Source of the DNA: Micavibrio aeruginosavorus ARL-13
Lineage (GTDB): Bacteria > Pseudomonadota > Alphaproteobacteria > Micavibrionales > Micavibrionaceae
Length of the DNA: 64,000 nucleotides
Assembly (NCBI RefSeq): GCF_000226315.1
Contig: NC_016026.1
Span: 806,001 to 870,000, forward strand
Direction of reading: 5' to 3'
A model generated the notes under the pieces. That model saw nothing but the letters and a program-made list of their open reading frames with translations. It did not search any database and was not told the origin of the DNA. This document shows positions 1 to 64,000 of this stretch, piece by piece. A program made the position numbers and the translations under genes. Positions within the stretch are counted from its first letter, which is position 1. Each line of letters starts with the position of its first letter.

Positions 1-716
1 GGGTTGCTGTGCGGGGAATATTTCGACGGGGCCTTTAACAATCCGGCAATGGTTGCGGATTCGCGCAAATTCATTTCGCGCGCAGATTTGTTGAAATAGG
101 TCTGGGCTGCGGCTTCAACCCCGAACGTACCCGCACCGAGATACACACGGTTTAGATAAGCACTGAGGATCTCATCCTTGGTCAGTTTCTGCTCCAGCCA
201 GACGGCCAGCATCGCTTCCTGAATTTTACGTTTGTATGTGCGTTCGCGCGACAGGAACAGGTTTTTGGCCAGCTGTTGCGTAATGGTCGATCCGCCCTGA
301 ACGACCCGGCCTGCCGTGATGTTGCGGGCGGTGGCGCGCAGCATGCCGATCGGGTCGATACCGAAATGGTAATAGAAACGGCGGTCTTCAATCGCCAGAA
401 CGGCGTGGATTAAATCCGGCGGCAATTCCGCCACGGTGACGTTGACGCCTTTCAGTTCGCCATAACGGGCGACCATTTCGCCACGGTCATCACGGATGGT
501 GATGGCGGCTTTGCGTTCGAAATCCGGCTTGTCGATGAGCTTCGGCAATTCCGCGCCATACCACGCAATCACCAGCGACAGGGCAATGAAACCCCACAGC
601 CCGGCGACAAGGCACCAGCGCAAGGCGCGGCTGAGCAATCCCTCCTGCGGGCGGGATTTCCGGGAGCGGGTGCTTTTACGCGTTGTGCTTTTCTGCGATG
701 TCTTCTTTTTGGCCAT
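1..716 (-). CDS. Penicillin-binding protein 1A family, N-terminal part (cut by window edge)
   Basis: Bifunctional peptidoglycan synthase of the inner membrane; only the first 238 residues lie in the window and the reading frame stays open to base 1. The start codon gives a Lys/Ser/Thr-rich cytoplasmic tail (residues 1-30), one membrane helix (about 32-55) and then a glycosyltransferase family 51 domain. The GT51 motif EDRRFYYHFGID holds the expected catalytic Glu110. QGGSTITQQLAKN follows at 140-152, and the second conserved Glu is in KIQEAML near residue 168. The transpeptidase domain must lie beyond the window. It is the last of four co-directed genes after maeB, mgtE and a GNAT gene, with an 88-base gap before it. 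Family assignment is firm; the exact paralog (1A versus another class A PBP) is not. Confidence 0.93.
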   Translation of the reverse strand, partial: MAKKKTSQKSTTRKSTRSRKSRPQEGLLSRALRWCLVAGLWGFIALSLVIAWYGAELPKLIDKPDFERKAAITIRDDRGEMVARYGELKGVNVTVAELPPDLIHAVLAIEDRRFYYHFGIDPIGMLRATARNITAGRVVQGGSTITQQLAKNLFLSRERTYKRKIQEAMLAVWLEQKLTKDEILSAYLNRVYLGAGTFGVEAAAQTYFNKSAREMNLRESATIAGLLKAPSKYSPHSN

Positions 717-804
717 GGCGGCGTGATACGGTCTTTTCAGTGTTTCAGCAAGAAATATAGGCCCAACATGCCCAAAATAGGGCGAAAAATGGGTTTTTTA
801 CGGA

Positions 805-1338
805 TTATGAGCAATCCATCCAGTACCGGCGGCGGGCCGGGAACTGGGCTGTGGCGGCGGTTTCTTCTTCAAATGTACAGCCGGCCCCTTCGATAATCTC
901 AATCGCCGATACGTTATCGGGCGATACGGTGATCAGCGCTTTTTCCAAACCGATATAATTGGCATAGGGGCGCGATTTGGTCAGGATTTTCTTGCCGTAT
1001 CCCTTGCCGCGCATGGATGGGCGAATGGCAAAGTAAATATTGCCACCCCATTTTTCCAGGTGCCAGTTCAGACGATGACGGATTTTTACGGTACCCAGAT
1101 AATGGTCGTCCTTTACAAACCAAAGGACGGTTTCCGGCACGGGTTCGGCCCAATCTTGTAGCGGCTGGTGTTCGACCCCACGTTCGGTGCGCAGCATTTT
1201 GACGAACCCATCAAAATCGGCCCGCAGGGTGAGCATGTCGTAATATTTCAAACGGTCTTCCGCATGAAATTCGGCCAGCGCTTCAAGGTAGCTGTCTTTA
1301 TATTCGATGTCGGGGCGGACGAGATGGGAAGCGGTCAT
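805..1338 (-). CDS. GNAT family N-acetyltransferase
   Basis: Predicted cytoplasmic acetyl-CoA-dependent acyltransferase of 177 residues with unknown acceptor. The acetyl-CoA loop is visible as RPSMRGKGYGKKIL (107-120), preceded by the beta-strand NIYFAIRP and followed by DNVSAIEIIEGAG, the usual GNAT alpha4 region. The frame stays open upstream into mgtE, but the ATG used here starts five bases after the mgtE stop and leaves a normal-length GNAT. It is therefore probably translationally coupled to mgtE. The substrate cannot be told from sequence. Confidence 0.85.
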   Translation of the reverse strand: MTASHLVRPDIEYKDSYLEALAEFHAEDRLKYYDMLTLRADFDGFVKMLRTERGVEHQPLQDWAEPVPETVLWFVKDDHYLGTVKIRHRLNWHLEKWGGNIYFAIRPSMRGKGYGKKILTKSRPYANYIGLEKALITVSPDNVSAIEIIEGAGCTFEEETAATAQFPARRRYWMDCS

Positions 1339-1343
1339 GGTTT

Positions 1344-2777
1344 TTACAGAAGGAAAATCGTTGCCAGACCAAGGAAGGCAAAGAAGCCTATAATATCGGT
1401 CATGGTGGTTAAGAAGACAGCCGAGGCCACAGCCGGGTCGGCCCCCAGTTTGTTCAGCACAATCGGGATTCCTGCGCCAAACAAACCGGCATTGATCAGG
1501 TTGATGATCAACGCCATGCCAATGACGACGCCCAGCATGGGATTGCTGAACGCAAATCCGGCGACGCAACCGATCAGGATGGCAAAGATGCACCCGTTGA
1601 TCGCGCCGACCAGAATTTCTTTGATCACGATGCGGCGTTCGTTGATGGATGACAATTCCCGTGTGGCCAAGGCGCGCACCGCCACGGTCAGGGCCTGTGT
1701 TCCGGCATTCCCGCCCATGGAGGCCACTATCGGCATCAACGCGGCCAGTGCGACCAGTTGCTCAATCGTATTGCTGAACAGAGAAATGACTGCCGCTGCG
1801 GAAAAGGCCGTAAACAGGTTTACAAACAGCCACGGAAACCGCGCCCATGTTGTACCGCGGATGTTGCTGTACAAGTCGTCCTGTCCCACACCGCCGAGTT
1901 TCAGGAAGTCTTCCTGTGCTTCTTCGTCGATAACGTCGACGATGTCGTCAACGGTGACCACACCGATCAAGCGACCGGATTCATCAACAACCGGGGCGGA
2001 TGTCAGGTTTTCACGACGGAACAATTGGGCCACTTCTTCCTGGTCCATCGTGGCCGGAATGGGGTGGATGTCCTCCAGCTTTAAATCTTCCAGTTTTTCC
2101 GATCGTTTGGATCGGACAACGCGGTTCAGCGGGATAATGCCGACAACGTGATAGGCCGGGTCAATCACGAACAAGTCAAAAAATTCATCCGGCAATTCTT
2201 CGGTCGCGGCGCGCAGGTAATCGATGGTTTTACCAATCGTCCAGAATTGCGGCACGGCCACAAATTCCCGCTGCATCAGACGGCCAGCGGATTCTTCCGG
2301 GAAGTTCAAACCTTCTTCCAGCGTGATCCGGGTCTTGGCGGACAGGAAGCGAATAACTTCGTGCTGGAAATCGTCCGGCAGGTCGATGATCAAATCCAGC
2401 GCATCGTCACTGTCCATCTCGGAAATCAGGGCGGCAACCTGCCGCGCAGGCATTTCCGTTAGAACCTTACGGCGCAAGCCGCTATCCAGTTCCGAGAACA
2501 CATACGGGTCGAGCAGATCGCCATGGGTCTGGAGCAGGGTCTGGCGATCCTCGTCCTCGACCTTTTCGATCAGCTCCGCAATGTCGGCTTCGCTCAGGTC
2601 GGCCAGTTCGCGCGAGACGACGTCTTCATCGCCGTTGCGCAGGGCCTCAACAATCGCCTGAATGTAACGATCGGTCAGACCGAAAACGACATCATCGCCT
2701 TCACCCTCGGGCGCGATTTGCGCGCCGAGGCTGTCGGTGACGTCCTTTTCGATCATATCCTGATCGTTATTATCCAT
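1344..2777 (-). CDS. mgtE: Magnesium transporter MgtE
   Basis: Inner-membrane Mg2+ channel of 477 residues, the normal family length. An acidic N-terminal MgtE domain (about 40-150) is followed by a CBS-domain pair (about 165-285; EESAGRLMQREFV and SAPVVDESGRLIGVVTVDD). The C-terminal membrane pore carries the conserved PIVASMGGNAGTQALT stretch. The cytosolic domains normally sense Mg2+ and gate the pore. It lies 31 bases downstream of maeB on the same strand. That gap is too short for an Mg2+ riboswitch, so transcription probably comes from maeB or further upstream. Identification is secure. Confidence 0.97.
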   Translation of the reverse strand: MDNNDQDMIEKDVTDSLGAQIAPEGEGDDVVFGLTDRYIQAIVEALRNGDEDVVSRELADLSEADIAELIEKVEDEDRQTLLQTHGDLLDPYVFSELDSGLRRKVLTEMPARQVAALISEMDSDDALDLIIDLPDDFQHEVIRFLSAKTRITLEEGLNFPEESAGRLMQREFVAVPQFWTIGKTIDYLRAATEELPDEFFDLFVIDPAYHVVGIIPLNRVVRSKRSEKLEDLKLEDIHPIPATMDQEEVAQLFRRENLTSAPVVDESGRLIGVVTVDDIVDVIDEEAQEDFLKLGGVGQDDLYSNIRGTTWARFPWLFVNLFTAFSAAAVISLFSNTIEQLVALAALMPIVASMGGNAGTQALTVAVRALATRELSSINERRIVIKEILVGAINGCIFAILIGCVAGFAFSNPMLGVVIGMALIINLINAGLFGAGIPIVLNKLGADPAVASAVFLTTMTDIIGFFAFLGLATIFLL

Positions 2778-2808
2778 GGGCGATCCCTTTGCGGGTTATG
2801 TGTTTTAC

Positions 2809-5124
2809 TTAGACGGCGATGGCCTGTTTTGGCGCATCCGCTCCGCTTTCGCTTTCATGGACCTGTGCGCTGACGGTGGCCAATGCGGTCATGTTGATGA
2901 TGCCGCGCGGTGTGACCGACGGGGTCAGGATGTGCGCCGGCATCGCCAACCCCAACAGGATCGGGCCAATCGAAATGCCTTCGCCCAGAATACGCAGCAT
3001 GTTGAAGCTGATATTCGCGGAATCGATATTGGGCATCACGAACATGTTGGCCACGCCGGTCAGTGTGGAATTCGGCATGCTGACGGCACGGATGGCTTCG
3101 GACAAAGCAGAATCCGCATGCATTTCGCCATCAATTTCCAGTTCCGGCGCACGATTGCGAATGTCGGCCAATGCGGCGCGCATGCGGCACGCCGTATCCG
3201 TGTTGCCCGTTCCGAAATTGGAATGGGACAGCATGGCGATTTTCGGTTTGATGCCAAAGCGGGACACTTCTTCAGCGGCCAGAATGGTCATTTCCGACAA
3301 TTGCGCTACGCTCGGGTTCGGGTTTACCTGTGTGTCGCAGATGAAGAATGTGCCACGCGGCAGGATCAGCGCGTTCAGCGCCGCCGCCGTTTCCACACCG
3401 GGGCGCAGGCCGATAATATCGACAACGTCTTTCAGGTGGCTTTGATATTGGCCAACCGTGCCGCAAATCATGGCGTCGGCTTCGCCTTTACGCACCATCA
3501 ACGCACCGATAACGGTGAAGTTGGTGCGCAGAACGGTCCGGGCCACGGCCGGGGTGACGCCACGGCGTTCCATGATCTGGTGGTATGACGACCAGTAATC
3601 GCGGTAACGCGGATCATATTCCGGATCGATCAGTTCAAAATCCTTGCCCATTTTCATGCGCAGGCCCAGACGCTTCAGGCGGGTTTCCACCACGTCCTTC
3701 CGACCGATCAGGATGGGGGATGCCAAATGTTCGTCCACAACCGTTTGCACGGCGCGCAGGACGCGTTCTTCTTCACCCTCGGCATAGACAATGCGTTTCG
3801 GGTGGGCTTTGGCGCGGCTGAACAACGGGCGCATCGCCATGCTGGTGCGATAGGTGTAGCTGTTCAGTTTTTCACTGTACGCGGCCCAATCGGTAATCGG
3901 GCGTGCAGCCACACCGCTTTCAATCGCGGCCTTGGCCACGGCGACGGGCAGGGTGGTGATCAAACGCGGATCGAACGGCTTCGGGATCAAATATTCCGGA
4001 CCAAATTCCAGATGTTCGTCCGGATACACGGCGGCCACTTCCGCCGTGACTTCCTTGCGCGCCAGTTCGGCAATCGCGTTGACGCATGCCAGTTTCATGT
4101 CTTCGTTAATGGCCGTTGCGCCAACATCCAGCGCGCCACGGAACAGGAACGGGAAGCACAGAACGTTGTTCACCTGGTTGGTGTAATCGGACCGCCCGGT
4201 GCAAATAATCGCATCCGGTTTTGCTTCGCGCGCTTCTTCCGGCATGATTTCCGGTGTCGGGTTGGCCAGTGCCATGATCAACGGGGCTTTGCCCATTTTC
4301 TTGACCATCTCACCCGTCAATGCACCGGCGGCGGACAGGCCGAGGAAAATGTCGGCGCCTTCCAATGCTTCATCCAGCGTGCGGCTGTTGGTGTCGGATG
4401 CAAATTGTTCCTTGTACGGGTCCATCTGCTCAACGCGGCCCTTGTACACGACACCTTTGCGGTCACAGACGATGATGTTCTTCTTCGGCAGGCCCGCATT
4501 GACCAGCAGGTTCAGGCACGCCAGTGCCGCAGCGCCCGCGCCGTTGGCGACCAGACGGATATCCTCGAACTTGCGGCCTTTCAGGTGCAGCCAGTTTTTA
4601 ATGGCGGCGGCGACGATAATGGCGGTGCCGTGCTGATCATCGTGGAACACGGGAATATTCATGCGCTCTTTCAAGCGCTTTTCAACTTCGAAACATTCCG
4701 GGGCTTTGATGTCTTCCAGATTGATGCCGCCGAACGATGGTTCCAGCGCGGCGATAATTTCAACCAGCTTGTCGACATCCTTTTCATCAACTTCGATATC
4801 AATCGCGTCGAGGTTGGCGAATTTCTTGAACAGGACGGCTTTACCCTCCATCACCGGTTTGGATGCCAGCGCGCCAATATCACCCAGACCCAGAACAGCG
4901 GTGCCGTTGGAGATGACGGCAACCAGATTGCCACGGCTGGTGTAGTCCAGCGCTTTCAACGGGTCTTTTTCAATCTCCAGACACGGCACGGCCACGCCGG
5001 GGGAATAGGCCAGGGCCAGATCCCGTTGGGTCGCCAGCGGCGTCGTCGGGGTAATGGAAATTTTCCCCGGTGTCGGCAGGCGGTGATATTCAAGGGCGGC
5101 GTCGTGCAGCGTGTCTTTCATCAT
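2809..5124 (-). CDS. maeB: NADP-dependent malic enzyme, MaeB type (malic-PTA fusion)
   Basis: Cytoplasmic oxidative decarboxylation of malate to pyruvate with NADPH. At 771 residues it matches the MaeB architecture. The malic enzyme part (about 1-430) contains [31 protein letters not shown] and [10 protein letters not shown], plus the Rossmann segment [15 protein letters not shown]. The C-terminal phosphotransacetylase-like part (about 430-771) contains [14 protein letters not shown] and [14 protein letters not shown]; in this family it is regulatory rather than catalytic. Two adjacent ATG codons open the frame and either could be the start. It leads the minus-strand group maeB-mgtE-GNAT-PBP, and about 270 non-coding bases upstream leave room for a promoter. 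Confidence 0.97.
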
Positions 5125-5321
5125 AGTTCTCTGGCTGGTGTTTTGGACATAACCCCTGCGGCCATCGCATTTTTGTGTGGCGGGCGGGGGATTCTCAAAA
5201 TGTGCCCCAACTGACCAGAATTTCAGGGCTTTTTCAAGGCCGCAGGCGGTATTGGGGTGTGTTCTCCATACGGGTCACGCGTGCGCTTTTTGCATAAGTT
5301 TTTGTGCAGAGCAAGGAAATG

Positions 5322-5350
5322 TTGACATAAAAACGCTGCGGGTGCTAAAC
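5322..5350 (+). promoter_or_regulatory. Predicted sigma-70-type promoter
   Basis: TTGACA, a 17-base spacer and CTAAAC, placed 43 bases before the ATG of the 138-residue gene that follows. The -35 box is a perfect consensus, and the -10 box has the CTA form seen at other promoters in this window. The rest of the 268-base gap between maeB and this gene shows no further clear signal. Confidence 0.6.
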
Positions 5351-5392
5351 CCCGGTCATAGACCTGAGTGACCTCTGCGGAAGGGTAGGACA

Positions 5393-5809
5393 ATGGCGGG
5401 TAAAGTCGTTTCTTTTGAATATGTTGATAAAAAACAGCTGAGCGATATTACGGTGTTCACGCGCTTGACCGATGCGTTCTTGCTGGCCGTCAGCCGTGCG
5501 GACGATGCGGTTCTTGTCGCGAAAAAGGACACGCTGACCTTTACGGTCGGCTATGACAGCTTCCTGCGCCTGATGGACCAGCTGGTTTTTTACCCGTCAA
5601 TGGTCGACGCCTTCAACAAAGCCGATGCCCGGATGAAAGAATTTGACGCGCAACGATCCTCGTTCGGTGCACGCTTGACGGACGCATTCCGTTATCAGGG
5701 CCTGATGACATCTGGCCAACCGCTGGCCGTGTGTGAGGAAAAGATCGATCTGGTCGACGACCTGAAAGTGTCGATCAAGCGCTACGGTCTGGCGAAAGCG
5801 CCGAAATAA
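5393..5809 (+). CDS. Hypothetical protein, 138 residues
   Basis: A soluble, unrecognised protein without signal peptide or membrane helix. The N-terminal half alternates short strands and helices (KVVSFEYVDKKQL, LTFTVGYDSFLRLMDQL), and the C-terminal half is basic. It is preceded by GGAAGGGTAGGACA, a usable ribosome-binding region, and by a near-consensus promoter, which supports a real monocistronic gene. It converges on the following minus-strand gene with only four bases between stop codons. No function can be assigned. Confidence 0.72.
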   Translation: MAGKVVSFEYVDKKQLSDITVFTRLTDAFLLAVSRADDAVLVAKKDTLTFTVGYDSFLRLMDQLVFYPSMVDAFNKADARMKEFDAQRSSFGARLTDAFRYQGLMTSGQPLAVCEEKIDLVDDLKVSIKRYGLAKAPK

Positions 5810-5813
5810 CGGT

Positions 5814-6287
5814 TCAGGGCTTCAGCGGCAATCCGGTGGTTTTGGCCATGAAGGCGACAAAGGCCGCGTCTTCGCGCAACATCAACCGGGGCAGGGCGGC
5901 GCGGAAATTGGGGCGCTCGCACCAGATTTCAATGTAATCCAGCCACGAGTTCCACATGCGGCGATAGCTGGGGGCCGTTTCCCCCTGAAGCAAAATGAAC
6001 GCCCGTTCAAACAGGCTGACCAGCATTTCATACAGGATCAATTGGCGACGGGCGGCCTCGGCATCGTCCAGCGGGATGTCGTGCTGGTCCAGTTCGGGGT
6101 GTTCGAACAGTTTTTCCTGAATGCGGGAATAATGATCCATGAGCTTGTCATAAATCTCTTCCTGCTCGGATTCCCGCTCCTTATGTTCCTGAATGATAAA
6201 GATGACGATGGCCATCGGAATACCGACCACGGTTGCGACGTAGCTCAACAATTCCATGGTGGTCAGGAAAGACAGGGATTCCAGCAT
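5814..6287 (-). CDS. Hypothetical membrane-anchored protein
   Basis: 157 residues with a single hydrophobic helix near the N-terminus (about residues 14-33, LLSYVATVVGIPMAIVIFII). A highly charged segment (QEHKERESEQEEIYDKL) that could form a coiled coil follows, then a helical cytoplasmic domain. That domain has conserved-looking aromatics (RRMWNSWLDYIEIWCERPNFR). The layout resembles small bacterial proteins anchored by one N-terminal helix, but I recognise no family. An internal ATG ten codons in (MELLSYVA) is an alternative start; neither has a strong ribosome-binding site. It lies between a convergent gene and a tRNA on the same strand. Confidence 0.65.
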   Translation of the reverse strand: MLESLSFLTTMELLSYVATVVGIPMAIVIFIIQEHKERESEQEEIYDKLMDHYSRIQEKLFEHPELDQHDIPLDDAEAARRQLILYEMLVSLFERAFILLQGETAPSYRRMWNSWLDYIEIWCERPNFRAALPRLMLREDAAFVAFMAKTTGLPLKP

Positions 6288-6316
6288 GCTGGTCAGGCCT
6301 AAAAAAATTTAGAAAA

Positions 6317-6403
6317 TGGTGCGGCCGAGAAGACTCGAACTTCCACGGGGGTTAGCCCACAGCGACCTCAACGCTGCGCGTCTACCAATTCCGCCACGGC
6401 CGC
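6317..6403 (-). tRNA. tRNA-Leu (GAG)
   Basis: Read on the minus strand the gene starts GCGGCCGTGGCGGAATTGG and ends CTCGGCCGCACCA, so the CCA end is encoded. The acceptor stem GCGGCCG pairs with CGGCCGC. The anticodon arm is CAGCG-TTGAGGT-CGCTG with anticodon GAG. The long variable arm and GTTCGAGTC T-loop are those of a class II leucine tRNA. It stands alone, with no other RNA gene nearby. Confidence 0.97.
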
Positions 6404-6481
6404 ACGCCAAAAGACTTGAGGTAGAGTGGGTTGTGATTATCAGAAGCGCGGGGGCTGCGCAAGTGGGGGCACTCCTGAGTT

Positions 6482-6502
6482 CCCTCTCCCATGGGGAGAG
6501 GG
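6482..6502. repeat. Short palindromic repeat, CCCTCTCCC type
   Basis: CCCTCTCCC-ATG-GGGAGAGGG, a near-perfect hairpin between the tRNA and lipB. The same core recurs twice, in inverted order, between serS and pcm. It has no T-tract here, so it is not an obvious terminator. Confidence 0.7.
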
Positions 6503-6551
6503 AGGAATAGGGGGGATTGTAACGCGCCGCGTTTCACCCTATTTTCCCCCT

Positions 6552-7205
6552 ATGGAAATCAAAACCAGCACCGATTTTGTCGAATACCCGGACGCCCTCC
6601 GCTTTATGGAGGACCGCGTCGCGGCCATCCATGCGGGTGCGGCGGGGGATATGGTGTGGTTGCTGGAACACCCGGCCCTCTACACCGCGGGGACCAGCGC
6701 CAAGGCGTCCGATTTGCTGGATGCGCGCTTCCCGGTTTTTGATGCGGGGCGGGGTGGGGAATACACCTATCACGGCCCCGGTCAGCGCGTCGGGTATGTG
6801 ATGCTCGATTTAAAGAAGCGTCAGCAAGTACCTGACTTAAAAAAATATATCTGGCAGCTTGAAGAATGGGTGATCCGCGCCATCGCGACGTTTGGTGTGA
6901 AGGGTGAGCGGCGCGAAGGGCGCGTCGGCATCTGGGTTGTCACGCCAACGGGTGAATCAAAAATCGCGGCGATCGGTGTGCGCATTCGCCACTGGATCAC
7001 CTATCACGGTGTGTCGATTAATGTTGATCCTGATTTATCGCATTTCACTGGCATCGTGCCGTGTGGCATTCGCGATTACGGTGTGACGTCCTTAAAGGCG
7101 CTGACCGGGGTCGATGTACCCATGGAGGCGTTGGACAAGGCGTTACTGGAGGCGTGGGGCAGTGTTTTCTCCCTCAGCGTTTCCGGCATAAATTCTGCGG
7201 CGTGA
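6552..7205 (+). CDS. lipB: Octanoyltransferase LipB
   Basis: Transfers octanoate from acyl carrier protein to lipoyl domains, the first step of lipoate synthesis, in the cytoplasm. The 217-residue protein carries [21 protein letters not shown], the family's lipoate-binding signature. It also has [10 protein letters not shown] with the catalytic Lys and [13 protein letters not shown] with the catalytic Cys. The ATG chosen begins [16 protein letters not shown], a normal LipB N-terminus; the frame is open further upstream but reads through the repeat there. Its 3' end overlaps the convergent amidohydrolase-like gene by 130 bases. Both key residues lie before the overlap. Confidence 0.95.
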
Positions 7206-8062
7206 TGGAGTGCGTAATCGCGCAAAGCGGATGAGAATCCCGTCATAACAGACTGAAGTCTTTCCATTTTTTCTGCATCAATTTCAAGTGTGACCGGGTT
7301 CATATACTGATCCCGTACCACTTCAATCTGGATGCAATGGATGCCGTCATTGGGGGTGGAAAACTGGCGCAACAAATTGGCCCCGGAGAAGGGATCGTTG
7401 CGCGATGTTTTGTATCCGGTCTGTTCAAAATAGGCGGCGGCAAAATCGATCAGGGCCGGGTTGCACGCCGTGCCGTTCAAGTCACCCAGAACAATATCGA
7501 CATCGTGAAGGTGTGTTTCCTCCGGCTTGAACCGGCGGCGCATGGAGTGCATGTCGCAATACAGGGCAAAGCCATGTTCATCGCGGGCATGATGCAGCAT
7601 TTTTTGTAGGGTTTCGTAATATGGGCGGTGATACGAAACGATGCGGTTCTGAACTTCCGCGCTGTCGGGACGCAGATTTTCGTTGAAAATATTCACCATG
7701 CCTTTGTCCGGGTGGCGGACATATTCGGCAAACAATCCGAACCCTTCCTGAACATAGGGGGTCAGTTTATAGGGCAGGGTCCAGGAATCCCGTAAAGCGG
7801 CGGGATTCAGCTCATCCTCCGACCGGTTGAGGTCGATGCAGGCGCGGTGGATCAGCATTTCCAGAACGGGGCTGCCCGTGGCGGGAATGCCCGCCAGAAA
7901 TTTTTCGACATGAAGGTCGGAAAGATGAGGAAAATCAGATGGTTCGCAGATGTAATCGAAGTGCGACGGGACAACCGTGCCGCTGTGCGGCGTATCGAAC
8001 ACAATGGGCGAGCGGCGGGTGCCGTTCGGAACATCGTGTATGATAAGGGGTTGATTCACCAT
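7076..8062 (-). CDS. N-formylglutamate amidohydrolase-like protein (copy 1)
   Basis: Zinc-dependent amidohydrolase family (FGase, HutG-like) of 328 residues. The family's opening [14 protein letters not shown], the metal-site region [13 protein letters not shown] and CDMHSM are all present. They are followed by [30 protein letters not shown] and GIHCIQIEV, which resemble the C-terminal half of this fold. The ligand could be N-formylglutamate or another N-acyl amino acid. It is the last gene of a three-gene minus-strand group with a second copy of the family. The last 43 codons overlap lipB on the other strand, so the true stop deserves checking; I see no frameshift. Confidence 0.85.
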
Positions 8063-8094
8063 TGAAAAAATACCTGTTTACAAAAAACATCATA

Positions 8095-9024
8095 CTAATC
8101 CGCGGCCAGGTTGACAAGGTGCTGTTCCGCATAATTTGCGGAAAATGTAACCAGTTTGTCGATATCATCCTTTAACGCATTGTAATTCTTGTTTCTTTTG
8201 TTTTTGACCTCGTCCCAGTACAGGGCTTTGTTAATCTCAATCTGAATGGAGTGGCGGCCCCGGGCCGGGTCGGCATAGCGGCGGACCAGCTCCACACCCT
8301 TGTACGGGTTGTTCACACTGACTTTGTAGCCCAAACCTCTTAAGAAATCCCTTAGGGTGTGGGTGAAGGCAATATCGCAACTGGTCCCGTCGCGGTCGCC
8401 CAGAACGAAATCCGGTTGCGCCGGAAACACCGGCGGCACGGTCGGGGCGGCCGGAAATGGTCCGCGCGCCGGCAGTGTCATGGCCGCAGCCGAGGGCATG
8501 GAATGACAATTAATATGCCAAACCTGTCCATAGCGATAATGCGCGTCATCGATCAGATGTTTCAGGCACGCATGATAGGGGTGGTAATAATTGTGGATGC
8601 GATGCTGGATCGCGCGCACCGAAAGCTGTTTGTCATAGACGGGAACGCCCGGGCGCACCAATCGCCGGATCAATCCGATCCCGGCATAAGACCGCATGCT
8701 GGGGCGGAGCGGTCCCGGCCATTTTTCCGACAGCAGGTCGACATCAATGTCATCCTCCGCCCGGTTGGTGTCTATGTAGCACCGGGGGAACAGGGCGCAT
8801 AATAATGTGCCGCCCGCATCCGCGACGGTGTCGAACAAGTGATCGACATCGTTATCTTCCGCCCGCTGCAACATGTCGAAGTCACAGGCATATCCAAAAT
8901 CATCCGGGTAATCGCGTCCGCTGTGCGGTGAATCAAAAATCACCGGAACCTCACGCGTGCGGGGTTTTGTGACGTGGTACAGGCGGTCGCGGTGCAATGG
9001 GGGCGGCAATTGATTGATCATCAT
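8095..9024 (-). CDS. N-formylglutamate amidohydrolase-like protein (copy 2)
   Basis: A second member of the FGase family, about 309 residues from the start chosen. It shows VIFDSPHSGRDYP, RCYIDTNRAEDDID, WHINCHSMPS and FVLGDRDGTSCD, then NNPYKGVELVRRYADP and RHSIQIEINKALYW, in the same order as its neighbour. I prefer the ATG that overlaps the upstream stop codon as ATGA; an in-frame ATG 42 bases further upstream is the alternative. Thirty-two bases separate it from copy 1. Two adjacent, clearly diverged copies suggest different acyl or amino acid substrates rather than simple redundancy (inference). Confidence 0.86.
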   Translation of the reverse strand: MMINQLPPPLHRDRLYHVTKPRTREVPVIFDSPHSGRDYPDDFGYACDFDMLQRAEDNDVDHLFDTVADAGGTLLCALFPRCYIDTNRAEDDIDVDLLSEKWPGPLRPSMRSYAGIGLIRRLVRPGVPVYDKQLSVRAIQHRIHNYYHPYHACLKHLIDDAHYRYGQVWHINCHSMPSAAAMTLPARGPFPAAPTVPPVFPAQPDFVLGDRDGTSCDIAFTHTLRDFLRGLGYKVSVNNPYKGVELVRRYADPARGRHSIQIEINKALYWDEVKNKRNKNYNALKDDIDKLVTFSANYAEQHLVNLAAD

Positions 9025-9596
9025 TTTGGTGTGCGGCTGATACGTTGGCGGATGGAGTTCATCCAAAATGTGAGGCCGTTGCCCGGGCCATCACGGTGAA
9101 TGGCATGTGCGGATTTCACAACGCCAGCGGCGAAGGCCGCCTGCGCCGCGCGAAACCGTTCGCCAATTTCGGCAGGGGATTGGGCGCTGGGGTCGATGGC
9201 GCGGATATGGCCATCAAACGCCATCGCGGTTTCAAAAATGGTTGATCCGGCGGAGTCATAGGCGGCGGCAACATCGTTCTGTGCCATGCGGTCTTCCGCC
9301 GTGGCCCAGGGGATGGGCGAGCTGTGATTCATCTTCACGGCATCCCAATCCACGGTTCTGTCTGTGAGCGCCAGTTTCAGGGCCACCCATTGCAGGTCCA
9401 GCGGGGAGCCCAGCATCTCAACCCGGCAGGTGGCGACGGTTTGTTCGCCCTTCATAAATTCGACCGGGATCTGGATGGTTGAGCCTTTGCCAAGCGAGAC
9501 ATTCCTGTAAAAATTCCAGAATCCTTCGTCCACATTGGGGATCGTGTGACCCAACTGGCTGGCGGCAGTGCTAAATTTCTTGTTCAGAGTGGGCAT
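9021..9596 (-). CDS. Hypothetical protein in amidohydrolase operon
   Basis: 191 residues, soluble, no signal peptide, family not recognised. The C-terminal half is Ala-rich and helical (FRAAQAAFAAGVVKSAHAIH) and the middle contains DLQWVALKLALTDRTVDWDAVKM. It is the first gene of the minus-strand trio and shares a four-base ATGA overlap with the second amidohydrolase-like gene, so the two are almost certainly co-translated. A small helper protein for the enzymes is possible but unsupported. A palindromic repeat lies just upstream. Confidence 0.72.
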   Translation of the reverse strand: MPTLNKKFSTAASQLGHTIPNVDEGFWNFYRNVSLGKGSTIQIPVEFMKGEQTVATCRVEMLGSPLDLQWVALKLALTDRTVDWDAVKMNHSSPIPWATAEDRMAQNDVAAAYDSAGSTIFETAMAFDGHIRAIDPSAQSPAEIGERFRAAQAAFAAGVVKSAHAIHRDGPGNGLTFWMNSIRQRISRTPK

Positions 9597-9630
9597 TTTT
9601 TTATAGGCACTCGTGCTGTTTCCCCATTTT

Positions 9631-9700
9631 CGTCATACCGGCGAAGGCCGGTATCCATACAATCCATCCTATGGACCCCGGCCTTCGCCGGGGTGACGGG
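9631..9700. repeat. Composite palindromic intergenic repeat (GTCAT...GTGAC type)
   Basis: Two hairpins back to back: CGTCATACCGGCGAAGGCCG... and CCCCGGCCTTCGCCGGGGTG, bounded by CGTCAT and GTGACG. The same layout is found at five other intergenic sites in this window. It lies between the divergent amidohydrolase operon and serS. Confidence 0.75.
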
Positions 9701-9824
9701 TGGGGTGGTGGGGGTATTTTCGCGTATCCCATGCCCCCTTTACCATTCGGGGGCAAGTTATTATAAGTATTACAGATTTTATATTAAACCATGCCGCTTG
9801 CAAAAGCCTTAACCGGAGCCGGAT

Positions 9825-11132
9825 ATGCACGATCTTCGCGCCATCAGGGAAAACCCTGAAATCTTTGACAAAAACTGGGCCCGTCGTGGTCTGGCGCCGC
9901 AAACATCTGCCATTTTGGCCCTGGATGAACAGCGCCGCGCCCTGCAAACCCAGATGCAGGAGCTGCAAAACCGCCGTAACGTCGCCTCGAAAGAGATTGG
10001 CCAGATCAAAGCCAAGGGCGGCGATGCCAGTGCCCTGATGGATGAAGTGGCCGCGATTAAAGAAAAAGCCCCGGCGCTGGAAGCCGAAGAAGCCGCCTTG
10101 GCCGAAAAGCTGAATGGCATTCTGTCCAGCCTGCCCAACATCTTGGATGCCGAAGTTCCCGTCGGACCAGACGAAGACCACAACGTCGAAGTCCGCAAGG
10201 AAGGCACGCCGAAAACCCAAAGCGGTCCCGACCATGTTGCCATTGGCGAAGGTCTGGGCATGATGGATTTTGAAACGGCGGCCAAAATGTCGGGCGCGCG
10301 TTTCGTGTTGATGCATTCCGGTTTGGCCCAGATGGAACGGGCTTTGGCACAGTTCATGTTGGACACCCACACCCGCGAACATGGTTATACGGAAGTATCG
10401 CCGCCGTTGCTGGTGCGTGACAACGCCGTGTATGGCACCAACCAATTGCCGAAATTTTCCGAAGATCTGTTCCGCACGACCACGGATCACTGGCTGATCC
10501 CGACGGCGGAGGTCTCGCTGACCAACATGGCGGCGGACATGATTATGGATGCGGAATCCCTGCCGTTGCGCGTGACCGCCTTTACCCCATGCTTCCGGTC
10601 CGAAGCCGGCGCAGCGGGTAAAGACACCAAGGGCATGATCCGCCAGCACCAGTTTTATAAAGTGGAAATGGTCACCATCACCACGCCGGATCAATCGGCG
10701 GCGGAACATGAACGCATGACCAATTGCGCGGAAAATATCCTGCGCAAACTGGAATTGCCGTTCCGCACGATCATCCTGTGCGAAGGGGACACCGGGTTTG
10801 GCGCACGCCGTACCTATGACCTCGAAGTCTGGCTGCCGGGGCAGGGGAAATACCGTGAAATTTCCAGCTGTTCCAACTGTGGCGACTTCCAGGCCCGCCG
10901 GATGAAGGCCCGCATGCGCCGCCGTGGTGGTAAGGACGTCGAATTCGTCCATACCCTGAACGGGTCGGGTCTGGCCGTGGGCCGGGCGCTGATCGCCGTT
11001 TTGGAAAATTACTACGATCCGGCCGATGGTGGCGTGTTTGTTCCGACCGTTTTGAAACCCTATATGGGCGGTTTGGACAAGATTATGCCGCTGGACGCCA
11101 ACGCCCGCGTGTTACAGGCCGCGGCGGGGTAA
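9825..11132 (+). CDS. serS: Seryl-tRNA synthetase
   Basis: Charges tRNA-Ser with serine in the cytoplasm. At 435 residues it has the usual length. An N-terminal helical hairpin (about 25-105, rich in Glu, Lys and Ala) forms the tRNA-binding coiled-coil arm. The class II core follows: TAEVSLTN, motif 2 with [16 protein letters not shown] and [11 protein letters not shown], the [12 protein letters not shown] segment and motif 3 [17 protein letters not shown]. The ATG begins [18 protein letters not shown], a typical SerS N-terminus, and AACCGGAG precedes it. A hairpin with a T-run follows the stop. Confidence 0.97.
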
Positions 11133-11160
11133 GATTACCCATTCAGTATTAGGAGAGGCA

Positions 11161-11260
11161 GCCCCTCTCTCCAACCCCTCTCCCATAGGGAGAGGGGCTT
11201 TTTATTTGGGGTTTGGCCGTGTTCCCCTCTCCCCATGGGAGAGGGGTTAGGGGAGAGGGC
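11161..11260. repeat. Inverted pair of CCCCTCTCCC palindromes; first one is a likely serS terminator
   Basis: Two copies of the same element face each other with about 22 bases between them. In the first, CCCCTCTCCC-ATA-GGGAGAGGGG (11175-11197) is followed by CTTTTT, so it has the form of a rho-independent terminator for serS. The second, CCCCTCTCCCCATGGGAGAG, is its inverted partner and lies 62 bases before the pcm start. The core matches the repeat in front of lipB. A mobile hairpin appears to have been taken over as a terminator (inference). Confidence 0.75.
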
Positions 11261-11332
11261 GGGACCTGCTGGAAAAAAGCCGGATATTCCCCGTTGTCCC
11301 CCGGCCCATGTGTGTTTAGAATCGCCGGTGTT

Positions 11333-12025
11333 ATGAACACACCCACACCCGCCCCAAAGATCATCCGCCTGATTATGGCCCTGCGCAGTGCAGGCATCAC
11401 CGACACGGCCGTCCTCAGCGCCATGGAGCGGATTCCGCGCGAGATTTTTATCCCGCGCGCGATGCAGGATCAGGCGTATGAGGATATTGCCCTGCCCATC
11501 GGACGCGGCCAGACGATCAGCCAGCCTTTCATCGTCGCCTATATGACCCAGGCGCTGGAGCTGAACGACCGGATGAAGGTGTTGGAAATTGGCACCGGGT
11601 CGGGGTATCAGGCGTGCATTCTCTCCAAACTTGTTCGCAGGGTTTATACGATTGAACGGCATAAACCTTTGTTGGAACATGCCGAAAAGATTTTTGAGCA
11701 GTTGAAAATCCGCAATATCACGGCGATTGCCGGGGATGGGATGAAGGGCTGGCCGCAACAGGCCCCGTTCGACCGCATCATCGTCACCGCCGCCGCGCAG
11801 GATTCTCCGCCGCAAGCGTTACTGGAACAACTCTCCATCGGCGGCATCATGATCGTGCCCGTGGGGCGCACGGGTCATCAGGTTTTAAAACGGTACAAGC
11901 GCGAAGGCGATGATACCTATGCGGTCAAGGATTTGTTGCCGGTACGGTTTGTGCCGCTTCTGCCTGATCTGGCCCGGTATAGCGAAAATGCCGACGACCC
12001 GGTTGAAAACGATGACGGCGCGTAA
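11333..12025 (+). CDS. pcm: Protein-L-isoaspartate O-methyltransferase
   Basis: Repairs isoaspartyl residues in damaged proteins using S-adenosylmethionine. The 230-residue frame shows IPREIFIP, the Pcm-specific GQTISQPFIVAYMTQAL (59-75), SAM motif I VLEIGTGSGYQACIL (83-97) and the later motif PFDRIIVTAAAQDSPP. The ATG chosen gives a standard N-terminus; the frame is open upstream through the repeat region and there is no clear ribosome-binding site, so the start is only fairly sure. The 3' end overlaps the LytM lipoprotein gene by 14 bases. The pcm-nlpD order is common in proteobacteria; surE, often in front, is absent here. Confidence 0.93.
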   Translation: MNTPTPAPKIIRLIMALRSAGITDTAVLSAMERIPREIFIPRAMQDQAYEDIALPIGRGQTISQPFIVAYMTQALELNDRMKVLEIGTGSGYQACILSKLVRRVYTIERHKPLLEHAEKIFEQLKIRNITAIAGDGMKGWPQQAPFDRIIVTAAAQDSPPQALLEQLSIGGIMIVPVGRTGHQVLKRYKREGDDTYAVKDLLPVRFVPLLPDLARYSENADDPVENDDGA

Positions 12026-13085
12026 ATGGTTTTGCATTGTTGCCGGATTGTTGATGGTGTCGGGATGTGGTTCGGCACCGTACGATGTTCACACCTATAA
12101 ATTCGGCCAGCATGGCGGCGCGGGCAGTTCCGGCGCGCATGTCGTCGCTGCCGGGGACAGTGTCTATGCGCTGGCCGAACGTTATCGGTTGGATATGCGC
12201 GATATTATCACCGTCAATAATTTGAATGCCCCCTATACGTTGGAACCGGGACAGCATTTGCTGCTGCCGCCGCCGCGCGAATATAAGGTGCGCGCTGGGG
12301 ACAGTCTTTATACCGTGTCGCGTTTGTTCGGGGTCAGCGTGACCGATATTGCGCGGCTGAACAATCTGCGCACACCCTATACCGTTGTGGCGGGATCGAC
12401 ATTACGCATTCCCGTAACGGCGGTAGAGGAAACCGTGACGCGTCAGCATGTGGCCATGAAGGGCGCGGCCAGTACCGATGTGATTGAACGGGAAACATTG
12501 GCCCCGGTTAATCGGCCGTCACGCCCGGGGGCCGTAACGGCAGAAGTATTGCCTGCGCCATCGCCTGTTCCATCGTCTGGCCCATCGGCGGGAGCGTCGC
12601 CATCGTCGGCGTCTATCCCCGCGCCAGATGTTCGCCCGGCGAACCAGGCGTCACCAAAACTGGCCGCAAAAATTCCTGAAACGGTTCCGCCGCGCGCCTC
12701 GTCCAAATTCCTCCGCCCGGTGGAGGGGAATGTGATTTCGTCCTATGGCGCGAAGGCGGGCGGCCTGCATAATGATGGCATCAACATCAAGGCGGCAAAA
12801 GGGACACCCGTAAAAGCCGCCGAAAACGGCGTGGTTGTGTATGCCAGCAATGAGATGAAAGGCTATGGCAACATGGTCCTGATCCGCCACGCGGACCGGT
12901 GGATGACGGCGTATTCCCATATGGATTCCATCAGCATCAAACGCGGCGACACGGTCAAACGCGGGCAGGCCATTGGCACGGTGGGAATGACGGGGTCCGT
13001 GGATACCCCGCAACTGCATTTCGAAATTCGCCGCGGGGTTCAGGCACTGAACCCGGAAGCCTATCTGGATGGGCGGAAATCGTAA
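12012..13085 (+). CDS. LysM/M23 lipoprotein with degenerate active site (NlpD/DipM-like)
   Basis: Predicted lipoprotein of 357 residues involved in peptidoglycan remodelling at division. The signal peptide ends in the lipobox VSGC (Cys19). Two LysM repeats follow (about 43-86 and 90-134), then a Pro/Ala/Ser linker (about 165-230) and a C-terminal M23/LytM domain. Zinc ligands are largely missing: the HxGxD motif reads N254-D-G-I-N258, and the final HLH reads Q334-L-H336; only H303 and H336 remain. NlpD- and DipM-type factors with such sites activate amidases rather than cut peptidoglycan themselves. It overlaps pcm by 14 bases and the next gene by one base (TAATG), so the three are probably one operon. 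Confidence 0.9.
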   Translation: MTARKWFCIVAGLLMVSGCGSAPYDVHTYKFGQHGGAGSSGAHVVAAGDSVYALAERYRLDMRDIITVNNLNAPYTLEPGQHLLLPPPREYKVRAGDSLYTVSRLFGVSVTDIARLNNLRTPYTVVAGSTLRIPVTAVEETVTRQHVAMKGAASTDVIERETLAPVNRPSRPGAVTAEVLPAPSPVPSSGPSAGASPSSASIPAPDVRPANQASPKLAAKIPETVPPRASSKFLRPVEGNVISSYGAKAGGLHNDGINIKAAKGTPVKAAENGVVVYASNEMKGYGNMVLIRHADRWMTAYSHMDSISIKRGDTVKRGQAIGTVGMTGSVDTPQLHFEIRRGVQALNPEAYLDGRKS

Positions 13086-14140
13086 TGGGTGGTGTGATCG
13101 GCCTGATGGCGGCGGTCCAGCAAGTCGGATGGCTGGTTGCGGGTTTGTTTTTCTGGTTCATCGCGTGTGTGATGATCCTCAGCCATGTCCATGATCGTCG
13201 GACCAAAACCACATATACCGGGCAGATTGCCGCTTTGCGTGTGCGTGGTGACGCGGCGAAGGGCAAGGCCGTTTATTATCCGATTGTGTCCTATACCAAC
13301 GACGTTGGTGTGGTGGTTGAGGCAGAAACGCGCCACGGGTCATCGGGGTTGTCCGGAAAGTTGCCGGGGCGGGTTGTGCGCGTGATGCCGGATGTGCACG
13401 AACCGCGCGTGGCAACCATTCGCGATGGGTCCGGGATTGTCCTGACTCTGGTTTTGTGGGGTATGGGGGCCTTGCCGATTGCGATTGGTGTTTTGCAATA
13501 TCCTGTAACGCCCTACACAATTTTTATCTTCGTTATCTTTGGTGCGTGGGTTGCGTGGAGAATTGCCCGCATGATCCGTCCGCGTCATGAATGGCAAAGC
13601 CGCGAAGAATTTCGTAAACGCAAGGCCGCAGAACTGTTGGCTAAACGCGCACAATGTCCGCGGATCAATCGCGATGAGGCCTTGGCACAATTAAAAACCA
13701 TGGATGATCTGGCGCTCCGTTTTTTGCCGCTGAGCGTTTTGGTGGCTTTTGTTTTCATGGGCGTTGCCGGGTGGGTGGCGTATGACACAGGCACAATATT
13801 GCATAACCGCGCTTATGCCGAAGGGCGCGTTGTTGCCCTTGATCGGCCATCGGGGTCCGATGCTTATTATCCGGTGATTGAATATCGCACCCACGATGAT
13901 GAATGGGTGCGTTTTACCGACAAGGCGGGCAGCAATGCGCCCAGCGTATCGGTCGGGCAGGGCGTTGATGTCATTTACGATGCGCGCAACCCGGATCGTG
14001 CGATGATCGAGGCGGGCGTGTCGGCGGTCTGGATCGTTGTGCTGGCCTCTGGTTTGGTCGGGTTGGCGGTGCTGGTGGCGGCGATCCGAACCGTTTTGGG
14101 GGTTGCGGGGCACCGTCGTCGGGGATATGTATCGATCTAA
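13085..14140 (+). CDS. DUF3592-type membrane protein with two repeated domains
   Basis: 351 residues. Four hydrophobic helices appear in two pairs (about 7-33 and 117-160; 218-240 and 318-340). Each half carries a similar extracytoplasmic-looking segment: GQIAALRVRG then YYPIVSYTND, and GRVVALDRPSG then YYPVIEYRTHD. Both segments continue into a V.VMPDVHEPRVA or VDVIYDARNPDRAMI ending. This G.V..Y.P.V.Y pattern is the DUF3592 signature, so the protein looks like an internal duplication. Its ATG shares one base with the stop of the LytM gene. Function is unknown, though the coupling suggests a cell-envelope role. Confidence 0.8.
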   Translation: MGGVIGLMAAVQQVGWLVAGLFFWFIACVMILSHVHDRRTKTTYTGQIAALRVRGDAAKGKAVYYPIVSYTNDVGVVVEAETRHGSSGLSGKLPGRVVRVMPDVHEPRVATIRDGSGIVLTLVLWGMGALPIAIGVLQYPVTPYTIFIFVIFGAWVAWRIARMIRPRHEWQSREEFRKRKAAELLAKRAQCPRINRDEALAQLKTMDDLALRFLPLSVLVAFVFMGVAGWVAYDTGTILHNRAYAEGRVVALDRPSGSDAYYPVIEYRTHDDEWVRFTDKAGSNAPSVSVGQGVDVIYDARNPDRAMIEAGVSAVWIVVLASGLVGLAVLVAAIRTVLGVAGHRRRGYVSI

Positions 14141-14188
14141 CATATTGATTTAAATAAGATTTGTCCTTTTTATTGGGGCGTAAAATTC

Positions 14189-14217
14189 TTGCAATATTTC
14201 ATAATGTTGCGCTACTG
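14189..14217 (+). promoter_or_regulatory. Predicted promoter of paralog A
   Basis: TTGCAA, 17-base spacer, CTACTG. About 40 bases around it (TTCTTGCAATATT.CATAAT... ) match the region in front of paralog B. Right behind it, CGCCCT-GAC-AGGGCG (14221-14235) can form a small hairpin near the expected transcript start. Confidence 0.55.
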
Positions 14218-14241
14218 TGCCGCCCTGACAGGGCGAGATCC

Positions 14242-15558
14242 ATGAAATTTTTGGGCATTAGTTTCGGGTTTAACAAGGGCAGCGGTGGGGCACAAACCAC
14301 GGCGGCTTTGCCCGCGCCTGCAGAATGTTCGGCATCTGGTGTTGCGGCATCGTTTCAACGCGCCGTCTATGGCGTGACATGCCGCACATTGTCGTACCCG
14401 GCGGTTGTTGCAGGGGATGCGGTTTATTATCGCGCGTTGGCCACCACGACGACATTGGATCAATGGTGCATTCAAAAAATTACCGAACGCGCGGTTCAGT
14501 TGGAATCGAATAAAGCCCCGGTGGCCACCCCCAACAGAAAAATTGATGTTGTAAAAGAGGGGTTGGGTTTTTTTGATGCGCTGACCTATCTGGCCCGTGT
14601 GGAACAGGCATCGAAGATTGATCCCATCGGCCCCACGCGCGAAGAACTGGGCATGGATCATTACGAGGCCTTTGGCCTTTTGCACGATATCATTCCGGAT
14701 GTGAACGGCATGCCTCAACCGACAATTGGTGGGCATCCTGCGGTGGCTGGGGTTTACGCGGATACGGCAACGGCGGCATTGTATGATGCGCGCGGGCAAT
14801 TGGAATTAAAATCCATGCTGGCCCCAAAGGCACAAATGGATGCGCGTGGGAATGTCCTGAACCTTGGTGAAAAATTGCGCAATTTTATGGTTCAGTCGCG
14901 CAAGGAAGATGATTTAAAACGTGCGGCGCAAATTATGACGTTGTGGGTTGATCTATGTGCGGAGATTTGGAACAGGGACGATCTGTGTATCTCTGATCAA
15001 GGCTATCCGTCTTATGACAGTGAACCGTACAATGATCTTGCTCAATCATCATTGAATTACCGTTACGGTGTTGACATTCAATGTTACCGTTTTGACAGCG
15101 CGTATGATTATCGTGCCAGCAGTGTGTTTTCCCGCTGTGAAAAAATCTTAAGCGGAATCACCACATTCAGCGCGGAAGAAAAAGCAACGGTTCATTCCTA
15201 TCTGCGGGAAGTGGCCTATATCGCTATGGTCCAAGACGCGGCCTATGTGTTGCGTGAGGCTAAAAATACGTCGGATGAAGCGGCCAAGGCATCAAAAACA
15301 ATTTCCAGTATCCAGGATTCCGCCGCGCGGTTGCAGAGCGAGGCCAATGGCAAAGCGTATTATAAGGACGCCGTTGCAGATGAATATCAACGTCGCTTTA
15401 TGGCTGATGTTGAAAGCTGGACCATGTTAAAGGCCATGCCGGATCACATCGTGTCCGCGGCCAGGGCCATGCAACGTATGGCCGGAGAGGCGGCGCAAAT
15501 GCGCCACCAGGTTCTGGTGGAGGCGAAAGCCGCCCAGAGCAAAAACAGGCTCGGTTAG
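14242..15558 (+). CDS. Hypothetical protein, paralog A of a three-gene family
   Basis: 438 residues, no signal peptide or membrane helix, family not recognised. Residues about 38-164 form a domain shared with the next two genes: YGVTCRTLSYP, YYRALATTTTLDQW, PVATPNRKIDVVKE, FFDALTYLARVE, DPIG, LGMDHYEAF and GMPQPTIGG. The C-terminal 270 residues are mostly helical and carry a possible coiled coil (SSIQDSAARLQSEANGKAYY). Its ATG sits in GGGCGAGATCC-ATG, matched at the start of paralog B. It has its own promoter, duplicated in front of B. I see no nuclease, ATPase or transferase motif. Confidence 0.75.
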   Translation: MKFLGISFGFNKGSGGAQTTAALPAPAECSASGVAASFQRAVYGVTCRTLSYPAVVAGDAVYYRALATTTTLDQWCIQKITERAVQLESNKAPVATPNRKIDVVKEGLGFFDALTYLARVEQASKIDPIGPTREELGMDHYEAFGLLHDIIPDVNGMPQPTIGGHPAVAGVYADTATAALYDARGQLELKSMLAPKAQMDARGNVLNLGEKLRNFMVQSRKEDDLKRAAQIMTLWVDLCAEIWNRDDLCISDQGYPSYDSEPYNDLAQSSLNYRYGVDIQCYRFDSAYDYRASSVFSRCEKILSGITTFSAEEKATVHSYLREVAYIAMVQDAAYVLREAKNTSDEAAKASKTISSIQDSAARLQSEANGKAYYKDAVADEYQRRFMADVESWTMLKAMPDHIVSAARAMQRMAGEAAQMRHQVLVEAKAAQSKNRLG

Positions 15559-15623
15559 GCATGGGGTGAATTTATCCCACTGATATTTAATGGTTTTTGT
15601 TGTTTTTCTTACCCATAATTTTC

Positions 15624-15652
15624 TTGCAATATTCCATAATATAACGCTATCC
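15624..15652 (+). promoter_or_regulatory. Predicted promoter of paralogs B and C
   Basis: TTGCAA, 17-base spacer, CTATCC, with flanking bases matching the promoter of paralog A. It is followed by a possible hairpin, CCCCATT-ctgaaat-AATGGGG. Duplication of the promoter together with the gene is the simplest reading. Confidence 0.57.
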
Positions 15653-15705
15653 TGCCCCATTCTGAAATAATGGGGGCAAGCCCCTATGCCGAAGGGCTGA
15701 GCGCG

Positions 15706-16911
15706 ATGAAATGGTTGTTGAAAGATAAGGGTGCAGCGGACCGTGATGAGCGATCATTGCGCGACCAGCTGTTGGATAATTTCCGCCGCGCCAAATATGG
15801 CACGACATGTCGCACCTTGGCATTCCCAACCCAGATGGATGGCGAAAGCGAATATTACCGCGCCACGGCCACCACGCCGTTTTTGGATCAATGGATGGTG
15901 CAACGTGTTGTTGACCGTGCGGTGTTGTTGGAAGAATCAAATTTGCCCGTGGCCACCGACAACATCAAGCCGATCATCGTCAAAGAAAAGATCAATTTCT
16001 TTGATGCGATTGAGTATCTGGCCCGGTTCGAAGTAACCAGCTTCAGCGATCCCGTGGGGCAGGACCGCGATGCACTGGGCGCGGAACATTATGAAACGTT
16101 TGCCATGCGGCACGAAATTTTGTTCGACGCATCCGGCATGCCCCAGCCGACCATCAATGGCCAGATCGTAACCGACAATGCCTATGCCAAGCAGATGTTG
16201 GAAAAATTCAATGAGGTTCAGAGCCAAAAACTGAGCCTTTCTGATCAAGGCAGTGTGTGGCTGTGCGAGCAATTTAAGCAAAAAAGCAAGCTGGACCCGC
16301 TGGTTGAAAATTACCTGCGTAATAACAAAATTATGCTGGATGGGAGCGCCCTCATTCAAATTGTAAAGCCCGTGACGGACTTGTTTGATCATATGTGGCG
16401 TAATAAATCGCCCCATGTCTGGACCGATCCGGAGTGCCGGGATAAGCCACTTCTGCGCCTGGCACAACGTTTTGAAGGTCGGGTTGAACGCGAATATATG
16501 GCAGATCGAACCAAGGCTTTGTTCAGTCTAGTGCGACGGGATGCAAAATCGCCAATCTTTTCTGGTGCCGCAAAAGATTTGATTGAAACATTTCTGGATG
16601 AACTTGAATCCATCGCCCTGACACAGGAAGCGGTCTATCTGACGCATACGACGGGATTGCGCGATAACGAAAAAAATAACTGGATTTTGAAGTCTATTCG
16701 TAATCGTTACCTGGAATTACAGGGGGGTGGCCTGACGGCGCGATTTAATCCGTATTCTGCTGTACGTAAAGAATTTGACGATATTGTCCGCAATGCCATT
16801 TTTTTAGACCATGTTCCGCCGCATATTACCAAAATTGTGCGCGGCCTTGAAAATGGGCGTGCAACGGCGATGGAGGTTATAAAAAGCATCATGAGAAAGA
16901 CTATCAATTGA
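15706..16911 (+). CDS. Hypothetical protein, paralog B of a three-gene family
   Basis: 401 residues from the ATG that matches the start of paralog A (MKWLLK versus MKFLGI); an ATG 36 bases upstream is also in frame. The shared N-terminal domain spans about 25-152: YGTTCRTLAFP, YYRATATTPFLDQW, PVATDNIKPIIVKE, FFDAIEYLARFE, DPVGQDRDALGAEHYETF and GMPQPTINGQ. The C-terminal half is helical but differs from A. No membrane helix, signal peptide or catalytic motif is evident. The stop overlaps the TTG start of paralog C by four bases, so B and C are probably co-translated. Confidence 0.75.
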   Translation: MKWLLKDKGAADRDERSLRDQLLDNFRRAKYGTTCRTLAFPTQMDGESEYYRATATTPFLDQWMVQRVVDRAVLLEESNLPVATDNIKPIIVKEKINFFDAIEYLARFEVTSFSDPVGQDRDALGAEHYETFAMRHEILFDASGMPQPTINGQIVTDNAYAKQMLEKFNEVQSQKLSLSDQGSVWLCEQFKQKSKLDPLVENYLRNNKIMLDGSALIQIVKPVTDLFDHMWRNKSPHVWTDPECRDKPLLRLAQRFEGRVEREYMADRTKALFSLVRRDAKSPIFSGAAKDLIETFLDELESIALTQEAVYLTHTTGLRDNEKNNWILKSIRNRYLELQGGGLTARFNPYSAVRKEFDDIVRNAIFLDHVPPHITKIVRGLENGRATAMEVIKSIMRKTIN

Positions 16912-18233
16912 AAACGGGTTTTTTGAAAATTTGGGGGTGGCCGTGGGCATCTGCTCCGCAGGAAGAGCGGGCATTATTGCCCGCGCCGGTGCAAGAGGAG
17001 TTGTCCGAATCCTTTTCAAAGGCTGCGTTCGGTCGTAAATTCCGGACCTGTGAATATACCAACGTCCATTTGCCCGAAGGCAATAGCCAGTATTTAAAAG
17101 TCGTTGCTCTGGCTGCCGATCAATGGAATGTGGTTAAGGTGTCCCAAATGGGGGATGATTACACCACCGTTTCTGTTTTGGAAAACGTTCCGTTTGGCAA
17201 GGCTGCGCAATATTTGCTGGAATATGAATCTACTGCGCTAGATATGAATTTGCTGCCCTGTGGTGCAGATAAAAACGATCTGGGGTTTGACCATGTCGAA
17301 AATTTCTGTCTGCGCGAGGGGTTCGTGCCGGATCGTAACGGGCGTTTGCATGAACCGGTTGCGGGTGAAATTGTCACATCCGGCAATTTTGATCCAAAAA
17401 ATGTGAAAAAATACGAAGATTTATACGCGCAAATTCAAAGCAAGAATTTGGTTCTGACGAATGTTTGGAATTCGCAATCCATAACCGATCTATTCGCCCA
17501 TTATAAAGACGGCCCGCAATGGAGCGACGTGCGTCAAGATATTACTCATATGCACCGTTTGAAAGAGATCTATTTCGCGGTGCGTTGTGCGGTTTTGATT
17601 GAACAATGTGTCCTGGATATTCAAAACGGATCAAAAAAATACAATGATGATCCGGTGAATAAGATCACAGGTCTTTTGGTGTTTGATGGATATTGGATCA
17701 ATGATGAAGATATTCGCAATATGGCCGCAGCCGTGGTGGAAGATCGTAACTATACCATCGCGGATCATATTATTAAACGATCGATAGATATCATCGGAAA
17801 TCCTGTCGACGAATTGGCCGATATTAAGGCCGAAGCCATTCGTTTCCTGCGAGATCTACGCATTTTTGAATGTGTGCGGGAAAGCAAAGATTTATTGTCA
17901 AACGGTGCCGTTTCCATGGGGGCGTATGAGAAAGAAAAAATTGATGAATGGATGTGTAGCGTGGTCACGATGGCAAAAAACAATGGCTATTCCGATGCGC
18001 AGGTCGACGATATTCGATCGGCTATGTGTAACGCCACACCTGTAAAAGAATTACCCCATGGGATCATAGACTTCATGAGTGGGCTTGAGAAAGCTTATCG
18101 TTCCGTTGCCATGGCGATTGACCAAAAAATTGGAAATGATCATGCGGTGGTTGGTGAATACAAGCGATTGCCACAATCATCTACCATCCACGTCACGCGC
18201 AAAAATGGCAGCAGTTCCGGGTGGGAATGGTAA
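16908..18233 (+). CDS. Hypothetical protein, paralog C of a three-gene family
   Basis: 441 residues beginning at a TTG inside the stop overlap with paralog B. It is the most diverged member: FSKAAFGRKFRTCEY, QYLKVVALAADQW, FGKAAQYLLEYES, DLGFDHVENFCLREGFVPDRNGR and HEPVAGE line up with the A/B domain over residues 36-155. The C-terminal 280 residues are helical and match neither A nor B by eye. Base composition is more AT-rich than in flanking housekeeping genes (about 40% GC in two 60-base samples), which hints at separate origin or relaxed constraint. Function unknown. Confidence 0.72.
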   Translation: MKTGFLKIWGWPWASAPQEERALLPAPVQEELSESFSKAAFGRKFRTCEYTNVHLPEGNSQYLKVVALAADQWNVVKVSQMGDDYTTVSVLENVPFGKAAQYLLEYESTALDMNLLPCGADKNDLGFDHVENFCLREGFVPDRNGRLHEPVAGEIVTSGNFDPKNVKKYEDLYAQIQSKNLVLTNVWNSQSITDLFAHYKDGPQWSDVRQDITHMHRLKEIYFAVRCAVLIEQCVLDIQNGSKKYNDDPVNKITGLLVFDGYWINDEDIRNMAAAVVEDRNYTIADHIIKRSIDIIGNPVDELADIKAEAIRFLRDLRIFECVRESKDLLSNGAVSMGAYEKEKIDEWMCSVVTMAKNNGYSDAQVDDIRSAMCNATPVKELPHGIIDFMSGLEKAYRSVAMAIDQKIGNDHAVVGEYKRLPQSSTIHVTRKNGSSSGWEW

Positions 18234-18254
18234 GTAGGCGGCATGCAGAGATAG

Positions 18255-18289
18255 AAAAACGGCGATCCATTAACAGGATCGCCGTTTTT
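18255..18289. terminator. Bidirectional rho-independent terminator
   Basis: AAAAACGGCGATCC, a seven-base loop and GGATCGCCGTTTTT form a perfect 14-base stem with A and T runs on either side. It sits between the convergent ends of paralog C and the minus-strand Ala-rich gene and can serve both. Confidence 0.9.
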
Positions 18290-18305
18290 GTTTGTGCGGA
18301 TTCAG

Positions 18306-18944
18306 TTATGCCGGTTTGGGCACGCCTGGGCTTTTTTTCAGGGAGGCCAGGCTGGTCAGCGGTTTGGCGTTGTCCGGGTTGGCCAGCCATGTGGCGTGAA
18401 CCATATAGGCACCGTCTTTCATTACGACGCCTTCGGCATTATTGCCGCTGATCCGGTCGCGCAGGGATTGAACGGCGGCTTCGCCCGTGGCTTTCAATTC
18501 ACCCAGTTGCGGTTTGACCTTGGAAAACGTATTGGCCAGCGTGGCGGCCATCTGAGCCTTGCCAATCAATCCACCTTTAACGGCACCAAGGAAGCTCATC
18601 GCCAGAGCCGGGGCCTCGTCTTTCAGCGTTTTGCCAACGCTCTTCAGATTTTCGACGGCCGCGTTCTTATTAAAGGCGAGGGCGGCGACGCCATCCTTTT
18701 TCAAAGCCGAGAGCATTTCAACCAGAGACACGGAGTCTTTTGCAGGTGTCCATTCCGGTTGGTTCAGCATACGGTACAGGCACAAAGACTGATCCAATTT
18801 GCGGATTTTGGTCTGGTCCAGATTGGTGGAGGCGAGCAGGGCGCTATACACCTTGCGCAGATCATTCAGGGAGCCCGCCACATGGTAATTCTGCCCCCCT
18901 TCACTTGCGCCGACAGCCAGAACATGGGTTGGTTTCGTGGTCAT
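18306..18944 (-). CDS. Hypothetical Ala-rich helical protein
   Basis: 212 residues from an ATG preceded by GGAGAACACG, a good ribosome-binding site; the longer frame upstream is not needed. No membrane helix or signal peptide is clear. The middle is Ala/Lys-rich and helical (NAAVENLKSVGKTLKDEAPAL, then AVKGGLIGKAQMAATLANTF). The N-terminal third, with ASEGGQNYHVAGSLNDLRKVY, looks more globular. I do not recognise a family. It is transcribed divergently from the long helical protein that follows, and the two may share a regulatory region of about 180 bases. Confidence 0.7.
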   Translation of the reverse strand: MTTKPTHVLAVGASEGGQNYHVAGSLNDLRKVYSALLASTNLDQTKIRKLDQSLCLYRMLNQPEWTPAKDSVSLVEMLSALKKDGVAALAFNKNAAVENLKSVGKTLKDEAPALAMSFLGAVKGGLIGKAQMAATLANTFSKVKPQLGELKATGEAAVQSLRDRISGNNAEGVVMKDGAYMVHATWLANPDNAKPLTSLASLKKSPGVPKPA

Positions 18945-19044
18945 CGTGTTCTCCAAAAATTCGTTTAAATTCAATGTGTTAATATCCTGTAGCCTGAGTG
19001 TAGCCAAAAGACGGAAAAAAAGAAAGGAATTTTTCATAAAAAGC

Positions 19045-19073
19045 TTGCGCCGACCATCGGTGCGGGACTATAA
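19045..19073 (+). promoter_or_regulatory. Predicted promoter of the long helical protein
   Basis: TTGCGC, 17-base spacer, CTATAA, ending 51 bases before the ATG. Spacing and the TTGC/CTAT form match the promoters of paralogs A and B. GGAACGAACA precedes the start codon. Confidence 0.6.
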
Positions 19074-19124
19074 GTTTCCGTAATATTTACGGCGTGCGCC
19101 AAAACCACATTAAAGGAACGAACA

Positions 19125-20576
19125 ATGGCACCGAACAAAACGACAGATATTCAAGTTGAAGTTCTGCAGGGTGAAGACGGAACGCGTTTTTATAAAGACA
19201 TTCCAGATTATCGCACAGCCGATGAAGAAACACGCGCCCTGATGGATGCCATGATTGATGGTGTCGATTGGCGCGATTTGAACACCATTATTGGCTTCGG
19301 TAAGGAAGCCAAAGACGGCGTTCTGCAAGTTTCACGTAAAATCAATGAACGTGTAATGGCCGACAACAGCTTTATCGCCGAAATGCGCGAATGTGCCGAT
19401 GCTGTTTCCGGATTGGACATGGGGGCTTTGACTCAGCGTTTGGACGATTTGGCCAAAGGTGGTTTTGATATCGTAAAAAATAACAAAGCCGAAGTTGGAA
19501 CAGGCTTGGCGCTGGCCATGTTCGTCAATCCGATTGTTGGTCTGCTGGCCGGGTTGGGCATGAAAGGTGCGCGCGTTGGAAAAGAGAAATACGATCAAGT
19601 GAAGGGCAAGGTCCGCGGTGAAATGGACCATGCAAAAGAAGCCGAAGCTGCCCGCGATGATTTGCGTAAGGCCATTTTGACCACGCGCGCATTGGTGGAA
19701 AAACTGGAAACCGCGAAAGAAAAAATCCCGAGCTACATTAACGAAGTGAATGCCATGGGCGGTGCGCGAACCAAGGCTTATGGTGCACTGACGCTGGCTA
19801 TTGGTGCGGGGCAAGAATTGCAACGTCGCTTCTATGAAGAGATTTTGCCTGCGGAACAAGAAAATGGCGCTATTAGCCTTGAAGAACTGCAACAATTGCA
19901 GATGGCGGGTGATGTTATGGCCCGTACCGTCGAGGGCTTGCTGGGGTCGCGCGCAAACAGCTTGCAAAACATTGTGACGTTGTCAGAATCCTTGAAAATG
20001 TACACCCAGATGTACGTGAAGATTGAAGAGCATCTGACGTCGTCAGTGGGTGAGTGGGAGGGTCAAATTGCCCACGGTAATCTGATGGTGGATCGTATCG
20101 AGTTGCAGGCTGTCATTACTGCGGCAGATAAGAAGAGCGCAGACCTGGCAGAAAAGAGTGAGAAACTGCACGAAACATCTCGTGTCATGCACCAGAAGAG
20201 CATGGAGCAGGGGACATTCCACTTGGCACAGATTGCCGCTTCAACGGAACGTCTGGCGCAGCGTCTGTCTTCGGAAATGCTGACGATTACAGACCAAAGC
20301 CGCCGTCATGTTGCCGCACAAGAACGTCTTGAGCAGGCAACGCAGACCTTGGCAGAAACCTTCCAGTCCAATGCGCAAAAACGCGCCCAGCTGTTGGTGG
20401 GCTCGGCAACCAGTGACAAATTGTCCCTGCGGTTTGAGCAGAAAGCGGCCGGAAATGACAACGCACCCGACGTCGCAGAAGAGGCTCAGGTGATTGAGCA
20501 AACTGCAACCGCAGGCAAGGCTGAAAGAAAACCCCGTGCCCCGCGCACCGCAAAACCGGCCGCTAAACCGGAATAA
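19125..20576 (+). CDS. Long helical protein, possibly TelA-like (uncertain)
   Basis: 483 residues, almost entirely predicted helix. A hydrophobic Gly-rich stretch (GTGLALAMFVNPIVGLLAGLGMKG, about 125-148) could be a membrane hairpin or amphipathic segment. Long charged helices follow (EAEAARDDLRKAILTTRALV, QAVITAADKKSADLAEKSEK) and a Lys/Pro/Ala-rich tail ends the protein. The order of helices and the block SLQNIVTLSESLKMYTQMYV faintly recall the toxic-anion-resistance TelA family, but that family's IPLWK-type motif is not visible. The assignment is therefore weak. It stands alone on its transcript between the paralog block and yajC. Confidence 0.7.
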   Translation: MAPNKTTDIQVEVLQGEDGTRFYKDIPDYRTADEETRALMDAMIDGVDWRDLNTIIGFGKEAKDGVLQVSRKINERVMADNSFIAEMRECADAVSGLDMGALTQRLDDLAKGGFDIVKNNKAEVGTGLALAMFVNPIVGLLAGLGMKGARVGKEKYDQVKGKVRGEMDHAKEAEAARDDLRKAILTTRALVEKLETAKEKIPSYINEVNAMGGARTKAYGALTLAIGAGQELQRRFYEEILPAEQENGAISLEELQQLQMAGDVMARTVEGLLGSRANSLQNIVTLSESLKMYTQMYVKIEEHLTSSVGEWEGQIAHGNLMVDRIELQAVITAADKKSADLAEKSEKLHETSRVMHQKSMEQGTFHLAQIAASTERLAQRLSSEMLTITDQSRRHVAAQERLEQATQTLAETFQSNAQKRAQLLVGSATSDKLSLRFEQKAAGNDNAPDVAEEAQVIEQTATAGKAERKPRAPRTAKPAAKPE

Positions 20577-20639
20577 GGCCCGAAATCTGGCTTAACGGCC
20601 TTATTTCACAGGAAAATTATGAACAAGCCCGCCAATCGC

Positions 20640-20666
20640 TTGCGTTTGGTGGGCTTGTGGCTATAG
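20640..20666 (+). promoter_or_regulatory. Possible promoter of yajC-secD-secF
   Basis: TTGCGT, 15-base spacer and CTATAG, 54 bases before the yajC start. The spacer is two bases shorter than in the other promoters, so this is tentative. It overlaps an imperfect inverted repeat (AAGCCCGCCAA...TTGGTGGGCTT) that lacks a T-run. Confidence 0.4.
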
Positions 20667-20720
20667 TCCGGGGACGATTCCACACATCTTTGTTACGAAA
20701 AATACGAGGGTTTTTGCGCC

Positions 20721-21074
20721 ATGTTTATCTCTATCGCACATGCATCGGCTGATGCCGCCGCCGCAACCGGTTCCACGGGCGGGATGCTGACATCCAACCT
20801 GCTGATGATCCTGCTGATGGTTGTTATGTTCTATCTGCTGCTGATCCGTCCGCAACAACGCCGTTTCAAAGAGCACCGCGACATGCTGGACGCCCTGAAG
20901 AAGGGCGACAAGGTTCTGACCGCTGGTGGTCTGATCGGTGCGGTTGATTCCATCGACACCACGAATGGTGAAGTGGTTGTCGATTTGGGTAACGGTTTGA
21001 AGGTGACGGCTCTGCGCTCCACCATCCAGACCCGTATCGACCCGAAACCGGCCAACGATACCGTTAAGAAGTAA
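20721..21074 (+). CDS. yajC: Preprotein translocase subunit YajC
   Basis: Small inner-membrane partner of SecDF, 117 residues. One membrane helix (about 25-46, LLMILLMVVMFYLLLIRP) is followed by the YajC signature QQRRFKEHRDMLDALKKGDKVLTAGGLIG. The short N-terminal segment is Ala/Ser-rich as usual. It is first in the order yajC-secD-secF, with 29 bases before secD. Confidence 0.96.
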   Translation: MFISIAHASADAAAATGSTGGMLTSNLLMILLMVVMFYLLLIRPQQRRFKEHRDMLDALKKGDKVLTAGGLIGAVDSIDTTNGEVVVDLGNGLKVTALRSTIQTRIDPKPANDTVKK

Positions 21075-21103
21075 TAGAGACGGTCCAAAGAAGGGCGACC
21101 CCC

Positions 21104-22678
21104 ATGATTTATATTGAGACCTGGAAAAAGGTTCTGATCGTTCTGGTCTGTGTTCTGTCGCTGGTCTACAGCGCGCCGAACCTGCTGGATCAGTCCACGC
21201 GCGAAAAGATGGCCCAGACGATGCCGGGCTTCGTTCCGCACAAGGCGGTCAATCTGGGGCTGGATCTGCAGGGCGGGTCGCACCTTCTGCTCAAAGTTGA
21301 ATTGGGCGACGTTCTGACGCAACGGGCCGATACGCTGGTTCAATCCCTGCGCCCGGAATTGCGCGAAGCCAAAATCGGCTATACCCGGATTGCCCCGGTT
21401 CCAAATGGTGTGCGGGTTTCCCTGCGCGCCGATGCGGACGTGGATCAGGTGAAGTCAATCATGCGCAAGCTGGATTCCGACCTGACCGTTCTTGTCAGTG
21501 AAGACGGGAAAACAGTTGAGGGGACGTTGAGCGAAGAGGCGGTGAAGAAAATCGCCGACCAGACGCTGGGTCAGTCCATTGAAATCGTACGCCGCCGGGT
21601 TGATGAATCCGGAACACGCGAACCGGTGATCGCACGTCAGGGTGATGACCGTATCGTCCTGCAATTACCGGGTGTTGATGACCCGCAACGGATCAAAGAA
21701 ATTTTGGGTAAAACGGCCAAGCTGTCTTTCCACATGGTGGATACGGGCACGTCCGGGACGTCGTTGGCCGAAGGGGGCGGAACGCGCAGTTTGCCATCCG
21801 CCGATATGCCGGGTGTTGATATCACCATTTTCCGTCAACCGATTTTGACGGGCGATATGCTGACCAACGCACAACCATCATTCCAGCAACAGGGGCCGGC
21901 GGTCAGTTTTAACCTGAATTCCGTAGGGGCGCGCCGTTTCTGTGATGTGACCAGCAAGCCGGAAAATATCGGCCAGCCCTTTGCCATCGTTCTGGATGAC
22001 GTGGTGATTTCCGCCCCGGCCATTCGTGAACCGATTTGCGGCGGCGCTGCCCAGATTTCGGGTAGCTTTACGGTTGAAGAAACAAACGATCTGGCTTTGT
22101 TGCTCCGCGCCGGTGCGTTGCCTGCTCCGTTGAGCGTGATGGAAGAACGGACTGTGGGCCCGTCCCTGGGGGCGGATTCGGTTGAGGCCGGGAAAACGGC
22201 GTGCCTGATGGCGTTGTTGTTTGTGATTATTCTGTCCATGACTGTCTATGGGTTGTTTGGCGTGTTTGCGTCTGTGGCCCTGTTACTGAACATGGTGATG
22301 ATCATGGCGATTATGTCAGTGTTGCAAGCCACGCTGACCCTGCCGGGGATTGCCGGTATCGTTCTGACCATCGGTCTGGCGGTGGATGCCAACGTGCTGG
22401 TGTTTGAACGGATGAAGGAAGAATTGCGGTCCGGGCGCAGCATTAATTCTGCACTGGATACGGCCTATCGCCGCGCTTTGACGACCATTACCGACTCCAA
22501 CCTGACATCGTTGATTGCGGCTTTGGTTCTGTTTTCCTTTGGCACCGGGCCGATCAAGGGCTTTGCCGTGACCATGACCATCGGCATTATTACGTCGTAT
22601 TTCTGTTCGCTGGCGTTGACGCGGGCGATGATTGTGACGTGGTTGCACACCGTTAAACCCAAATCCATCCCGGTTTAA
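21104..22678 (+). CDS. secD: Protein translocase subunit SecD
   Basis: Proton-driven export accessory protein of the inner membrane, 524 residues. An N-terminal helix (about 5-23) precedes the periplasmic part, which begins with the conserved AVNLGLDLQGGSHLLLKV and contains RRRVDESGTREP and QGDDRIVLQLPGV. The C-terminal half holds five membrane helices with the RND-type LRAGALPAPLSVMEERTVGPSLG and GIVLTIGLAVDANVLVFERM motifs. Length and order fit the family. SecF follows after 26 bases. Confidence 0.97.
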   Translation: MIYIETWKKVLIVLVCVLSLVYSAPNLLDQSTREKMAQTMPGFVPHKAVNLGLDLQGGSHLLLKVELGDVLTQRADTLVQSLRPELREAKIGYTRIAPVPNGVRVSLRADADVDQVKSIMRKLDSDLTVLVSEDGKTVEGTLSEEAVKKIADQTLGQSIEIVRRRVDESGTREPVIARQGDDRIVLQLPGVDDPQRIKEILGKTAKLSFHMVDTGTSGTSLAEGGGTRSLPSADMPGVDITIFRQPILTGDMLTNAQPSFQQQGPAVSFNLNSVGARRFCDVTSKPENIGQPFAIVLDDVVISAPAIREPICGGAAQISGSFTVEETNDLALLLRAGALPAPLSVMEERTVGPSLGADSVEAGKTACLMALLFVIILSMTVYGLFGVFASVALLLNMVMIMAIMSVLQATLTLPGIAGIVLTIGLAVDANVLVFERMKEELRSGRSINSALDTAYRRALTTITDSNLTSLIAALVLFSFGTGPIKGFAVTMTIGIITSYFCSLALTRAMIVTWLHTVKPKSIPV

Positions 22679-22704
22679 GAACAGGCCGGAGAGGGCAGGA
22701 CATT

Positions 22705-23661
22705 ATGATTATCAAGCTGATCCAGCTGGTTCCCGACAACCTGAAGATTGATTTCTTCGGTCACCGTTTCTACGCCTTTATGATGAGTTTGATCATCATT
22801 GGCGGGTCGATCCTGTGCCTGGCGACCAAGGGCCTGAATTTCGGGATTGATTTTACCGGTGGTACGGTCATTGAAATCGCCGTAGAAACCGACCCGGATC
22901 TGGTCGGGATGCGCGAAGATTTAAATGCGTTGGGTTTGGGTGATATTTCGATTCAGGAATTTGGTGATGCCAAGTCCCTGATGATCCGCCTGCCGCAGCA
23001 AGAGGGCGGCCCGGAAGAGCAACAAGGTGCCATTCAAAAAGTGCAGGACACGTTGACCGCCGAATTTGGCGAAGGTCAGGTTGATTTCCGCCGCACCGAA
23101 TTTGTTGGCCCGCAGGTGGGGCAAGAGCTGAAGCGGGATGGCCTGATTGCGATGATTGTCGCCATTCTGGGCATCATGGGGTACATCTGGATCCGGTTTG
23201 AATGGCAATATGGGGTTGGGTCTTTGCTGGCCTTGATCCATGACGTCATGGGTATTCTAGGCTTGTTCTCGTTGACCCAAATGCACTTTGACCTGTCCAC
23301 GCTGGCGGCCATTTTGCTGGTGGCGGGGTATTCGATTAACGAAACCGTGATCATTTTTGACCGTATCCGTGAAACGATGCGGAAATTCAAAAAGATGCCG
23401 ATGCCGGACATTATCAACTATTCCATTAACTCCACATTGCCGCGGACGGTCATGACTTCCGGGTCGACCATTCTGGCCATTACGGCGTTGTGGCTGTTTG
23501 GCGGTGAAGTGATCCGCAGCTTTACATCCGCTCTGTTCTTCGGGATTTTGATTGGTACGCACTCGTCTTACTTTGTGTCGGCGCAATCTTTGTTCTATCT
23601 GAAACTGCGCCCGAATCCGAATGATGCAGGCAACGGTAACGGCGAAGAAGTGGCCGCATAA
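22705..23661 (+). CDS. secF: Protein translocase subunit SecF
   Basis: Partner of SecD, 318 residues with six predicted membrane helices. GLNFGIDFTGGTVIEI is the SecF version of the D1 motif, and LVAGYSINETVIIFDRIRETM and NSTLPRTVMTSGSTIL are the C-terminal RND motifs. The periplasmic loop contains EFVGPQVGQELKRDGL. It closes the sec cluster and is followed six bases later by a Mth938-type gene, which probably rides on the same transcript. Confidence 0.97.
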   Translation: MIIKLIQLVPDNLKIDFFGHRFYAFMMSLIIIGGSILCLATKGLNFGIDFTGGTVIEIAVETDPDLVGMREDLNALGLGDISIQEFGDAKSLMIRLPQQEGGPEEQQGAIQKVQDTLTAEFGEGQVDFRRTEFVGPQVGQELKRDGLIAMIVAILGIMGYIWIRFEWQYGVGSLLALIHDVMGILGLFSLTQMHFDLSTLAAILLVAGYSINETVIIFDRIRETMRKFKKMPMPDIINYSINSTLPRTVMTSGSTILAITALWLFGGEVIRSFTSALFFGILIGTHSSYFVSAQSLFYLKLRPNPNDAGNGNGEEVAA

Positions 23662-23667
23662 TCCATC

Positions 23668-24042
23668 ATGGATGTGACACCGCTCGTTCCCTCCGGGGCT
23701 CAGATTATCCAGGCCTATGCGGATGGAACATTCCGCGTATCCGGCGTCGTGCATGACGGTGCGGTGATGGTCTTCCCTGATAAAACTGTAAGTTGGACCG
23801 TATCGGTAAACGCGGATGTGGGCGTGGATGATTTCGCACCCCTTCTGGACCGTGCAGGCGAATTTGATGTCGTGCTTTTGGGTCTGGGTGCGACGGTCAC
23901 AAACCCGCCGTTCGAATTGCGCCGTGCGTTGAAAGAGCGGGGCTTGAGTGTTGATTTTATGGATACCGGTGCGGCATGCCGCACCTATAATGTTTTGATG
24001 GCCGAGGGGCGACGCGTGGTTGCCGCCCTTTTGCCGGTTTAA
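23668..24042 (+). CDS. Mth938-like domain protein (NDUFAF3/DUF498 family)
   Basis: 124-residue soluble protein. The fold signature is seen in IQAYADGTFRVSGVVHDGAVMV, the strand FDVVLLGLGATVTNPP and the closing GLSVDFMDTGAACRTYNVLMAEGRRVVAALLPV, which is typical of this family from archaea to mitochondria. The mitochondrial relative assists complex I assembly. In bacteria its place next to secDF is common and the role is not settled. It starts six bases after secF. Confidence 0.9.
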   Translation: MDVTPLVPSGAQIIQAYADGTFRVSGVVHDGAVMVFPDKTVSWTVSVNADVGVDDFAPLLDRAGEFDVVLLGLGATVTNPPFELRRALKERGLSVDFMDTGAACRTYNVLMAEGRRVVAALLPV

Positions 24043-24068
24043 CGCCTAGCCAATTTGAGGGATAAAAA

Positions 24069-24869
24069 ATGGCTGATCCGACGATGATGGCAAACCTTGC
24101 GACCGACATGACGATTGTCGAAATGTTGATGAGCCCGGCTGTATGGTTGAGCTTTGCGACATTGGCTCTGCTCGAAGTTGTTCTGGGCATCGACAATATT
24201 ATTTTCCTGTCGATCATTACCGACAAATTGCCAAAACACCAGCAACCGCTAGCGCGAAAAATCGGGCTGGGGCTGGCTTTGCTGATGCGGATTATCTTGC
24301 TGTCGATGATTGCGTGGATTGCAACGCTGACAACACCCGTTTTCACGTTCTTCGCCGGTCCGGAAGGACTGGACCCGCATACAGTTTCGTGGCGTGACAT
24401 GATCATGTTGGGGGGCGGTTTGTTCTTGCTGTGGAAAGGGACGGGCGAAATCCACCATACAATGGAAGGCCATGACGAAGATGTAACGGGCAAAAAATCC
24501 GCTGTATTCGGCTGGGTCATTGTCCAGATTGCTATTCTGGATCTGGTCTTCTCGCTGGACTCTGTCATTACCGCAGTTGGTATGGCCGATCATTTGCCCG
24601 TTATGATTGCCGCCGTTGTGTTCGCGATTGCTGTTATGCTGTTCGCGGCAGAGCCGGTCAGCAAGTTTGTGCATGACCACCCGACGATTAAAATGCTGGC
24701 CCTCAGCTTCATTCTGCTGGTGGGTGTGGTGTTGATTGCCGATGGTCTGCACCTGCATATTCCGAAGGGCTACCTATACTTCGCGATTGCGTTCTCGTTG
24801 GGTGTGGAAACGCTCAACCTGCTGTCCGCGAAACGCCGGGCACGCAAAAACGCGGAGGCTGCGCACTAA
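24069..24869 (+). CDS. TerC family integral membrane protein
   Basis: 266 residues with seven or so predicted membrane helices. The family hallmark is LALLEVVLGIDNIIFLSIIT early in the chain, repeated in the second half as VIVQIAILDLVFSLDSVITAVGM, both with the buried acidic residues expected for metal transport. A His-rich cytoplasmic stretch (GEIHHTMEGHDED) lies between the halves. TerC proteins act in manganese export or in metal supply to secreted enzymes. It lies 26 bases after the Mth938-type gene and ends at a strong terminator. Confidence 0.92.
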   Translation: MADPTMMANLATDMTIVEMLMSPAVWLSFATLALLEVVLGIDNIIFLSIITDKLPKHQQPLARKIGLGLALLMRIILLSMIAWIATLTTPVFTFFAGPEGLDPHTVSWRDMIMLGGGLFLLWKGTGEIHHTMEGHDEDVTGKKSAVFGWVIVQIAILDLVFSLDSVITAVGMADHLPVMIAAVVFAIAVMLFAAEPVSKFVHDHPTIKMLALSFILLVGVVLIADGLHLHIPKGYLYFAIAFSLGVETLNLLSAKRRARKNAEAAH

Positions 24870-24885
24870 GCCGCAGGACCATAAA

Positions 24886-24917
24886 AGAAAAATGCCCGGT
24901 TATGCCGGGCATTTTTT
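24886..24917. terminator. Rho-independent terminator
   Basis: AATGCCCGG, five-base loop and CCGGGCATT followed by TTTT, with an A-rich stretch on the other side. It follows terC and can also serve the convergent phosphoesterase gene. Confidence 0.9.
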
Positions 24918-24935
24918 ATTGTTCGTGTTTTGCCT

Positions 24936-25760
24936 TTATGGTCCGGGCGGTGTGTTTGTATTAACCGCCCGTGACAACAGGAAGCTGGGTTGACGGATGC
25001 CGTACCCGGTAATGCGGATGGATGCATCATCTATCGTAACCAACGAAAAGGCCCCAATCGCGCGGCCCAGAATGGTATGACGCTGAACCAGCGATTGCTG
25101 GGTGATATAATGAATCCCGTTGATTTCATGGTGTTGATTGCGGTGGCGGTGGCCGGCCATGCAAAGGATGACCTTGCCGCTGTCTTCCATCATTTTGCGA
25201 ATATCTTTGCCCTCGCGGTAAAAGGCGGGGAAATAGTTGGTCAAATTCTTCTCGATATACTCGTCATCTGCAGCGGAATTATCCAGCGGGACGTGGGAAA
25301 AAACGATGCAGGGTTTGGCCGCACGGGCGAGGGCATCGCGGAACCAGTCAACATGGCTGGCCCAGGCGGATAAATACCCGTCGCCATCGCGCCCGTTCAC
25401 GTTCGGACTCCACAGGATCAAATTATAATCACCCACATCGACCAGTTGCGATTCCGGGGAATAGCCCAGGATGGCGGCGTTATCGGCACGCGACAAGTTT
25501 TTCAGATCATGGTTGCCGTTAATTGAATAATGCGGGCCCGATCGCTGATTGAAATGCTGGGTCAGTTGCTTCAAGTAATGAGCATCATCAGCCGGAGTCT
25601 TGAGAATGACCCGGTCCCCCATATCTACAGAAAAATCGACCCCGTTCCCGTTCGCGACTTTGACAAACCGGTCCATAAGCTTCGGTGCTTTGGACCCTTT
25701 TTTATTATTGATGTCAAAGCCGTAATGAATATCGGTCACGACTGCAAAACGTAACGCCAT
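24936..25760 (-). CDS. Metallophosphoesterase (calcineurin-like)
   Basis: 274 residues from an ATG that places the first metal motif at the very N-terminus (FAVVTDIHYG); an earlier in-frame ATG would add 19 residues and has no better ribosome-binding site. The full dinuclear-metal set is present: DIH, DMGDRV, NGNHDL, FSHVPLD and MAGHRHRNQH. The substrate could be a nucleotide, phospholipid or phosphoprotein. No signal peptide is seen, so it is probably cytoplasmic. It is convergent with terC. Confidence 0.88.
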   Translation of the reverse strand: MALRFAVVTDIHYGFDINNKKGSKAPKLMDRFVKVANGNGVDFSVDMGDRVILKTPADDAHYLKQLTQHFNQRSGPHYSINGNHDLKNLSRADNAAILGYSPESQLVDVGDYNLILWSPNVNGRDGDGYLSAWASHVDWFRDALARAAKPCIVFSHVPLDNSAADDEYIEKNLTNYFPAFYREGKDIRKMMEDSGKVILCMAGHRHRNQHHEINGIHYITQQSLVQRHTILGRAIGAFSLVTIDDASIRITGYGIRQPSFLLSRAVNTNTPPGP

Positions 25761-25834
25761 GAAGGGGTTATAGCAGATTCGTATTCCGCCCTCCCAGAAA
25801 AATCGGATTGCGGCCATCCCGTTGAAACGTCATG

Positions 25835-25870
25835 GAAAAAAGGGGCCGCTGCAATGGCAGGGGCCCCTTT
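25835..25870 (-). terminator. Terminator of the superoxide dismutase gene
   Basis: Read on the minus strand: AAAGGGGCCCC, a loop of about ten bases, GGCCCCTTTTTT. The T-run points away from sodB, which ends 20 bases before it. Confidence 0.85.
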
Positions 25871-25890
25871 AATCGTTTGTGCGCTGCAAA

Positions 25891-26517
25891 TTAAGCGGCG
25901 ATTTTCAGCGGACCTTTTTCAAACAACTGGCCGACATAGTCCCAGTTGATCAGGCTGTCGACAAAGGCTTCCAGATATTTTTGGCGCGCGTTGCGATAGT
26001 CGATGTAATAAGAGTGTTCCCAAACATCGCAACCCAAAATCGGCGTCTTGCCATAGACCAGTGGGTTTTCGCCGTTGGCGGTTTTAGTGATTTCCAGTTT
26101 GCCCGTCGCATTGTCTACGGCCAGCCAGCACCAGCCGGACCCGAATTGCGTCATACCGGCCTGAATGAAATTGCCACGGAATGTGTCAAAGCCCCCCAGA
26201 TCGGATGTGATTTGTGCATCCAGTTTCCCGGGGATGGATTTTCCACCACCGTTCTTTTTCATCCAGTTCCAGAAATGGATGTGGTTGTAATGCTGGCCCA
26301 GTTGGTTGAACAACCCGGCTTTGGATTTGTCTTTGAACGCGGCGACCATCGCTTCTTCCAGCGACAGGTTTTCCAGACCGGATCCGGCCAGCAGCTCATT
26401 GCCCTTGTCCACATAGGCTTTGTGGTGTTTATCGTGGTGGAATTCCAGCGTTTCACTCGACATAAAGGGTTGGAGTGAATCATACGCATAGGGAAGTTCG
26501 GGAAGGATGAGAGCCAT
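25891..26517 (-). CDS. sodB: Superoxide dismutase, Fe/Mn family
   Basis: Converts superoxide to oxygen and hydrogen peroxide. The protein has 208 residues from an ATG preceded by CAGGAGAATAGC; upstream codons in the same frame are not needed. Metal ligands are in FHHDKHHKAY, GQHYNHIHFWNW and CDVWEHSYYIDY. GMTQFGSGWCWLAV is the usual core motif. The metal cannot be told apart safely: the GQHYNH form is found in proteins described as Mn or cambialistic as well as Fe. No signal peptide, so cytoplasmic. It has its own terminator. Confidence 0.95.
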   Translation of the reverse strand: MALILPELPYAYDSLQPFMSSETLEFHHDKHHKAYVDKGNELLAGSGLENLSLEEAMVAAFKDKSKAGLFNQLGQHYNHIHFWNWMKKNGGGKSIPGKLDAQITSDLGGFDTFRGNFIQAGMTQFGSGWCWLAVDNATGKLEITKTANGENPLVYGKTPILGCDVWEHSYYIDYRNARQKYLEAFVDSLINWDYVGQLFEKGPLKIAA

Positions 26518-26595
26518 GCTATTCTCCTGATCGCAATTATGGTTATAATCTCTTGCGGTATTAGACCGCTGACCAAGATACATCGCTGACGGGTT

Positions 26596-27423
26596 TTGAC
26601 AACAGTGAAAACAAGTAAAGATTCATTAGGGTATGCAGGCGATCTGGTCCGGGATCAGGATCCGGACCGTTTTATGATAACCCTGTTTTTTGACGGTGAT
26701 GTCCGTGCCGATTTGTGGACGCTGTATGCCTTTCACCATGAAATCGCCAAAACGCGTGAAGTGGTTACCGACACGCATATCGGTCTGATCCGTCTGCAAT
26801 GGTGGCGTGACGCGATTGCGGCGATGTATGATGGCGGCGACGTGCCGCATCATCCGATTACCGAACCACTGGCCGATATGATTAAACGGCGCGGGTTGAA
26901 CCGCGAATGGTTTGATGCGGTGATCTACGCCCGCGAATTTGATCTGGAAGATGTTCTGCCCGGCAATTTACCTGGCTTGATCAATTACGCCGATTTCACA
27001 CAAACGCCGTTGATGCGTCTGGCGTTACAAATTACCGGCGATGATGTCGATGCACCCGATGTCGCGCCGATTGCGATTGGGTGGGCGTTGTCCGGTTTGA
27101 TCCGCGCCGTTCCATTTCATGCGGGGCAATCGCGGTGTTTCATGCCGGGGGATTTAATGAACCGGGCGGGGTTATCGACCGATGCGCTGTATGCCGGGCG
27201 CGATTTGGATAAACTGTCCGCAATTGTTGCGACCGTGCGGGATCAGGCCCAAAGCATGATCCAAAACCTGTCGGGGAGCAGCCGTCTGGCGCGCCTGTAT
27301 CATGCCATGGCATCGTTCGATCTGGCTCGTGTGGCCAAGGCACAGGACAATGTTTTTAGGGCAAAACTGGCCCATCGCGGCCCATTTTTCCCGCTTTTAC
27401 TCTGGCGCGCGGCTCGAAAGTAA
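26596..27423 (+). CDS. Squalene/phytoene synthase-like protein
   Basis: 275 residues. DPDRFMITLFFDGDVRADLW-type opening, then LYAFHHEIAKTREVV and IRLQWWRDAIAAMYDG match the trans-prenyltransferase fold of squalene/phytoene synthases. However, the first Asp-rich motif (DxxxD) is replaced here by HHEIAKTRE, so prenyl transfer is doubtful. The shape recalls the NDUFAF6-like branch of the family, whose members support respiratory complex assembly. The frame opens with TTG; a GTG nine bases later is an alternative. It is divergent from sodB with 78 bases between starts. Confidence 0.8.
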   Translation: MTTVKTSKDSLGYAGDLVRDQDPDRFMITLFFDGDVRADLWTLYAFHHEIAKTREVVTDTHIGLIRLQWWRDAIAAMYDGGDVPHHPITEPLADMIKRRGLNREWFDAVIYAREFDLEDVLPGNLPGLINYADFTQTPLMRLALQITGDDVDAPDVAPIAIGWALSGLIRAVPFHAGQSRCFMPGDLMNRAGLSTDALYAGRDLDKLSAIVATVRDQAQSMIQNLSGSSRLARLYHAMASFDLARVAKAQDNVFRAKLAHRGPFFPLLLWRAARK

Positions 27424-27480
27424 CATTTTGGAAAGACCCCGGCCTGTATAATAAAGACGGGTCAAAAAAAGGGGTTTCTG

Positions 27481-27765
27481 ATGGCTTTACCGCCGATTAT
27501 TTCGAACTTGCCGATCTTCAAGTTCTTCCGTTCGGAAGCGCCGACGCAGGCGCCGCAACAAACACAAACCGCAAAATCCGGTGGCGGGGCGTTGCCGCGC
27601 GACGTGGTCGAAGTGTCAGAGGCTGCGCTGGATAAACTGAGCCAGTCACAAGACAAAATCCGCAACGAAGCGCAGGCGCGTGATACGGCGGAAGATGTCC
27701 GGGATGACCTGGCCGAGAATGACGATGTATCCCTCGGCCTGGATGAAGAGCGTCTGAGCGCTTAG
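27481..27765 (+). CDS. Small hypothetical protein, 94 residues
   Basis: A short acidic protein of low complexity. It has a hydrophobic N-terminus (ALPPIISNLPIFKFF) followed by a Gln/Thr/Ala-rich linker and a charged helical tail (VVEVSEAALDKLSQSQDKIR). The helical tail EVSEAALDKLSQS is reminiscent of small flagellar-associated or secretion-associated peptides, but nothing firm can be said. AAAGGGGTTTCTG precedes the ATG, giving a fair ribosome-binding site. It lies 57 bases after the phytoene-synthase-like gene. Confidence 0.6.
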   Translation: MALPPIISNLPIFKFFRSEAPTQAPQQTQTAKSGGGALPRDVVEVSEAALDKLSQSQDKIRNEAQARDTAEDVRDDLAENDDVSLGLDEERLSA

Positions 27766-27775
27766 ACTTTAAATC

Positions 27776-29347
27776 CTATAACGGATTATTTGTTGTGCTG
27801 GGCGCCGTCGGGCCCAGAATGTGCATCTGCTCGATGGCTTCCTGACGCAAGGCCGGGTCGCTTGGCAGGTTGTCCGCCGCCGGCGCAGGCATCGGTGCTG
27901 GCATCGGTGCTGGGGCTGGTGCGGGGTTTGCCGACGATGTTGCCGCCTTTGCGTTATCTTCAATTTTTTCCATCGCATCAGCGTCCGGCTTCAAAACAAT
28001 CGGCGGTGGGTTATGCGGATCGGTTGGTCGCACGGGTTCCGGCACACGCGGCGCATCTGCGACAGACGCCGGTCCTTCAGCCGGGGCGGTGGTTTCCGTG
28101 GCAGATTCCGGTGCCGGTACCACATCTGCCGCTTGTTCAGGTGCAGGTGCGGCAGGTGTTTCAGAAACCGTCGGGGCCGCAGGGGCATCATTTGTCTGGC
28201 CTAGGGCCGGAGCGGCGATGGCCTCGGGTTTTGTTTCCGCTTGCGTCTCAGCCTGTGTTTCGGGTGCGGTTGTTGTGTTTGTCGCGGGGGCGTTCAATGC
28301 GTCTTCCGCGCTGACTTCGGTGGGAGCTGTGGCTTGTGTCGCGTCCTGTGCCGGAGGCGTTGGCGTTTCGGCTATTGCGCCAACGTTCAGTTCAGCCGCA
28401 GGGGCCCCTGCGGCGGTTTTGCGTGCAACGGCGGCGTCCTTGCGATCTTGCTGTACGGCGCGGTGATCTGCAAGATGATCGCGATGTTCCGCCTGAATCC
28501 GCTTCATGGCATTGCGTTTGCCATACGGACCGGTTTGTTCCATCTCAACAAAAATTCCAGTATTGGCGAGGAAAAAATCACGATAATCCGCTCGCTGTGT
28601 TTCAATACGCGGGCGCCATGCCGCGACCAGATCATCGGCATTACCGTTCATCCGCGTGCGGGTTTGTGCCATGGTCAGGGCCTCTGTCGTCCACGGGCGG
28701 CCGCGTTCCGGAATGGAATTGGCGTTGCGGATAAAGGTGCCTTCGCCTTCGCGCAGAATGATGCGGCCACGATTTGTTTCAATCGTCAGTTCGCCTTTCG
28801 GCACGTAGACACCGTACAGGTCGTCGACCATGCCGGCCCAGACATCGGTGCCGCGAACGTTGATTTTACCGTATCCGGTGACCAGCGTGACATCCGGTCG
28901 TTCGGCATCCGCAACCTGTCCCGGTTGGAAATGAAATGGGCCGATAGGAAAGCGGAAGCGGGCGAAGCTTTGTTTTGAATCCAGATCGTTGAAATTGAAA
29001 TTATCAATGCCCATTTCAGCTTCGGCACCAATCGCGGTGCGGCTGCCGTCGATGAAGGCGATCATGGCGCGGCTGTCTTTGCCCGTGGCGATGACATCGT
29101 GAATTGCAACCGGGGCGCCAACGGTTAATTGTTCCGCCGCTGCGCCCGCACCGCCGCGCAGAATCATGGCCGATCCATCAATCGCTACAACTGTGCCGAT
29201 GGATGGCAGGGTGCGCGCGTCTTCCTCGCTCGCGGCGGCGGCGGGGGCAGACGTTGCGTTCTGCGCCATCGCAGGCAAAGCGAGAACCGTCAAGGCCATG
29301 GCCGAGGTGACAACGCTGCTGAGAAGGATGTGGCGATAGTGGTTCAT
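27776..29347 (-). CDS. Exported FecR-domain protein with Ala/Pro-rich tail
   Basis: 523 residues. Signal peptide with AMALTVLALPAMAQ and cleavage after AMA-Q. A FecR domain follows (about 48-190: GTVVAIDGSAMILRGG, GAPVAIHDVIATGKDSRAMI, GIDNFNFN, YGKINVRGTDVWAG). A middle helical segment (RIQAEHRDHLADHRAVQQD) leads to a C-terminal 220-residue tail of low complexity, rich in Ala, Pro, Thr and Glu. The FecR fold here is of the periplasmic type without a sigma factor gene nearby. The disordered tail suggests a cell-surface or wall-spanning role. It ends close to the convergent small gene. Confidence 0.85.
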   Translation of the reverse strand: MNHYRHILLSSVVTSAMALTVLALPAMAQNATSAPAAAASEEDARTLPSIGTVVAIDGSAMILRGGAGAAAEQLTVGAPVAIHDVIATGKDSRAMIAFIDGSRTAIGAEAEMGIDNFNFNDLDSKQSFARFRFPIGPFHFQPGQVADAERPDVTLVTGYGKINVRGTDVWAGMVDDLYGVYVPKGELTIETNRGRIILREGEGTFIRNANSIPERGRPWTTEALTMAQTRTRMNGNADDLVAAWRPRIETQRADYRDFFLANTGIFVEMEQTGPYGKRNAMKRIQAEHRDHLADHRAVQQDRKDAAVARKTAAGAPAAELNVGAIAETPTPPAQDATQATAPTEVSAEDALNAPATNTTTAPETQAETQAETKPEAIAAPALGQTNDAPAAPTVSETPAAPAPEQAADVVPAPESATETTAPAEGPASVADAPRVPEPVRPTDPHNPPPIVLKPDADAMEKIEDNAKAATSSANPAPAPAPMPAPMPAPAADNLPSDPALRQEAIEQMHILGPTAPSTTNNPL

Positions 29348-29425
29348 TATAAAACTCTTTCAATGGATGCGGGTGGTCCGATTCTCCAGACCATCACAGT
29401 GTTAGGCTGGATTTTGGCGGATTTG

Positions 29426-29457
29426 CGGCCCGATCTCAATGAAATCGGGCCGTTTTT
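29426..29457 (+). terminator. Terminator-shaped hairpin pointing away from both neighbours
   Basis: CGGCCCGAT, nine-base loop, ATCGGGCCG then TTTTT on the plus strand. Both flanking genes are on the minus strand, so a plus-strand terminator has no obvious client; it may stop antisense transcription or serve the hydrolase gene without a T-run. The remaining bases between 29348 and 29487 show no gene. Confidence 0.5.
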
Positions 29458-29487
29458 ATGGGGTTTTCCGCAATATTGGTGACTTTA

Positions 29488-30150
29488 TCAGTGTAATTTC
29501 GGGAAATGCCCGTCTTTGAGGAAGGACAGGATGCCACGGCGGGCAGCCGGATTATTCATGATAAAGGCATGGGCGGCCGGGACGGTCATGTGATCGGCCA
29601 TGCCGGGCAGTTTTGTGCTTTCGACCGTAACCAGACCGTCATTGGGTCCGACAGATGCCGGACCGAACATCGACATCACCGCGCTGGTTCCTGCGATCAC
29701 GCCCAATTCAAAATCAACCGGATGATCGCCATAGGGTGCGCGGGATTCCGTCGTCAACTCCTGTCCAGCCGGGCCGAAGAAGGCTTTGTAGAACCAGATG
29801 TCTTTCAAAAGATCGGCCACCTCGCTGCCTTTATTCGGCGGCCCCATCATCACCACGCGGCCCAGATTGGGCGGACGGTGCCGTTCGATATAGGCGCGGG
29901 CAACCAACCCACCCATGGAATGGGTGACGAAATGAATTTGATCAAACGCATTAAACGCATCGTGGTGGACCAGTTTTTTATGAATTTCCCCCGTTAACCG
30001 ATCAATCGTCTTGTCGGTGGATGGATAAGACAGATTCAAAACGGCATAGCCGGAATCTTCCATAAATTCGGCCAGCCCCGACATGATAATACGGGGCTGG
30101 GCGATGCCATGCATCAGGACGACGAGTTGTTTTTCAGTATTGACGGTCAT
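29488..30150 (-). CDS. Alpha/beta hydrolase, lipase-like
   Basis: 220 residues, no signal peptide. LVVLMHGIAQ opens the fold with the oxyanion-hole HG. The nucleophile elbow is THSMGG, followed by RVVMMGPPNKGSEVADLL, a motif usual in triacylglycerol-lipase-like and PGAP1-like hydrolases. The Asp (VGPNDGLVTVEST) and His (DHMTVPAAHAFIM) of the triad are in place. The substrate may be an ester or thioester. Its start overlaps the stop of the thioredoxin/NHL gene by four bases (ATGA), so the two are co-translated. Confidence 0.86.
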   Translation of the reverse strand: MTVNTEKQLVVLMHGIAQPRIIMSGLAEFMEDSGYAVLNLSYPSTDKTIDRLTGEIHKKLVHHDAFNAFDQIHFVTHSMGGLVARAYIERHRPPNLGRVVMMGPPNKGSEVADLLKDIWFYKAFFGPAGQELTTESRAPYGDHPVDFELGVIAGTSAVMSMFGPASVGPNDGLVTVESTKLPGMADHMTVPAAHAFIMNNPAARRGILSFLKDGHFPKLH

Positions 30151-31634
30151 TTTTTCTGCGGTTCGGTGATGTCCAAAACGCGATGGTCGCCCGTTGCGGG
30201 ATCAAATACAACAATACGGTGGTTGTTGGTGTCGGCAATCCACAATTTCCCGTCAATCGCTGCAACATCGCCCGGTTCGTTCAGGGGCAGGCCCTTCAAA
30301 TCCATCGTCGTCAGCTGACCGTTTTGCAGATCATAGGTGCGCAGAGTGTTGTTATAAGTGTCGGCCAGAACAATCTGATTGTTCAGTGTTGTTAAACCCT
30401 GTGCGTGTTGCAGGCGGGCATCCGGATACATCCCATCAACCAAGCCAAAATCAAACAGCCCGGTTCCAACCAGTGTTTGGACATTGTTATTTTCCACCCG
30501 ACGCAGGGCCGAACTTTCCGCGTCAACGAAATACAGGGCAGAGCCAATGTTTTTCAATCCGCTCGGTTGTGCCAGGGTGGCCTCCAAAGCCGGGCCGTCG
30601 CCGACGGCTTCGGCGCCGCTGCCCACCATGACCTGCATTGTGCGGGCGGTGGGGGCATAGCGCCAAAGTTGATGTACGCCGGCCATGGCAATGGCCACCG
30701 AGCCATCGGGCAGGGCTTCGACATCCCATGGCGAGGCCAGTTCGGTTGTCATCGCTTTCTGTGCCTTGAATGGTGGGGCAAATGTGCGCTTGCCGTTACC
30801 GGACAATGTCATGACCGATCCGCTATCCAGATTGGCGACACGCAACATATGGTTATCGGTATCAGCGATATACAAATTGCGGCCAATTAAAACCATGCCA
30901 CGCGGATGGTTGAATTTAGCCATCACGAATGATCCATCCTGATGGCCGAGTTCGCCAGACCCGATGGTCATTTTAACGGCCCCCGTGCGATCCAGGACCA
31001 GAATGCGGTTGTGCCCGGAATCGGCAACAAAAATGAAGTCGCCTGCATCTTCAATCCGGGCCGGGAAAGACAGAGTGGATGTTTTTGTACGGGCCGGAAC
31101 CAATGTGGAAATATCTGTAAAGGGTGGTGTGATGCTGGCTGTAGTGGCGGATATTGCGGCGTCAATCGCCGTGCGGTGGCCTTCACCAGACCAGCGGGCG
31201 GCTTCGCGCCCGTCCGGACCAATCAAAACCTGTGTCGGCCATGCGCGGACGCCAAAACTTTTCCAAATGGCGTAATCGGAATCATTGATCACGGGATGGT
31301 TGAGGCCAAAGCGTTGTGCGGCGGCCAGAATGCGTTCGTTGCCTTTTTCGCCTTCGAATTTGGCCGAATGGACACCGATGACCAAAAGTTTTTCACCATA
31401 TTTGCGTTCCAGAAAATCGAGATCGGGAACAATCTGCATGCAGTTGATGCAGCCATAGGTCCAGAAGTCGAGCAGGACGGCGCGGCCCTGTAAATCCTGC
31501 ATCGTGACGGGGCGTGTGATGTTCAGCCATCCGCCCGCGCCGCCGGGCAGCAGGCGGTCATAGGTGGTGTCCTGTGCTTGCGCCGGAATGAGGGTGATGA
31601 TTGATAAAAAGAGGGCAAGCAGGATCGTGCGCAT
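30147..31634 (-). CDS. Exported thioredoxin-NHL protein (NHLRC2-like)
   Basis: About 495 residues from the ATG behind GGAGCGAAGA; an ATG four codons upstream has no ribosome-binding site. Signal peptide (about 1-21) ends in PAQAQ. The thioredoxin/TlpA-like domain has WTYGCINCMQIVPDL with a CxxC pair and RAWPTQVLIGPDG with the cis-Pro. Beta-propeller repeats follow, each with a HNRILVLDRTG or TDNHMLRV type NHL block, filling the rest. This order matches NHLRC2-type proteins. The mature protein should act in the periplasm, perhaps in redox handling. It is coupled to the downstream hydrolase by overlap. Confidence 0.88.
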   Translation of the reverse strand: MRTILLALFLSIITLIPAQAQDTTYDRLLPGGAGGWLNITRPVTMQDLQGRAVLLDFWTYGCINCMQIVPDLDFLERKYGEKLLVIGVHSAKFEGEKGNERILAAAQRFGLNHPVINDSDYAIWKSFGVRAWPTQVLIGPDGREAARWSGEGHRTAIDAAISATTASITPPFTDISTLVPARTKTSTLSFPARIEDAGDFIFVADSGHNRILVLDRTGAVKMTIGSGELGHQDGSFVMAKFNHPRGMVLIGRNLYIADTDNHMLRVANLDSGSVMTLSGNGKRTFAPPFKAQKAMTTELASPWDVEALPDGSVAIAMAGVHQLWRYAPTARTMQVMVGSGAEAVGDGPALEATLAQPSGLKNIGSALYFVDAESSALRRVENNNVQTLVGTGLFDFGLVDGMYPDARLQHAQGLTTLNNQIVLADTYNNTLRTYDLQNGQLTTMDLKGLPLNEPGDVAAIDGKLWIADTNNHRIVVFDPATGDHRVLDITEPQKK

Positions 31635-31678
31635 TCTTCGCTCCATTGTAAAATAAACCTCAAATAAAACTCTATTGT

Positions 31679-31764
31679 GTCATTCCTGCGAAAGCGGGAA
31701 TCCAGAGGGCCGGGACAGTATGACCCTCATGGCTCTGGATCCCGGGTCAAGCCCGGGATGACAG
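31679..31764. repeat. Composite palindromic intergenic repeat
   Basis: GTCATTCCTGCGAAAGCGGG...CCCGGGTCAAGCCCGGGATGACAG: two hairpins bounded by GTCAT and ATGAC. It fits the repeat type found at five other sites and lies between trmFO and the thioredoxin/NHL gene. Confidence 0.7.
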
Positions 31765-31770
31765 TGTGTT

Positions 31771-33141
31771 TTACGCAGCCTGACGCTGCTGCTGGGCCAG
31801 CCATTGATCCAGATCGCGCAGGGCGCGAGAGGTCAGAGCCCGTTTTTTATCTCCTCCACGCACCGGACGGCCACGGCCATCAGTTTCTTCCGCCGGGGGA
31901 AACAGGCCGAAATTCACGTTCATTGGCTGGAATGTTTCGGCATTCGCGCCGCCGGTGATGTGGCTGAGGATTGCGCCCATTGCCGTTGTTTGTGGCGGAG
32001 CGATCAGCGATTGGCCCAGCCGTTCGGCGGCGGCGAAGCGCCCGGCCATAATGCCGACGGATGCGCTTTCCACATATCCCTCACACCCCGTGATTTGCCC
32101 GGCGAAGCGCAAGCGCGGCATGGCCTTCATCCGCAATTGCCCGTCCAGCAATTTGGGTGAATTGATGAATGTGTTCCGGTGCAATCCGCCAAGGCGGGCG
32201 AACACGGCATCTTCCAATCCCGGAATCATTTTCAATACGCGCGTTTGTTCGGCGTATTTCATTTTGGTTTGGAACCCGACCATATTGTACAGCGTGCCGA
32301 GCGCGTTATCCTGCCGCAGCTGAACAACGGCGTAGGGGCGTTCATTCGTGTGCGGGTTGGTCAGGCCGACGGGTTTCATCGGGCCAAAACGCAATGTTTC
32401 CGGTCCGCGCGATGCCATCACTTCGATCGGCATGCATCCTTCGAAATAGGGCGTGTTGGCTTCCCATTCCTTGAATTCTGTTTTTTCGGATGTCAGCAAC
32501 GCATCAATGAACGCGTAATACTGATCCTTGTTCATGGCGCAGTTGATATAGTCCTTGCCCGTACCTGCCGGGCCTTCTTTATCATAGCGGGATTGGAACC
32601 ACGCCGCGTCCATGTTGATGCTGTCTTTATAGACGATCGGTGCAATGGCATCGAAGAACGCCAGTTCATTTTCACCGCCCAGATTTTTAATCGCATCGGC
32701 CAGAGCGGGGGAGGTCAAGGGGCCGGTGGCAATAATAACGCTGTCCCAGTCTTCCGGGGGCAGGCCAGCCACTTCGCCACGTTCAATGGTGACCAGCGGA
32801 TGATCGTGCAGGGCCTTGGTCACGGAATCCGAAAATGCGTCGCGGTCAACGGCCAGCGCACCGCCCGCAGGCACGGCGTGTTTGTCGCCCATCTGCATGA
32901 TCAGCGAATTGCATTTGCGCATTTCCGCGTGCAGCAAGCCAACGGCGTTTTGTTCCGCATCATCCGACCGGAACGAGTTGGAGCAGACAAGTTCCGCCAA
33001 TCCTTCGGTCTTGTGTGCGTCGGTGGGGCGCACCGGGCGCATTTCGTGGAGAATGACGGGCACGCCAGCCTGCGCGATTTGCCATGTGGCTTCGCTTCCG
33101 GCCAGACCGCCGCCAATAACATGAATGGGTTTTACGGTCAT
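31771..33141 (-). CDS. trmFO: Methylenetetrahydrofolate-tRNA (uracil-5-)-methyltransferase TrmFO
   Basis: Makes ribothymidine-54 in tRNA using methylenetetrahydrofolate and FAD. At 456 residues the length fits. The N-terminal FAD-binding loop [26 protein letters not shown] with the first key Cys, and [15 protein letters not shown] with the second are all present. The C-terminal [19 protein letters not shown] is also typical. Cytoplasmic. Eight bases separate it from the lysine-rich GNAT gene upstream, pointing to one transcript. Confidence 0.96.
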
Positions 33142-33149
33142 TGGTCTGA

Positions 33150-33803
33150 TTACGAATCTTTGTACAGGTCGATGTTTTTGGAATAGTAGCTGCCCGAACG
33201 GTAGAAACCGTTGCGTTGATATAGACGTTCAGCATCTTCGGCGCCGATATCGGTATCCAGTTCCAGCAATTTGCAACCTTCTTCCATCGCGCGGCTTTCG
33301 GCGAATTTGATCAGTTGCGCGCCGTAACCCTGGCCACGGTGGCTGGCTTCGACCACAACGTGTTCGATATAGGTGACAAAACCATCATGAATGTTGTGGT
33401 TCGGCATAATGCCGATCACGCCGACAACTTCGCCGCCGATTTGCGCCACGAACATCCGGTATCCGGTCGCACGGGCGACGAACACGCGGCGGGCATAGGT
33501 TTGCATATCCAGATGCGGGAACAGTTGATGAATGATGGGATAGGCGCGGTGGTAATCGGCATCCGAACGGGCTTCGCGCACAACCATGCGCGGGTTTTTC
33601 CCGTTTGCCTTTTTCTTCGCGGCTTTGGCCGCCGCGTTGCGTTGGGCGGACGTTGTTTTCTTCGCCGGGGTTAAAGGCTGTTTGCCTTTGCGTGTCAGCG
33701 TAGAGGCCTTTGCCTTTTTCGTATCTTTTTTGGGGGCGGCCTTTTTGGTTGTTGTTGCTTTCTTAGCGGGGGCGGCTTTGCGCGTTGTCGTTTTTTTCGA
33801 CAT
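33150..33803 (-). CDS. GNAT acetyltransferase with histone-H1-like N-terminal tail
   Basis: 217 residues. Residues 1-71 are almost entirely Lys, Ala, Thr and Pro ([29 protein letters not shown]), like bacterial histone-H1-type DNA-binding tails. From about residue 72 a normal GNAT domain runs to the end: [20 protein letters not shown] is the acetyl-CoA loop and [14 protein letters not shown] the C-terminal signature. A tail of this kind could bind nucleic acid or another polyanion. The ATG chosen starts at the lysine-rich run; upstream codons in frame are not likely to be used. It is eight bases upstream of trmFO. Confidence 0.85.
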
Positions 33804-33911
33804 GGGACACCGTTTCTTTTCTTGCGTCATCAATGATGTGAATGATGGCCGCAACCTTAGCACAGCAGTGCAATTGCGGCAATATTGTCATAATAACACA
33901 GTTTAGGGCAT

Positions 33912-34712
33912 TCAGGCGGCAATGCTGGTTTTCTGCGGGGTTAACGCCCGCTTCATCATGCGGTCCCATACCATTTTGCGTGATAATTCGCCCTTGATCA
34001 GTGTGTCGATAATTTTCCACCGCCGGTTAAAGGACGGGTTGGCATGGTTGTACAAGGTGCGGCTGAGCGTCGTTGCGCCGTGTTCCAGATGCGGGCTGCA
34101 TAGGATCGCATGCCCCTTGCCCACGCCGCATTCGATAATCGCGGCGGGGCTTCCGGGCAGGGATGTATAGCGCGCCAGAATTTTTGTGCCCGGCTCATCA
34201 TCGGCGCCGATAAAAACCGGGCCGCCATTGTAGTGCACGGTCGCGGGCATCGGGCCCATATCGTCAAGCCATTCAATCTGCGCGGCATGGTTCCATGATT
34301 TTGTGACGTCGCGATCTTCGATAAAATCCATCACCGGGCCAACGGCCGTGCCGGGGAAGAAATTGAGTTCGCGCAGGCCGATGATGGCTTGGTCTTCGAC
34401 CCCCTCGGCCCATTTGATGTCGCGGCTGGCGTAATACGCACCGGCGCATAGGCCGAGATAGGCACCGCCGTCCTCGACATAATGGCGGATGATTTTATTG
34501 CCCGCGCCATTCAATTTTTCACAATTATAAAGGTCTGCCCCGCCCGGCATGATGAACAGATTAACGGACTTGTTCAAAATGCCCGTGTGCAAATCCCCGG
34601 CGTCACACGTTGTCACAGCGAACGGACCATAGGCATCGCGCAAGGCACGGTGCAATTGCGCATTGTTGTGAACGTAATCTTCGTACACCAGAATACGGGG
34701 CGTTGCGGTCAT
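33912..34712 (-). CDS. BPL_N domain protein (glutamine amidotransferase-like)
   Basis: 266 residues with a class I glutamine-amidotransferase-like fold of the biotin-protein-ligase N-terminal type. PRILVYEDYVHNNAQLHRAL opens it, followed by LFIMPGGADLYN and YVEDGGAYLGLCAGAYYASRDI with the nucleophile-position Cys. CSPHLEHGATTL supplies the His region. No biotin ligase domain is attached. Members are often of unknown function. No signal peptide. It lies 109 bases from the GNAT gene on the same strand. Confidence 0.82.
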   Translation of the reverse strand: MTATPRILVYEDYVHNNAQLHRALRDAYGPFAVTTCDAGDLHTGILNKSVNLFIMPGGADLYNCEKLNGAGNKIIRHYVEDGGAYLGLCAGAYYASRDIKWAEGVEDQAIIGLRELNFFPGTAVGPVMDFIEDRDVTKSWNHAAQIEWLDDMGPMPATVHYNGGPVFIGADDEPGTKILARYTSLPGSPAAIIECGVGKGHAILCSPHLEHGATTLSRTLYNHANPSFNRRWKIIDTLIKGELSRKMVWDRMMKRALTPQKTSIAA

Positions 34713-34788
34713 GGTTTTCCTCCGGGAAGGCTGGATTTTTGCAGGTTTTTAGGCGAATGCGCAATCCTGTAAAGGGTGGTTTTTGCCC

Positions 34789-36081
34789 TTATTCGCTAAA
34801 TTCCGCCAGATCCGGCACGCGTGAGAAGGCGATTTTCGTGCCGACAAATCCGGCCTGTGTTTTCGGGGATACGCCCAGCCGCAGCGATTCTGCACCGTAC
34901 TTCGTGTTGATCTTGTCCATCACGGCGGACAGGGCGTCATCCTTCGCCGTTTGTTTGCGCACGGTCGCGGACGCGGTGTCAAATAGATCGTCAGTGATTT
35001 CGCCATCGCGGCACAGTTTATAAAGCGACACCGAAACTTTGCGCATCTGCATTGCGCGTGTTTCATCCATCATAGCATCCCACATTTCATCAAGGGCGCG
35101 CAGGAAGGAGAAATTGTCCTGCGCAGGAGGCAGGCGAGCCTCTGCCGCCCACCGTGTTTCCATCCGTGTGGCGGGATCAATGATGCGGGTGGAGAAATTT
35201 AATCGTGCGGCGAAGAATCCCTCGCGGCGCAACCGCGTGGCGGCCTTGATCAGCAATCGGCGCGCCACTTCGCGCGCGGCATCGGGACGGCGCAGGGCGG
35301 GGTCCAGAATACGGCTGTGGCCAAAGATGGATCGATCCGTTTCCGTGTCGGGTACATCATAACCACGCAGATTGTACCAGAACCTTTCGCCCGCAACGCT
35401 GCCCCAGACGCGGCGGGCGTGTTTGGGTGATATGTTCCACAGGCCTTCAACGCTTGTAATACCGGATTTTTTTAACCGTTCATTCATGGCGACATTGATG
35501 CCGGGCAGATCGGTCAGTTTCAGGGCGAAAAGTTTTTCGGCCATCGTTGCGGGGTCCAGAATGACAAAACCATCCGGTTTTTTCATGTCGGTTGCGACCT
35601 TGGCCAGAAAACTGTTCGGGGCCACGCCGATGGAACATTTGATCTGTGTGCCGACATTGTCGCGCAATCCGGCTTTGATCCGTTGCGCCAGCGCGGTTAC
35701 GGATTCCGCATTGCGCTTGTTCGGGGGCAGGCGGCTGGATAATTCATCAATCGACCAGATTTTATTGATTGGGGTGTGGCGGATGACTTCATCCAGAATC
35801 TTATTGTGATAAATCACATATTGATCGTGCCGCGCGGGAACGCAGACCAATTTGGGACACATACGTTTGGCGTCACGAATGATGGTTCCCGTTTTGACGC
35901 CATACAATTTGGCTTCGTACGATGCGGCGATGGCACAGGTGTGATCTGTCATCATCGGCACCACGGCCACGGGCCGCCCGCGCAGGTGCGGGTTCAGTTC
36001 TTGCTCAATGGTGGCGAAGTAGCTGTTCAGGTCCAGGAACAGCCATTGCAAACCGGATTGTTCGGGTGGGGTGAAGTTCAT
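34789..36081 (-). CDS. Y-family DNA polymerase (DinP/UmuC-like)
   Basis: Error-prone lesion-bypass polymerase of 430 residues. LFLDLNSYFATIEQ holds the first catalytic Asp and steric-gate Tyr. WSIDELSSRLPP is the SIDE-type motif with the second catalytic pair. SIGVAPNSFLAKVATDMKKP and LPGINVAMNERLKKSG mark the palm-to-thumb region, and a little-finger domain follows. The first motif reads DLN rather than DFD/DMD, which is tolerated since the middle residue contacts metal by its backbone. An upstream extension of 20 codons is open but unlikely. No recA or umuD neighbour is present. Confidence 0.87.
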   Translation of the reverse strand: MNFTPPEQSGLQWLFLDLNSYFATIEQELNPHLRGRPVAVVPMMTDHTCAIAASYEAKLYGVKTGTIIRDAKRMCPKLVCVPARHDQYVIYHNKILDEVIRHTPINKIWSIDELSSRLPPNKRNAESVTALAQRIKAGLRDNVGTQIKCSIGVAPNSFLAKVATDMKKPDGFVILDPATMAEKLFALKLTDLPGINVAMNERLKKSGITSVEGLWNISPKHARRVWGSVAGERFWYNLRGYDVPDTETDRSIFGHSRILDPALRRPDAAREVARRLLIKAATRLRREGFFAARLNFSTRIIDPATRMETRWAAEARLPPAQDNFSFLRALDEMWDAMMDETRAMQMRKVSVSLYKLCRDGEITDDLFDTASATVRKQTAKDDALSAVMDKINTKYGAESLRLGVSPKTQAGFVGTKIAFSRVPDLAEFSE

Positions 36082-36168
36082 GATGGCACACACGCATAAT
36101 TTAGGATTATATACCTGTATTATAGGGGTAAATAAGAACAATTCAAGAACAAAATATAAAATAAAGCT

Positions 36169-36272
36169 GTCATCCCGGAAAAGGCGCCCGCCTTTATCCG
36201 GGATTTTTGCCGTGATGGTCCCTCAATGGCACAAACCCCGGATAATCCCTGTCGGGATTTCCGGGGTGACGG
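36169..36272. repeat. Composite palindromic intergenic repeat
   Basis: GTCATCCCGGAAAAGGCGCC...TTTATCCGGGATTTTTGCCG then CCCCGGATAATCCCTGTCGG...CCGGGGTGACGG. Each half is a hairpin and the unit is bounded by GTCAT and GTGACGG. It lies in the space between the divergent polymerase and rlmJ genes. Confidence 0.8.
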
Positions 36273-36308
36273 TTTGAAGTTGGGTGGGAGAGTGCTAAAC
36301 AAAGAACC

Positions 36309-37148
36309 ATGAATTACCGCCATATCTACCACGCCGGAAACTTTGCAGACGTTATCAAGCACATCGTGCTGATGCGGGTGCTGGATTATCTGAAACAAAA
36401 AGACAAAGCGTTTTTCGTTTTGGATACCCATGCGGGAATTGGCATTTACGATCTGGACGCCGATCAGGCTCGCCGTACCGCCGAGGCCGATGACGGGATT
36501 GCGCGCGTCATGGCGCATGCCGATACGGCGCCAGAGGCCGTGCGCGCCTATGTCGATCTGGTGCGCGGGTTTAACCGGGGGGATGAATGGCGGACCTATC
36601 CGGGATCGCCCGCGATTACGCACAGTTTGATCCGCGACCAAGACCGCATGGTGGTCAACGAATTGCATCCCGATGATGTTGTGACACTGGAACATCACAT
36701 GGGACGTGATGATCGGGTGCGGGTGGAGCATATGGACGCGTATCAGGTGATCAAGGCTCTGTTGCCACCGCCGGAACGACGCGGCATGGTTCTGGTCGAT
36801 CCGCCGTTCGAAGTGACCGATGAATTTGCCCGCATGACCAAGGCCCTGATCGATGCCCATAAACGCTGGGCCACCGGGGTCTATGCGTTTTGGTACCCGA
36901 TTAAGGACCCGCGCGTGATTGCCCGGTGGCACAATGATCTGGCCGATACAGGGATTCCCAAAATTATGGCTGTGGATTTCATGATCCGCCCGGCCAGCGA
37001 CGTCACCCGCCTGAACGGCAGCGGTTTGGTTCTGGTGAATGCGCCATGGACGTTGGAATCGGAATTGAATACAATCTTGCCGTGGCTGGTTTCCACCCTG
37101 ACCAAGGGTGCGGGATCGTTCACCATCACACATCTGACGGGGGAATAA
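36309..37148 (+). CDS. rlmJ: 23S rRNA (adenine-2030-N6)-methyltransferase RlmJ
   Basis: Methylates A2030 of 23S rRNA. 279 residues with the family N-terminus MNYRHIYHAGNFADVIKHIV, the SAM region VLDTHAGIGIYDL and the amino-methyltransferase motif GMVLVDPPFEVTDEF. The C-terminal part ends in PWTLESELNTILPWLVSTLT, as usual. The start is an ATG soon after a palindromic repeat. It is followed by a TerB-like gene two bases after its stop, so the two are probably co-transcribed. Confidence 0.95.
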   Translation: MNYRHIYHAGNFADVIKHIVLMRVLDYLKQKDKAFFVLDTHAGIGIYDLDADQARRTAEADDGIARVMAHADTAPEAVRAYVDLVRGFNRGDEWRTYPGSPAITHSLIRDQDRMVVNELHPDDVVTLEHHMGRDDRVRVEHMDAYQVIKALLPPPERRGMVLVDPPFEVTDEFARMTKALIDAHKRWATGVYAFWYPIKDPRVIARWHNDLADTGIPKIMAVDFMIRPASDVTRLNGSGLVLVNAPWTLESELNTILPWLVSTLTKGAGSFTITHLTGE

Positions 37149-37150
37149 TC

Positions 37151-37645
37151 ATGACGGATCAAACGCAAGGCCAGGCGCAGGAGATGTCGGACAGCCGATT
37201 CCACATGTGGCGCGCTATTTTCGCCATGGCCCATGCCGATTCCGTTGTAACGAACGAAGAACGTGCGTTCATGTATAAGATTTTGACGGAAGAACCGCTC
37301 TCCGCCATTCAGCGCGCGCAGTTGGAGCGCGATATTTCCGCGCCGCAATCCATTCCGGATATGTTTGCCAAAATTACCGACCCCGATGATCGGAGCCAGT
37401 TTTTCTATTTTGCCCGTATGCTGGTCTGGACCGATGGTGACTTTGGCGCGCAGGAACAAAAAATCCTGCTGGAGCTAAACAAAGCCCACGTGAAAATGAC
37501 GGATATGGATTCCTTTACCGGGGATATGGCCTTTGAACTGGATGAAGAAGATAAAATGAACATCCTGTTCGACCATACGGCCGTGGAAGAGGGGGCGCAA
37601 GGCGGATTGCTCGGCGCGTTTTATCGCCGCTTCAGGAAGAAATAA
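37151..37645 (+). CDS. TerB-like helical protein
   Basis: 164 residues, all-helical, without signal or membrane segment. MWRAIFAMAHADSVVTNEERAFM and YFARMLVWTDGDFGAQEQKIL are the two tandem EF-hand-like helices of the TerB fold, each with the acidic ADSxVTxxE/TDGDFGxxE pattern. A basic tail (GAFYRRFRKK) closes it. TerB proteins are linked to stress and envelope responses, but the role here is unknown. It follows rlmJ by two bases. Confidence 0.8.
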   Translation: MTDQTQGQAQEMSDSRFHMWRAIFAMAHADSVVTNEERAFMYKILTEEPLSAIQRAQLERDISAPQSIPDMFAKITDPDDRSQFFYFARMLVWTDGDFGAQEQKILLELNKAHVKMTDMDSFTGDMAFELDEEDKMNILFDHTAVEEGAQGGLLGAFYRRFRKK

Positions 37646-37665
37646 TCTGTTGTTACCCCTATCCC

Positions 37666-37777
37666 GTCATCCCGGAAAACGCGTCAGCGTTTATCCGGGA
37701 TTTTTGCCGCAGTGGTTCAATTGAGAGCTCAGCGGCATGAGCCCCGGACAAGGGCGTTGCCCTTTCCGGGGTGACGG
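37666..37777. repeat. Composite palindromic intergenic repeat
   Basis: GTCATCCCGGAAAACGCGTC...TTTATCCGGGATTTTTGCCG then a short spacer and GCCCCGGACAAGGGCGTTGC...TTTCCGGGGTGACGG. It is a close relative of the unit in front of rlmJ and lies 20 bases after the TerB-like gene. Confidence 0.8.
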
Positions 37778-37792
37778 TTTTTTGGGGGGTGT

Positions 37793-38362
37793 TTAGGGGA
37801 ACGCCCTAACACCGTCATGCCGTGTATAGGCAATATTGGCGGGTGGTTCGTTGAGTGGGTTGCCGGGATAGGCCGATCCATCAAACTTCAGTGCGACTTG
37901 CCGGGCCGGTTCCCATGATTGTCCGCGCACCTCAATCACAATATCGCGCCAACCATTATTCCGTGTTTCCGCAACCAGAACAGGTCCGCGAATGGGCATA
38001 ATGTTGCTGATCGGGGTGAAGGATTCATTGTCCGCTTTCATCACAATCATGCTGCACCCCGAGATGCTGCACCAATAATTGTGCGGCCCCTTCATCATCA
38101 CTAGCGCATCGCGTCGCCCGTCATTGTCCAAATCGACGCGCAGGAAATCATATTGGCTGAAGGCCGGGCCGCGCCCGGATTTGATCATGCTGGCGATGGA
38201 TTGTTCCAACGCCTTGTCGCTGGGGTCTTTGGGGGCCAGAAAATCCGGCATCGGTGTCAGTGGGCCGTCTGGAATGACGGCCATTTCGGGCGAAGACCCG
38301 CATCCCGCCAGAGACAAGGCCAAAGTTGTGACGATGACGGGAATAAAGGAACGCAAATGCAC
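37793..38362 (-). CDS. Predicted lipoprotein, 189 residues
   Basis: Signal peptide with lipobox LAGC (Cys21; SFIPVIVTTLALSLAGCGSS). The mature part has DFLRVDLDNDGRRDALVMM, a calcium-binding or FG-GAP-like Asp motif. A CSISGCS pair of cysteines follows, and YPGNPLNEPPANI appears near the end. No known family is apparent. The 160 bases between it and the next gene contain short stems but no obvious signal. It is convergent with rlmJ-TerB. Confidence 0.75.
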   Translation of the reverse strand: MHLRSFIPVIVTTLALSLAGCGSSPEMAVIPDGPLTPMPDFLAPKDPSDKALEQSIASMIKSGRGPAFSQYDFLRVDLDNDGRRDALVMMKGPHNYWCSISGCSMIVMKADNESFTPISNIMPIRGPVLVAETRNNGWRDIVIEVRGQSWEPARQVALKFDGSAYPGNPLNEPPANIAYTRHDGVRAFP

Positions 38363-38522
38363 AGACCTTGCGAAAAGAGCGGAAGGGGAGATGTATCCCC
38401 GCCGCCCCGAATCTGATCACCGGGGACAAGCGGGGTTTGATTGCGGTGATTGTCCAAGGCCACGTCCGATTTGGCAAGGATTTGCCCCGGAAACGCGCCA
38501 TTGGGATGTGGACAAATATGGA

Positions 38523-40307
38523 TTATCGCGGGCTTGGCGGGGGTGAAGGTTGGGCGTTCGCCTTTTGGGCCTCCTCATCCTCCAGCTTTTTCCAATCCGG
38601 TTTCCCAACAACGGTTTTCGGGAGCTCCTCGGTCCGCGTTTCGAAAGAACGCGGAATCTCCAAGGCGTGCAATTTATCGGCCAGGAAAGTGCGCCATTGC
38701 TCGGCGGTGGGTTTATCGGTTGCATCGTCCTTATACCGGATAAATGCCTTGACGGATTCCTTTACCGTTCCCTTGTTCACGCCAATCACAACACATTCAG
38801 CAACGGATGGATGCGCATAAAGCGCTTGTTCCACCATGTTTGGATAAACCTTGAATCCGTTGATGGCCAGCATGCGTTTGAGGCGGTCCGTGATAAACAC
38901 ATAACCGTGATCATCGATATGGCCGATGTCGCCAGTGCGGAAAAATCCGTCCCGCGTCATTGTTTTTCGCGTTTCGTCCGGTTTGTTCCAGTACCCGCGC
39001 ATAACCTGTGGCCCGCGAATGCAAATTTCCCCCGTGGTCCCGTTGGGCAGTGATATATCCGGGTTTTCAGGATCGACGATTTTAATTTCCGTCCGCGGCA
39101 TGGGTTGACCGACGCTGGCCGGATGGTTTTCCCCGCAGGGCGGGTGGCTTGTGGCCACAGGGCTGGTTTCGGACAGCCCATATCCCTGATATACGCCGCA
39201 ACCGGTGGCTTTTTCAAAGGCGGCCTTAACATCGGGTGGCAAAGCGGCACCACCGGAAATCACGGCCCGGATGCTTTTCAGGTTGTAGTGTTCCAGATCC
39301 TGATGCGCGACGATGCCCTGTAACATGCGGGGCACGGCGGGGAATACAGTGGGGCGATGTTTGTGAATGGCCTCCAGCGTGGCCGTCATATCGCGTGGGT
39401 TGGGCAGGATGATAATTTCCGATCCTGTCGCCATGGCATTGATCAATCCGACAGTCAGACCAAAAATATGAAAGAACGGAATGCTGACCAGGAATTTTTC
39501 ACGTCCCATTTGGATCAGGGCCGGGTCATGGTCGCGGTCCGGCCGCGCGCCAAACATCTCTTCGATCTGTTTGACGTTCGCGGCAATGTTGAAGTGGGAG
39601 AGCATCGCGCCCTTTGGTGTCCCTGTGGTCCCGCCCGTATATTGCAACAGGGCGACATCGTTCGGATGAATATTTACCGGGAATGGTTTGACGCCGTATA
39701 AACCCAGATCGCTGAACGTGCGGATGGCGGTGCTGCTGCGGTCGGGGCTGAATACGTCTTTGCTTTTAAAAAGTCGAAACAAGATGGATTTAAAGGTCGG
39801 CAACATATCAGCCATGGGGCAGACGATGAGTTTTTTCAAAGATCCATCTTTGACCAAATCCGGTGCGCTGTTCTTGGCGTCGCCATATTGTTTTAAATCC
39901 AGCGCCACCATGACTTCGGTGCCGCTGTCCGCGATTTGTTTGCGCAATTCATCGGCGGTGTAGAGGGGGCTGAAATTGACGATGGTGGCGCCCAGTTTCA
40001 ACGCCGCAAACATCATCACCGGGTAGAAAGGTGTGTTCGGCATGTATAATCCGACACGCGTGCATTTGCGAACACCTTGCTGCTGCAAGCCCGCCGCAGT
40101 GCGGTCAACCATCTGGCCGAATTCGCGGTAGGTGATATGCCGGCCCATAAAGTTGATAAAGGGGCGGTCGGGGTAACGGTGCAGGGCCCGGTTCAGCGCG
40201 TCCACCAATGTGATGCGGGGGATGGCCATGTCCCATTGTGCGCCCGGCGCATAATATTCGGCTGGCGGAGCAATGCTCCGCGTGGTGCGAGAATTCTTCC
40301 CTGTCAT
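38523..40307 (-). CDS. Long-chain acyl-CoA ligase (FadD-like)
   Basis: Activates fatty acids as acyl-adenylates and then CoA thioesters. About 594 residues from the ATG preceded by CAGGGATCGTT; an ATG 57 bases upstream is a weaker choice. AMP-binding motif LLQYTGGTTGTPKGAMLSH, then YQGYGLSETSPVA and TGDIGHIDDHGYVFITDRLKRM are present. GFKVYPNMVEQALYAHPSV and PKTVVGKPDWK with the C-terminal Lys complete the family set. Likely a peripheral membrane or cytoplasmic enzyme. It is downstream of the hybrid kinase on the same strand. Confidence 0.93.
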   Translation of the reverse strand: MTGKNSRTTRSIAPPAEYYAPGAQWDMAIPRITLVDALNRALHRYPDRPFINFMGRHITYREFGQMVDRTAAGLQQQGVRKCTRVGLYMPNTPFYPVMMFAALKLGATIVNFSPLYTADELRKQIADSGTEVMVALDLKQYGDAKNSAPDLVKDGSLKKLIVCPMADMLPTFKSILFRLFKSKDVFSPDRSSTAIRTFSDLGLYGVKPFPVNIHPNDVALLQYTGGTTGTPKGAMLSHFNIAANVKQIEEMFGARPDRDHDPALIQMGREKFLVSIPFFHIFGLTVGLINAMATGSEIIILPNPRDMTATLEAIHKHRPTVFPAVPRMLQGIVAHQDLEHYNLKSIRAVISGGAALPPDVKAAFEKATGCGVYQGYGLSETSPVATSHPPCGENHPASVGQPMPRTEIKIVDPENPDISLPNGTTGEICIRGPQVMRGYWNKPDETRKTMTRDGFFRTGDIGHIDDHGYVFITDRLKRMLAINGFKVYPNMVEQALYAHPSVAECVVIGVNKGTVKESVKAFIRYKDDATDKPTAEQWRTFLADKLHALEIPRSFETRTEELPKTVVGKPDWKKLEDEEAQKANAQPSPPPSPR

Positions 40308-40434
40308 AACGATCCCTGTCTGTTCGGTCCGCTCTTTTAAGGCCAGGCGGTATGGAATCTGCATAACAGTCTGTTTTTATACTGTAAACCCACACGCAAT
40401 GTTGCGGGTGCACAGTGTAAAGAGGCGCAACGTC

Positions 40435-42627
40435 TTAATAACCCGCCGCATGCGGGCGTGTCATATAGGCCTGAAACGCCCGAATGCTGTCATTAAAGAG
40501 AGTGAGCAACCTGTGGATAACGTCAATCGGTGGTGTGATGCCGCCACGGGCCAGGTCGGATTGTTCGTCCAAAAGCTGGCGGCAATACTGGGCCAGGCGG
40601 CTCAGGCCGAAATTGCCGGCAACGCCAGTCATGGAGTGTAAATCTCCCCGAGGAATTGACCCCGATTCTTCCAGTGTCGTCAGGATGCGTTCGGCATCCA
40701 TGATGAAATCATGGAAGAGCTTCAGGAGCTGGTCGTCGCCAATATAGCTCGAAAATTGTTCAACCTGTTCCGTGTTGAGAAGGGGAACGGGAAGTAAATC
40801 ATTTGCGATGACCGGTGGCGTGACAAACGGATCATCCGCGCCTAATCCCAGAACGGAGTCGATCGTTTTATAAAGTTTCAGGGCGTCCACGGGCTTAACC
40901 AGACATTCATCCATCCCGGCTTCCAGGCAGGCTTTCATCTCGTCGGGCAGGGCGTGCGCGGTTAAGGCGACGATGGGCAAGTCGATAGCGGATAGTCCCA
41001 ACTCTTCGCGAATAACGGTTGTGGCTTCAATCCCGCTCATTCCGGGCATTTGAATATCCATCAGAACCATATCGTACTGTTTTGACTTGACGGCTTCGAC
41101 CGCGGCATAACCGTTGTCGACAATGTCAAAACTGTATCCGCCTTTTCGCAACTGGGCGGACACCAGGGCTTGGTTCATTGGGATGTCTTCGGCAATCAAA
41201 ATGTGGGCTTTTTCAGTCTGTTGCGTCATCGCCTGCTCGGCATCCAGAGTGTTACTGGCGGGAATAATTCCATCGGCAACCAATGTGGGCAGTGTGACTG
41301 TGAATGTCGTCCCTCTGCCATGTTCGCTGTTCACTGTGATTTTTCCATCCATCTGGGTCATCAGGTTGAGCGCAATGCTCAGTCCCAATCCCGTTCCACC
41401 AAAATTGCGTGTGATGGATGTGTCGGCCTGTTCGAAAGCCTCAAAAATGATTTTTAACTTATCTTCGGCAATACCAATTCCCGTATCGGTGACGGAAATG
41501 GTCAGCGTTTCATTTTGCTCGTCAATCGGGCTGGAGTGTAAGGACAGCCGGACCGATCCGGATTGCGTAAATTTCAGGGCGTTGGACAACAGGTTCATCA
41601 CAACCTGACGCAGGCGCAATTCGTCATTGACGATATATTCGGGAACATTCGGTCCGATCACCATGTGCAGTTCCAGGTTTTTTCGGTCTGCATCCGGTTG
41701 CACCAGATCGATACAGCTTTCCATCAAGCTGCGAATGTTAAATGTATGTTTGACGATCTTCATTTTTCCGGCCTCGATTTTTGAAAAATCGAGAATGTCA
41801 TCAACCAGCAGAATCATGGATGACACTGCGGAGTGGATTTGTTTCAGGTAATAATCCTGCGTTTCATCCAGTTTTGTTTTTCGCAAAAGTTCGCTGAAAC
41901 CGAAGACGCCGTTGATAGGGGTCCGTATTTCATGGCTCATCTTCGCCAGAAACAGTGATTTGGCTTTTGTCGCTTCCTCGGCGCGCTTTTCGCTGGCCGC
42001 CAGATCGTCAACAAGCTCGTGGCGCCGCAAATCCTGCAACATGATCAGGCCAAAGACAAATGTCCAGAAAGCCGTGGTCATGTACAGGGCCTGAATAACG
42101 CCGGACGATACAATTTCCTTTACCGAAAAGGGCATCAGGAAGAAGACCGACAACGTTATAATGGGTGAGATAATCGAAAACAGCAGGATGTTCAAAACAC
42201 CAATACGTTGATTGTTCTGGTCCAGCCACGCGCGATAAGCCAACCCGCAACCAACGGAAATCCACATGCCCATGATCGCCGTGGGAACACCAAGCCCGCC
42301 GAAATACGCACGGGTGGCCGATGTAATCAGCGCGGCAATTGCCGCCGGGATGGGGCCGACAAAGAACGCACAAATGGCCAGAATGGCATTGCGGGCATCC
42401 AGAACAACCTCGCTGGAATAACGCACGGCCATGGCAATCATCAGTGAAGCTAGGCATCCGAAAACGATGCCGACAATGATTTTGCGGCGCGCCGTGTTCT
42501 GTGATCGCGACCAATCTTCGGCCAAGCCGAACAAAGCAAAAATCCCAACCGTGATCAGGAAATGTTCGGCGATGGTCTGCAGCGATGTAACGCTGTCTGT
42601 GGGGAAAAGAATGGTTTTATGGTGCAT
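40435..42627 (-). CDS. Hybrid histidine kinase with 5TM sensor, receiver and Hpt domains
   Basis: 730-residue membrane sensor. The N-terminal region (about 20-200) has six or so helices and looks like a 5TM-LytS-type sensor (FFVGPIPAAIAALITSATRAY). HisKA carries the phosphate-accepting His232 in MSHEIRTPINGVFGF. The ATPase domain (about 335-448) has N-box MNLLSNALKF and G-boxes DTGIGIAEDK and GGTGLGLSIAL. The receiver (473-592) has Asp524 in VLMDIQMPGMSG, and a C-terminal Hpt domain has His664 in LHSMTGVAGNFG. All relay steps are therefore in one protein; no response regulator lies nearby. The signal is unknown. Confidence 0.93.
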   Translation of the reverse strand: MHHKTILFPTDSVTSLQTIAEHFLITVGIFALFGLAEDWSRSQNTARRKIIVGIVFGCLASLMIAMAVRYSSEVVLDARNAILAICAFFVGPIPAAIAALITSATRAYFGGLGVPTAIMGMWISVGCGLAYRAWLDQNNQRIGVLNILLFSIISPIITLSVFFLMPFSVKEIVSSGVIQALYMTTAFWTFVFGLIMLQDLRRHELVDDLAASEKRAEEATKAKSLFLAKMSHEIRTPINGVFGFSELLRKTKLDETQDYYLKQIHSAVSSMILLVDDILDFSKIEAGKMKIVKHTFNIRSLMESCIDLVQPDADRKNLELHMVIGPNVPEYIVNDELRLRQVVMNLLSNALKFTQSGSVRLSLHSSPIDEQNETLTISVTDTGIGIAEDKLKIIFEAFEQADTSITRNFGGTGLGLSIALNLMTQMDGKITVNSEHGRGTTFTVTLPTLVADGIIPASNTLDAEQAMTQQTEKAHILIAEDIPMNQALVSAQLRKGGYSFDIVDNGYAAVEAVKSKQYDMVLMDIQMPGMSGIEATTVIREELGLSAIDLPIVALTAHALPDEMKACLEAGMDECLVKPVDALKLYKTIDSVLGLGADDPFVTPPVIANDLLPVPLLNTEQVEQFSSYIGDDQLLKLFHDFIMDAERILTTLEESGSIPRGDLHSMTGVAGNFGLSRLAQYCRQLLDEQSDLARGGITPPIDVIHRLLTLFNDSIRAFQAYMTRPHAAGY

Positions 42628-42794
42628 CTAAATACGTTGGCTCTATGTCTTGGGCTGAAAATCAGGGCATATTAACCGCCTTTCAGGTCAGGGCGAGTCT
42701 TTATTTTCCATTTTCCCGGCTTTTTCCAGTGGCTGGACAGGCGCGCTTTCTGGCTCTAAAGAATCTAAAGTCTATAAAAACAGGGAGTTATATT

Positions 42795-43967
42795 ATGTCC
42801 TCTCACACACAGGACCCTATTGTTATCGTTGGCATGGCCCGCACCCCGATGGGTGGGTTTCAGGGCGATTTCGCCAATCTGACCGCCCCGGAATTGGGCG
42901 CGGCCGCCATTCGTGCGGCATTGCAACGATCCGGCGTGGCAGGGGTGGATGAGGTCATCATGGGCAATGTCCTGTCCGCCGGGCAGGGACAAGCCCCGGC
43001 GCGGCAAGCATCGATCGGTGCAGGCATTCCCAATTCCGTGGGCTGTACCACCATCAATAAAATGTGTGGATCGGGGTTGAAGGCTGTCATGCTGGCGCAT
43101 GATTTGATCACAGCCGGAACCAATGACGTGATGATCGCGGGGGGCATGGAAAGCATGACCAATGCGCCATACCTGTTGCCCAAGGCGCGTGGCGGGTACC
43201 GCATGGGGCATGGTCAGGTGATTGACCATATGTTTTTGGACGGTCTGGAAGATGCGTATGACCGTGGCAAGTTGATGGGTGTTTTCGCGGAGTTGTGCGC
43301 CGGTGAATATAAATTCACGCGTGAAGCCCAGGATGCCTTTGCCATTGAATCGCTGGCCCGTGCGCAAAAAGCCGATTTCACGGCGGAGATTGTTCCCGTG
43401 ACGGTCAAGGTTGGCAAAGAAGAAAAAATTATCTCCATCGACGAACAGCCGGGCAAAGCCCGCCCGGATAAAATTCCGGGACTGAAGCCTGCGTTTAAAC
43501 CGGATGGCACGGTCACGGCGGCGAATGCAAGCTCGATTTCCGATGGTGCGGCGGCGCTTGTATTGATGCGCCGAAGTGCGGCGGAGAAAGGTGGTCATAA
43601 AATTCTGGCCACGATCGCCGGTCATTCAACCTTTGCCCATGAACCGGCATGGTTCACCACCGCCCCCGTTGGTGCGTTGAAAAAATTGTCCGATAAAACC
43701 GGATGGGCGATGAAGGCTGTCGATCTGTTTGAAATCAACGAGGCCTTTGCCGTCGTGACCATGGCCGCAATGAAGGACCTGGATCTGCCGCATGACAAGG
43801 TGAACGTCCATGGCGGGGCCTGTGCCCTTGGTCACCCGATTGGGGCATCCGGCGCGCGCGTGTTGGTGACGTTGATTGCGGCGCTGGAAAAATACGACCT
43901 GAAACGCGGTATGGCGACATTGTGCATCGGTGGCGGTGAAGCCGTGGCTGTGGCTGTAGAGCGCTGA
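42795..43967 (+). CDS. Thiolase, acetyl-CoA C-acetyltransferase type
   Basis: 390 residues from an ATG behind CAGGGAGTTATATT. It is a degradative or biosynthetic thiolase: TINKMCGSGLKAVMLA has the acyl-accepting Cys, HGGACALGHPIGASGAR the His and CIGGGEAVAV the second Cys. It would cleave 3-ketoacyl-CoA (or 2-methylacetoacetyl-CoA in isoleucine breakdown) or condense acetyl-CoA; direction is not visible. Cytoplasmic. It is first in a plus-strand run with a DUF1328 gene, an acyl-CoA dehydrogenase and an SDR. Confidence 0.93.
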   Translation: MSSHTQDPIVIVGMARTPMGGFQGDFANLTAPELGAAAIRAALQRSGVAGVDEVIMGNVLSAGQGQAPARQASIGAGIPNSVGCTTINKMCGSGLKAVMLAHDLITAGTNDVMIAGGMESMTNAPYLLPKARGGYRMGHGQVIDHMFLDGLEDAYDRGKLMGVFAELCAGEYKFTREAQDAFAIESLARAQKADFTAEIVPVTVKVGKEEKIISIDEQPGKARPDKIPGLKPAFKPDGTVTAANASSISDGAAALVLMRRSAAEKGGHKILATIAGHSTFAHEPAWFTTAPVGALKKLSDKTGWAMKAVDLFEINEAFAVVTMAAMKDLDLPHDKVNVHGGACALGHPIGASGARVLVTLIAALEKYDLKRGMATLCIGGGEAVAVAVER

Positions 43968-44056
43968 ACGAAAAGAGAAAATTTTAAGGGTGTTCGGGCT
44001 GGCTATTCGCCTTACCCTTAATCAGGACGCTTAAAAACAAGCAAAGGAGGTTCTCC

Positions 44057-44227
44057 ATGCTTCAATATGCTGTCCTTTTTCTGATTCTGGCGCTGATCGC
44101 GGGCTTCTTTGGATTTAGTGGTGTCGCAACCGTGTCGGTGGGGTTTGCAAAAATCCTGTTCTTGCTCTTTGTTGTGCTGTTTATCGCATCAGCTGTGTTC
44201 GGTTTTATTCGCCGCCCGCATGCCTGA
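44057..44227 (+). CDS. DUF1328 small membrane protein, 56 residues
   Basis: Begins MLQYAVLFLILALIAGFFGF and ends RRPHA, with two hydrophobic helices and little else. A strong ribosome-binding site, AAAGGAGG, sits seven bases before the ATG. Length and the LIAGFFGFSGVA stretch are those of the DUF1328/YtjA family, small inner-membrane proteins of unknown function common in proteobacteria. It is inserted between thiolase and acyl-CoA dehydrogenase. Confidence 0.85.
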   Translation: MLQYAVLFLILALIAGFFGFSGVATVSVGFAKILFLLFVVLFIASAVFGFIRRPHA

Positions 44228-44306
44228 GGTGGATAACCACAATTTTTTGCACGACAGCATGGGATGACGCTTTCGTACCGGGCTCCCAGCCTGTACGATT
44301 GCGCCC

Positions 44307-45446
44307 ATGTTGACCGAAGAGCAAAAATCTATCCGTGATATGGTGCGGGATCTGGCCCGGGACAAAATTGCCCCGGGTGCACGCATGCGTGATCAATTCG
44401 CCATGTTTCCCCGTGAACAATTAGACGCCATGGCCGAACTCGGCCTGCTGGGTATGCTGATCCCCGATGAATGGGGTGGTGCGGATGCGGGCGTTTTGAA
44501 TTTCTGTCTGGCGATTGAGGAAATTGCCGCCGCCGATGGGGCGTTGTCTACCATTGTGTCTGTGCATTCGTCACCGTCTTCCACCTGTATCCTGAAATAC
44601 GGCAACGATGCACAGAAAGAACGGTTTTTAAAACCGCTGGCACAAGGGCAGTGGATTGGTGGGTTTGCCCTGACCGAGCCTGGTGCGGGCTCGGATGCGT
44701 CCGCCATGGCCACGCGCGCGTACCGTGATGGTGATGATTATATTATCAATGGCGCGAAACAATTTATTACATCGGGTAAAAATGGCGATGTGATTATCGT
44801 TTTTGCTGTGACGGACCCCGATGCCGGGAAAAAGGGCATGTCCGCCTTTATCGTGCCCACGGACACACCGGGCTATAATGTCACGCGGATCGAAGAAAAA
44901 ATGGGGCAACATGCATCCGATACCTGTGCATTGAATTTCGATGATATGCGCATTTCTTCCGCCAACCGTCTGGGTGAAGAAGGGCAAGGCTACGCGATTG
45001 CGCTGGCCAATCTGGAAGGCGGGCGTCTGGGTATTGCCTCCCAATCTCTCGGCATGGCGCGGGCGGCGTATGAATCGGCACTGTTCTATGCAAAGGATCG
45101 CAAAAGCTTTGGCAAGTCCCTGATGGATCATCAGGCGGTGGCCTTCAAACTGGCCGACATGGCGACGCAGATCGAGGCCGCGCGATTGATGATTCATAAC
45201 GCTGCGCGGATGAAAGACGCGGGATTGCCCTGCACGCGCGAAGCTTGCATGGCGAAATTATTCGCATCCGAAATGGCGGAAAAGGTCGTTCATGATGCCA
45301 TTCAAATCCATGGTGGTTATGGTTATCTGGCCGATTTTCCGGTGGAACGTATTTACCGCGATGTGCGTGTAACCACAATTTACGAAGGAACCAGCGATAT
45401 TCAACGCATGGTGATTGCCCGCGAAATCGCGAAGGAGAGCGTATAA
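44307..45446 (+). CDS. Acyl-CoA dehydrogenase, short/branched-chain type
   Basis: 379-residue FAD enzyme that forms 2-enoyl-CoA. FALTEPGAGSDASAM is the FAD-binding motif. HDAIQIHGGYGYLADFPVERIYRD and TTIYEGTSDIQRM include the catalytic Glu (YEG). Length and sequence style fit butyryl-, isobutyryl- or 2-methylbutyryl-CoA dehydrogenases; the acyl chain cannot be decided here. The ATG lies 79 bases after the DUF1328 gene. The stop shares one base with the SDR start (TAATG), so the two are coupled. Confidence 0.93.
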   Translation: MLTEEQKSIRDMVRDLARDKIAPGARMRDQFAMFPREQLDAMAELGLLGMLIPDEWGGADAGVLNFCLAIEEIAAADGALSTIVSVHSSPSSTCILKYGNDAQKERFLKPLAQGQWIGGFALTEPGAGSDASAMATRAYRDGDDYIINGAKQFITSGKNGDVIIVFAVTDPDAGKKGMSAFIVPTDTPGYNVTRIEEKMGQHASDTCALNFDDMRISSANRLGEEGQGYAIALANLEGGRLGIASQSLGMARAAYESALFYAKDRKSFGKSLMDHQAVAFKLADMATQIEAARLMIHNAARMKDAGLPCTREACMAKLFASEMAEKVVHDAIQIHGGYGYLADFPVERIYRDVRVTTIYEGTSDIQRMVIAREIAKESV

Positions 45447-46198
45447 TGGATATTCAAAATCAAACCGTCATAATTACCGGCGGCGGGTCCGGCATGGGCG
45501 CAGAAACGGCCCGATATTTTGCCAGGGCCGGGGCCAAAGTGGTGTTGTGGGACATGAATTTTCCCGCCGCAGAGGCCGTGGCGAAAGAGATTGGCGGCGT
45601 GGCCGTGCAATGTGATGTCACCAATGAAGACAGTGTGAAGGCCGCGATTGAAAAATCCGGTTCGCCCCGTATCCTGATTAATTGTGCGGGTATTTTGCTG
45701 GGCAAACGGATTGTCGGGCGCGATGGTCCTGCGGACCTGGATCATTTTATGAAGGTGATCAACGTCAATCTGGTCGGCACCTATAACACCATGCGTTTGG
45801 TTGCGGGGGTGATGACGGGGCTGGATCCGGTGAATGATGATGGCGAACGCGGCGTGATTATCAACGCCGCATCCATCGCCGCTTTCGAAGGCCAGATGGG
45901 GCAGGTGGCGTATAGCGCGTCCAAGGGCGGAATCGTTGGTATGACACTGCCCGCCGCACGCGATCTGGGCAAACTGGGTGTGCGCGTCATGGCGATTGCG
46001 CCGGGCGCGGTGCAAACCCCGATGATCGACACGATATCGCAGGAGTTACAGGATTCCATCGCCGCGAATATCCCGTTCCCATCCCGTATGGCGAAACCGG
46101 ATGAATTTGCGAAGCTGGCATTGCATATCGTGGATAACGCCTATCTGAACGGATCGGTGATCCGGCTGGACGGGGCGTCACGGTTGGCGGCGAAATAG
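45446..46198 (+). CDS. Short-chain dehydrogenase, HSD10-like 3-hydroxyacyl-CoA dehydrogenase
   Basis: 250 residues. NAD-binding TVIITGGGSGMGAETARYFA, the NAG-equivalent LINCAGIL, catalytic Ser (INAASIAAFEGQ) and YSASKGGIVGM. GQVAYSASKGGI and VQTPMIDTISQELQDSI resemble type 2 3-hydroxyacyl-CoA dehydrogenase (HSD17B10), which acts on 2-methyl-3-hydroxybutyryl-CoA. With the dehydrogenase and thiolase in front of it this fits isoleucine or short-chain beta-oxidation (inference). Coupled to the acyl-CoA dehydrogenase and ended by a terminator. Confidence 0.9.
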   Translation: MDIQNQTVIITGGGSGMGAETARYFARAGAKVVLWDMNFPAAEAVAKEIGGVAVQCDVTNEDSVKAAIEKSGSPRILINCAGILLGKRIVGRDGPADLDHFMKVINVNLVGTYNTMRLVAGVMTGLDPVNDDGERGVIINAASIAAFEGQMGQVAYSASKGGIVGMTLPAARDLGKLGVRVMAIAPGAVQTPMIDTISQELQDSIAANIPFPSRMAKPDEFAKLALHIVDNAYLNGSVIRLDGASRLAAK

Positions 46199-46201
46199 AA
46201 T

Positions 46202-46231
46202 AAAAAACCCGGCGCATTGGCCGGGTTTTTT
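46202..46231. terminator. Bidirectional rho-independent terminator
   Basis: AAAAAACCCGGC, a five-base spacer region and GCCGGGTTTTTT between the convergent SDR gene and the first small membrane-protein gene. Confidence 0.92.
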
Positions 46232-46250
46232 GTTTTTATTGTCTGTCTTT

Positions 46251-46721
46251 TTACTGCGGGCCGTTCATGTCGTTGCGGGGCGCTTCGCGTTTTTTCTTAT
46301 AGCTTATATGTGCCAGCGCACCGGCTCCGACCAGAGCGGCGAAAAGTCCGACCACTCCACAGATGCGAGTCACAGCCAAGGCCATGCCTTGTCCGGCTTT
46401 TTGTCTTTCCCATGTATCCTGGGCGCATTTCGTCAATAATGGATCTTGCGGATCAACCCAGATTTTCACAGGGGCTTCTACCGTTTCCTTGTCAGTGTAA
46501 TACCATTCCAATTGCCGTTCGGCTTCGCGCGAAACACAACGTTTTTGATAGTGCGCCCGAATGTCGTCCTGCGTCATGCCTTTCAATCGGTCATGTTCAT
46601 CTGAAAGCGTATTGTGTGCACTGATAAGTCCCGACCCGGCAATACCCAAGGCTGTCAGCATAAGAGCGCCAGCAACGAGATTGAAGGCCATTTTGATTTT
46701 TGAATTGGGTGTATGTGTCAT
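46251..46721 (-). CDS. Two-helix membrane protein with Cys pair, family member 1
   Basis: 156 residues with a membrane helix near each end (about 12-34 and 115-139) and a basic tail (SYKKKREAPR). Between them the loop carries MTQDDIRAHYQKRCVSREAERQ and, 36 residues after that Cys, DPLLTKCAQDT. The two following genes have the same plan: helix, YxxLCxxR-like block, DPxS..C block, helix. The loop would lie on the periplasmic side if the basic tail is cytoplasmic, letting the two Cys pair (inference). Family not recognised. Confidence 0.72.
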   Translation of the reverse strand: MTHTPNSKIKMAFNLVAGALMLTALGIAGSGLISAHNTLSDEHDRLKGMTQDDIRAHYQKRCVSREAERQLEWYYTDKETVEAPVKIWVDPQDPLLTKCAQDTWERQKAGQGMALAVTRICGVVGLFAALVGAGALAHISYKKKREAPRNDMNGPQ

Positions 46722-46759
46722 TTGATACTTTTTTGAATAAAGAGTTTCGGAATGAAAAT

Positions 46760-47194
46760 TTACGATGGTTTTGGTTCTTTCTTTTTACCGCCACCAAGTG
46801 CCAGATAACCCATCATGCCGCTCAAGACCAGGCATGAGAGGCCGGCAAAAATATTAAAATGGTTGGCGGATTTTGCGACCGCAATGATAGCCTCATGCGT
46901 TTTTTGGGGGCATGATTGTACCGATTTTGAATTGGGGTCTGCGGTAATTGTAATCGTGTGTGGCCCATTGGCCGTAATTGTTTTTACGGATGTTTCAAAC
47001 GCCTTTCTGGCATCGCGTTGAAGGCACAGATCGGCGTAATGGGCCTGGATCGCTTCATCGGACAGATTTTTCCTTTTGTCCAGGGCTTCTTCGCCCATTT
47101 TAACGGCAATTGGCGTTGTTGCGCTTGCGATCAAAAAGCTCACACTCAATACACCCATGATATAGCGGCTGGGCTTGCTTAAATCGTTCGACAT
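46760..47194 (-). CDS. Two-helix membrane protein with Cys pair, family member 2
   Basis: 144 residues, the middle of three tandem relatives. An N-terminal helix (about 10-30) is followed by LSDEAIQAHYADLCLQRDARKAFE. DPNSKSVQSCPQ comes 37 residues after the first Cys, then a second helix (about 112-134) and a KKKEPKP tail. The ATG is preceded by AAGAGGAATT, an acceptable ribosome-binding site. No enzyme motif is visible. It is 38 bases upstream of member 1 and 21 bases downstream of member 3, so one transcript is likely. Confidence 0.72.
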   Translation of the reverse strand: MSNDLSKPSRYIMGVLSVSFLIASATTPIAVKMGEEALDKRKNLSDEAIQAHYADLCLQRDARKAFETSVKTITANGPHTITITADPNSKSVQSCPQKTHEAIIAVAKSANHFNIFAGLSCLVLSGMMGYLALGGGKKKEPKPS

Positions 47195-47215
47195 TTTAAA
47201 TTCCTCTTTAAAAAA

Positions 47216-47674
47216 TTACGGCTTGGGCGCATTCAAACGGCGGGAACGCCAAACCAATCCGCCAACGGCATACAGGCTGACCATGCCTCCAAACAGAACG
47301 CCGGATTTATTGATGCTCAGCGCGGTCGCGGCAGATTTCATGGCCTGAGTGTGTTCAGATTCGGCGCAATCTTTAACCGCAGTGGAGTTGGGATGAACGG
47401 GAACGGTGAAATGTTCATCACGGTTCTGGTCACCCGCGTCCAACGTATAGGCCTGTTCCCAAACGACATTAAACGCATTGCGGCGTACGCACAGGTCTTT
47501 ATATGTTTCATGCGCCTGTTCGGTCGTCATGGACTTCATCTTTCCATGTGTTTCGTTGCGCTCGCCAATCATGGCGCCGTTATAGGCGGCAACCGCTGCG
47601 CCAAAAACCAGGGCCAAGCCCAAGGCCTTGTTGCTGCGCAAATACCAGGGGAGTTTGGGTGTTGTGCTTGTCAT
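47216..47674 (-). CDS. Two-helix membrane protein with Cys pair, family member 3
   Basis: 152 residues from the ATG behind GGGATGGTTTACC; an earlier ATG five codons upstream has no ribosome-binding site. Layout as in the other two: helix (about 13-32), MTTEQAHETYKDLCVRRNAF, HPNSTAVKDCAE 40 residues after the first Cys, helix (about 125-145) and a basic end. It is probably the first gene of the trio. The divergent prpB gene starts about 150 bases away. Confidence 0.72.
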   Translation of the reverse strand: MTSTTPKLPWYLRSNKALGLALVFGAAVAAYNGAMIGERNETHGKMKSMTTEQAHETYKDLCVRRNAFNVVWEQAYTLDAGDQNRDEHFTVPVHPNSTAVKDCAESEHTQAMKSAATALSINKSGVLFGGMVSLYAVGGLVWRSRRLNAPKP

Positions 47675-47826
47675 GGTAAACCATCCCATTTTTAATAATT
47701 TTGCGGGAGAATAGGCCTCCTTTCATAATCTGTCAAAAAGTGAGGGCTGGGGGCATTTTGGGCTGGCGTTTGGTTTTAAAACACCTATTCTTTCAATGAA
47801 TTAGCCGTAAGTGTAGGAGCTTTGCC

Positions 47827-48690
47827 ATGACCCCGTCCCAAGCCTTTAAATCCGCCATTGTCGCCGAAAAGCCGTTGCAAATTGTTGGTGCGATCAACGC
47901 GTATTCTGCTCTGTTGGCACGCGAAGCGGGGTTTAAGGCGATCTATCTCTCCGGCGCGGGCGTGGCGAATGCGTCGTTCGGTTTGCCCGATCTGGCGGTC
48001 ACGACATTGAATGATGTGGTGGAGGATGCGCGGCGGATTACAGGGCGCGTCGATCTGCCCTTGCTGGTCGATATTGATACAGGGTGGGGTGGAGCGTTTA
48101 ACATTGCGCGGACCGTGCGTGAATTTGAACGCGCTGGCGTGGCCTGCGTGCATATCGAGGATCAGGTCGCGCAAAAACGGTGCGGCCACCGCCCGGGCAA
48201 GGAATTGGTCGATAAATTCGAAATGGGTGACCGGGTGAAGGCCGCCGTGGATGCGCGGTCTGACCTCCTGATCATGGCGCGCACCGATGCGCTGGCTGGT
48301 GAAGGACTGGACGGTGTGATTGAACGTTGCGTTCATTACGTTGAATGCGGGGCCGATATGATTTTTGCCGAGGCGATGACCGATTTATCGCACTACAAGA
48401 AAATCAAAGATGCGGTGAAGGTTCCGGTTCTGGCCAACCTGACCGAATTTGGCAAGACGGACTATTACACAACAACGCAAATGGCCGATGCGGGCGTGGA
48501 TATGACGCTGTATCCGCTCAGCGCCTTCCGTGCCATGTCGCGTGCGGCGGAAATGGTTTATGCCACCATTCGTAAAGACGGGACGCAGAAGGACGCTGTT
48601 CCATCCATGCAAACGCGTGAAGAATTGTACAAAGTTTTGGATTATTACGCCTATGAACAAAAACTGGACGCCTTGTTCGGAAAAAAATAA
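47827..48690 (+). CDS. prpB: 2-Methylisocitrate lyase PrpB
   Basis: Cleaves 2-methylisocitrate to pyruvate and succinate, the last methylcitrate-cycle step. 287 residues. [20 protein letters not shown] has the Mg-binding Asp residues, and [19 protein letters not shown] is the PrpB form of the catalytic loop with Cys119. [20 protein letters not shown] and [13 protein letters not shown] also fit PrpB rather than isocitrate lyase. Cytoplasmic. The small secreted-protein gene begins directly after its stop. Confidence 0.95.
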
Positions 48691-49071
48691 ATGAAACAGA
48701 TTATTTGGGCTGTTTTGTTGAGTGTTGGTTTTTCGGGGGCGGCCCATGCCGCAACCTGTATGACCGGGGACCCGTTTCCGTTCAAAACCCAATATGCGTT
48801 GGATGAATGCCCGGCGGATATTCAGGCCTTGCTCAACCGCATGAATGCCTGCGCCCATTTTGCCGGGGAAGAGGCATATGACGCCGACCGTAAGGCGCAG
48901 ATCGATGCTGCGATGACCGAAAACCAATGTGAAAAATTGGGATGTGATTTCCAAAAGGTTTTTGAAACGCACGAAGGCGATATCGTCTATACCGGAATCC
49001 TGTTCGAATATGCCCGCGTGGTGTATGGCAGTGATGAGGCTGTTCCGGAATGCACGGATGAAGTGAAGTAA
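48691..49071 (+). CDS. Small exported protein, 126 residues
   Basis: Signal peptide (about 1-20, IIWAVLLSVGFSGAAHA) and a mature part of about 106 residues with six Cys, including ATCMTGD, NACAHFAG, NQCEKLGCDFQ and PECTDE. Cys-rich and acidic; disulfides are likely after export. The ATG follows the prpB stop directly, so it is translated with prpB, yet nothing links it to propionate metabolism. Family not recognised. A strong terminator follows. Confidence 0.72.
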   Translation: MKQIIWAVLLSVGFSGAAHAATCMTGDPFPFKTQYALDECPADIQALLNRMNACAHFAGEEAYDADRKAQIDAAMTENQCEKLGCDFQKVFETHEGDIVYTGILFEYARVVYGSDEAVPECTDEVK

Positions 49072-49073
49072 AG

Positions 49074-49102
49074 AAAAACCCCGGTTTGACCGGGGTTTTT
49101 TT
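49074..49102. terminator. Bidirectional rho-independent terminator
   Basis: AAAAACCCCGG, short loop and CCGGGGTTTTTTT, between the small exported protein gene and the convergent lipoprotein gene. Confidence 0.92.
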
Positions 49103-49103
49103 A

Positions 49104-49607
49104 TTACGGCTGTGGGGCGGTGGCGTGTTCGGCCTTGATACGGATTTTGGCCACATTCAGTGCTATGCGCGCATCAATCAGAGCTTCGTGGATGGCTTGG
49201 CGCGTTTCGTATGGCGCAGGTTGAGGGGATGCGTTGCATGCGGCATTTGTTTTGGTAAAAACGTCCAGATAATCCTCAGCCTGTTTCAGCAATTTTAAAT
49301 TTTCCGGCGTGGTTTCAAACGGCTGTTCCAGCCAGCGCGTAATCGCATTCGTCATGCGGATCGTCGTATAAGCGGAACAGGGATAAACGACCACGGCTGC
49401 GGGCCCGTTTTCCATTTCGGATGGTACGGCATATTCCACAATGCCCGTTGCTGAGTTGATGGACAGCTGTCCCAAGGCCAGCCCGTCTGTATTGAACGTA
49501 TGGGCCTGAGGTGGAATCGGGACTGTTTCCAGTTGCGGTGCCGGAGTCCATGCGGCACAGCCGGAAAAGATCAGGGACAGGCTCAAAAGGGCGGTTTTGT
49601 TTTTCAT
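49104..49607 (-). CDS. Predicted lipoprotein, 167 residues
   Basis: Signal peptide and lipobox FSGC (Cys17; LLSLSLIFSGCAAW). The mature part contains a strand region (GLALGQLSINSATGIVEYAV), VVYPCSAYTTIRM, then a helical end (YETRQAIHEALIDARIALNVAKIRI). No named family is apparent. It lies divergent from prpC and shares a terminator with the preceding gene. Confidence 0.75.
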   Translation of the reverse strand: MKNKTALLSLSLIFSGCAAWTPAPQLETVPIPPQAHTFNTDGLALGQLSINSATGIVEYAVPSEMENGPAAVVVYPCSAYTTIRMTNAITRWLEQPFETTPENLKLLKQAEDYLDVFTKTNAACNASPQPAPYETRQAIHEALIDARIALNVAKIRIKAEHATAPQP

Positions 49608-49779
49608 GGTTTTAAGGAACTCTCACACTGTTCGGTTTAGGGGACCATAGTTAACATAAGCGCCGTGCGCAACCCACCCTGAAAACCCGTTGAAAAAGCT
49701 GGGGTTTTTGTGCGCTGAACAAAGACTTTTGCTGGCCCACCTGCTACAGAATCGGGGTGCTAACAGTGAGGATAAAAAG

Positions 49780-50916
49780 ATGACAAATGCAGCCGTAAAA
49801 CCCGCTCCGAAAAAGACAGGCGGCCTGGCCGGGGTCGTGGCCGGGGAAACGAAAATTTCTGCCGCTGGCGGGGCGCACACGCTCGAATATCGTGGCTATT
49901 CCATCTATGAACTGGCCGAGCATGCCGAGTTTGAAGAGGTTGCCTATCTTCTGGTTTACGGTGAATTGCCGAACGCAAAACAATTGGCGGATTACAAAAC
50001 ACGTTTGAAATCTTTCCGCGATGTACCGCAATCGTTGAAAAACGTTCTGGAACATATTCCGGCCACCGCGCACCCGATGGATGTGATGCGCACGGCAACC
50101 TCCTTCCTCGGCAATATCGAGATGGAAGATGCCAGCCGTGACCAATACCATGTCACCGACCGTCTGCTGGGTATTTACCCGGCGGTGTTGTGCTACTGGT
50201 GGCACTTTGCCCAGAATGGCAAGCGCATTGATTGCAACAGCGCGGGCGAGGGCATTGCCGACCACTTCCTGATGCTGCTGCATGGTCGTGCGCCGTCGAA
50301 ACTGCATCACAAGGCGATGAACGTATCGCTGATCCTGTATGCGGAGCATGAATTTAACGCCTCCACCTTCACCGCACGCATTATCACTTCGACCAAGTCG
50401 GATATTTATTCGGCGGTGACCGGGGCGATTGGGGCCTTGCGTGGTCCGTTGCATGGTGGCGCGAACGAAGCGGCGATGGAATTGATCGAAAAGTTCGACA
50501 GCGCCGAGGCCGCCACCGCTGGTGTCAAACAAATGATGGCGAACAAAGACCTGATCATGGGCTTTGGTCACCGTGTCTATACCGAGGCCGACCCGCGCAA
50601 CGTGGTGATTAAATCATGGGCGAAGAAACTGGCCGATGATGCGGGCAATACAGTGTTGTACCCGGTCTCCGAAGCCATCGAGAAATTGATGTGGGATGAA
50701 AAACATCTGTTCCCGAACCTCGATTTCTATTCGGCATCGTCCTATCACTTCATGGGCGTTCCCACCCCGATGTTCACGCCGATTTTCGTGATGTCCCGTG
50801 TATCCGGTTGGGCCGCGCATATCATGGAACAACGCGCCAACAACAAACTGATCCGCCCGTCCGCCGATTACACCGGCCCGACGACGCGGAATTTTGTGCC
50901 TGTGAACCAGCGTTAA
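49780..50916 (+). CDS. prpC: 2-Methylcitrate synthase PrpC
   Basis: Condenses propionyl-CoA with oxaloacetate; 378 residues from an ATG behind GAGGATAAAAAG (upstream codons in frame are ignored). Citrate-synthase-type catalytic residues are in [31 protein letters not shown] and [15 protein letters not shown]. The short form, the [12 protein letters not shown] opening and the presence of prpB and prpD nearby favour methylcitrate over citrate synthase; the two are hard to separate by eye. Cytoplasmic. Confidence 0.9.
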
Positions 50917-50926
50917 TGACCCTCCC

Positions 50927-51049
50927 GTCATCCCGGAAAACGCGATAGCGTTTATCCGGGATTTTTGCCGTGATTGTTGGATTGAGTAAGGCGGTATACG
51001 TCACGGATAAAACCCCGGATAAATCCTTCCGGATTTTCCGGGGTGACGG
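50927..51049. repeat. Composite palindromic intergenic repeat
   Basis: GTCATCCCGGAAAACGCGAT...TTTATCCGGGATTTTTGCCG, spacer, ACCCCGGATAAATCCTTCCG...TTCCGGGGTGACGG. Close to the units at 36.2 and 37.7 kb. It fills the space between prpC and the GIY-YIG gene. Confidence 0.8.
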
Positions 51050-51067
51050 ATGGTTCGGAGGGGGAGT

Positions 51068-51358
51068 GTGAAAAGATTTTTTGTTTATATTCTGGCAAGC
51101 AAGAAAGACGGTTTTCTTTATACCGGCCTGACCTCTGATTTGCCCAAGCGGATATGGGAACATAAGGAAGGCGTCGCCGAAGGGCATACTAAATCCTACA
51201 GCATAAAGCGTCTTGTGTATTACGAAATTCATGACACGTTCGAGCAGGCGGAGATCCGAGAAAAGCGGATCAAGCGGTGGCGGCGTGAATGGAAAGATCG
51301 GTTAATCGAAGAGAATAATCCGGAATGGAACGATCTCTATTCGGAAATTTGTAAATAG
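51068..51358 (+). CDS. GIY-YIG nuclease family protein, 96 residues
   Basis: Single-domain GIY-YIG protein: FFVYILASKKDGFLYTGLTSDLPKRIWEHKEG has the VYI...YTG pair, the Arg and the conserved His/Glu region. TFEQAEIREKRIKRWRREWK is the usual C-terminal helix. The GTG start is used here with AGGGGGAGT before it; an ATG six codons upstream lies in the repeat. Such UPF0213/YhbQ-like proteins are widespread, and their target is unknown. Repeats of the same palindrome family flank it on both sides. Confidence 0.87.
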   Translation: MKRFFVYILASKKDGFLYTGLTSDLPKRIWEHKEGVAEGHTKSYSIKRLVYYEIHDTFEQAEIREKRIKRWRREWKDRLIEENNPEWNDLYSEICK

Positions 51359-51540
51359 CACGGCACAAATCCCGGATAAAGGCTGCCGCCTTTTCCGGGA
51401 TGACGGCTATTTTCTGTTTCGTCATCCCGGAAAGCCCGTTAGGGCTTATCCGGGATTTGTGCCGTGAAAGTATGTTTCAATAAAGTGGTGAGCATTGTGT
51501 CAAAACTCTCGGGAATGTCTTGCGGCCTTCCGGGGTGACG
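51359..51540. repeat. Large inverted pair of palindromic repeats
   Basis: Two arms (51359-51405 and 51420-51466) are inverted copies: CACGGCACAAATCCCGGATA... and the complement ending TATCCGGGATTTGTGCCGTG. The 14-base gap between them would form a long cruciform or hairpin. A third half-unit ending TTCCGGGGTGACG closes the stretch just before the marC leader. The array occupies nearly the whole 220-base gap. Confidence 0.8.
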
Positions 51541-51579
51541 ATAAAATGGTTTACTTGGAAATTTTGTCATAGGTTTTGC

Positions 51580-52203
51580 ATGTCACCCGATCTTTTCCTG
51601 TCGGCCTTTGTCAGTATGTTTGTCGTCGTCGACCCGTTCGGCACGGCGGCGGTGTTTGCCGCCTTGACGAACAAGCTGGACAAGGCGATGCAGAAACGGA
51701 TCGCGGTGAAGGCGGTGGTGATTGCGGCCATTATCCTGACGACGTTCAGTCTGGTGGGCGAACCGCTGTTGCGGCACATGTCCATTTCGCTGCCCGCGTT
51801 CCGGGTGGCGGGGGGGATTTTGCTGTTCGTCACGGCATTCCGCATGATCATGGGTTTCCACGATCCGGACCAACTCAATTCCGAAAAATCCGCGTATAAG
51901 GACCGCAGCGATATCGCCGTCTTCCCGCTGGCCATTCCGCTTCTGTCGGGGCCGGGGTGCATCACCGCCATCGTCATGTTCGCGACATCGTCCAAAAACA
52001 TGGTCGACTACGCCACGGTGATGACGGCCACGGGGTGCGTGTTGTTGATTGCACTGTCCTGTCTGTTCTTCGCCGGATTTTTGGGGCGTATGTTCGGCCC
52101 CACGGGCTATGGCATTGTGACCCGTGTCATGGGCATTTTACTGGCCGCCATGTCGATCCAATTCCTGTCTGATGGGTTCCATCAGCTTTTTAATATTCAA
52201 TAA
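51580..52203 (+). CDS. MarC family membrane protein
   Basis: 207 residues with about six membrane helices. FVSMFVVVDPFGTAAVFAALT is the N-terminal family block, and FRVAGGILLFVTAFRMIMG and IAVFPLAIPLLSGPGCITAIVM are the internal repeats. Proteins of this family were once tied to drug resistance, but their function is unsettled. It lies between the repeat array and prpD and is 24 bases before prpD. Confidence 0.88.
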   Translation: MSPDLFLSAFVSMFVVVDPFGTAAVFAALTNKLDKAMQKRIAVKAVVIAAIILTTFSLVGEPLLRHMSISLPAFRVAGGILLFVTAFRMIMGFHDPDQLNSEKSAYKDRSDIAVFPLAIPLLSGPGCITAIVMFATSSKNMVDYATVMTATGCVLLIALSCLFFAGFLGRMFGPTGYGIVTRVMGILLAAMSIQFLSDGFHQLFNIQ

Positions 52204-52227
52204 AAAACCTTACCGGGAGTAACCACA

Positions 52228-53646
52228 ATGTCCGCCAACGTCGACCTGAATAACCGCCCCGCACCGGATACCGTCCTGACCGATATCGCCGATTATGTGA
52301 CGGGGTATCAGGTCACCAGTGACGAAGCATACCAAACCGCGCGGTACTGCCTGATGGATACGTTGGCGTGTGGCATTCTGGCGTTGAAATTTTCGGCCTG
52401 TACCAAAATGCTGGGCCCGGTTGTGCCGGGTACGGTTGTTCCCAACGCCGTGCGCGTGCCGGGCACACCGCATGCGCTGGACCCGGTGAAGGCCGCGTTT
52501 GATATTGGGTGCATGGTCCGCTGGCTGGATTTCAACGACACATGGCTGGCGGCGGAATGGGGGCACCCGTCTGACAACCTCGGGGCCATCCTGTCGGTGG
52601 CGCAATATATGCCCAACATGAAGATGCGTGATGTCCTGACCGCGATGATCAAGGCGCATGAAATTCAGGGCTGCCTCGCGCTCGAAAACTCCTTCAACCG
52701 GGTTGGGCTGGATCACGTTGTGCTGGTCAAGGTCGCGTCGACGGCGGTCGCCACGCAAATGTTGGGCGGGTCGTATGACCAGATTGTGGATGCGCTGTCC
52801 CATGCGTGGGTCGATGGGCAAGCCCTGCGCACCTATCGCCACGCGCCGAACGCCGGCCCGCGCAAAAGCTGGGCCGCCGGTGATGCCACATCCCGTGCCG
52901 TGCGTCTGGGCATGATCGTCGTGCAACAGGGGCAGATCGGCTACCCCGGCGTGCTGACCGCTCCGAAATGGGGCTTCTATGACGTGTTGTTCAAGGGCAA
53001 TGAATTTAAATTCCAACGCCCGTACGGTTCATACGTGATGGAACAGATTTTGTTCAAAATCTCCTTCCCGGCTGAATTCCACAGCCAGACCGCCGTGGAA
53101 GCCGCCGTCCAATTGCATGGCGAAGTGAAAGATCGCCTGAATGATATCGAAAAAATCGTCCTGACCACGCACGAGGCCGCCATTCGCATCATTTCTAAAA
53201 CCGGCCCGCTGCACAACCCGGCGGACCGTGACCATTGCCTGCAATACATGGTCGCCGTGCCGCTGATCAAAGGCAATCTGGTCGCCGAGGATTACGAGGA
53301 TGATGTGGCCGCCGATCCACGTATCCAGATGTTGCGCGATAAAATGGAAGTGGTGGAAGACAAGCGCTACAGCGTCGATTACCACGATCCGGATAAACGC
53401 AGCATCGCGAACGCGGTCCAAATTTTCTTCAAGGACGGCACATCCACCGCCAAAATCGAAATCGAATACCCCATCGGCCACCGCCGCCGCCGGGCCGAGG
53501 GAATGCCGGTTCTAGAGGCTAAATTCGAAGCGGCCATCAAAGCGCATTACAGCGCCGATCAAGCCGCGAAGGTGATTGGTTTGTTCAAGGATTCCAAGGC
53601 GCTGGATGCGATGAGCGTGAAGGAATTTGTGGAGGCTTGGGTTTGA
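52228..53646 (+). CDS. prpD: 2-Methylcitrate dehydratase PrpD
   Basis: 472 residues of the MmgE/PrpD family, the normal length. [42 protein letters not shown] and [33 protein letters not shown] are typical of Prp[14 protein letters not shown] and the closing segments also fit. It makes methylaconitate from methylcitrate in the methylcitrate cycle. CCGGGAGTAACCACA precedes the ATG. Its TGA shares a base with the next gene's ATG (TGATG). Confidence 0.94.
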
Positions 53647-54329
53647 TGTCTGAGCACCGTCCAACCATAACTGCCATCGTTTCTGTTGTCGTCTATGGAC
53701 TTATAGGGCTCATGGTTTTTGCCATACTTATAGAAGAGAGCGCCCTTTCTATCCCTGACGATAATGGTGGGTGGGTCTATGCGTATCAAACGTTAATCAC
53801 AGGTTTGATTGCTTTACTTGTTGGTTGGTCAAGTATTCGGGCTATCAGAGCTCAGATTAATGATCAAAGACGTGGACGTCTAGAGGCTCAAGTGGCAGCA
53901 GCGGAAGCTTATAGGGCTGCCATAGAAGATTACTACGAGAGAATAAACCGAGTAATCCGCATCGTTAATAGAAAGAATCGCTTGGGCACTGGAAAAAGGC
54001 ATCGTTGGCAACCAGCTTTCATTGATATTGATTTTAATGAATGGAACCATATGCCAAAAGAATTGCCGGGGATTTTGACGGATTGGTATTATTTATCAAA
54101 AGTGCCATCACATAACGTTCCTCTTATGTTAGAGGTGGGGCGTTTTCTGCTTTCAACAAAGCGTTGTGTGGAGACACTTAAAGTTTACCCTGAGAAAGAC
54201 GGTCTGAGCGCCCTATGTGTTCAGTGGAAAACGTTGATAAAGGCCGCTTCTGAAGATGAAGCGGAAATAAGAAAACGTCTGAATCAAATCAGATCTAGTA
54301 ATATAAATATTATTTCAAAAATACAATAA
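53646..54329 (+). CDS. Hypothetical two-helix membrane protein, AT-rich
   Basis: 227 residues. Two membrane helices near the N-terminus (about 11-32 and 45-66) are followed by a helical cytoplasmic domain (QINDQRRGRLEAQVAAAEAY, NRVIRIVNRKNRL, KTLIKAASEDEAEIRKRLNQ). Codon use differs from its neighbours and a 60-base sample is near 38% GC, against mid-50s in prpD and the hydrolase on the other side. Recent transfer is likely (inference). Its ATG overlaps the prpD stop. Unrecognised family. Confidence 0.75.
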   Translation: MSEHRPTITAIVSVVVYGLIGLMVFAILIEESALSIPDDNGGWVYAYQTLITGLIALLVGWSSIRAIRAQINDQRRGRLEAQVAAAEAYRAAIEDYYERINRVIRIVNRKNRLGTGKRHRWQPAFIDIDFNEWNHMPKELPGILTDWYYLSKVPSHNVPLMLEVGRFLLSTKRCVETLKVYPEKDGLSALCVQWKTLIKAASEDEAEIRKRLNQIRSSNINIISKIQ

Positions 54330-54340
54330 TGTAAGTCTAT

Positions 54341-55135
54341 TTATAGCGTGACAGCTTCTTGGTCTATGCCAACAATAACGCTCTCTGCGTAGTTTATTTT
54401 CATATATTTCTGAAACTTTGCATCCTGCTCCGCGTCCAACATCGGCAAGTGCACCAGATAAATTGTCACATCCGGCAATGACGGCAACAGGGCTTCAATC
54501 TGCGCCCATGTCGTATGTTCGCGGTTGATCTCTACATCAATCTTGTTGCAATCGTGGATCAATATGTCGCCATCGCGCAAATGGTCGTAAATCGCCTGCA
54601 CCGGTTCGGTGTCAGCGGAGTAGACGAGGCGGCGGTTGGGGCCGTCGGTGGTCAGGCCGAAGCACGGCGTGGGGCCGTGATTGACCGGGAAATAGGTCAG
54701 GGTGATCGACCCGGCGGTGAGGGTGCCGCCCGCATCATTCAATTCATGGAATTCAAACGGGAACATGTGCGGGTGCTGGGGCAGCTTCACCGCGTCCAAT
54801 AATGCCCGCACGGCGCGGATGGTGGGGGCGTTGCCGTAGAAATGCAGGGGGTGGGTGCGGCGGTTGTCGGCACGATACAGGCACCCTTTGACCCAGCTTT
54901 GATGGATGAAATTGGGCAGGGCGGCAATGTGGTCGATATGTTCATGGGTCAGGAAGACATGGCTGAGGTCTTCAAAGGCGAGGCCAGCGGCGGTTAAGCG
55001 CTGGACGCACACGCCGTTGCAGTCGATGAGCAGGCCATCGCGCGTCATATCGGGGCCGTTTTCCAAAAAAAGTGAGGTATTATGGCGGGTTAGCGTGTTA
55101 ACGGACCCCCCGGTTCCCAGCAAATGACACTTCAT
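54341..55135 (-). CDS. MBL-fold metallo-hydrolase (RNase Z/phosphodiesterase-like)
   Basis: 264 residues. MKCHLLGTGGSVN and VFLTHEHIDHIAALP give the beta-lactamase fold opening and the HxHxDH metal motif. LVYSADTEP, DGDILIHDCN and NREHTTWAQIEALL bring the remaining ligands. The FPVNHGPTPCFGL region is the RNase Z/cyclic phosphodiesterase-like form. No signal peptide. Convergent with the AT-rich gene. Confidence 0.85.
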   Translation of the reverse strand: MKCHLLGTGGSVNTLTRHNTSLFLENGPDMTRDGLLIDCNGVCVQRLTAAGLAFEDLSHVFLTHEHIDHIAALPNFIHQSWVKGCLYRADNRRTHPLHFYGNAPTIRAVRALLDAVKLPQHPHMFPFEFHELNDAGGTLTAGSITLTYFPVNHGPTPCFGLTTDGPNRRLVYSADTEPVQAIYDHLRDGDILIHDCNKIDVEINREHTTWAQIEALLPSLPDVTIYLVHLPMLDAEQDAKFQKYMKINYAESVIVGIDQEAVTL

Positions 55136-55285
55136 ATAGGGCTCCCCCTGATTTGACCCTGATCTGGCTTTTTACGGGTTATAGCAGAAGAATCTTGCGG
55201 GCTGGGGCAAAAACAGCTAAAAAAGCGCACCTTAAATTAACATAATAACCGGCCTCCAATGAGGGGCCTCTGGGTAGCGTTTGGG

Positions 55286-56206
55286 ATGACGATCAAAATT
55301 ATTGGTCACCGTGGGAATGGTCGTACGACCGAAACCCCGTTTGCCGAGGGCAAGGCCCCGCAACAGACTCTGCTGTCTTTTATCCAGGCGATTGAAAATG
55401 GAGCCGAGGGCGTTGAGTTTGACGTCTTCCTGACCCGCGACCAAATCCCCGTTGTGATTGATAAGGACATGGCGTTTGGCCATATCATTTCCGAAATGGA
55501 TTGTGTGGATGTACAGCGTATTCTCTTGCCCATGGGGCAGCGTATTCCGACATTGCGCGATACGTTGATCCTGTTATCCGGGATCAATGAGAGCCGGGAA
55601 GATATGGATGATTTGTTTATCAATATCGAATTGAAGGGCCCGAACGTGGTCAAGCCGACCATGAATGTTGTCGATGGGGTCGCTGCCCTCTACAGGTTAA
55701 AGAAAGACACAATCTATTACAGCGCAACCGATCGGCAGAAATTAAGCGATGTGCGGATGCGCGATGCCTATGCCAATATCCAGCCCACCATCCTGACCAT
55801 GGAGTTGTTCGCCCCGGAAAAGGTTCACCAGCCGGGCTATTACGTCAGCCCGCGTACAGCGTATAACAAGGCGGCGTTGGGGGATTTGCGCCAATATATT
55901 CGCGATATGGATTGTTGCGCCATCGATGTCCCCACCACGGATATTCGTCCGCAATTAATCGAAACGGCGAATGATCTGGGTGTTGGTTTTTGTACGCACC
56001 CATCCGGTCCACGGCGTTTTGTGGATTGTGAAAAGACCTATAATGCGTTGACCATGTTGTATCAGTATGCCGCCAAGAGCGGGCGTACTGTCGCGTTTAA
56101 GGTGGATGATATTGCGGCGGGGCGGACTGTTGTCAACGCGGCGTCCAACCAGAACAAAGCCCCGGTGCCAATGTTGGAACGTGCCATGGGCACATTGTTT
56201 ATATAA
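55286..56206 (+). CDS. Glycerophosphodiester phosphodiesterase-like protein with altered active site
   Basis: 306 residues from the ATG that puts IKIIGHRGNGR at the N-terminus; an ATG nine codons earlier is the alternative. The TIM-barrel family motifs are seen, but changed: HRG is present; the PEN motif reads APQQTLLSF; E44 and D46 are in VEFDVFLTRD; and the second catalytic His of HD is missing (IPVVIDKDMAF). Catalysis as a normal GDPD is doubtful. No signal peptide, so cytoplasmic. The following gene is convergent. Confidence 0.8.
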   Translation: MTIKIIGHRGNGRTTETPFAEGKAPQQTLLSFIQAIENGAEGVEFDVFLTRDQIPVVIDKDMAFGHIISEMDCVDVQRILLPMGQRIPTLRDTLILLSGINESREDMDDLFINIELKGPNVVKPTMNVVDGVAALYRLKKDTIYYSATDRQKLSDVRMRDAYANIQPTILTMELFAPEKVHQPGYYVSPRTAYNKAALGDLRQYIRDMDCCAIDVPTTDIRPQLIETANDLGVGFCTHPSGPRRFVDCEKTYNALTMLYQYAAKSGRTVAFKVDDIAAGRTVVNAASNQNKAPVPMLERAMGTLFI

Positions 56207-56215
56207 GATATTTTC

Positions 56216-56875
56216 TTACGGTGTGCCCCACGCCGCGCCGCTGTAGAAGAAAATTCCCAATCCCACAGTAAAAATCAAACACCCATACAACGCATGTTCA
56301 ATGCAGGCGAGCCAGAGCGATTGGTGTTTCGCGTAATCGCGCGCGAATAAATATCCGCCAATGACCGTCATGGCCAATGCGACCCAGTTCAGGAACAGGA
56401 TGTGCATAAAGCCAAAGGCCAGCGCGCTGGCCGCAATAAATCCATTTCCCCGGCCAAACAACGGCGCGTAACGGTTATACAGAAAGGTGCGGTAAATCAT
56501 TTCCTGGGGCCAGACGGAGAGCAGGGGATAAAACACCATGATTTTGACCCAGAGCGATGTACGCTCCAGCGGCAGGGACAAAAATTGGTCCGGCATAAAC
56601 GCCCATGTCATTCCCGCAATGATGGGCGCGAGCAGGGCAAAGCGCATCAACACTGGGCGCAATCCGGCGCGCAAACCGGAATCGTTACGGTCCATCCCGT
56701 GATGTTCGCGGACATAGAGATAGGTGAGAATGGACCCGATCCACAGCAGGGTCAGCATTAACCCCCGGTCCTTGATGGCCAGAACCAAAAGCGGCATGCC
56801 GCCAAACAGCGCCGCAAATTCAAAAGCCAGATAATATTTTGAGGATAGAAGCGAACGCAGCCGGGTCATCATCAC
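56216..56875 (-). CDS. CPBP-family intramembrane protease-like protein
   Basis: 219 residues with seven or so membrane helices. The CPBP motifs are VWPQEMIYRTFLYNR (a QE form of EExxxR), AFGFMHILFLN and CIEHALYGCLI, in the right order for a Rce1-like protease. A Gln in place of the first Glu makes activity uncertain. Its start overlaps the DUF4402 gene's stop by four bases, so the two are translated together, which is unusual for this pair of families. Confidence 0.8.
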   Translation of the reverse strand: MMMTRLRSLLSSKYYLAFEFAALFGGMPLLVLAIKDRGLMLTLLWIGSILTYLYVREHHGMDRNDSGLRAGLRPVLMRFALLAPIIAGMTWAFMPDQFLSLPLERTSLWVKIMVFYPLLSVWPQEMIYRTFLYNRYAPLFGRGNGFIAASALAFGFMHILFLNWVALAMTVIGGYLFARDYAKHQSLWLACIEHALYGCLIFTVGLGIFFYSGAAWGTP

Positions 56876-57429
56876 AGATAAATGACGGACACCGTAAACG
56901 TGCCGGAATAAGACCCCGCCGCTTGCCCGGCATTCACATTCAACGTCGCCCCGATGGGGACCAGCAATGTGGCGTTGGTCATGTTTACGGTTTCAATGGC
57001 ACCGCCGGCATTGGTGTTGATTTGGAAATTATCAACCTGCATCGTGTTGGCGCCGTTGAACACGGTGACGGTTGGGTCGGTCACGGAAATTACAACGCTG
57101 GACCCGACATCACCAAAGATGCGGATGTTGGCTTCGGACGGGGGCGGCGTCGCCACTTGCGTCACGCCGGTATAGGTTCCGGTGCCCGCCGTGTTGATGG
57201 TCACACTACCCGCGCCGCCGGATACGGCAAACGCGCCGAAGTTTAAATTTTGTGGGGATGTCAGGGCCAATGTACTGGGCATAATTATCGCCTGGGCCTG
57301 CAACACGCCCGTGGCGGCATTGGCCGGAACGGGACCAACGGGTCCGCCGCCCAAAACCATCAACGCCGCGCCCATCGTTGCGATGTGGGCGGTTCTGGTT
57401 TTTGTTGTGGCTTTCGTATGCGGGCTCAT
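56872..57429 (-). CDS. DUF4402 secreted protein
   Basis: 185 residues from the ATG that gives a basic start then a signal-like segment (AHIATMGAALMVLGGG...ANAA). The mature part is beta-rich: PQNLNFGAFAVSGGAGSVTI, GSSVVISVTDPTVTVFNG and GATLNVNAGQAAGSYSGTFTVSVIYL, which match the DUF4402 fold of secreted or surface-exposed proteins. Upstream in-frame codons do not add a better signal. Co-translated with the CPBP gene. Confidence 0.83.
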   Translation of the reverse strand: MSPHTKATTKTRTAHIATMGAALMVLGGGPVGPVPANAATGVLQAQAIIMPSTLALTSPQNLNFGAFAVSGGAGSVTINTAGTGTYTGVTQVATPPPSEANIRIFGDVGSSVVISVTDPTVTVFNGANTMQVDNFQINTNAGGAIETVNMTNATLLVPIGATLNVNAGQAAGSYSGTFTVSVIYL

Positions 57430-57598
57430 TTTCGGTGCCTGACTCCTGCATCCGATTGTAGCACGGGGCGGGAGTGTGGCAACAATCACACCGCGCAGCA
57501 TTCTGTAAACTGCATGACCAAGGCTTTGTTTTTATTTGAAATGCTGTAGAATCTCAGCGGGTTTTAATTTCTAACGATCCACAACCAAGGGGATAAAC

Positions 57599-57883
57599 AT
57601 GGACGATAATCAAAAAGGGGCGAATTGCCCGATGGGGTTCTGCGCCAATTTGCCGTTACACCAGAAAATGATGGTGATTACGGGCGGTCTGTTTTTGCTG
57701 TTTATGTTGCTGGCGGAACTGATCTGGGATGGGCTGGCCATTCTGAACGTCGTTCTGGCCGCGGGCATGATTTTTGGCGGTCTGACCGGGAATTGCCCGT
57801 TGACGCGCATGGTTGAAAAACATTGCTGTGCCAAAAGCTGTTCAACCGGCACATCGTGCAGCACTGAGAAAAAAGAAGACTAA
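57599..57883 (+). CDS. Small Cys-rich membrane protein
   Basis: 94 residues. Two hydrophobic helices fill the centre (KMMVITGGLFLLFMLLAELI and LAILNVVLAAGMIFGGL). Cys-rich ends flank them: NCPMGFCANL before, and NCPLTRMVEKHCCAKSCST after. The NCPLTRM block and overall plan recall DUF2892-type proteins. The Cys clusters suggest metal or sulfur binding (inference). AAGGGGATAAAC precedes the ATG. A strong terminator follows. Confidence 0.78.
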   Translation: MDDNQKGANCPMGFCANLPLHQKMMVITGGLFLLFMLLAELIWDGLAILNVVLAAGMIFGGLTGNCPLTRMVEKHCCAKSCSTGTSCSTEKKED

Positions 57884-57884
57884 A

Positions 57885-57916
57885 TAAAAAACCCGGCGAA
57901 ATGGCCGGGTTTTTTT
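57885..57916. terminator. Bidirectional rho-independent terminator
   Basis: AAAAAACCCGGC, short loop, GCCGGGTTTTTTT between the convergent Cys-rich gene and KAS III-like gene. Confidence 0.92.
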
Positions 57917-57920
57917 ATGC

Positions 57921-59042
57921 TTAAACTTTGCGCAGGATGACGGAGCCCATCGAATATCCGGCCCCGAAGGAGCAGAGGATTCCCTGATCCCCGGATTTCA
58001 TATCCGCGTGGTGTTTGTGGAACGCAATCACCGATCCGGCGGAGCTGGTGTTGGCGTATTCGTCCAGAATAACCGGGGCTTCGCCCGGGTTCGGGTCACG
58101 GCCCAACACTTTTTTGCCGATCAATTCGTTCATGTGCAAATTGGCCTGGTGCAGCCACAGGCGTTTCAAATCATCGGCGCGGATCTGGTGTTCCTGCATG
58201 TGGTCCAAAATCATGTCGGACACCATCGGAATGACCTCTTTGAAAACCTTGCGGCCTTCCTGCACGAACAATTTGTCCTTTGCGCCGATGCCTTCCGGGG
58301 CGGCGCGGTTCAGGAAGCCGAAATTGTTGCGGATGTTGTTGGAGAATTTTGTACGCAGGCGTGTGCCGACGATTTCAAACGCGTGCGGGCTGTCAGCGGC
58401 GTCTTTGCGTTCCAACAGGGTTGCGGTGGCAACATCGCCGAAAATGAAATGGCTGTCACGGTCGCGGAAATTCAAATGGCCGGAACAAATTTCCGGGTTC
58501 ACCACCAAAATGGCGCGTGCGTTTCCAGCGCGGATCATGTCGGCGGCGGCCTGAATTCCGAACGTAGCAGAGGAGCAGGCGACGTTCATGTCAAAGCCGA
58601 AGCCGTTAATGCCCAATGCTTCCTGCACCTCAATCGCCATGGCGGGGTACGGGCGTTGCATGTTGGAACAGGCGACCAGAACGGCATCAACGTCCTGTGG
58701 CTCACGCCCGGCGCGTTGCAGGGCCTCACGTGCGGCGGCCACGGCCATTTCCGCCAGAACGGAAATCTGTTCATTTGGGCGTTCCGGAATATTCGGCGTC
58801 ATGCGCTTGGGGTCCAGAATGCCGGCTTTGTCCATCACGTGGCGGGTTTGAATACCCGATGCCTTCACAATAAATTCCGTACTGGAATATTGTGCGGCGG
58901 GGATTGTGCCCGCTTCGATTTCGGCGGCGTGTTCGGCGTTGAACAAATCAACCCATGCGTTGAACGCTGTGACCAGTTCATCATTGCTGATGGTCTGGGG
59001 GGGGGTGAACAATCCGGTTCCGCTGATGACGATGGCGGTCAT
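57921..59042 (-). CDS. Beta-ketoacyl-ACP synthase III-like enzyme
   Basis: 373 residues, longer than ordinary FabH. VISGTGLFTPPQTISNDELV begins the fold. The catalytic Cys156 lies in DMNVACSSATFGI, the His in LWLHQANLHMNEL and the Asn in LDEYANTSSAGSV, so the triad is complete. The inserted N-terminal region (DLFNAEHAAEIEAGTIPAAQ) matches a branch of KAS III enzymes that condense medium-chain acyl-CoA with malonyl-ACP. The usual fab genes are not adjacent. Likely cytoplasmic. Confidence 0.88.
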   Translation of the reverse strand: MTAIVISGTGLFTPPQTISNDELVTAFNAWVDLFNAEHAAEIEAGTIPAAQYSSTEFIVKASGIQTRHVMDKAGILDPKRMTPNIPERPNEQISVLAEMAVAAAREALQRAGREPQDVDAVLVACSNMQRPYPAMAIEVQEALGINGFGFDMNVACSSATFGIQAAADMIRAGNARAILVVNPEICSGHLNFRDRDSHFIFGDVATATLLERKDAADSPHAFEIVGTRLRTKFSNNIRNNFGFLNRAAPEGIGAKDKLFVQEGRKVFKEVIPMVSDMILDHMQEHQIRADDLKRLWLHQANLHMNELIGKKVLGRDPNPGEAPVILDEYANTSSAGSVIAFHKHHADMKSGDQGILCSFGAGYSMGSVILRKV

Positions 59043-59132
59043 GATCTTTTGTCTCTCAAACTGTTATGGAACGCGGCAGTCTAGCCAAAGAATGGCCCGG
59101 ATCAAGCGAAAAACGCTGGTTTTAGGCCGTTA

Positions 59133-59594
59133 TTACGGGTTGTTATCGTTGTTTGCGGTGCGCGGGCACGGGTTTCTGCGGGTGTTCAGGGGGTAGGCGG
59201 TGATGACGTCATCACCGTCCCGGTCCAGAACAACCCGGACACGGACCCCCCGGATGGTGTTTTCCCCAACATGGTAGCCGTTATCTTCCTTACGCCAGTC
59301 TTGGTTGTCATTGGCGGTCATGGTGCGGACGGTGTTGATGACATCATCGGCGGACCAATCCGACGGGAATTCCGATTTGCACGGGACGTTCGCGCCATGC
59401 AAATGCCCGCCACCGTAATTGTCGCCATATAAAATATGTTGAATGGCGGGTTCGCTGATGCGGATGTCTTCGGCCATTAAACGCTGGTTGGCCGTGTGGG
59501 GCGGGTCGATGGCCGTGTTGACGATGCCAACGACAAACCACGCCATCGCGACCAGGGTCGGAATCACGGCCATCACTGCGGTCTTGCGTTTCAT
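59133..59594 (-). CDS. Exported EndoU-like protein
   Basis: 153 residues. N-terminal hydrophobic helix (about 6-27, AVMAVIPTLVAMAWFVVGIV), serving as signal or anchor. The rest carries the bacterial EndoU motifs in order: QHILYGDNYGGGHLHG (52-67), KSEFPSDWSADDVINTV (73-89), RVRVVLDRDGDDVITAYPLN (118-137). EndoU domains are RNA-cleaving toxin tips or free nucleases. Here the domain stands alone with an export signal and no immunity-like partner next to it. The fadE stop lies eight bases from its start, so the two may share a transcript. Confidence 0.8.
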   Translation of the reverse strand: MKRKTAVMAVIPTLVAMAWFVVGIVNTAIDPPHTANQRLMAEDIRISEPAIQHILYGDNYGGGHLHGANVPCKSEFPSDWSADDVINTVRTMTANDNQDWRKEDNGYHVGENTIRGVRVRVVLDRDGDDVITAYPLNTRRNPCPRTANNDNNP

Positions 59595-59601
59595 GCGCGG
59601 A

Positions 59602-61857
59602 TTATCCGTTACGAATGTCCGGTGATTTTACACGGTGCATGGCGGGCCCGGTCAGGGTTTTGTCGAAATAATCGACCTGAACGATATCATCGCGTGCATC
59701 CTTCATCCGACGGAGCAGGGCGGCGGTGCTGGCGTCAATCACGCCTTTTTCCAGCCCTTCATCGACCATCTTGGCGTAATCTTCGGTCTGGGACACGATG
59801 CCTTTTTTCGCGGCTTTGAACAACGCGACTTCATGCGGATGGGCCTGGTGCGCCAGTTTGAATGTGTATTCCAAGCGGGCAATATAATCGCTACCCGTTG
59901 TCGGAACATAGGTGTTCCACGTCAAATTATCCCGCGCCTCGCCCGGTTTGGACAAAGCTTCGGCAATTTTCGCATCCAGATCATGGCCCGGTTTACGGGT
60001 CAGGCGGCCAAACGGAAACACCATCGGTTTCAGCAACAGGCCGACCAATTTGTTCGGATGGTTTTCAATGACTTCGTGTAAAGCGTTTTCCGCCTTGTGA
60101 ATGCAGTGTGCCGCGGCCCATTGCATGAAGGCTTTGTCACTGTCCTTGCGTCCTTCCAAATTCCACCGGCGCAAGACGTTTGATGCAATGTAAAGATTAC
60201 TGAGCGCATCACCCAGCAAGGCCGATGTGCGTTCCTTGCGCATCAAGGCGGCTTGCAAGGTCAGCATGGTGATGTTGGCGGTGAAGGAAAATGCCGCGGC
60301 CAGTCGGTTAATCTGGCGATAGAATTTTGCATCCGGTCCAGATTGCGGAGCGTGGGACAATGCCCCGCCCGTGAATCCCATGAAAATCGACCGCGCCGCA
60401 TTGTTGAAAATATTGCCCAGATGTTTGAACAACAATTTTCCGGCGGCATCGGCATCATTATTCTGGGCGGCACGAATTTCATCCAGCGTATAGGGGTGGG
60501 CCAGAAACGCACCCTGACCAAAGATCATCAGGGACCGGGTCATGATGTTGGCCCCTTCCACTGTAATGCCGACCGGAACGCCCTGGTACAGGCCGCCCAC
60601 GGGGTTGTTCGGGCCTTCGACTACGCCCTTGCCGCCGTGAATGTCCATGGCATCAATCGCCACCTGACGTCCTGCTTCGGTCGCGTGGTATTTCAAAATG
60701 GCGGAGGCTACGGCGGGGCGGGCCTGCGTTCCGGCTTCGTGCGCCAGATCCAGATCCTGCAACGGCAAAGTGCGCGCGGCATCAATCATATAAGTCAGGC
60801 CGCCAATGCGCCCCAACGCTTCTTGCACGCCCTCCATGCCGGACAGCGGTGTGCCGAATTGCTGGCGAATAAAGCTGTACGCCCCCGTTGCGCGCGCGGC
60901 AAAACGGGACATGCCGCCAGCCGATGCGGGGAGGGAGATTGAGCGGCCAATCGACAAGCAATCAACCAGCATGTTCCAGCCCTTGCCCGCATAGTCCGGG
61001 CCGCCGATGATTGATTCAACCGGAACCACCACATCTTCACCCCAATGCGGGCCGTTCTGGAACGGTGATCCCATTGGGCGGTGGCGGTTACCACGGGTCA
61101 AGCCCTTGGCATCAGCGGGGATGAGGGCGAGGGTAATGCCGATATCGTCATGATCGCCCAGCAAATGATCGGGGTCGCGCAGGCGGAAGGCCAAACCAAA
61201 CAAGGTCGCCACCGGAGCCAGCGTGATATAACGTTTTTCCCAGTTCAGACGGATATATAATTTGTCATCGTCACCTTTGAATACGACGCCTTCGTCTTTC
61301 AAATTGGTAGCGTCCGATCCGGCTTGTGGACTGGTCAGGGCGAAGCAGGGGACTTCGCGGCCGTCGGCCAGACGCGGCAAATATTTGTCTTTCTGTTCTT
61401 TCGTGCCGTATTGCATCAGCAATTCACCGGGGCCGAGGGAGTTCGGAACCATGGCGGTCGCGGCAACGGTTGCGCTGCGCGATGCGATTTTGGAAACGAT
61501 GGTGGCGTGCGCGTAAGCGGAGAATCCCAGCCCGCCATATTCTTTCGGAATAATCATGCCGAAGAATTTTTTGCTCTTTAAATAATCCCAGACATCGTCG
61601 CCGAGGTCTTTCAATTCATCGCGAATTTTCCAGTCGTCGATCAGACGGCAGAGTTCTTCTGTTTCGTTATCAAGGAAGGATTGTTCTTCGGCCGTTAATG
61701 TTGGTGCGGGGGTGTTCAGCAATCCGGTCCAATCCGGGCGGCCCGCGAAAATCGATTGTTCAAACCCAACCGTGCCAGACTCCAGCGCTGCCCGCTGTGT
61801 GGGCGAGATGCTGCCGTTGACTTTTTTAAACTGCGCGAGGGCGAATTTACCGAACAT
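59602..61857 (-). CDS. fadE: Long-chain acyl-CoA dehydrogenase FadE type
   Basis: 751 residues from the ATG behind CAGGAGTTCGGGATTC; the frame is open upstream but that part does not look like a FadE N-terminus. FALTSPQAGSDATNL is the FAD motif, and GMSRFAARATGAYSFIRQQFGTPL and GGKGVVEGPNNPVGG are the FadE forms of the core. Length is typical for the FadE branch with a C-terminal extension. It oxidises long-chain acyl-CoA in beta-oxidation. No etf genes are in the window. Confidence 0.94.
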   Translation of the reverse strand: MFGKFALAQFKKVNGSISPTQRAALESGTVGFEQSIFAGRPDWTGLLNTPAPTLTAEEQSFLDNETEELCRLIDDWKIRDELKDLGDDVWDYLKSKKFFGMIIPKEYGGLGFSAYAHATIVSKIASRSATVAATAMVPNSLGPGELLMQYGTKEQKDKYLPRLADGREVPCFALTSPQAGSDATNLKDEGVVFKGDDDKLYIRLNWEKRYITLAPVATLFGLAFRLRDPDHLLGDHDDIGITLALIPADAKGLTRGNRHRPMGSPFQNGPHWGEDVVVPVESIIGGPDYAGKGWNMLVDCLSIGRSISLPASAGGMSRFAARATGAYSFIRQQFGTPLSGMEGVQEALGRIGGLTYMIDAARTLPLQDLDLAHEAGTQARPAVASAILKYHATEAGRQVAIDAMDIHGGKGVVEGPNNPVGGLYQGVPVGITVEGANIMTRSLMIFGQGAFLAHPYTLDEIRAAQNNDADAAGKLLFKHLGNIFNNAARSIFMGFTGGALSHAPQSGPDAKFYRQINRLAAAFSFTANITMLTLQAALMRKERTSALLGDALSNLYIASNVLRRWNLEGRKDSDKAFMQWAAAHCIHKAENALHEVIENHPNKLVGLLLKPMVFPFGRLTRKPGHDLDAKIAEALSKPGEARDNLTWNTYVPTTGSDYIARLEYTFKLAHQAHPHEVALFKAAKKGIVSQTEDYAKMVDEGLEKGVIDASTAALLRRMKDARDDIVQVDYFDKTLTGPAMHRVKSPDIRNG

Positions 61858-62012
61858 GAATCCCGAACTCCTGCCTGTGTTTTTATGGTTGGAAATGAGT
61901 TTAGGGTGCGGCGCAGGGCCGTCAATCACAACGCACTGTTTTTATGGCAAAATGGGGATTGTTTTGGGGGATTTGCGCCGCAGGGTTATGTTGCGACGCA
62001 ATATATTTGGGA

Positions 62013-62969
62013 TTAGGGGCGGGCTTGTTCCCGGATCAGTTCTTTGGCCAGGTCGCGGTAACGCTCAAAGCTTTTTTGATATTCGCCCAAAGGCTGATTT
62101 TTTCGGACGCCCGTGCGGTCCGCAAGCCAGTTGGAAAATGTGTTTGCGTCCATCGCGGTAATCGCCGGGTGAATGGTGAGGCGCTGGAGGTCGGTCATAA
62201 AATAGCTTCGGTAGAGGGTGGTCTGGTGCTCTGCGCTCATCGGCGTAAAGTGGGTGCTGAGGACATTTTGTGGCGTGTCTTTTTTCTCCAGCGCGCCCTT
62301 CAATGCGACGGCCCCGTTTCTTAAGAACGGGACGACATTGGTCGTATGTTTTTGTTCATAGGCTTTGAAGCGCGTATTGATTTCGGTAAAGCACGGTTCA
62401 TAGGCATGATGCAGCATGTCCCGCAACGGGGCCGGGCGCAGGGCATAACGATAAGCCGTTTTCTGGCCATAGGTGGTGAACCCTTCGGCTGGATCGATCA
62501 GGTTTTTGCCGGTTATGTCCTTGTGGCTGGCGACGAAAGCTGCGGTCTGGGCACAGCTTTCAACCTCTTCCAGATGTAAGGCGTTAAAACGGGCCATAGG
62601 GGATAAGGTCACCGTTTCAATATCAAACATCGTCTTGCGCCAATGGTGGTGCATTTCATGAACAATCAGAAGGGTGGTTTTATCGTCTTTATACGCGGGC
62701 GATGCGCTGATCTGGTCTTTGCCATAGGATGCAGATGTTTTGTTTTTCAGCGCATCTGTCCATTGAAATTTCAGATTGGTTTTGGCCCCGTGCTGGTACA
62801 GATATTCGCCATGGGGTGTGCGGCGGATGGTTTCAATGATGGATTGAAGGCGCGCATCACCCTTGGTCGGAATATCGGCAAACGCAATATTCGTGTCATT
62901 GGCCAGTGCCGTATTCATAAACACAGGATACAGCAACGGGATCAATACAGGGGCAAAACGCTTTTTCAT
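62013..62969 (-). CDS. Exported HEXXH metallopeptidase-like protein, paralog 1
   Basis: 318 residues with a signal peptide (about 1-23, LIPLLYPVFMNTALA). The metal motif is LLIVHEMHHHWRKTM; the third ligand may be the Glu in LEEVESCAQTAAFVASHKDITG downstream. AYEPCF and a C-terminal helical region follow. The zincin motif makes a peptidase likely, but the substrate is unknown. It is five bases from the next gene, which is a clear relative. I cannot place it in a named family with certainty. Confidence 0.8.
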   Translation of the reverse strand: MKKRFAPVLIPLLYPVFMNTALANDTNIAFADIPTKGDARLQSIIETIRRTPHGEYLYQHGAKTNLKFQWTDALKNKTSASYGKDQISASPAYKDDKTTLLIVHEMHHHWRKTMFDIETVTLSPMARFNALHLEEVESCAQTAAFVASHKDITGKNLIDPAEGFTTYGQKTAYRYALRPAPLRDMLHHAYEPCFTEINTRFKAYEQKHTTNVVPFLRNGAVALKGALEKKDTPQNVLSTHFTPMSAEHQTTLYRSYFMTDLQRLTIHPAITAMDANTFSNWLADRTGVRKNQPLGEYQKSFERYRDLAKELIREQARP

Positions 62970-62973
62970 CGTG

Positions 62974-64000
62974 TTATCCTTGCGGTATCAAGCCCGCTTC
63001 CAATGCGGATTTTGGTTTTGCGGGGGCTTTTGCGTTCATCGTTTCAAGCAGCGTTTTGGCGGTGCGGTTGAGGTCGGCGTCCGCCTGGTTTAATTTTTCA
63101 GGATCTTGCGTGGAAACGTTCTGGTTAAACCATGTTTTGAAATCATGGCGGGTCATCGCCTGGATGGCGGTAACGGGAACATTGTTGACCAGATCGGTCG
63201 TGAAATGCTGGCGGTGCATATGGGTTATTTGTGCGGGGCTGATCCGGTTGAAATATTCATGATACACAGATGATGCGGTTTGGGAATCTGTCGCATTTTC
63301 CGCCTGTTCGACGACAATGTCGCGAACGTCAGAGACAAAATTAATGTGTTTTTTGTGGTAAATGTTCACCTGTGCAAAACAGGGTTCATACGCATCGCGC
63401 ACATAATTCCGATCTTGCGGATCCATGTCGGCATAATCGCGGGCGATGCCAGACCCATAACCCGGTCGCCATATAAATTTGATCGCCAGACGCTCTCCTG
63501 TCGCATCTTTATGCGCGGCGGCGAAGTGGGCGGTATAGGCACAGGCATCAACCTCGCGCAATTGTGCGCTGTAATATTGGTCGTGCGGTTTCATTCGCGC
63601 GTATGGGAATGGGATTTCCGATAACTGCCAGTGATGGCGTATTTCATGGACCAGCGTGGCCAGGGCATGGTCATCCGACATGCCCGTGTACAAAAAGCTC
63701 GTGTGGTCCTTGTAGAGGCCGAGCGCCCCGCTTGTTTTCTTGTTATACCATGTAAACGCCATATTGGTCCGGACGGCATATTGGTACAATTCTTCACCCG
63801 CCGCCGATTGGCGCATCCGGTGAACCAGATGTTGAATGCGCGGGTCGCCGTTGGTGTGAATATTCGCAAATGACATCGTGGTGCCAATATTTTCCGTACC
63901 TGCGTGCGGGCTGGGTTCTTCGTGTGCGGCCACGAAAATGCCCGTGATCCCCAGAGCGCAAGCCCCGATGAGCCCGGCAATAATTTTTTCAAAACGGCGC
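62974..64000 (-). CDS. Exported HEXXH metallopeptidase-like protein, paralog 2 (cut by window edge)
   Basis: At least 341 residues; the frame is open to the window edge, where it reads RRFEKIIAGLIGACALGITG, a signal peptide whose start lies outside. A GTG further in (MAAHEEPS) is not the true start. The metal site is LATLVHEIRHHWQLSE, with REVDACAYTAHFAAAHKDATG matching the Glu-containing segment of paralog 1, then AYEPCFAQVN. The two proteins share this core and differ at both ends. Probably co-transcribed, with five bases between them. Confidence 0.8.
   Translation of the reverse strand, partial: RRFEKIIAGLIGACALGITGIFVAAHEEPSPHAGTENIGTTMSFANIHTNGDPRIQHLVHRMRQSAAGEELYQYAVRTNMAFTWYNKKTSGALGLYKDHTSFLYTGMSDDHALATLVHEIRHHWQLSEIPFPYARMKPHDQYYSAQLREVDACAYTAHFAAAHKDATGERLAIKFIWRPGYGSGIARDYADMDPQDRNYVRDAYEPCFAQVNIYHKKHINFVSDVRDIVVEQAENATDSQTASSVYHEYFNRISPAQITHMHRQHFTTDLVNNVPVTAIQAMTRHDFKTWFNQNVSTQDPEKLNQADADLNRTAKTLLETMNAKAPAKPKSALEAGLIPQG

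Follow-up and report, generated by a model that had tools for sequence, protein, structure and literature searches.

What are the three genes that lie in tandem between positions 14242 and 18233 of the DNA analysed here (a stretch of 64,000 nucleotides from Micavibrio aeruginosavorus ARL-13, hereafter the window), and with what might their products work? Open reading frames were found where the original prediction had placed a tandem trio, all on the forward strand. Gene A (14242..15558; 438 aa) has its ATG at 14242 within a frame that opens upstream at TTG 14161; gene B (15670..16911; 413 aa) more likely starts at ATG 15706, because its match to the sister-strain ortholog sets in at MKW in the alignment; and gene C (16908..18233; 441 aa) starts at a TTG and overlaps the stop of B. 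C is AT-rich, as had been expected from a few samples (45.6% G+C vs 54.1% for the window). No long hydrophobic stretch was seen in any of the three proteins (best 19-residue hydropathy mean 0.83 in A, 1.15 in B and 1.33 in C) and they would probably be cytosolic.

The proteins share an N-terminal domain, encoded at approximately 14335-14775 (A), 15751-16203 (B) and 16989-17408 (C), and the likeness is far above chance, both by BLASTP (A-B 31% identity over 397 columns, E 1e-50; B-C 26% over 191, E 1e-15; A-C 27% over 196, E 7e-15) and when the N-terminal parts were compared with 500 shuffles each (z 72, 29 and 24 for A-B, B-C and A-C, respectively). The sequence blocks quoted for this domain were found in A and B, with C retaining DQW, LG.DH and PDRNG. 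It had also been proposed that the C-termini all differ, as though a common module had been fused with varied partners; this part of the prediction fell, as the A and B halves are related (score 63 vs a maximum of 52 in 500 shuffles, z 7.0) and a profile of other members' C-terminal parts, built without the window rows and the first-locus rows of genome G002, matched both C (1.9e-10) and A (7e-5). Different C-terminal partners within the trio are thus rejected on the shuffles and the profile, with the caveat that B alone misses the latter (E 0.35, with 0.68 for the best reversed control). When B-C (40, maximum 64) and A-C (41, maximum 65) were compared directly, the scores fell inside the shuffle range. 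The relatedness of A and B, together with the profile matches of A and C, therefore favours the C-terminal halves of the trio being one strongly diverged region. Ankyrin repeats are present in two relatives, so extra domains do occur elsewhere in the family.

As predicted, no recognised family could be assigned, with A, B and C lacking a convincing match in Pfam, NCBIfam, PHROGs and PADLOC. The best database match was that of C to phrog_595, a phage head maturation protease (E 9e-4), which was absent from A and B; the PADLOC defence models gave no score for the three proteins at E up to 1, and the best E of a PDB sequence search was 0.04. At E 0.001 Foldseek matched the whole of B to nothing in the PDB, and the B domain to nothing in the PDB or a viral library. 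The five predicted models differ (mean pLDDT 54-79), and in a whole-model fold search the helical half gave middling rows, the best being a designed bundle (Z 8.4) and a bacterial dynamin (Z 8.2), in a range where the search tool warns about helical models. Tandem occurrence of the same domain, a check set beforehand, was seen in other genomes of the order, 28 of 142 of which carry the family in a patchy distribution; two samples reaching outside the order (385 and 398 genomes) gave a match only in the organism's own genome. There the family numbers six genes, three of them at two other loci without TelA, and twelve matches were found in genome G061. No relatives of B were found in phages or plasmids, nor any family relative in viral contigs searched by profile patterns, and a phage or mobile origin of the family is accordingly rejected. 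This is, then, an unnamed and fast-changing family, known to date from the order of Micavibrio alone.

The same promoter-like element precedes A (14189..14214, forward strand, ending 28 bases before ATG 14242) and B (15624..15649, forward strand), and both copies are conserved in G002. With up to two mismatches it occurs at three sites in the own genome, every one before a family gene (control 0), a uniqueness that is partly by construction because the pattern was written from those sites. The idea of a family-specific promoter is weakened by a fourth own-genome site at three mismatches, which has no family gene, by a perfect match in genome G035 before an unrelated 215-residue ORF, by a background like that of the control in AT-rich genomes, and by the element preceding only three of the six family members in the own genome.

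A specific functional link is supplied by a gene just downstream of the interval that the original prediction had missed. It encodes a protein of 483 aa (19125..20576, forward strand), the proposed partner, which matches Pfam TelA (PF05816; E 1.4e-6) at 28.1 bits, below the curated cut-off of 30, and for this reason is called TelA-like here; it has one hydrophobic stretch near residues 128-146 (best 19-residue mean 1.98). Among eight TelA-like proteins scanned with the Pfam model, three lay above the cut-off (L079, 50.7; L018, 46.8; L137, 30.5), three under it (L133, L134 and the window protein) and two had no match at E 0.1 (L135 and L139). In the window 891 bp separate TelA from C, with an antisense gene between them (18306..19037, reverse strand; likelier start MTTKPTH, approximately 18944) that has no Pfam family and, at E up to 1, scores with no PADLOC model, and whose relatives adjoin TelA in G002 (83%) and genome G001 (35%).

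Across the order, 20 of 21 strong TelA-like ORFs (E<1e-45) had a same-strand family gene, 17 of them within 110 bp, and these 17 near-contiguous, like-stranded pairs showed at least four different arrangements, with the family gene on either side of TelA. A family gene was near in 2/16 weaker TelA-like ORFs and in 5/20 loci fetched for TelA. Three loci (L133, L134 and L142) have family genes beside TelA that are absent from the order-wide family matches; the single TelA-like gene of G061 (3.7e-40) adjoins none of its family matches, and the longer TelA-like type in f5 has no family adjacency. The usual adjacency to TelA therefore makes this family look like a new TelA partner, and the link between the two genes is well supported.

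Co-occurrence and co-divergence point the same way. TelA-like genes were present in 27/142 genomes, 26 of them in common with the family; in two genomes the family occurs alone, and in one TelA does. The Fisher p-values (5e-25 by genome and 1.3e-9 by genus, over the 142 genomes) are too small because the genomes are related; with strong TelA matches only, the counts became 17/11/0/114 (p 5e-15), after manual removal of ten genomes whose TelA matches were weak or broken. The co-occurrence spans four GTDB families. Paired TelA and family sequences co-diverge (r 0.956, n=19 pairs; best of 5000 permutations 0.55), in a test that left out L142, L012 and L090 and in which C represented the Micavibrio cassettes. 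Four genomes (G126, G127, G129 and G138) each have two different cassettes, each cassette keeping its own TelA-family match, and the pairing is therefore not only species history. Between sister strains TelA is 51% and B 72% identical; SerS, Pcm, YajC, SecD and SecF are 98-99% identical, and some other neighbours vary too. dN remained below dS.

The reading that we favour, with somewhat better than even confidence, is that members of the A, B, C family act as partners or adaptors in a membrane-associated stress module of the TelA type. Both envelope stress and tolerance of tellurite have been connected with TelA-type proteins. A stress function of the module here would follow by analogy with TelA elsewhere, as described in passages of PMC7824862, PMC12791056, PMC3139573 and PMC13109727, although passages of the second and fourth call the precise function of TelA uncharacterised. 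TelA would assemble on the inner side of the cytoplasmic membrane, where it might be bound by a cytosolic family protein, with either the N-terminal alpha/beta domain or the helical C-terminal region of the latter making the contact. A cell with several diverged copies could then have alternative partners for different envelope insults, which for a predator might be prey weapons, membrane-active compounds or phage.

In the XpaC-TelA operons of Gram-positives, as presented in parts of PMC12791056 and PMC3139573, TelA is likewise encoded with one partner gene, but the partner here differs from XpaC, its family looking unrelated and its members being about 400-500 residues long. None of the 22 genomes holding the family and a TelA-like gene had XpaC (PF10112), the control being found in Lactococcus lactis. 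TerD was present in 22/22 genomes of that kind, the only ones surveyed, which would fit a Ter-type stress system; as in the Ter system (TerD, TelA, TerC, TerF), TelA-like proteins and TerD are found in the same genomes, whereas the A/B/C family is not included among the components named in passages of PMC7824862. Seven TerD loci of 18-20 kb had no TelA or family match near and hence no joint operon. To place the family in the position of XpaC within a Ter-type system would be analogy only. A bolder version, which we think rather improbable, sees hypervariable, lineage-specific partners on a membrane-associated TelA hub, an undescribed modular TelA system of the predatory lineage in which each partner would combine a WGR-like sensor domain with a rapidly evolving helical arm and be tuned to different envelope attackers, as an innate recognition repertoire.

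An unlikely alternative is a conflict module, in which TelA and its family partner defend the cell from invaders such as phage and an arms race diversifies the family. The patchy distribution, the many copies in G061, the speed at which TelA, B and C have diverged between sister strains and the anti-phage role proposed for the Ter system in part of PMC7824862 are all consistent with it. However, besides A, B, C and the antisense gene, two of four other family-type proteins went without a PADLOC score up to E 1, and that of L083 falls on its ankyrin repeats. Among 60 proteins flanking 19 TelA-family cassettes, one PADLOC helicase model (Brex) scored in three, and the others only singly, PDC-M72A (1.7e-21), mad2 (1.7e-13) and a CARF model (2.7e-6) in one each; a defence island was rejected. 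The 25 flanking Pfam families listed, out of 43, are mostly metabolic or household, and the lack of relatives in phages, plasmids and viral contigs, together with dN below dS, also speaks against conflict.

Alternatively, the proteins could act on DNA or RNA under stress, in regulation or repair, through an N-terminal domain that would be a WGR-like, nucleic-acid-binding module, a reading that we consider quite doubtful. A fold search with the domain model ranked PARP1, PARP2 or PARP3 WGR domains in all of the first nine places (Z 4.2-4.8, 82-93 residues, rmsd 3.8-5.2; next row Z 3.4), and the whole-model search put the PARP1 WGR domain at row 50 (Z 5.1). The likeness lies in a predicted N-terminal domain that is rich in strands and has a helix after it; the family differs in the absence of sequence support and in the weak Z, as values under 8 may reflect only a common arrangement and Foldseek found no match at E 0.001. 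An hhalign comparison with five bacterial WGR sequences (from five of six loci, L175 being left out and L171 entering as its longest stop-free piece) scored 10.2, less than the 16.0 reached by the highest-scoring of 29 decoy families, and the WGR family (PF05406) had no Pfam match in 11 family proteins scanned. A WGR-like fold is thus a weak lead from predicted models.

It is very unlikely, in our view, that this is simply a paralog family whose linkage to TelA is incidental or inherited, with no common function. TelA is not near several of the family loci, the genomes are related and the longer TelA-like type is not adjacent, all as such a history would allow, but the varied arrangements of the 17 pairs on both sides of TelA, the spread over four GTDB families and the matched cassettes of two-cassette genomes argue against it. 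Least probable of all are predation effectors delivered to prey, with TelA protecting the producer: obligate predation, paralog expansion and ankyrin-bearing forms would suit them, but by hydropathy none of A, B and C has a leader-like hydrophobic stretch, and the TelA pairing is conserved in many genomes of unknown lifestyle.

We return to the family as probable partners or adaptors of TelA. Most of the highly expressed attack-phase genes of the predator are described as hypothetical in part of PMC3189940. A TelA partner family, recognised by adjacency, co-occurrence and co-divergence, would provide a biochemical handle on TelA, and a rapidly changing gene set is thereby singled out in an obligate bacterial predator.

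The three tandem genes A, B and C (14242-15558, 15670-16911 and 16908-18233, all forward) share an N-terminal domain which is real (shuffle z 24 to 72), as predicted originally, and they belong to a real family without a name; no convincing Pfam, NCBIfam, PHROG or PADLOC model was found for any of them. The AT-richness ascribed to C also held (G+C 45.6%). The claim that their C-terminal parts all differ did not, as the A-B similarity lay above all 500 shuffles, and A and C, unlike B, match a profile of the C-terminal parts of other family members; direct B-C and A-C comparisons fell inside the shuffle range. By sequence comparison these parts look diverged rather than different. B is predicted to open with a helix and strands, to have a further helix at the FFDA block followed by short helices and strands, and to be helical in the remainder (whole protein: pLDDT 70, pTM 0.44; residues 28-178: pLDDT 78.7, pTM 0.74, five models spanning 54 to 79). 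Foldseek returned no match at E 0.001, and in a second structural look ranks 1-9 were PARP WGR domains (Z 4.2-4.8; next row 3.4), a likeness that sequence comparison did not support; a WGR-like N-terminal domain is treated as a lead from the predicted model.

Within the order the family was found in 28/142 genomes and 15/54 genera using a 20-row profile, with six copies in the Micavibrio genome (one contig of 2,481,983 bases) and 12 matches in G061, a genome in which five family genes stand in tandem (L058 1-6307, where the contig end truncates the first) and two more at L055 1134-3608, none of them adjoining a TelA-like gene. Searches with a 36-row profile at the level of the class (385 genomes) and of the phylum (398 genomes) matched the Micavibrio genome alone; as these samples overlap and take in a few genomes of the order, rare members may exist elsewhere. 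The family set comprised 69 ORFs (E<1e-5), including one contig-edge fragment and one diverged second-gene type, and the tree 67 rows, its deep forks often weak and with long branches meeting. One clade (100/100) holds A, B, the copy at 368.5 kb and a G001 gene, while C groups with the copy at 369.9 kb, again at 100/100. Each of these two Micavibrio loci thus has a gene of the A/B type and, after it, one of the C type. Two ankyrin-bearing relatives, in G084 (f1) and G126 (f3) and so in different families, also pair at 100/100.

A TelA-like protein, encoded in the window at 19125-20576 (+), was the commonest neighbour of family loci (11 loci in a first pass; the next clusters, c2 and the family-like c3, had eight each). 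In the same 142 genomes 27 were TelA-positive, 26 of them shared with the family; G028 and G034 held the family only and G090 TelA only (Fisher p 5e-25 by genome, 1.3e-9 by genus). Strong TelA hits alone gave 17/11/0/114 by genome (p 5e-15) and 9/6/0/39 by genus (p 9e-7), all these values being too small owing to kinship among genomes. Among 37 TelA-like ORFs, a same-strand family gene lay near 20 of the 21 at E<1e-45, the exception being at a contig end, and near 2 of the 16 weaker ones, several of which are fragments; most of these loci were chosen for holding the family, and loci of this kind also supplied the TelA profile. The distance was <=110 bp in 17 strong cases, 0.8-0.9 kb in the window and the sister strain (G002), and 5.2 kb in G001. 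Where loci were chosen for TelA, 5/20 showed an adjoining family gene, three of which (L133, L134, L142) were absent from the 20-row profile matches. Among the longer TelA-like proteins, those in f5 and G061 have no adjoining family gene, whereas that of L134 has one (281 bp).

The gene order is A-B-C then TelA in Micavibrio; TelA, family gene and a second family-like gene at eight f3 loci; family gene then TelA at L074, at L083 and L086 with an ankyrin-bearing family gene, and at L142 with a long one; and X-TelA-family-Y at L092 (2993-8395), L145 (43-5434) and, judged by eye, L133. Two arrangements occur together in G126, G127, G129 and G138. X and Y of L092 had no convincing Pfam match, and a hydrophobic stretch lies early in the Y of these cassettes. 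Over 19 pairs, the identity matrices of the family proteins and of TelA were closely correlated (r 0.956; best of 5000 permutations 0.55). A link between family and TelA is shown by comparison at the level of genes.

The window covers positions 806,001-870,000 of the contig. From the translations, we take the neighbours of the trio to be serS, pcm and nlpD at one end and yajC-secD-secF at the opposite end. Directly upstream of A is a DUF3592 membrane-type gene (12899-14140), and between C and TelA an antisense gene without a Pfam family (18306-19037, minus strand), in the same place in G002 and G001. SerS, Pcm, YajC, SecD and SecF are 98-99% identical between the sister strains (dS 0.35-0.51), as against 87% for A, 72% for B (dS 1.39), 77% for C, 83% for the antisense gene and 51% for TelA (dS 2.45); the window TelA is equally distant (51%) from that of G001. 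Other neighbours vary too (NlpD 92%, the DUF3592 gene 81%, a 191-residue ORF at 9021 83%), and dN is below dS in these comparisons. The high dS points to an exchange of old alleles, or to saturation. Separately, translations of 9546-9812 (RRRPVSIQ...TPAFAGVT) and of 12032-12130 in L182 (PRKRESI...WIPAFAGM) suggest a dispersed palindromic repeat.

A 26-base promoter-like element, TTGACATATTCCATAAT, precedes A, B and a copy at 1147 kb, the only sites in the genome at <=2 mismatches, as well as their three orthologs in G002. A perfect match precedes a 215-residue ORF outside the family in G035 (L165 2170-2923, minus strand), and one with three mismatches an ankyrin-repeat gene in G129 (L166 2235-3483, minus strand). 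The element is not strictly family-bound, and may represent a promoter type used more widely in the order.

Among the matches listed from openly licensed literature on TelA, toxic anion or tellurite resistance, none mentions Micavibrio, and "tellur" and "paralog" each occur 0 times in the ARL-13 paper. Elsewhere, TelA is described as part of structures beneath the membrane in Ter systems, with a proposed role in stopping phage or xenobiotic entry (PMC7824862); a Listeria lmo1967 mutant shows a 4-fold higher susceptibility to nisin and a 2-fold higher one to tellurite (PMC12791056, citing Collins 2010); a table of genes raised under cell-envelope stress holds an XpaC-like protein and telA1 (PMC3139573); and the Lactococcus tel locus is tied to tellurite sensitivity (PMC13109727). 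XpaC and TerD were checked in genomes holding both family and TelA-like genes (22 of 26). XpaC occurred in 0/22 and TerD in 22/22; none of seven TerD loci examined held TelA or a family gene. G061 has a TerD-sodium/calcium exchanger-TerD-like cluster (L183 9319-11973), and Micavibrio two adjacent TerD-type genes (L182 8412-9934), the first below the Pfam cut-off. From these observations we infer that the family protein would act as a partner of TelA in an envelope-stress module, the complex, its location and its stress role being suggested in the same way. The family is not a categorically new system; it probably adds a new partner to a kind of protein already known.
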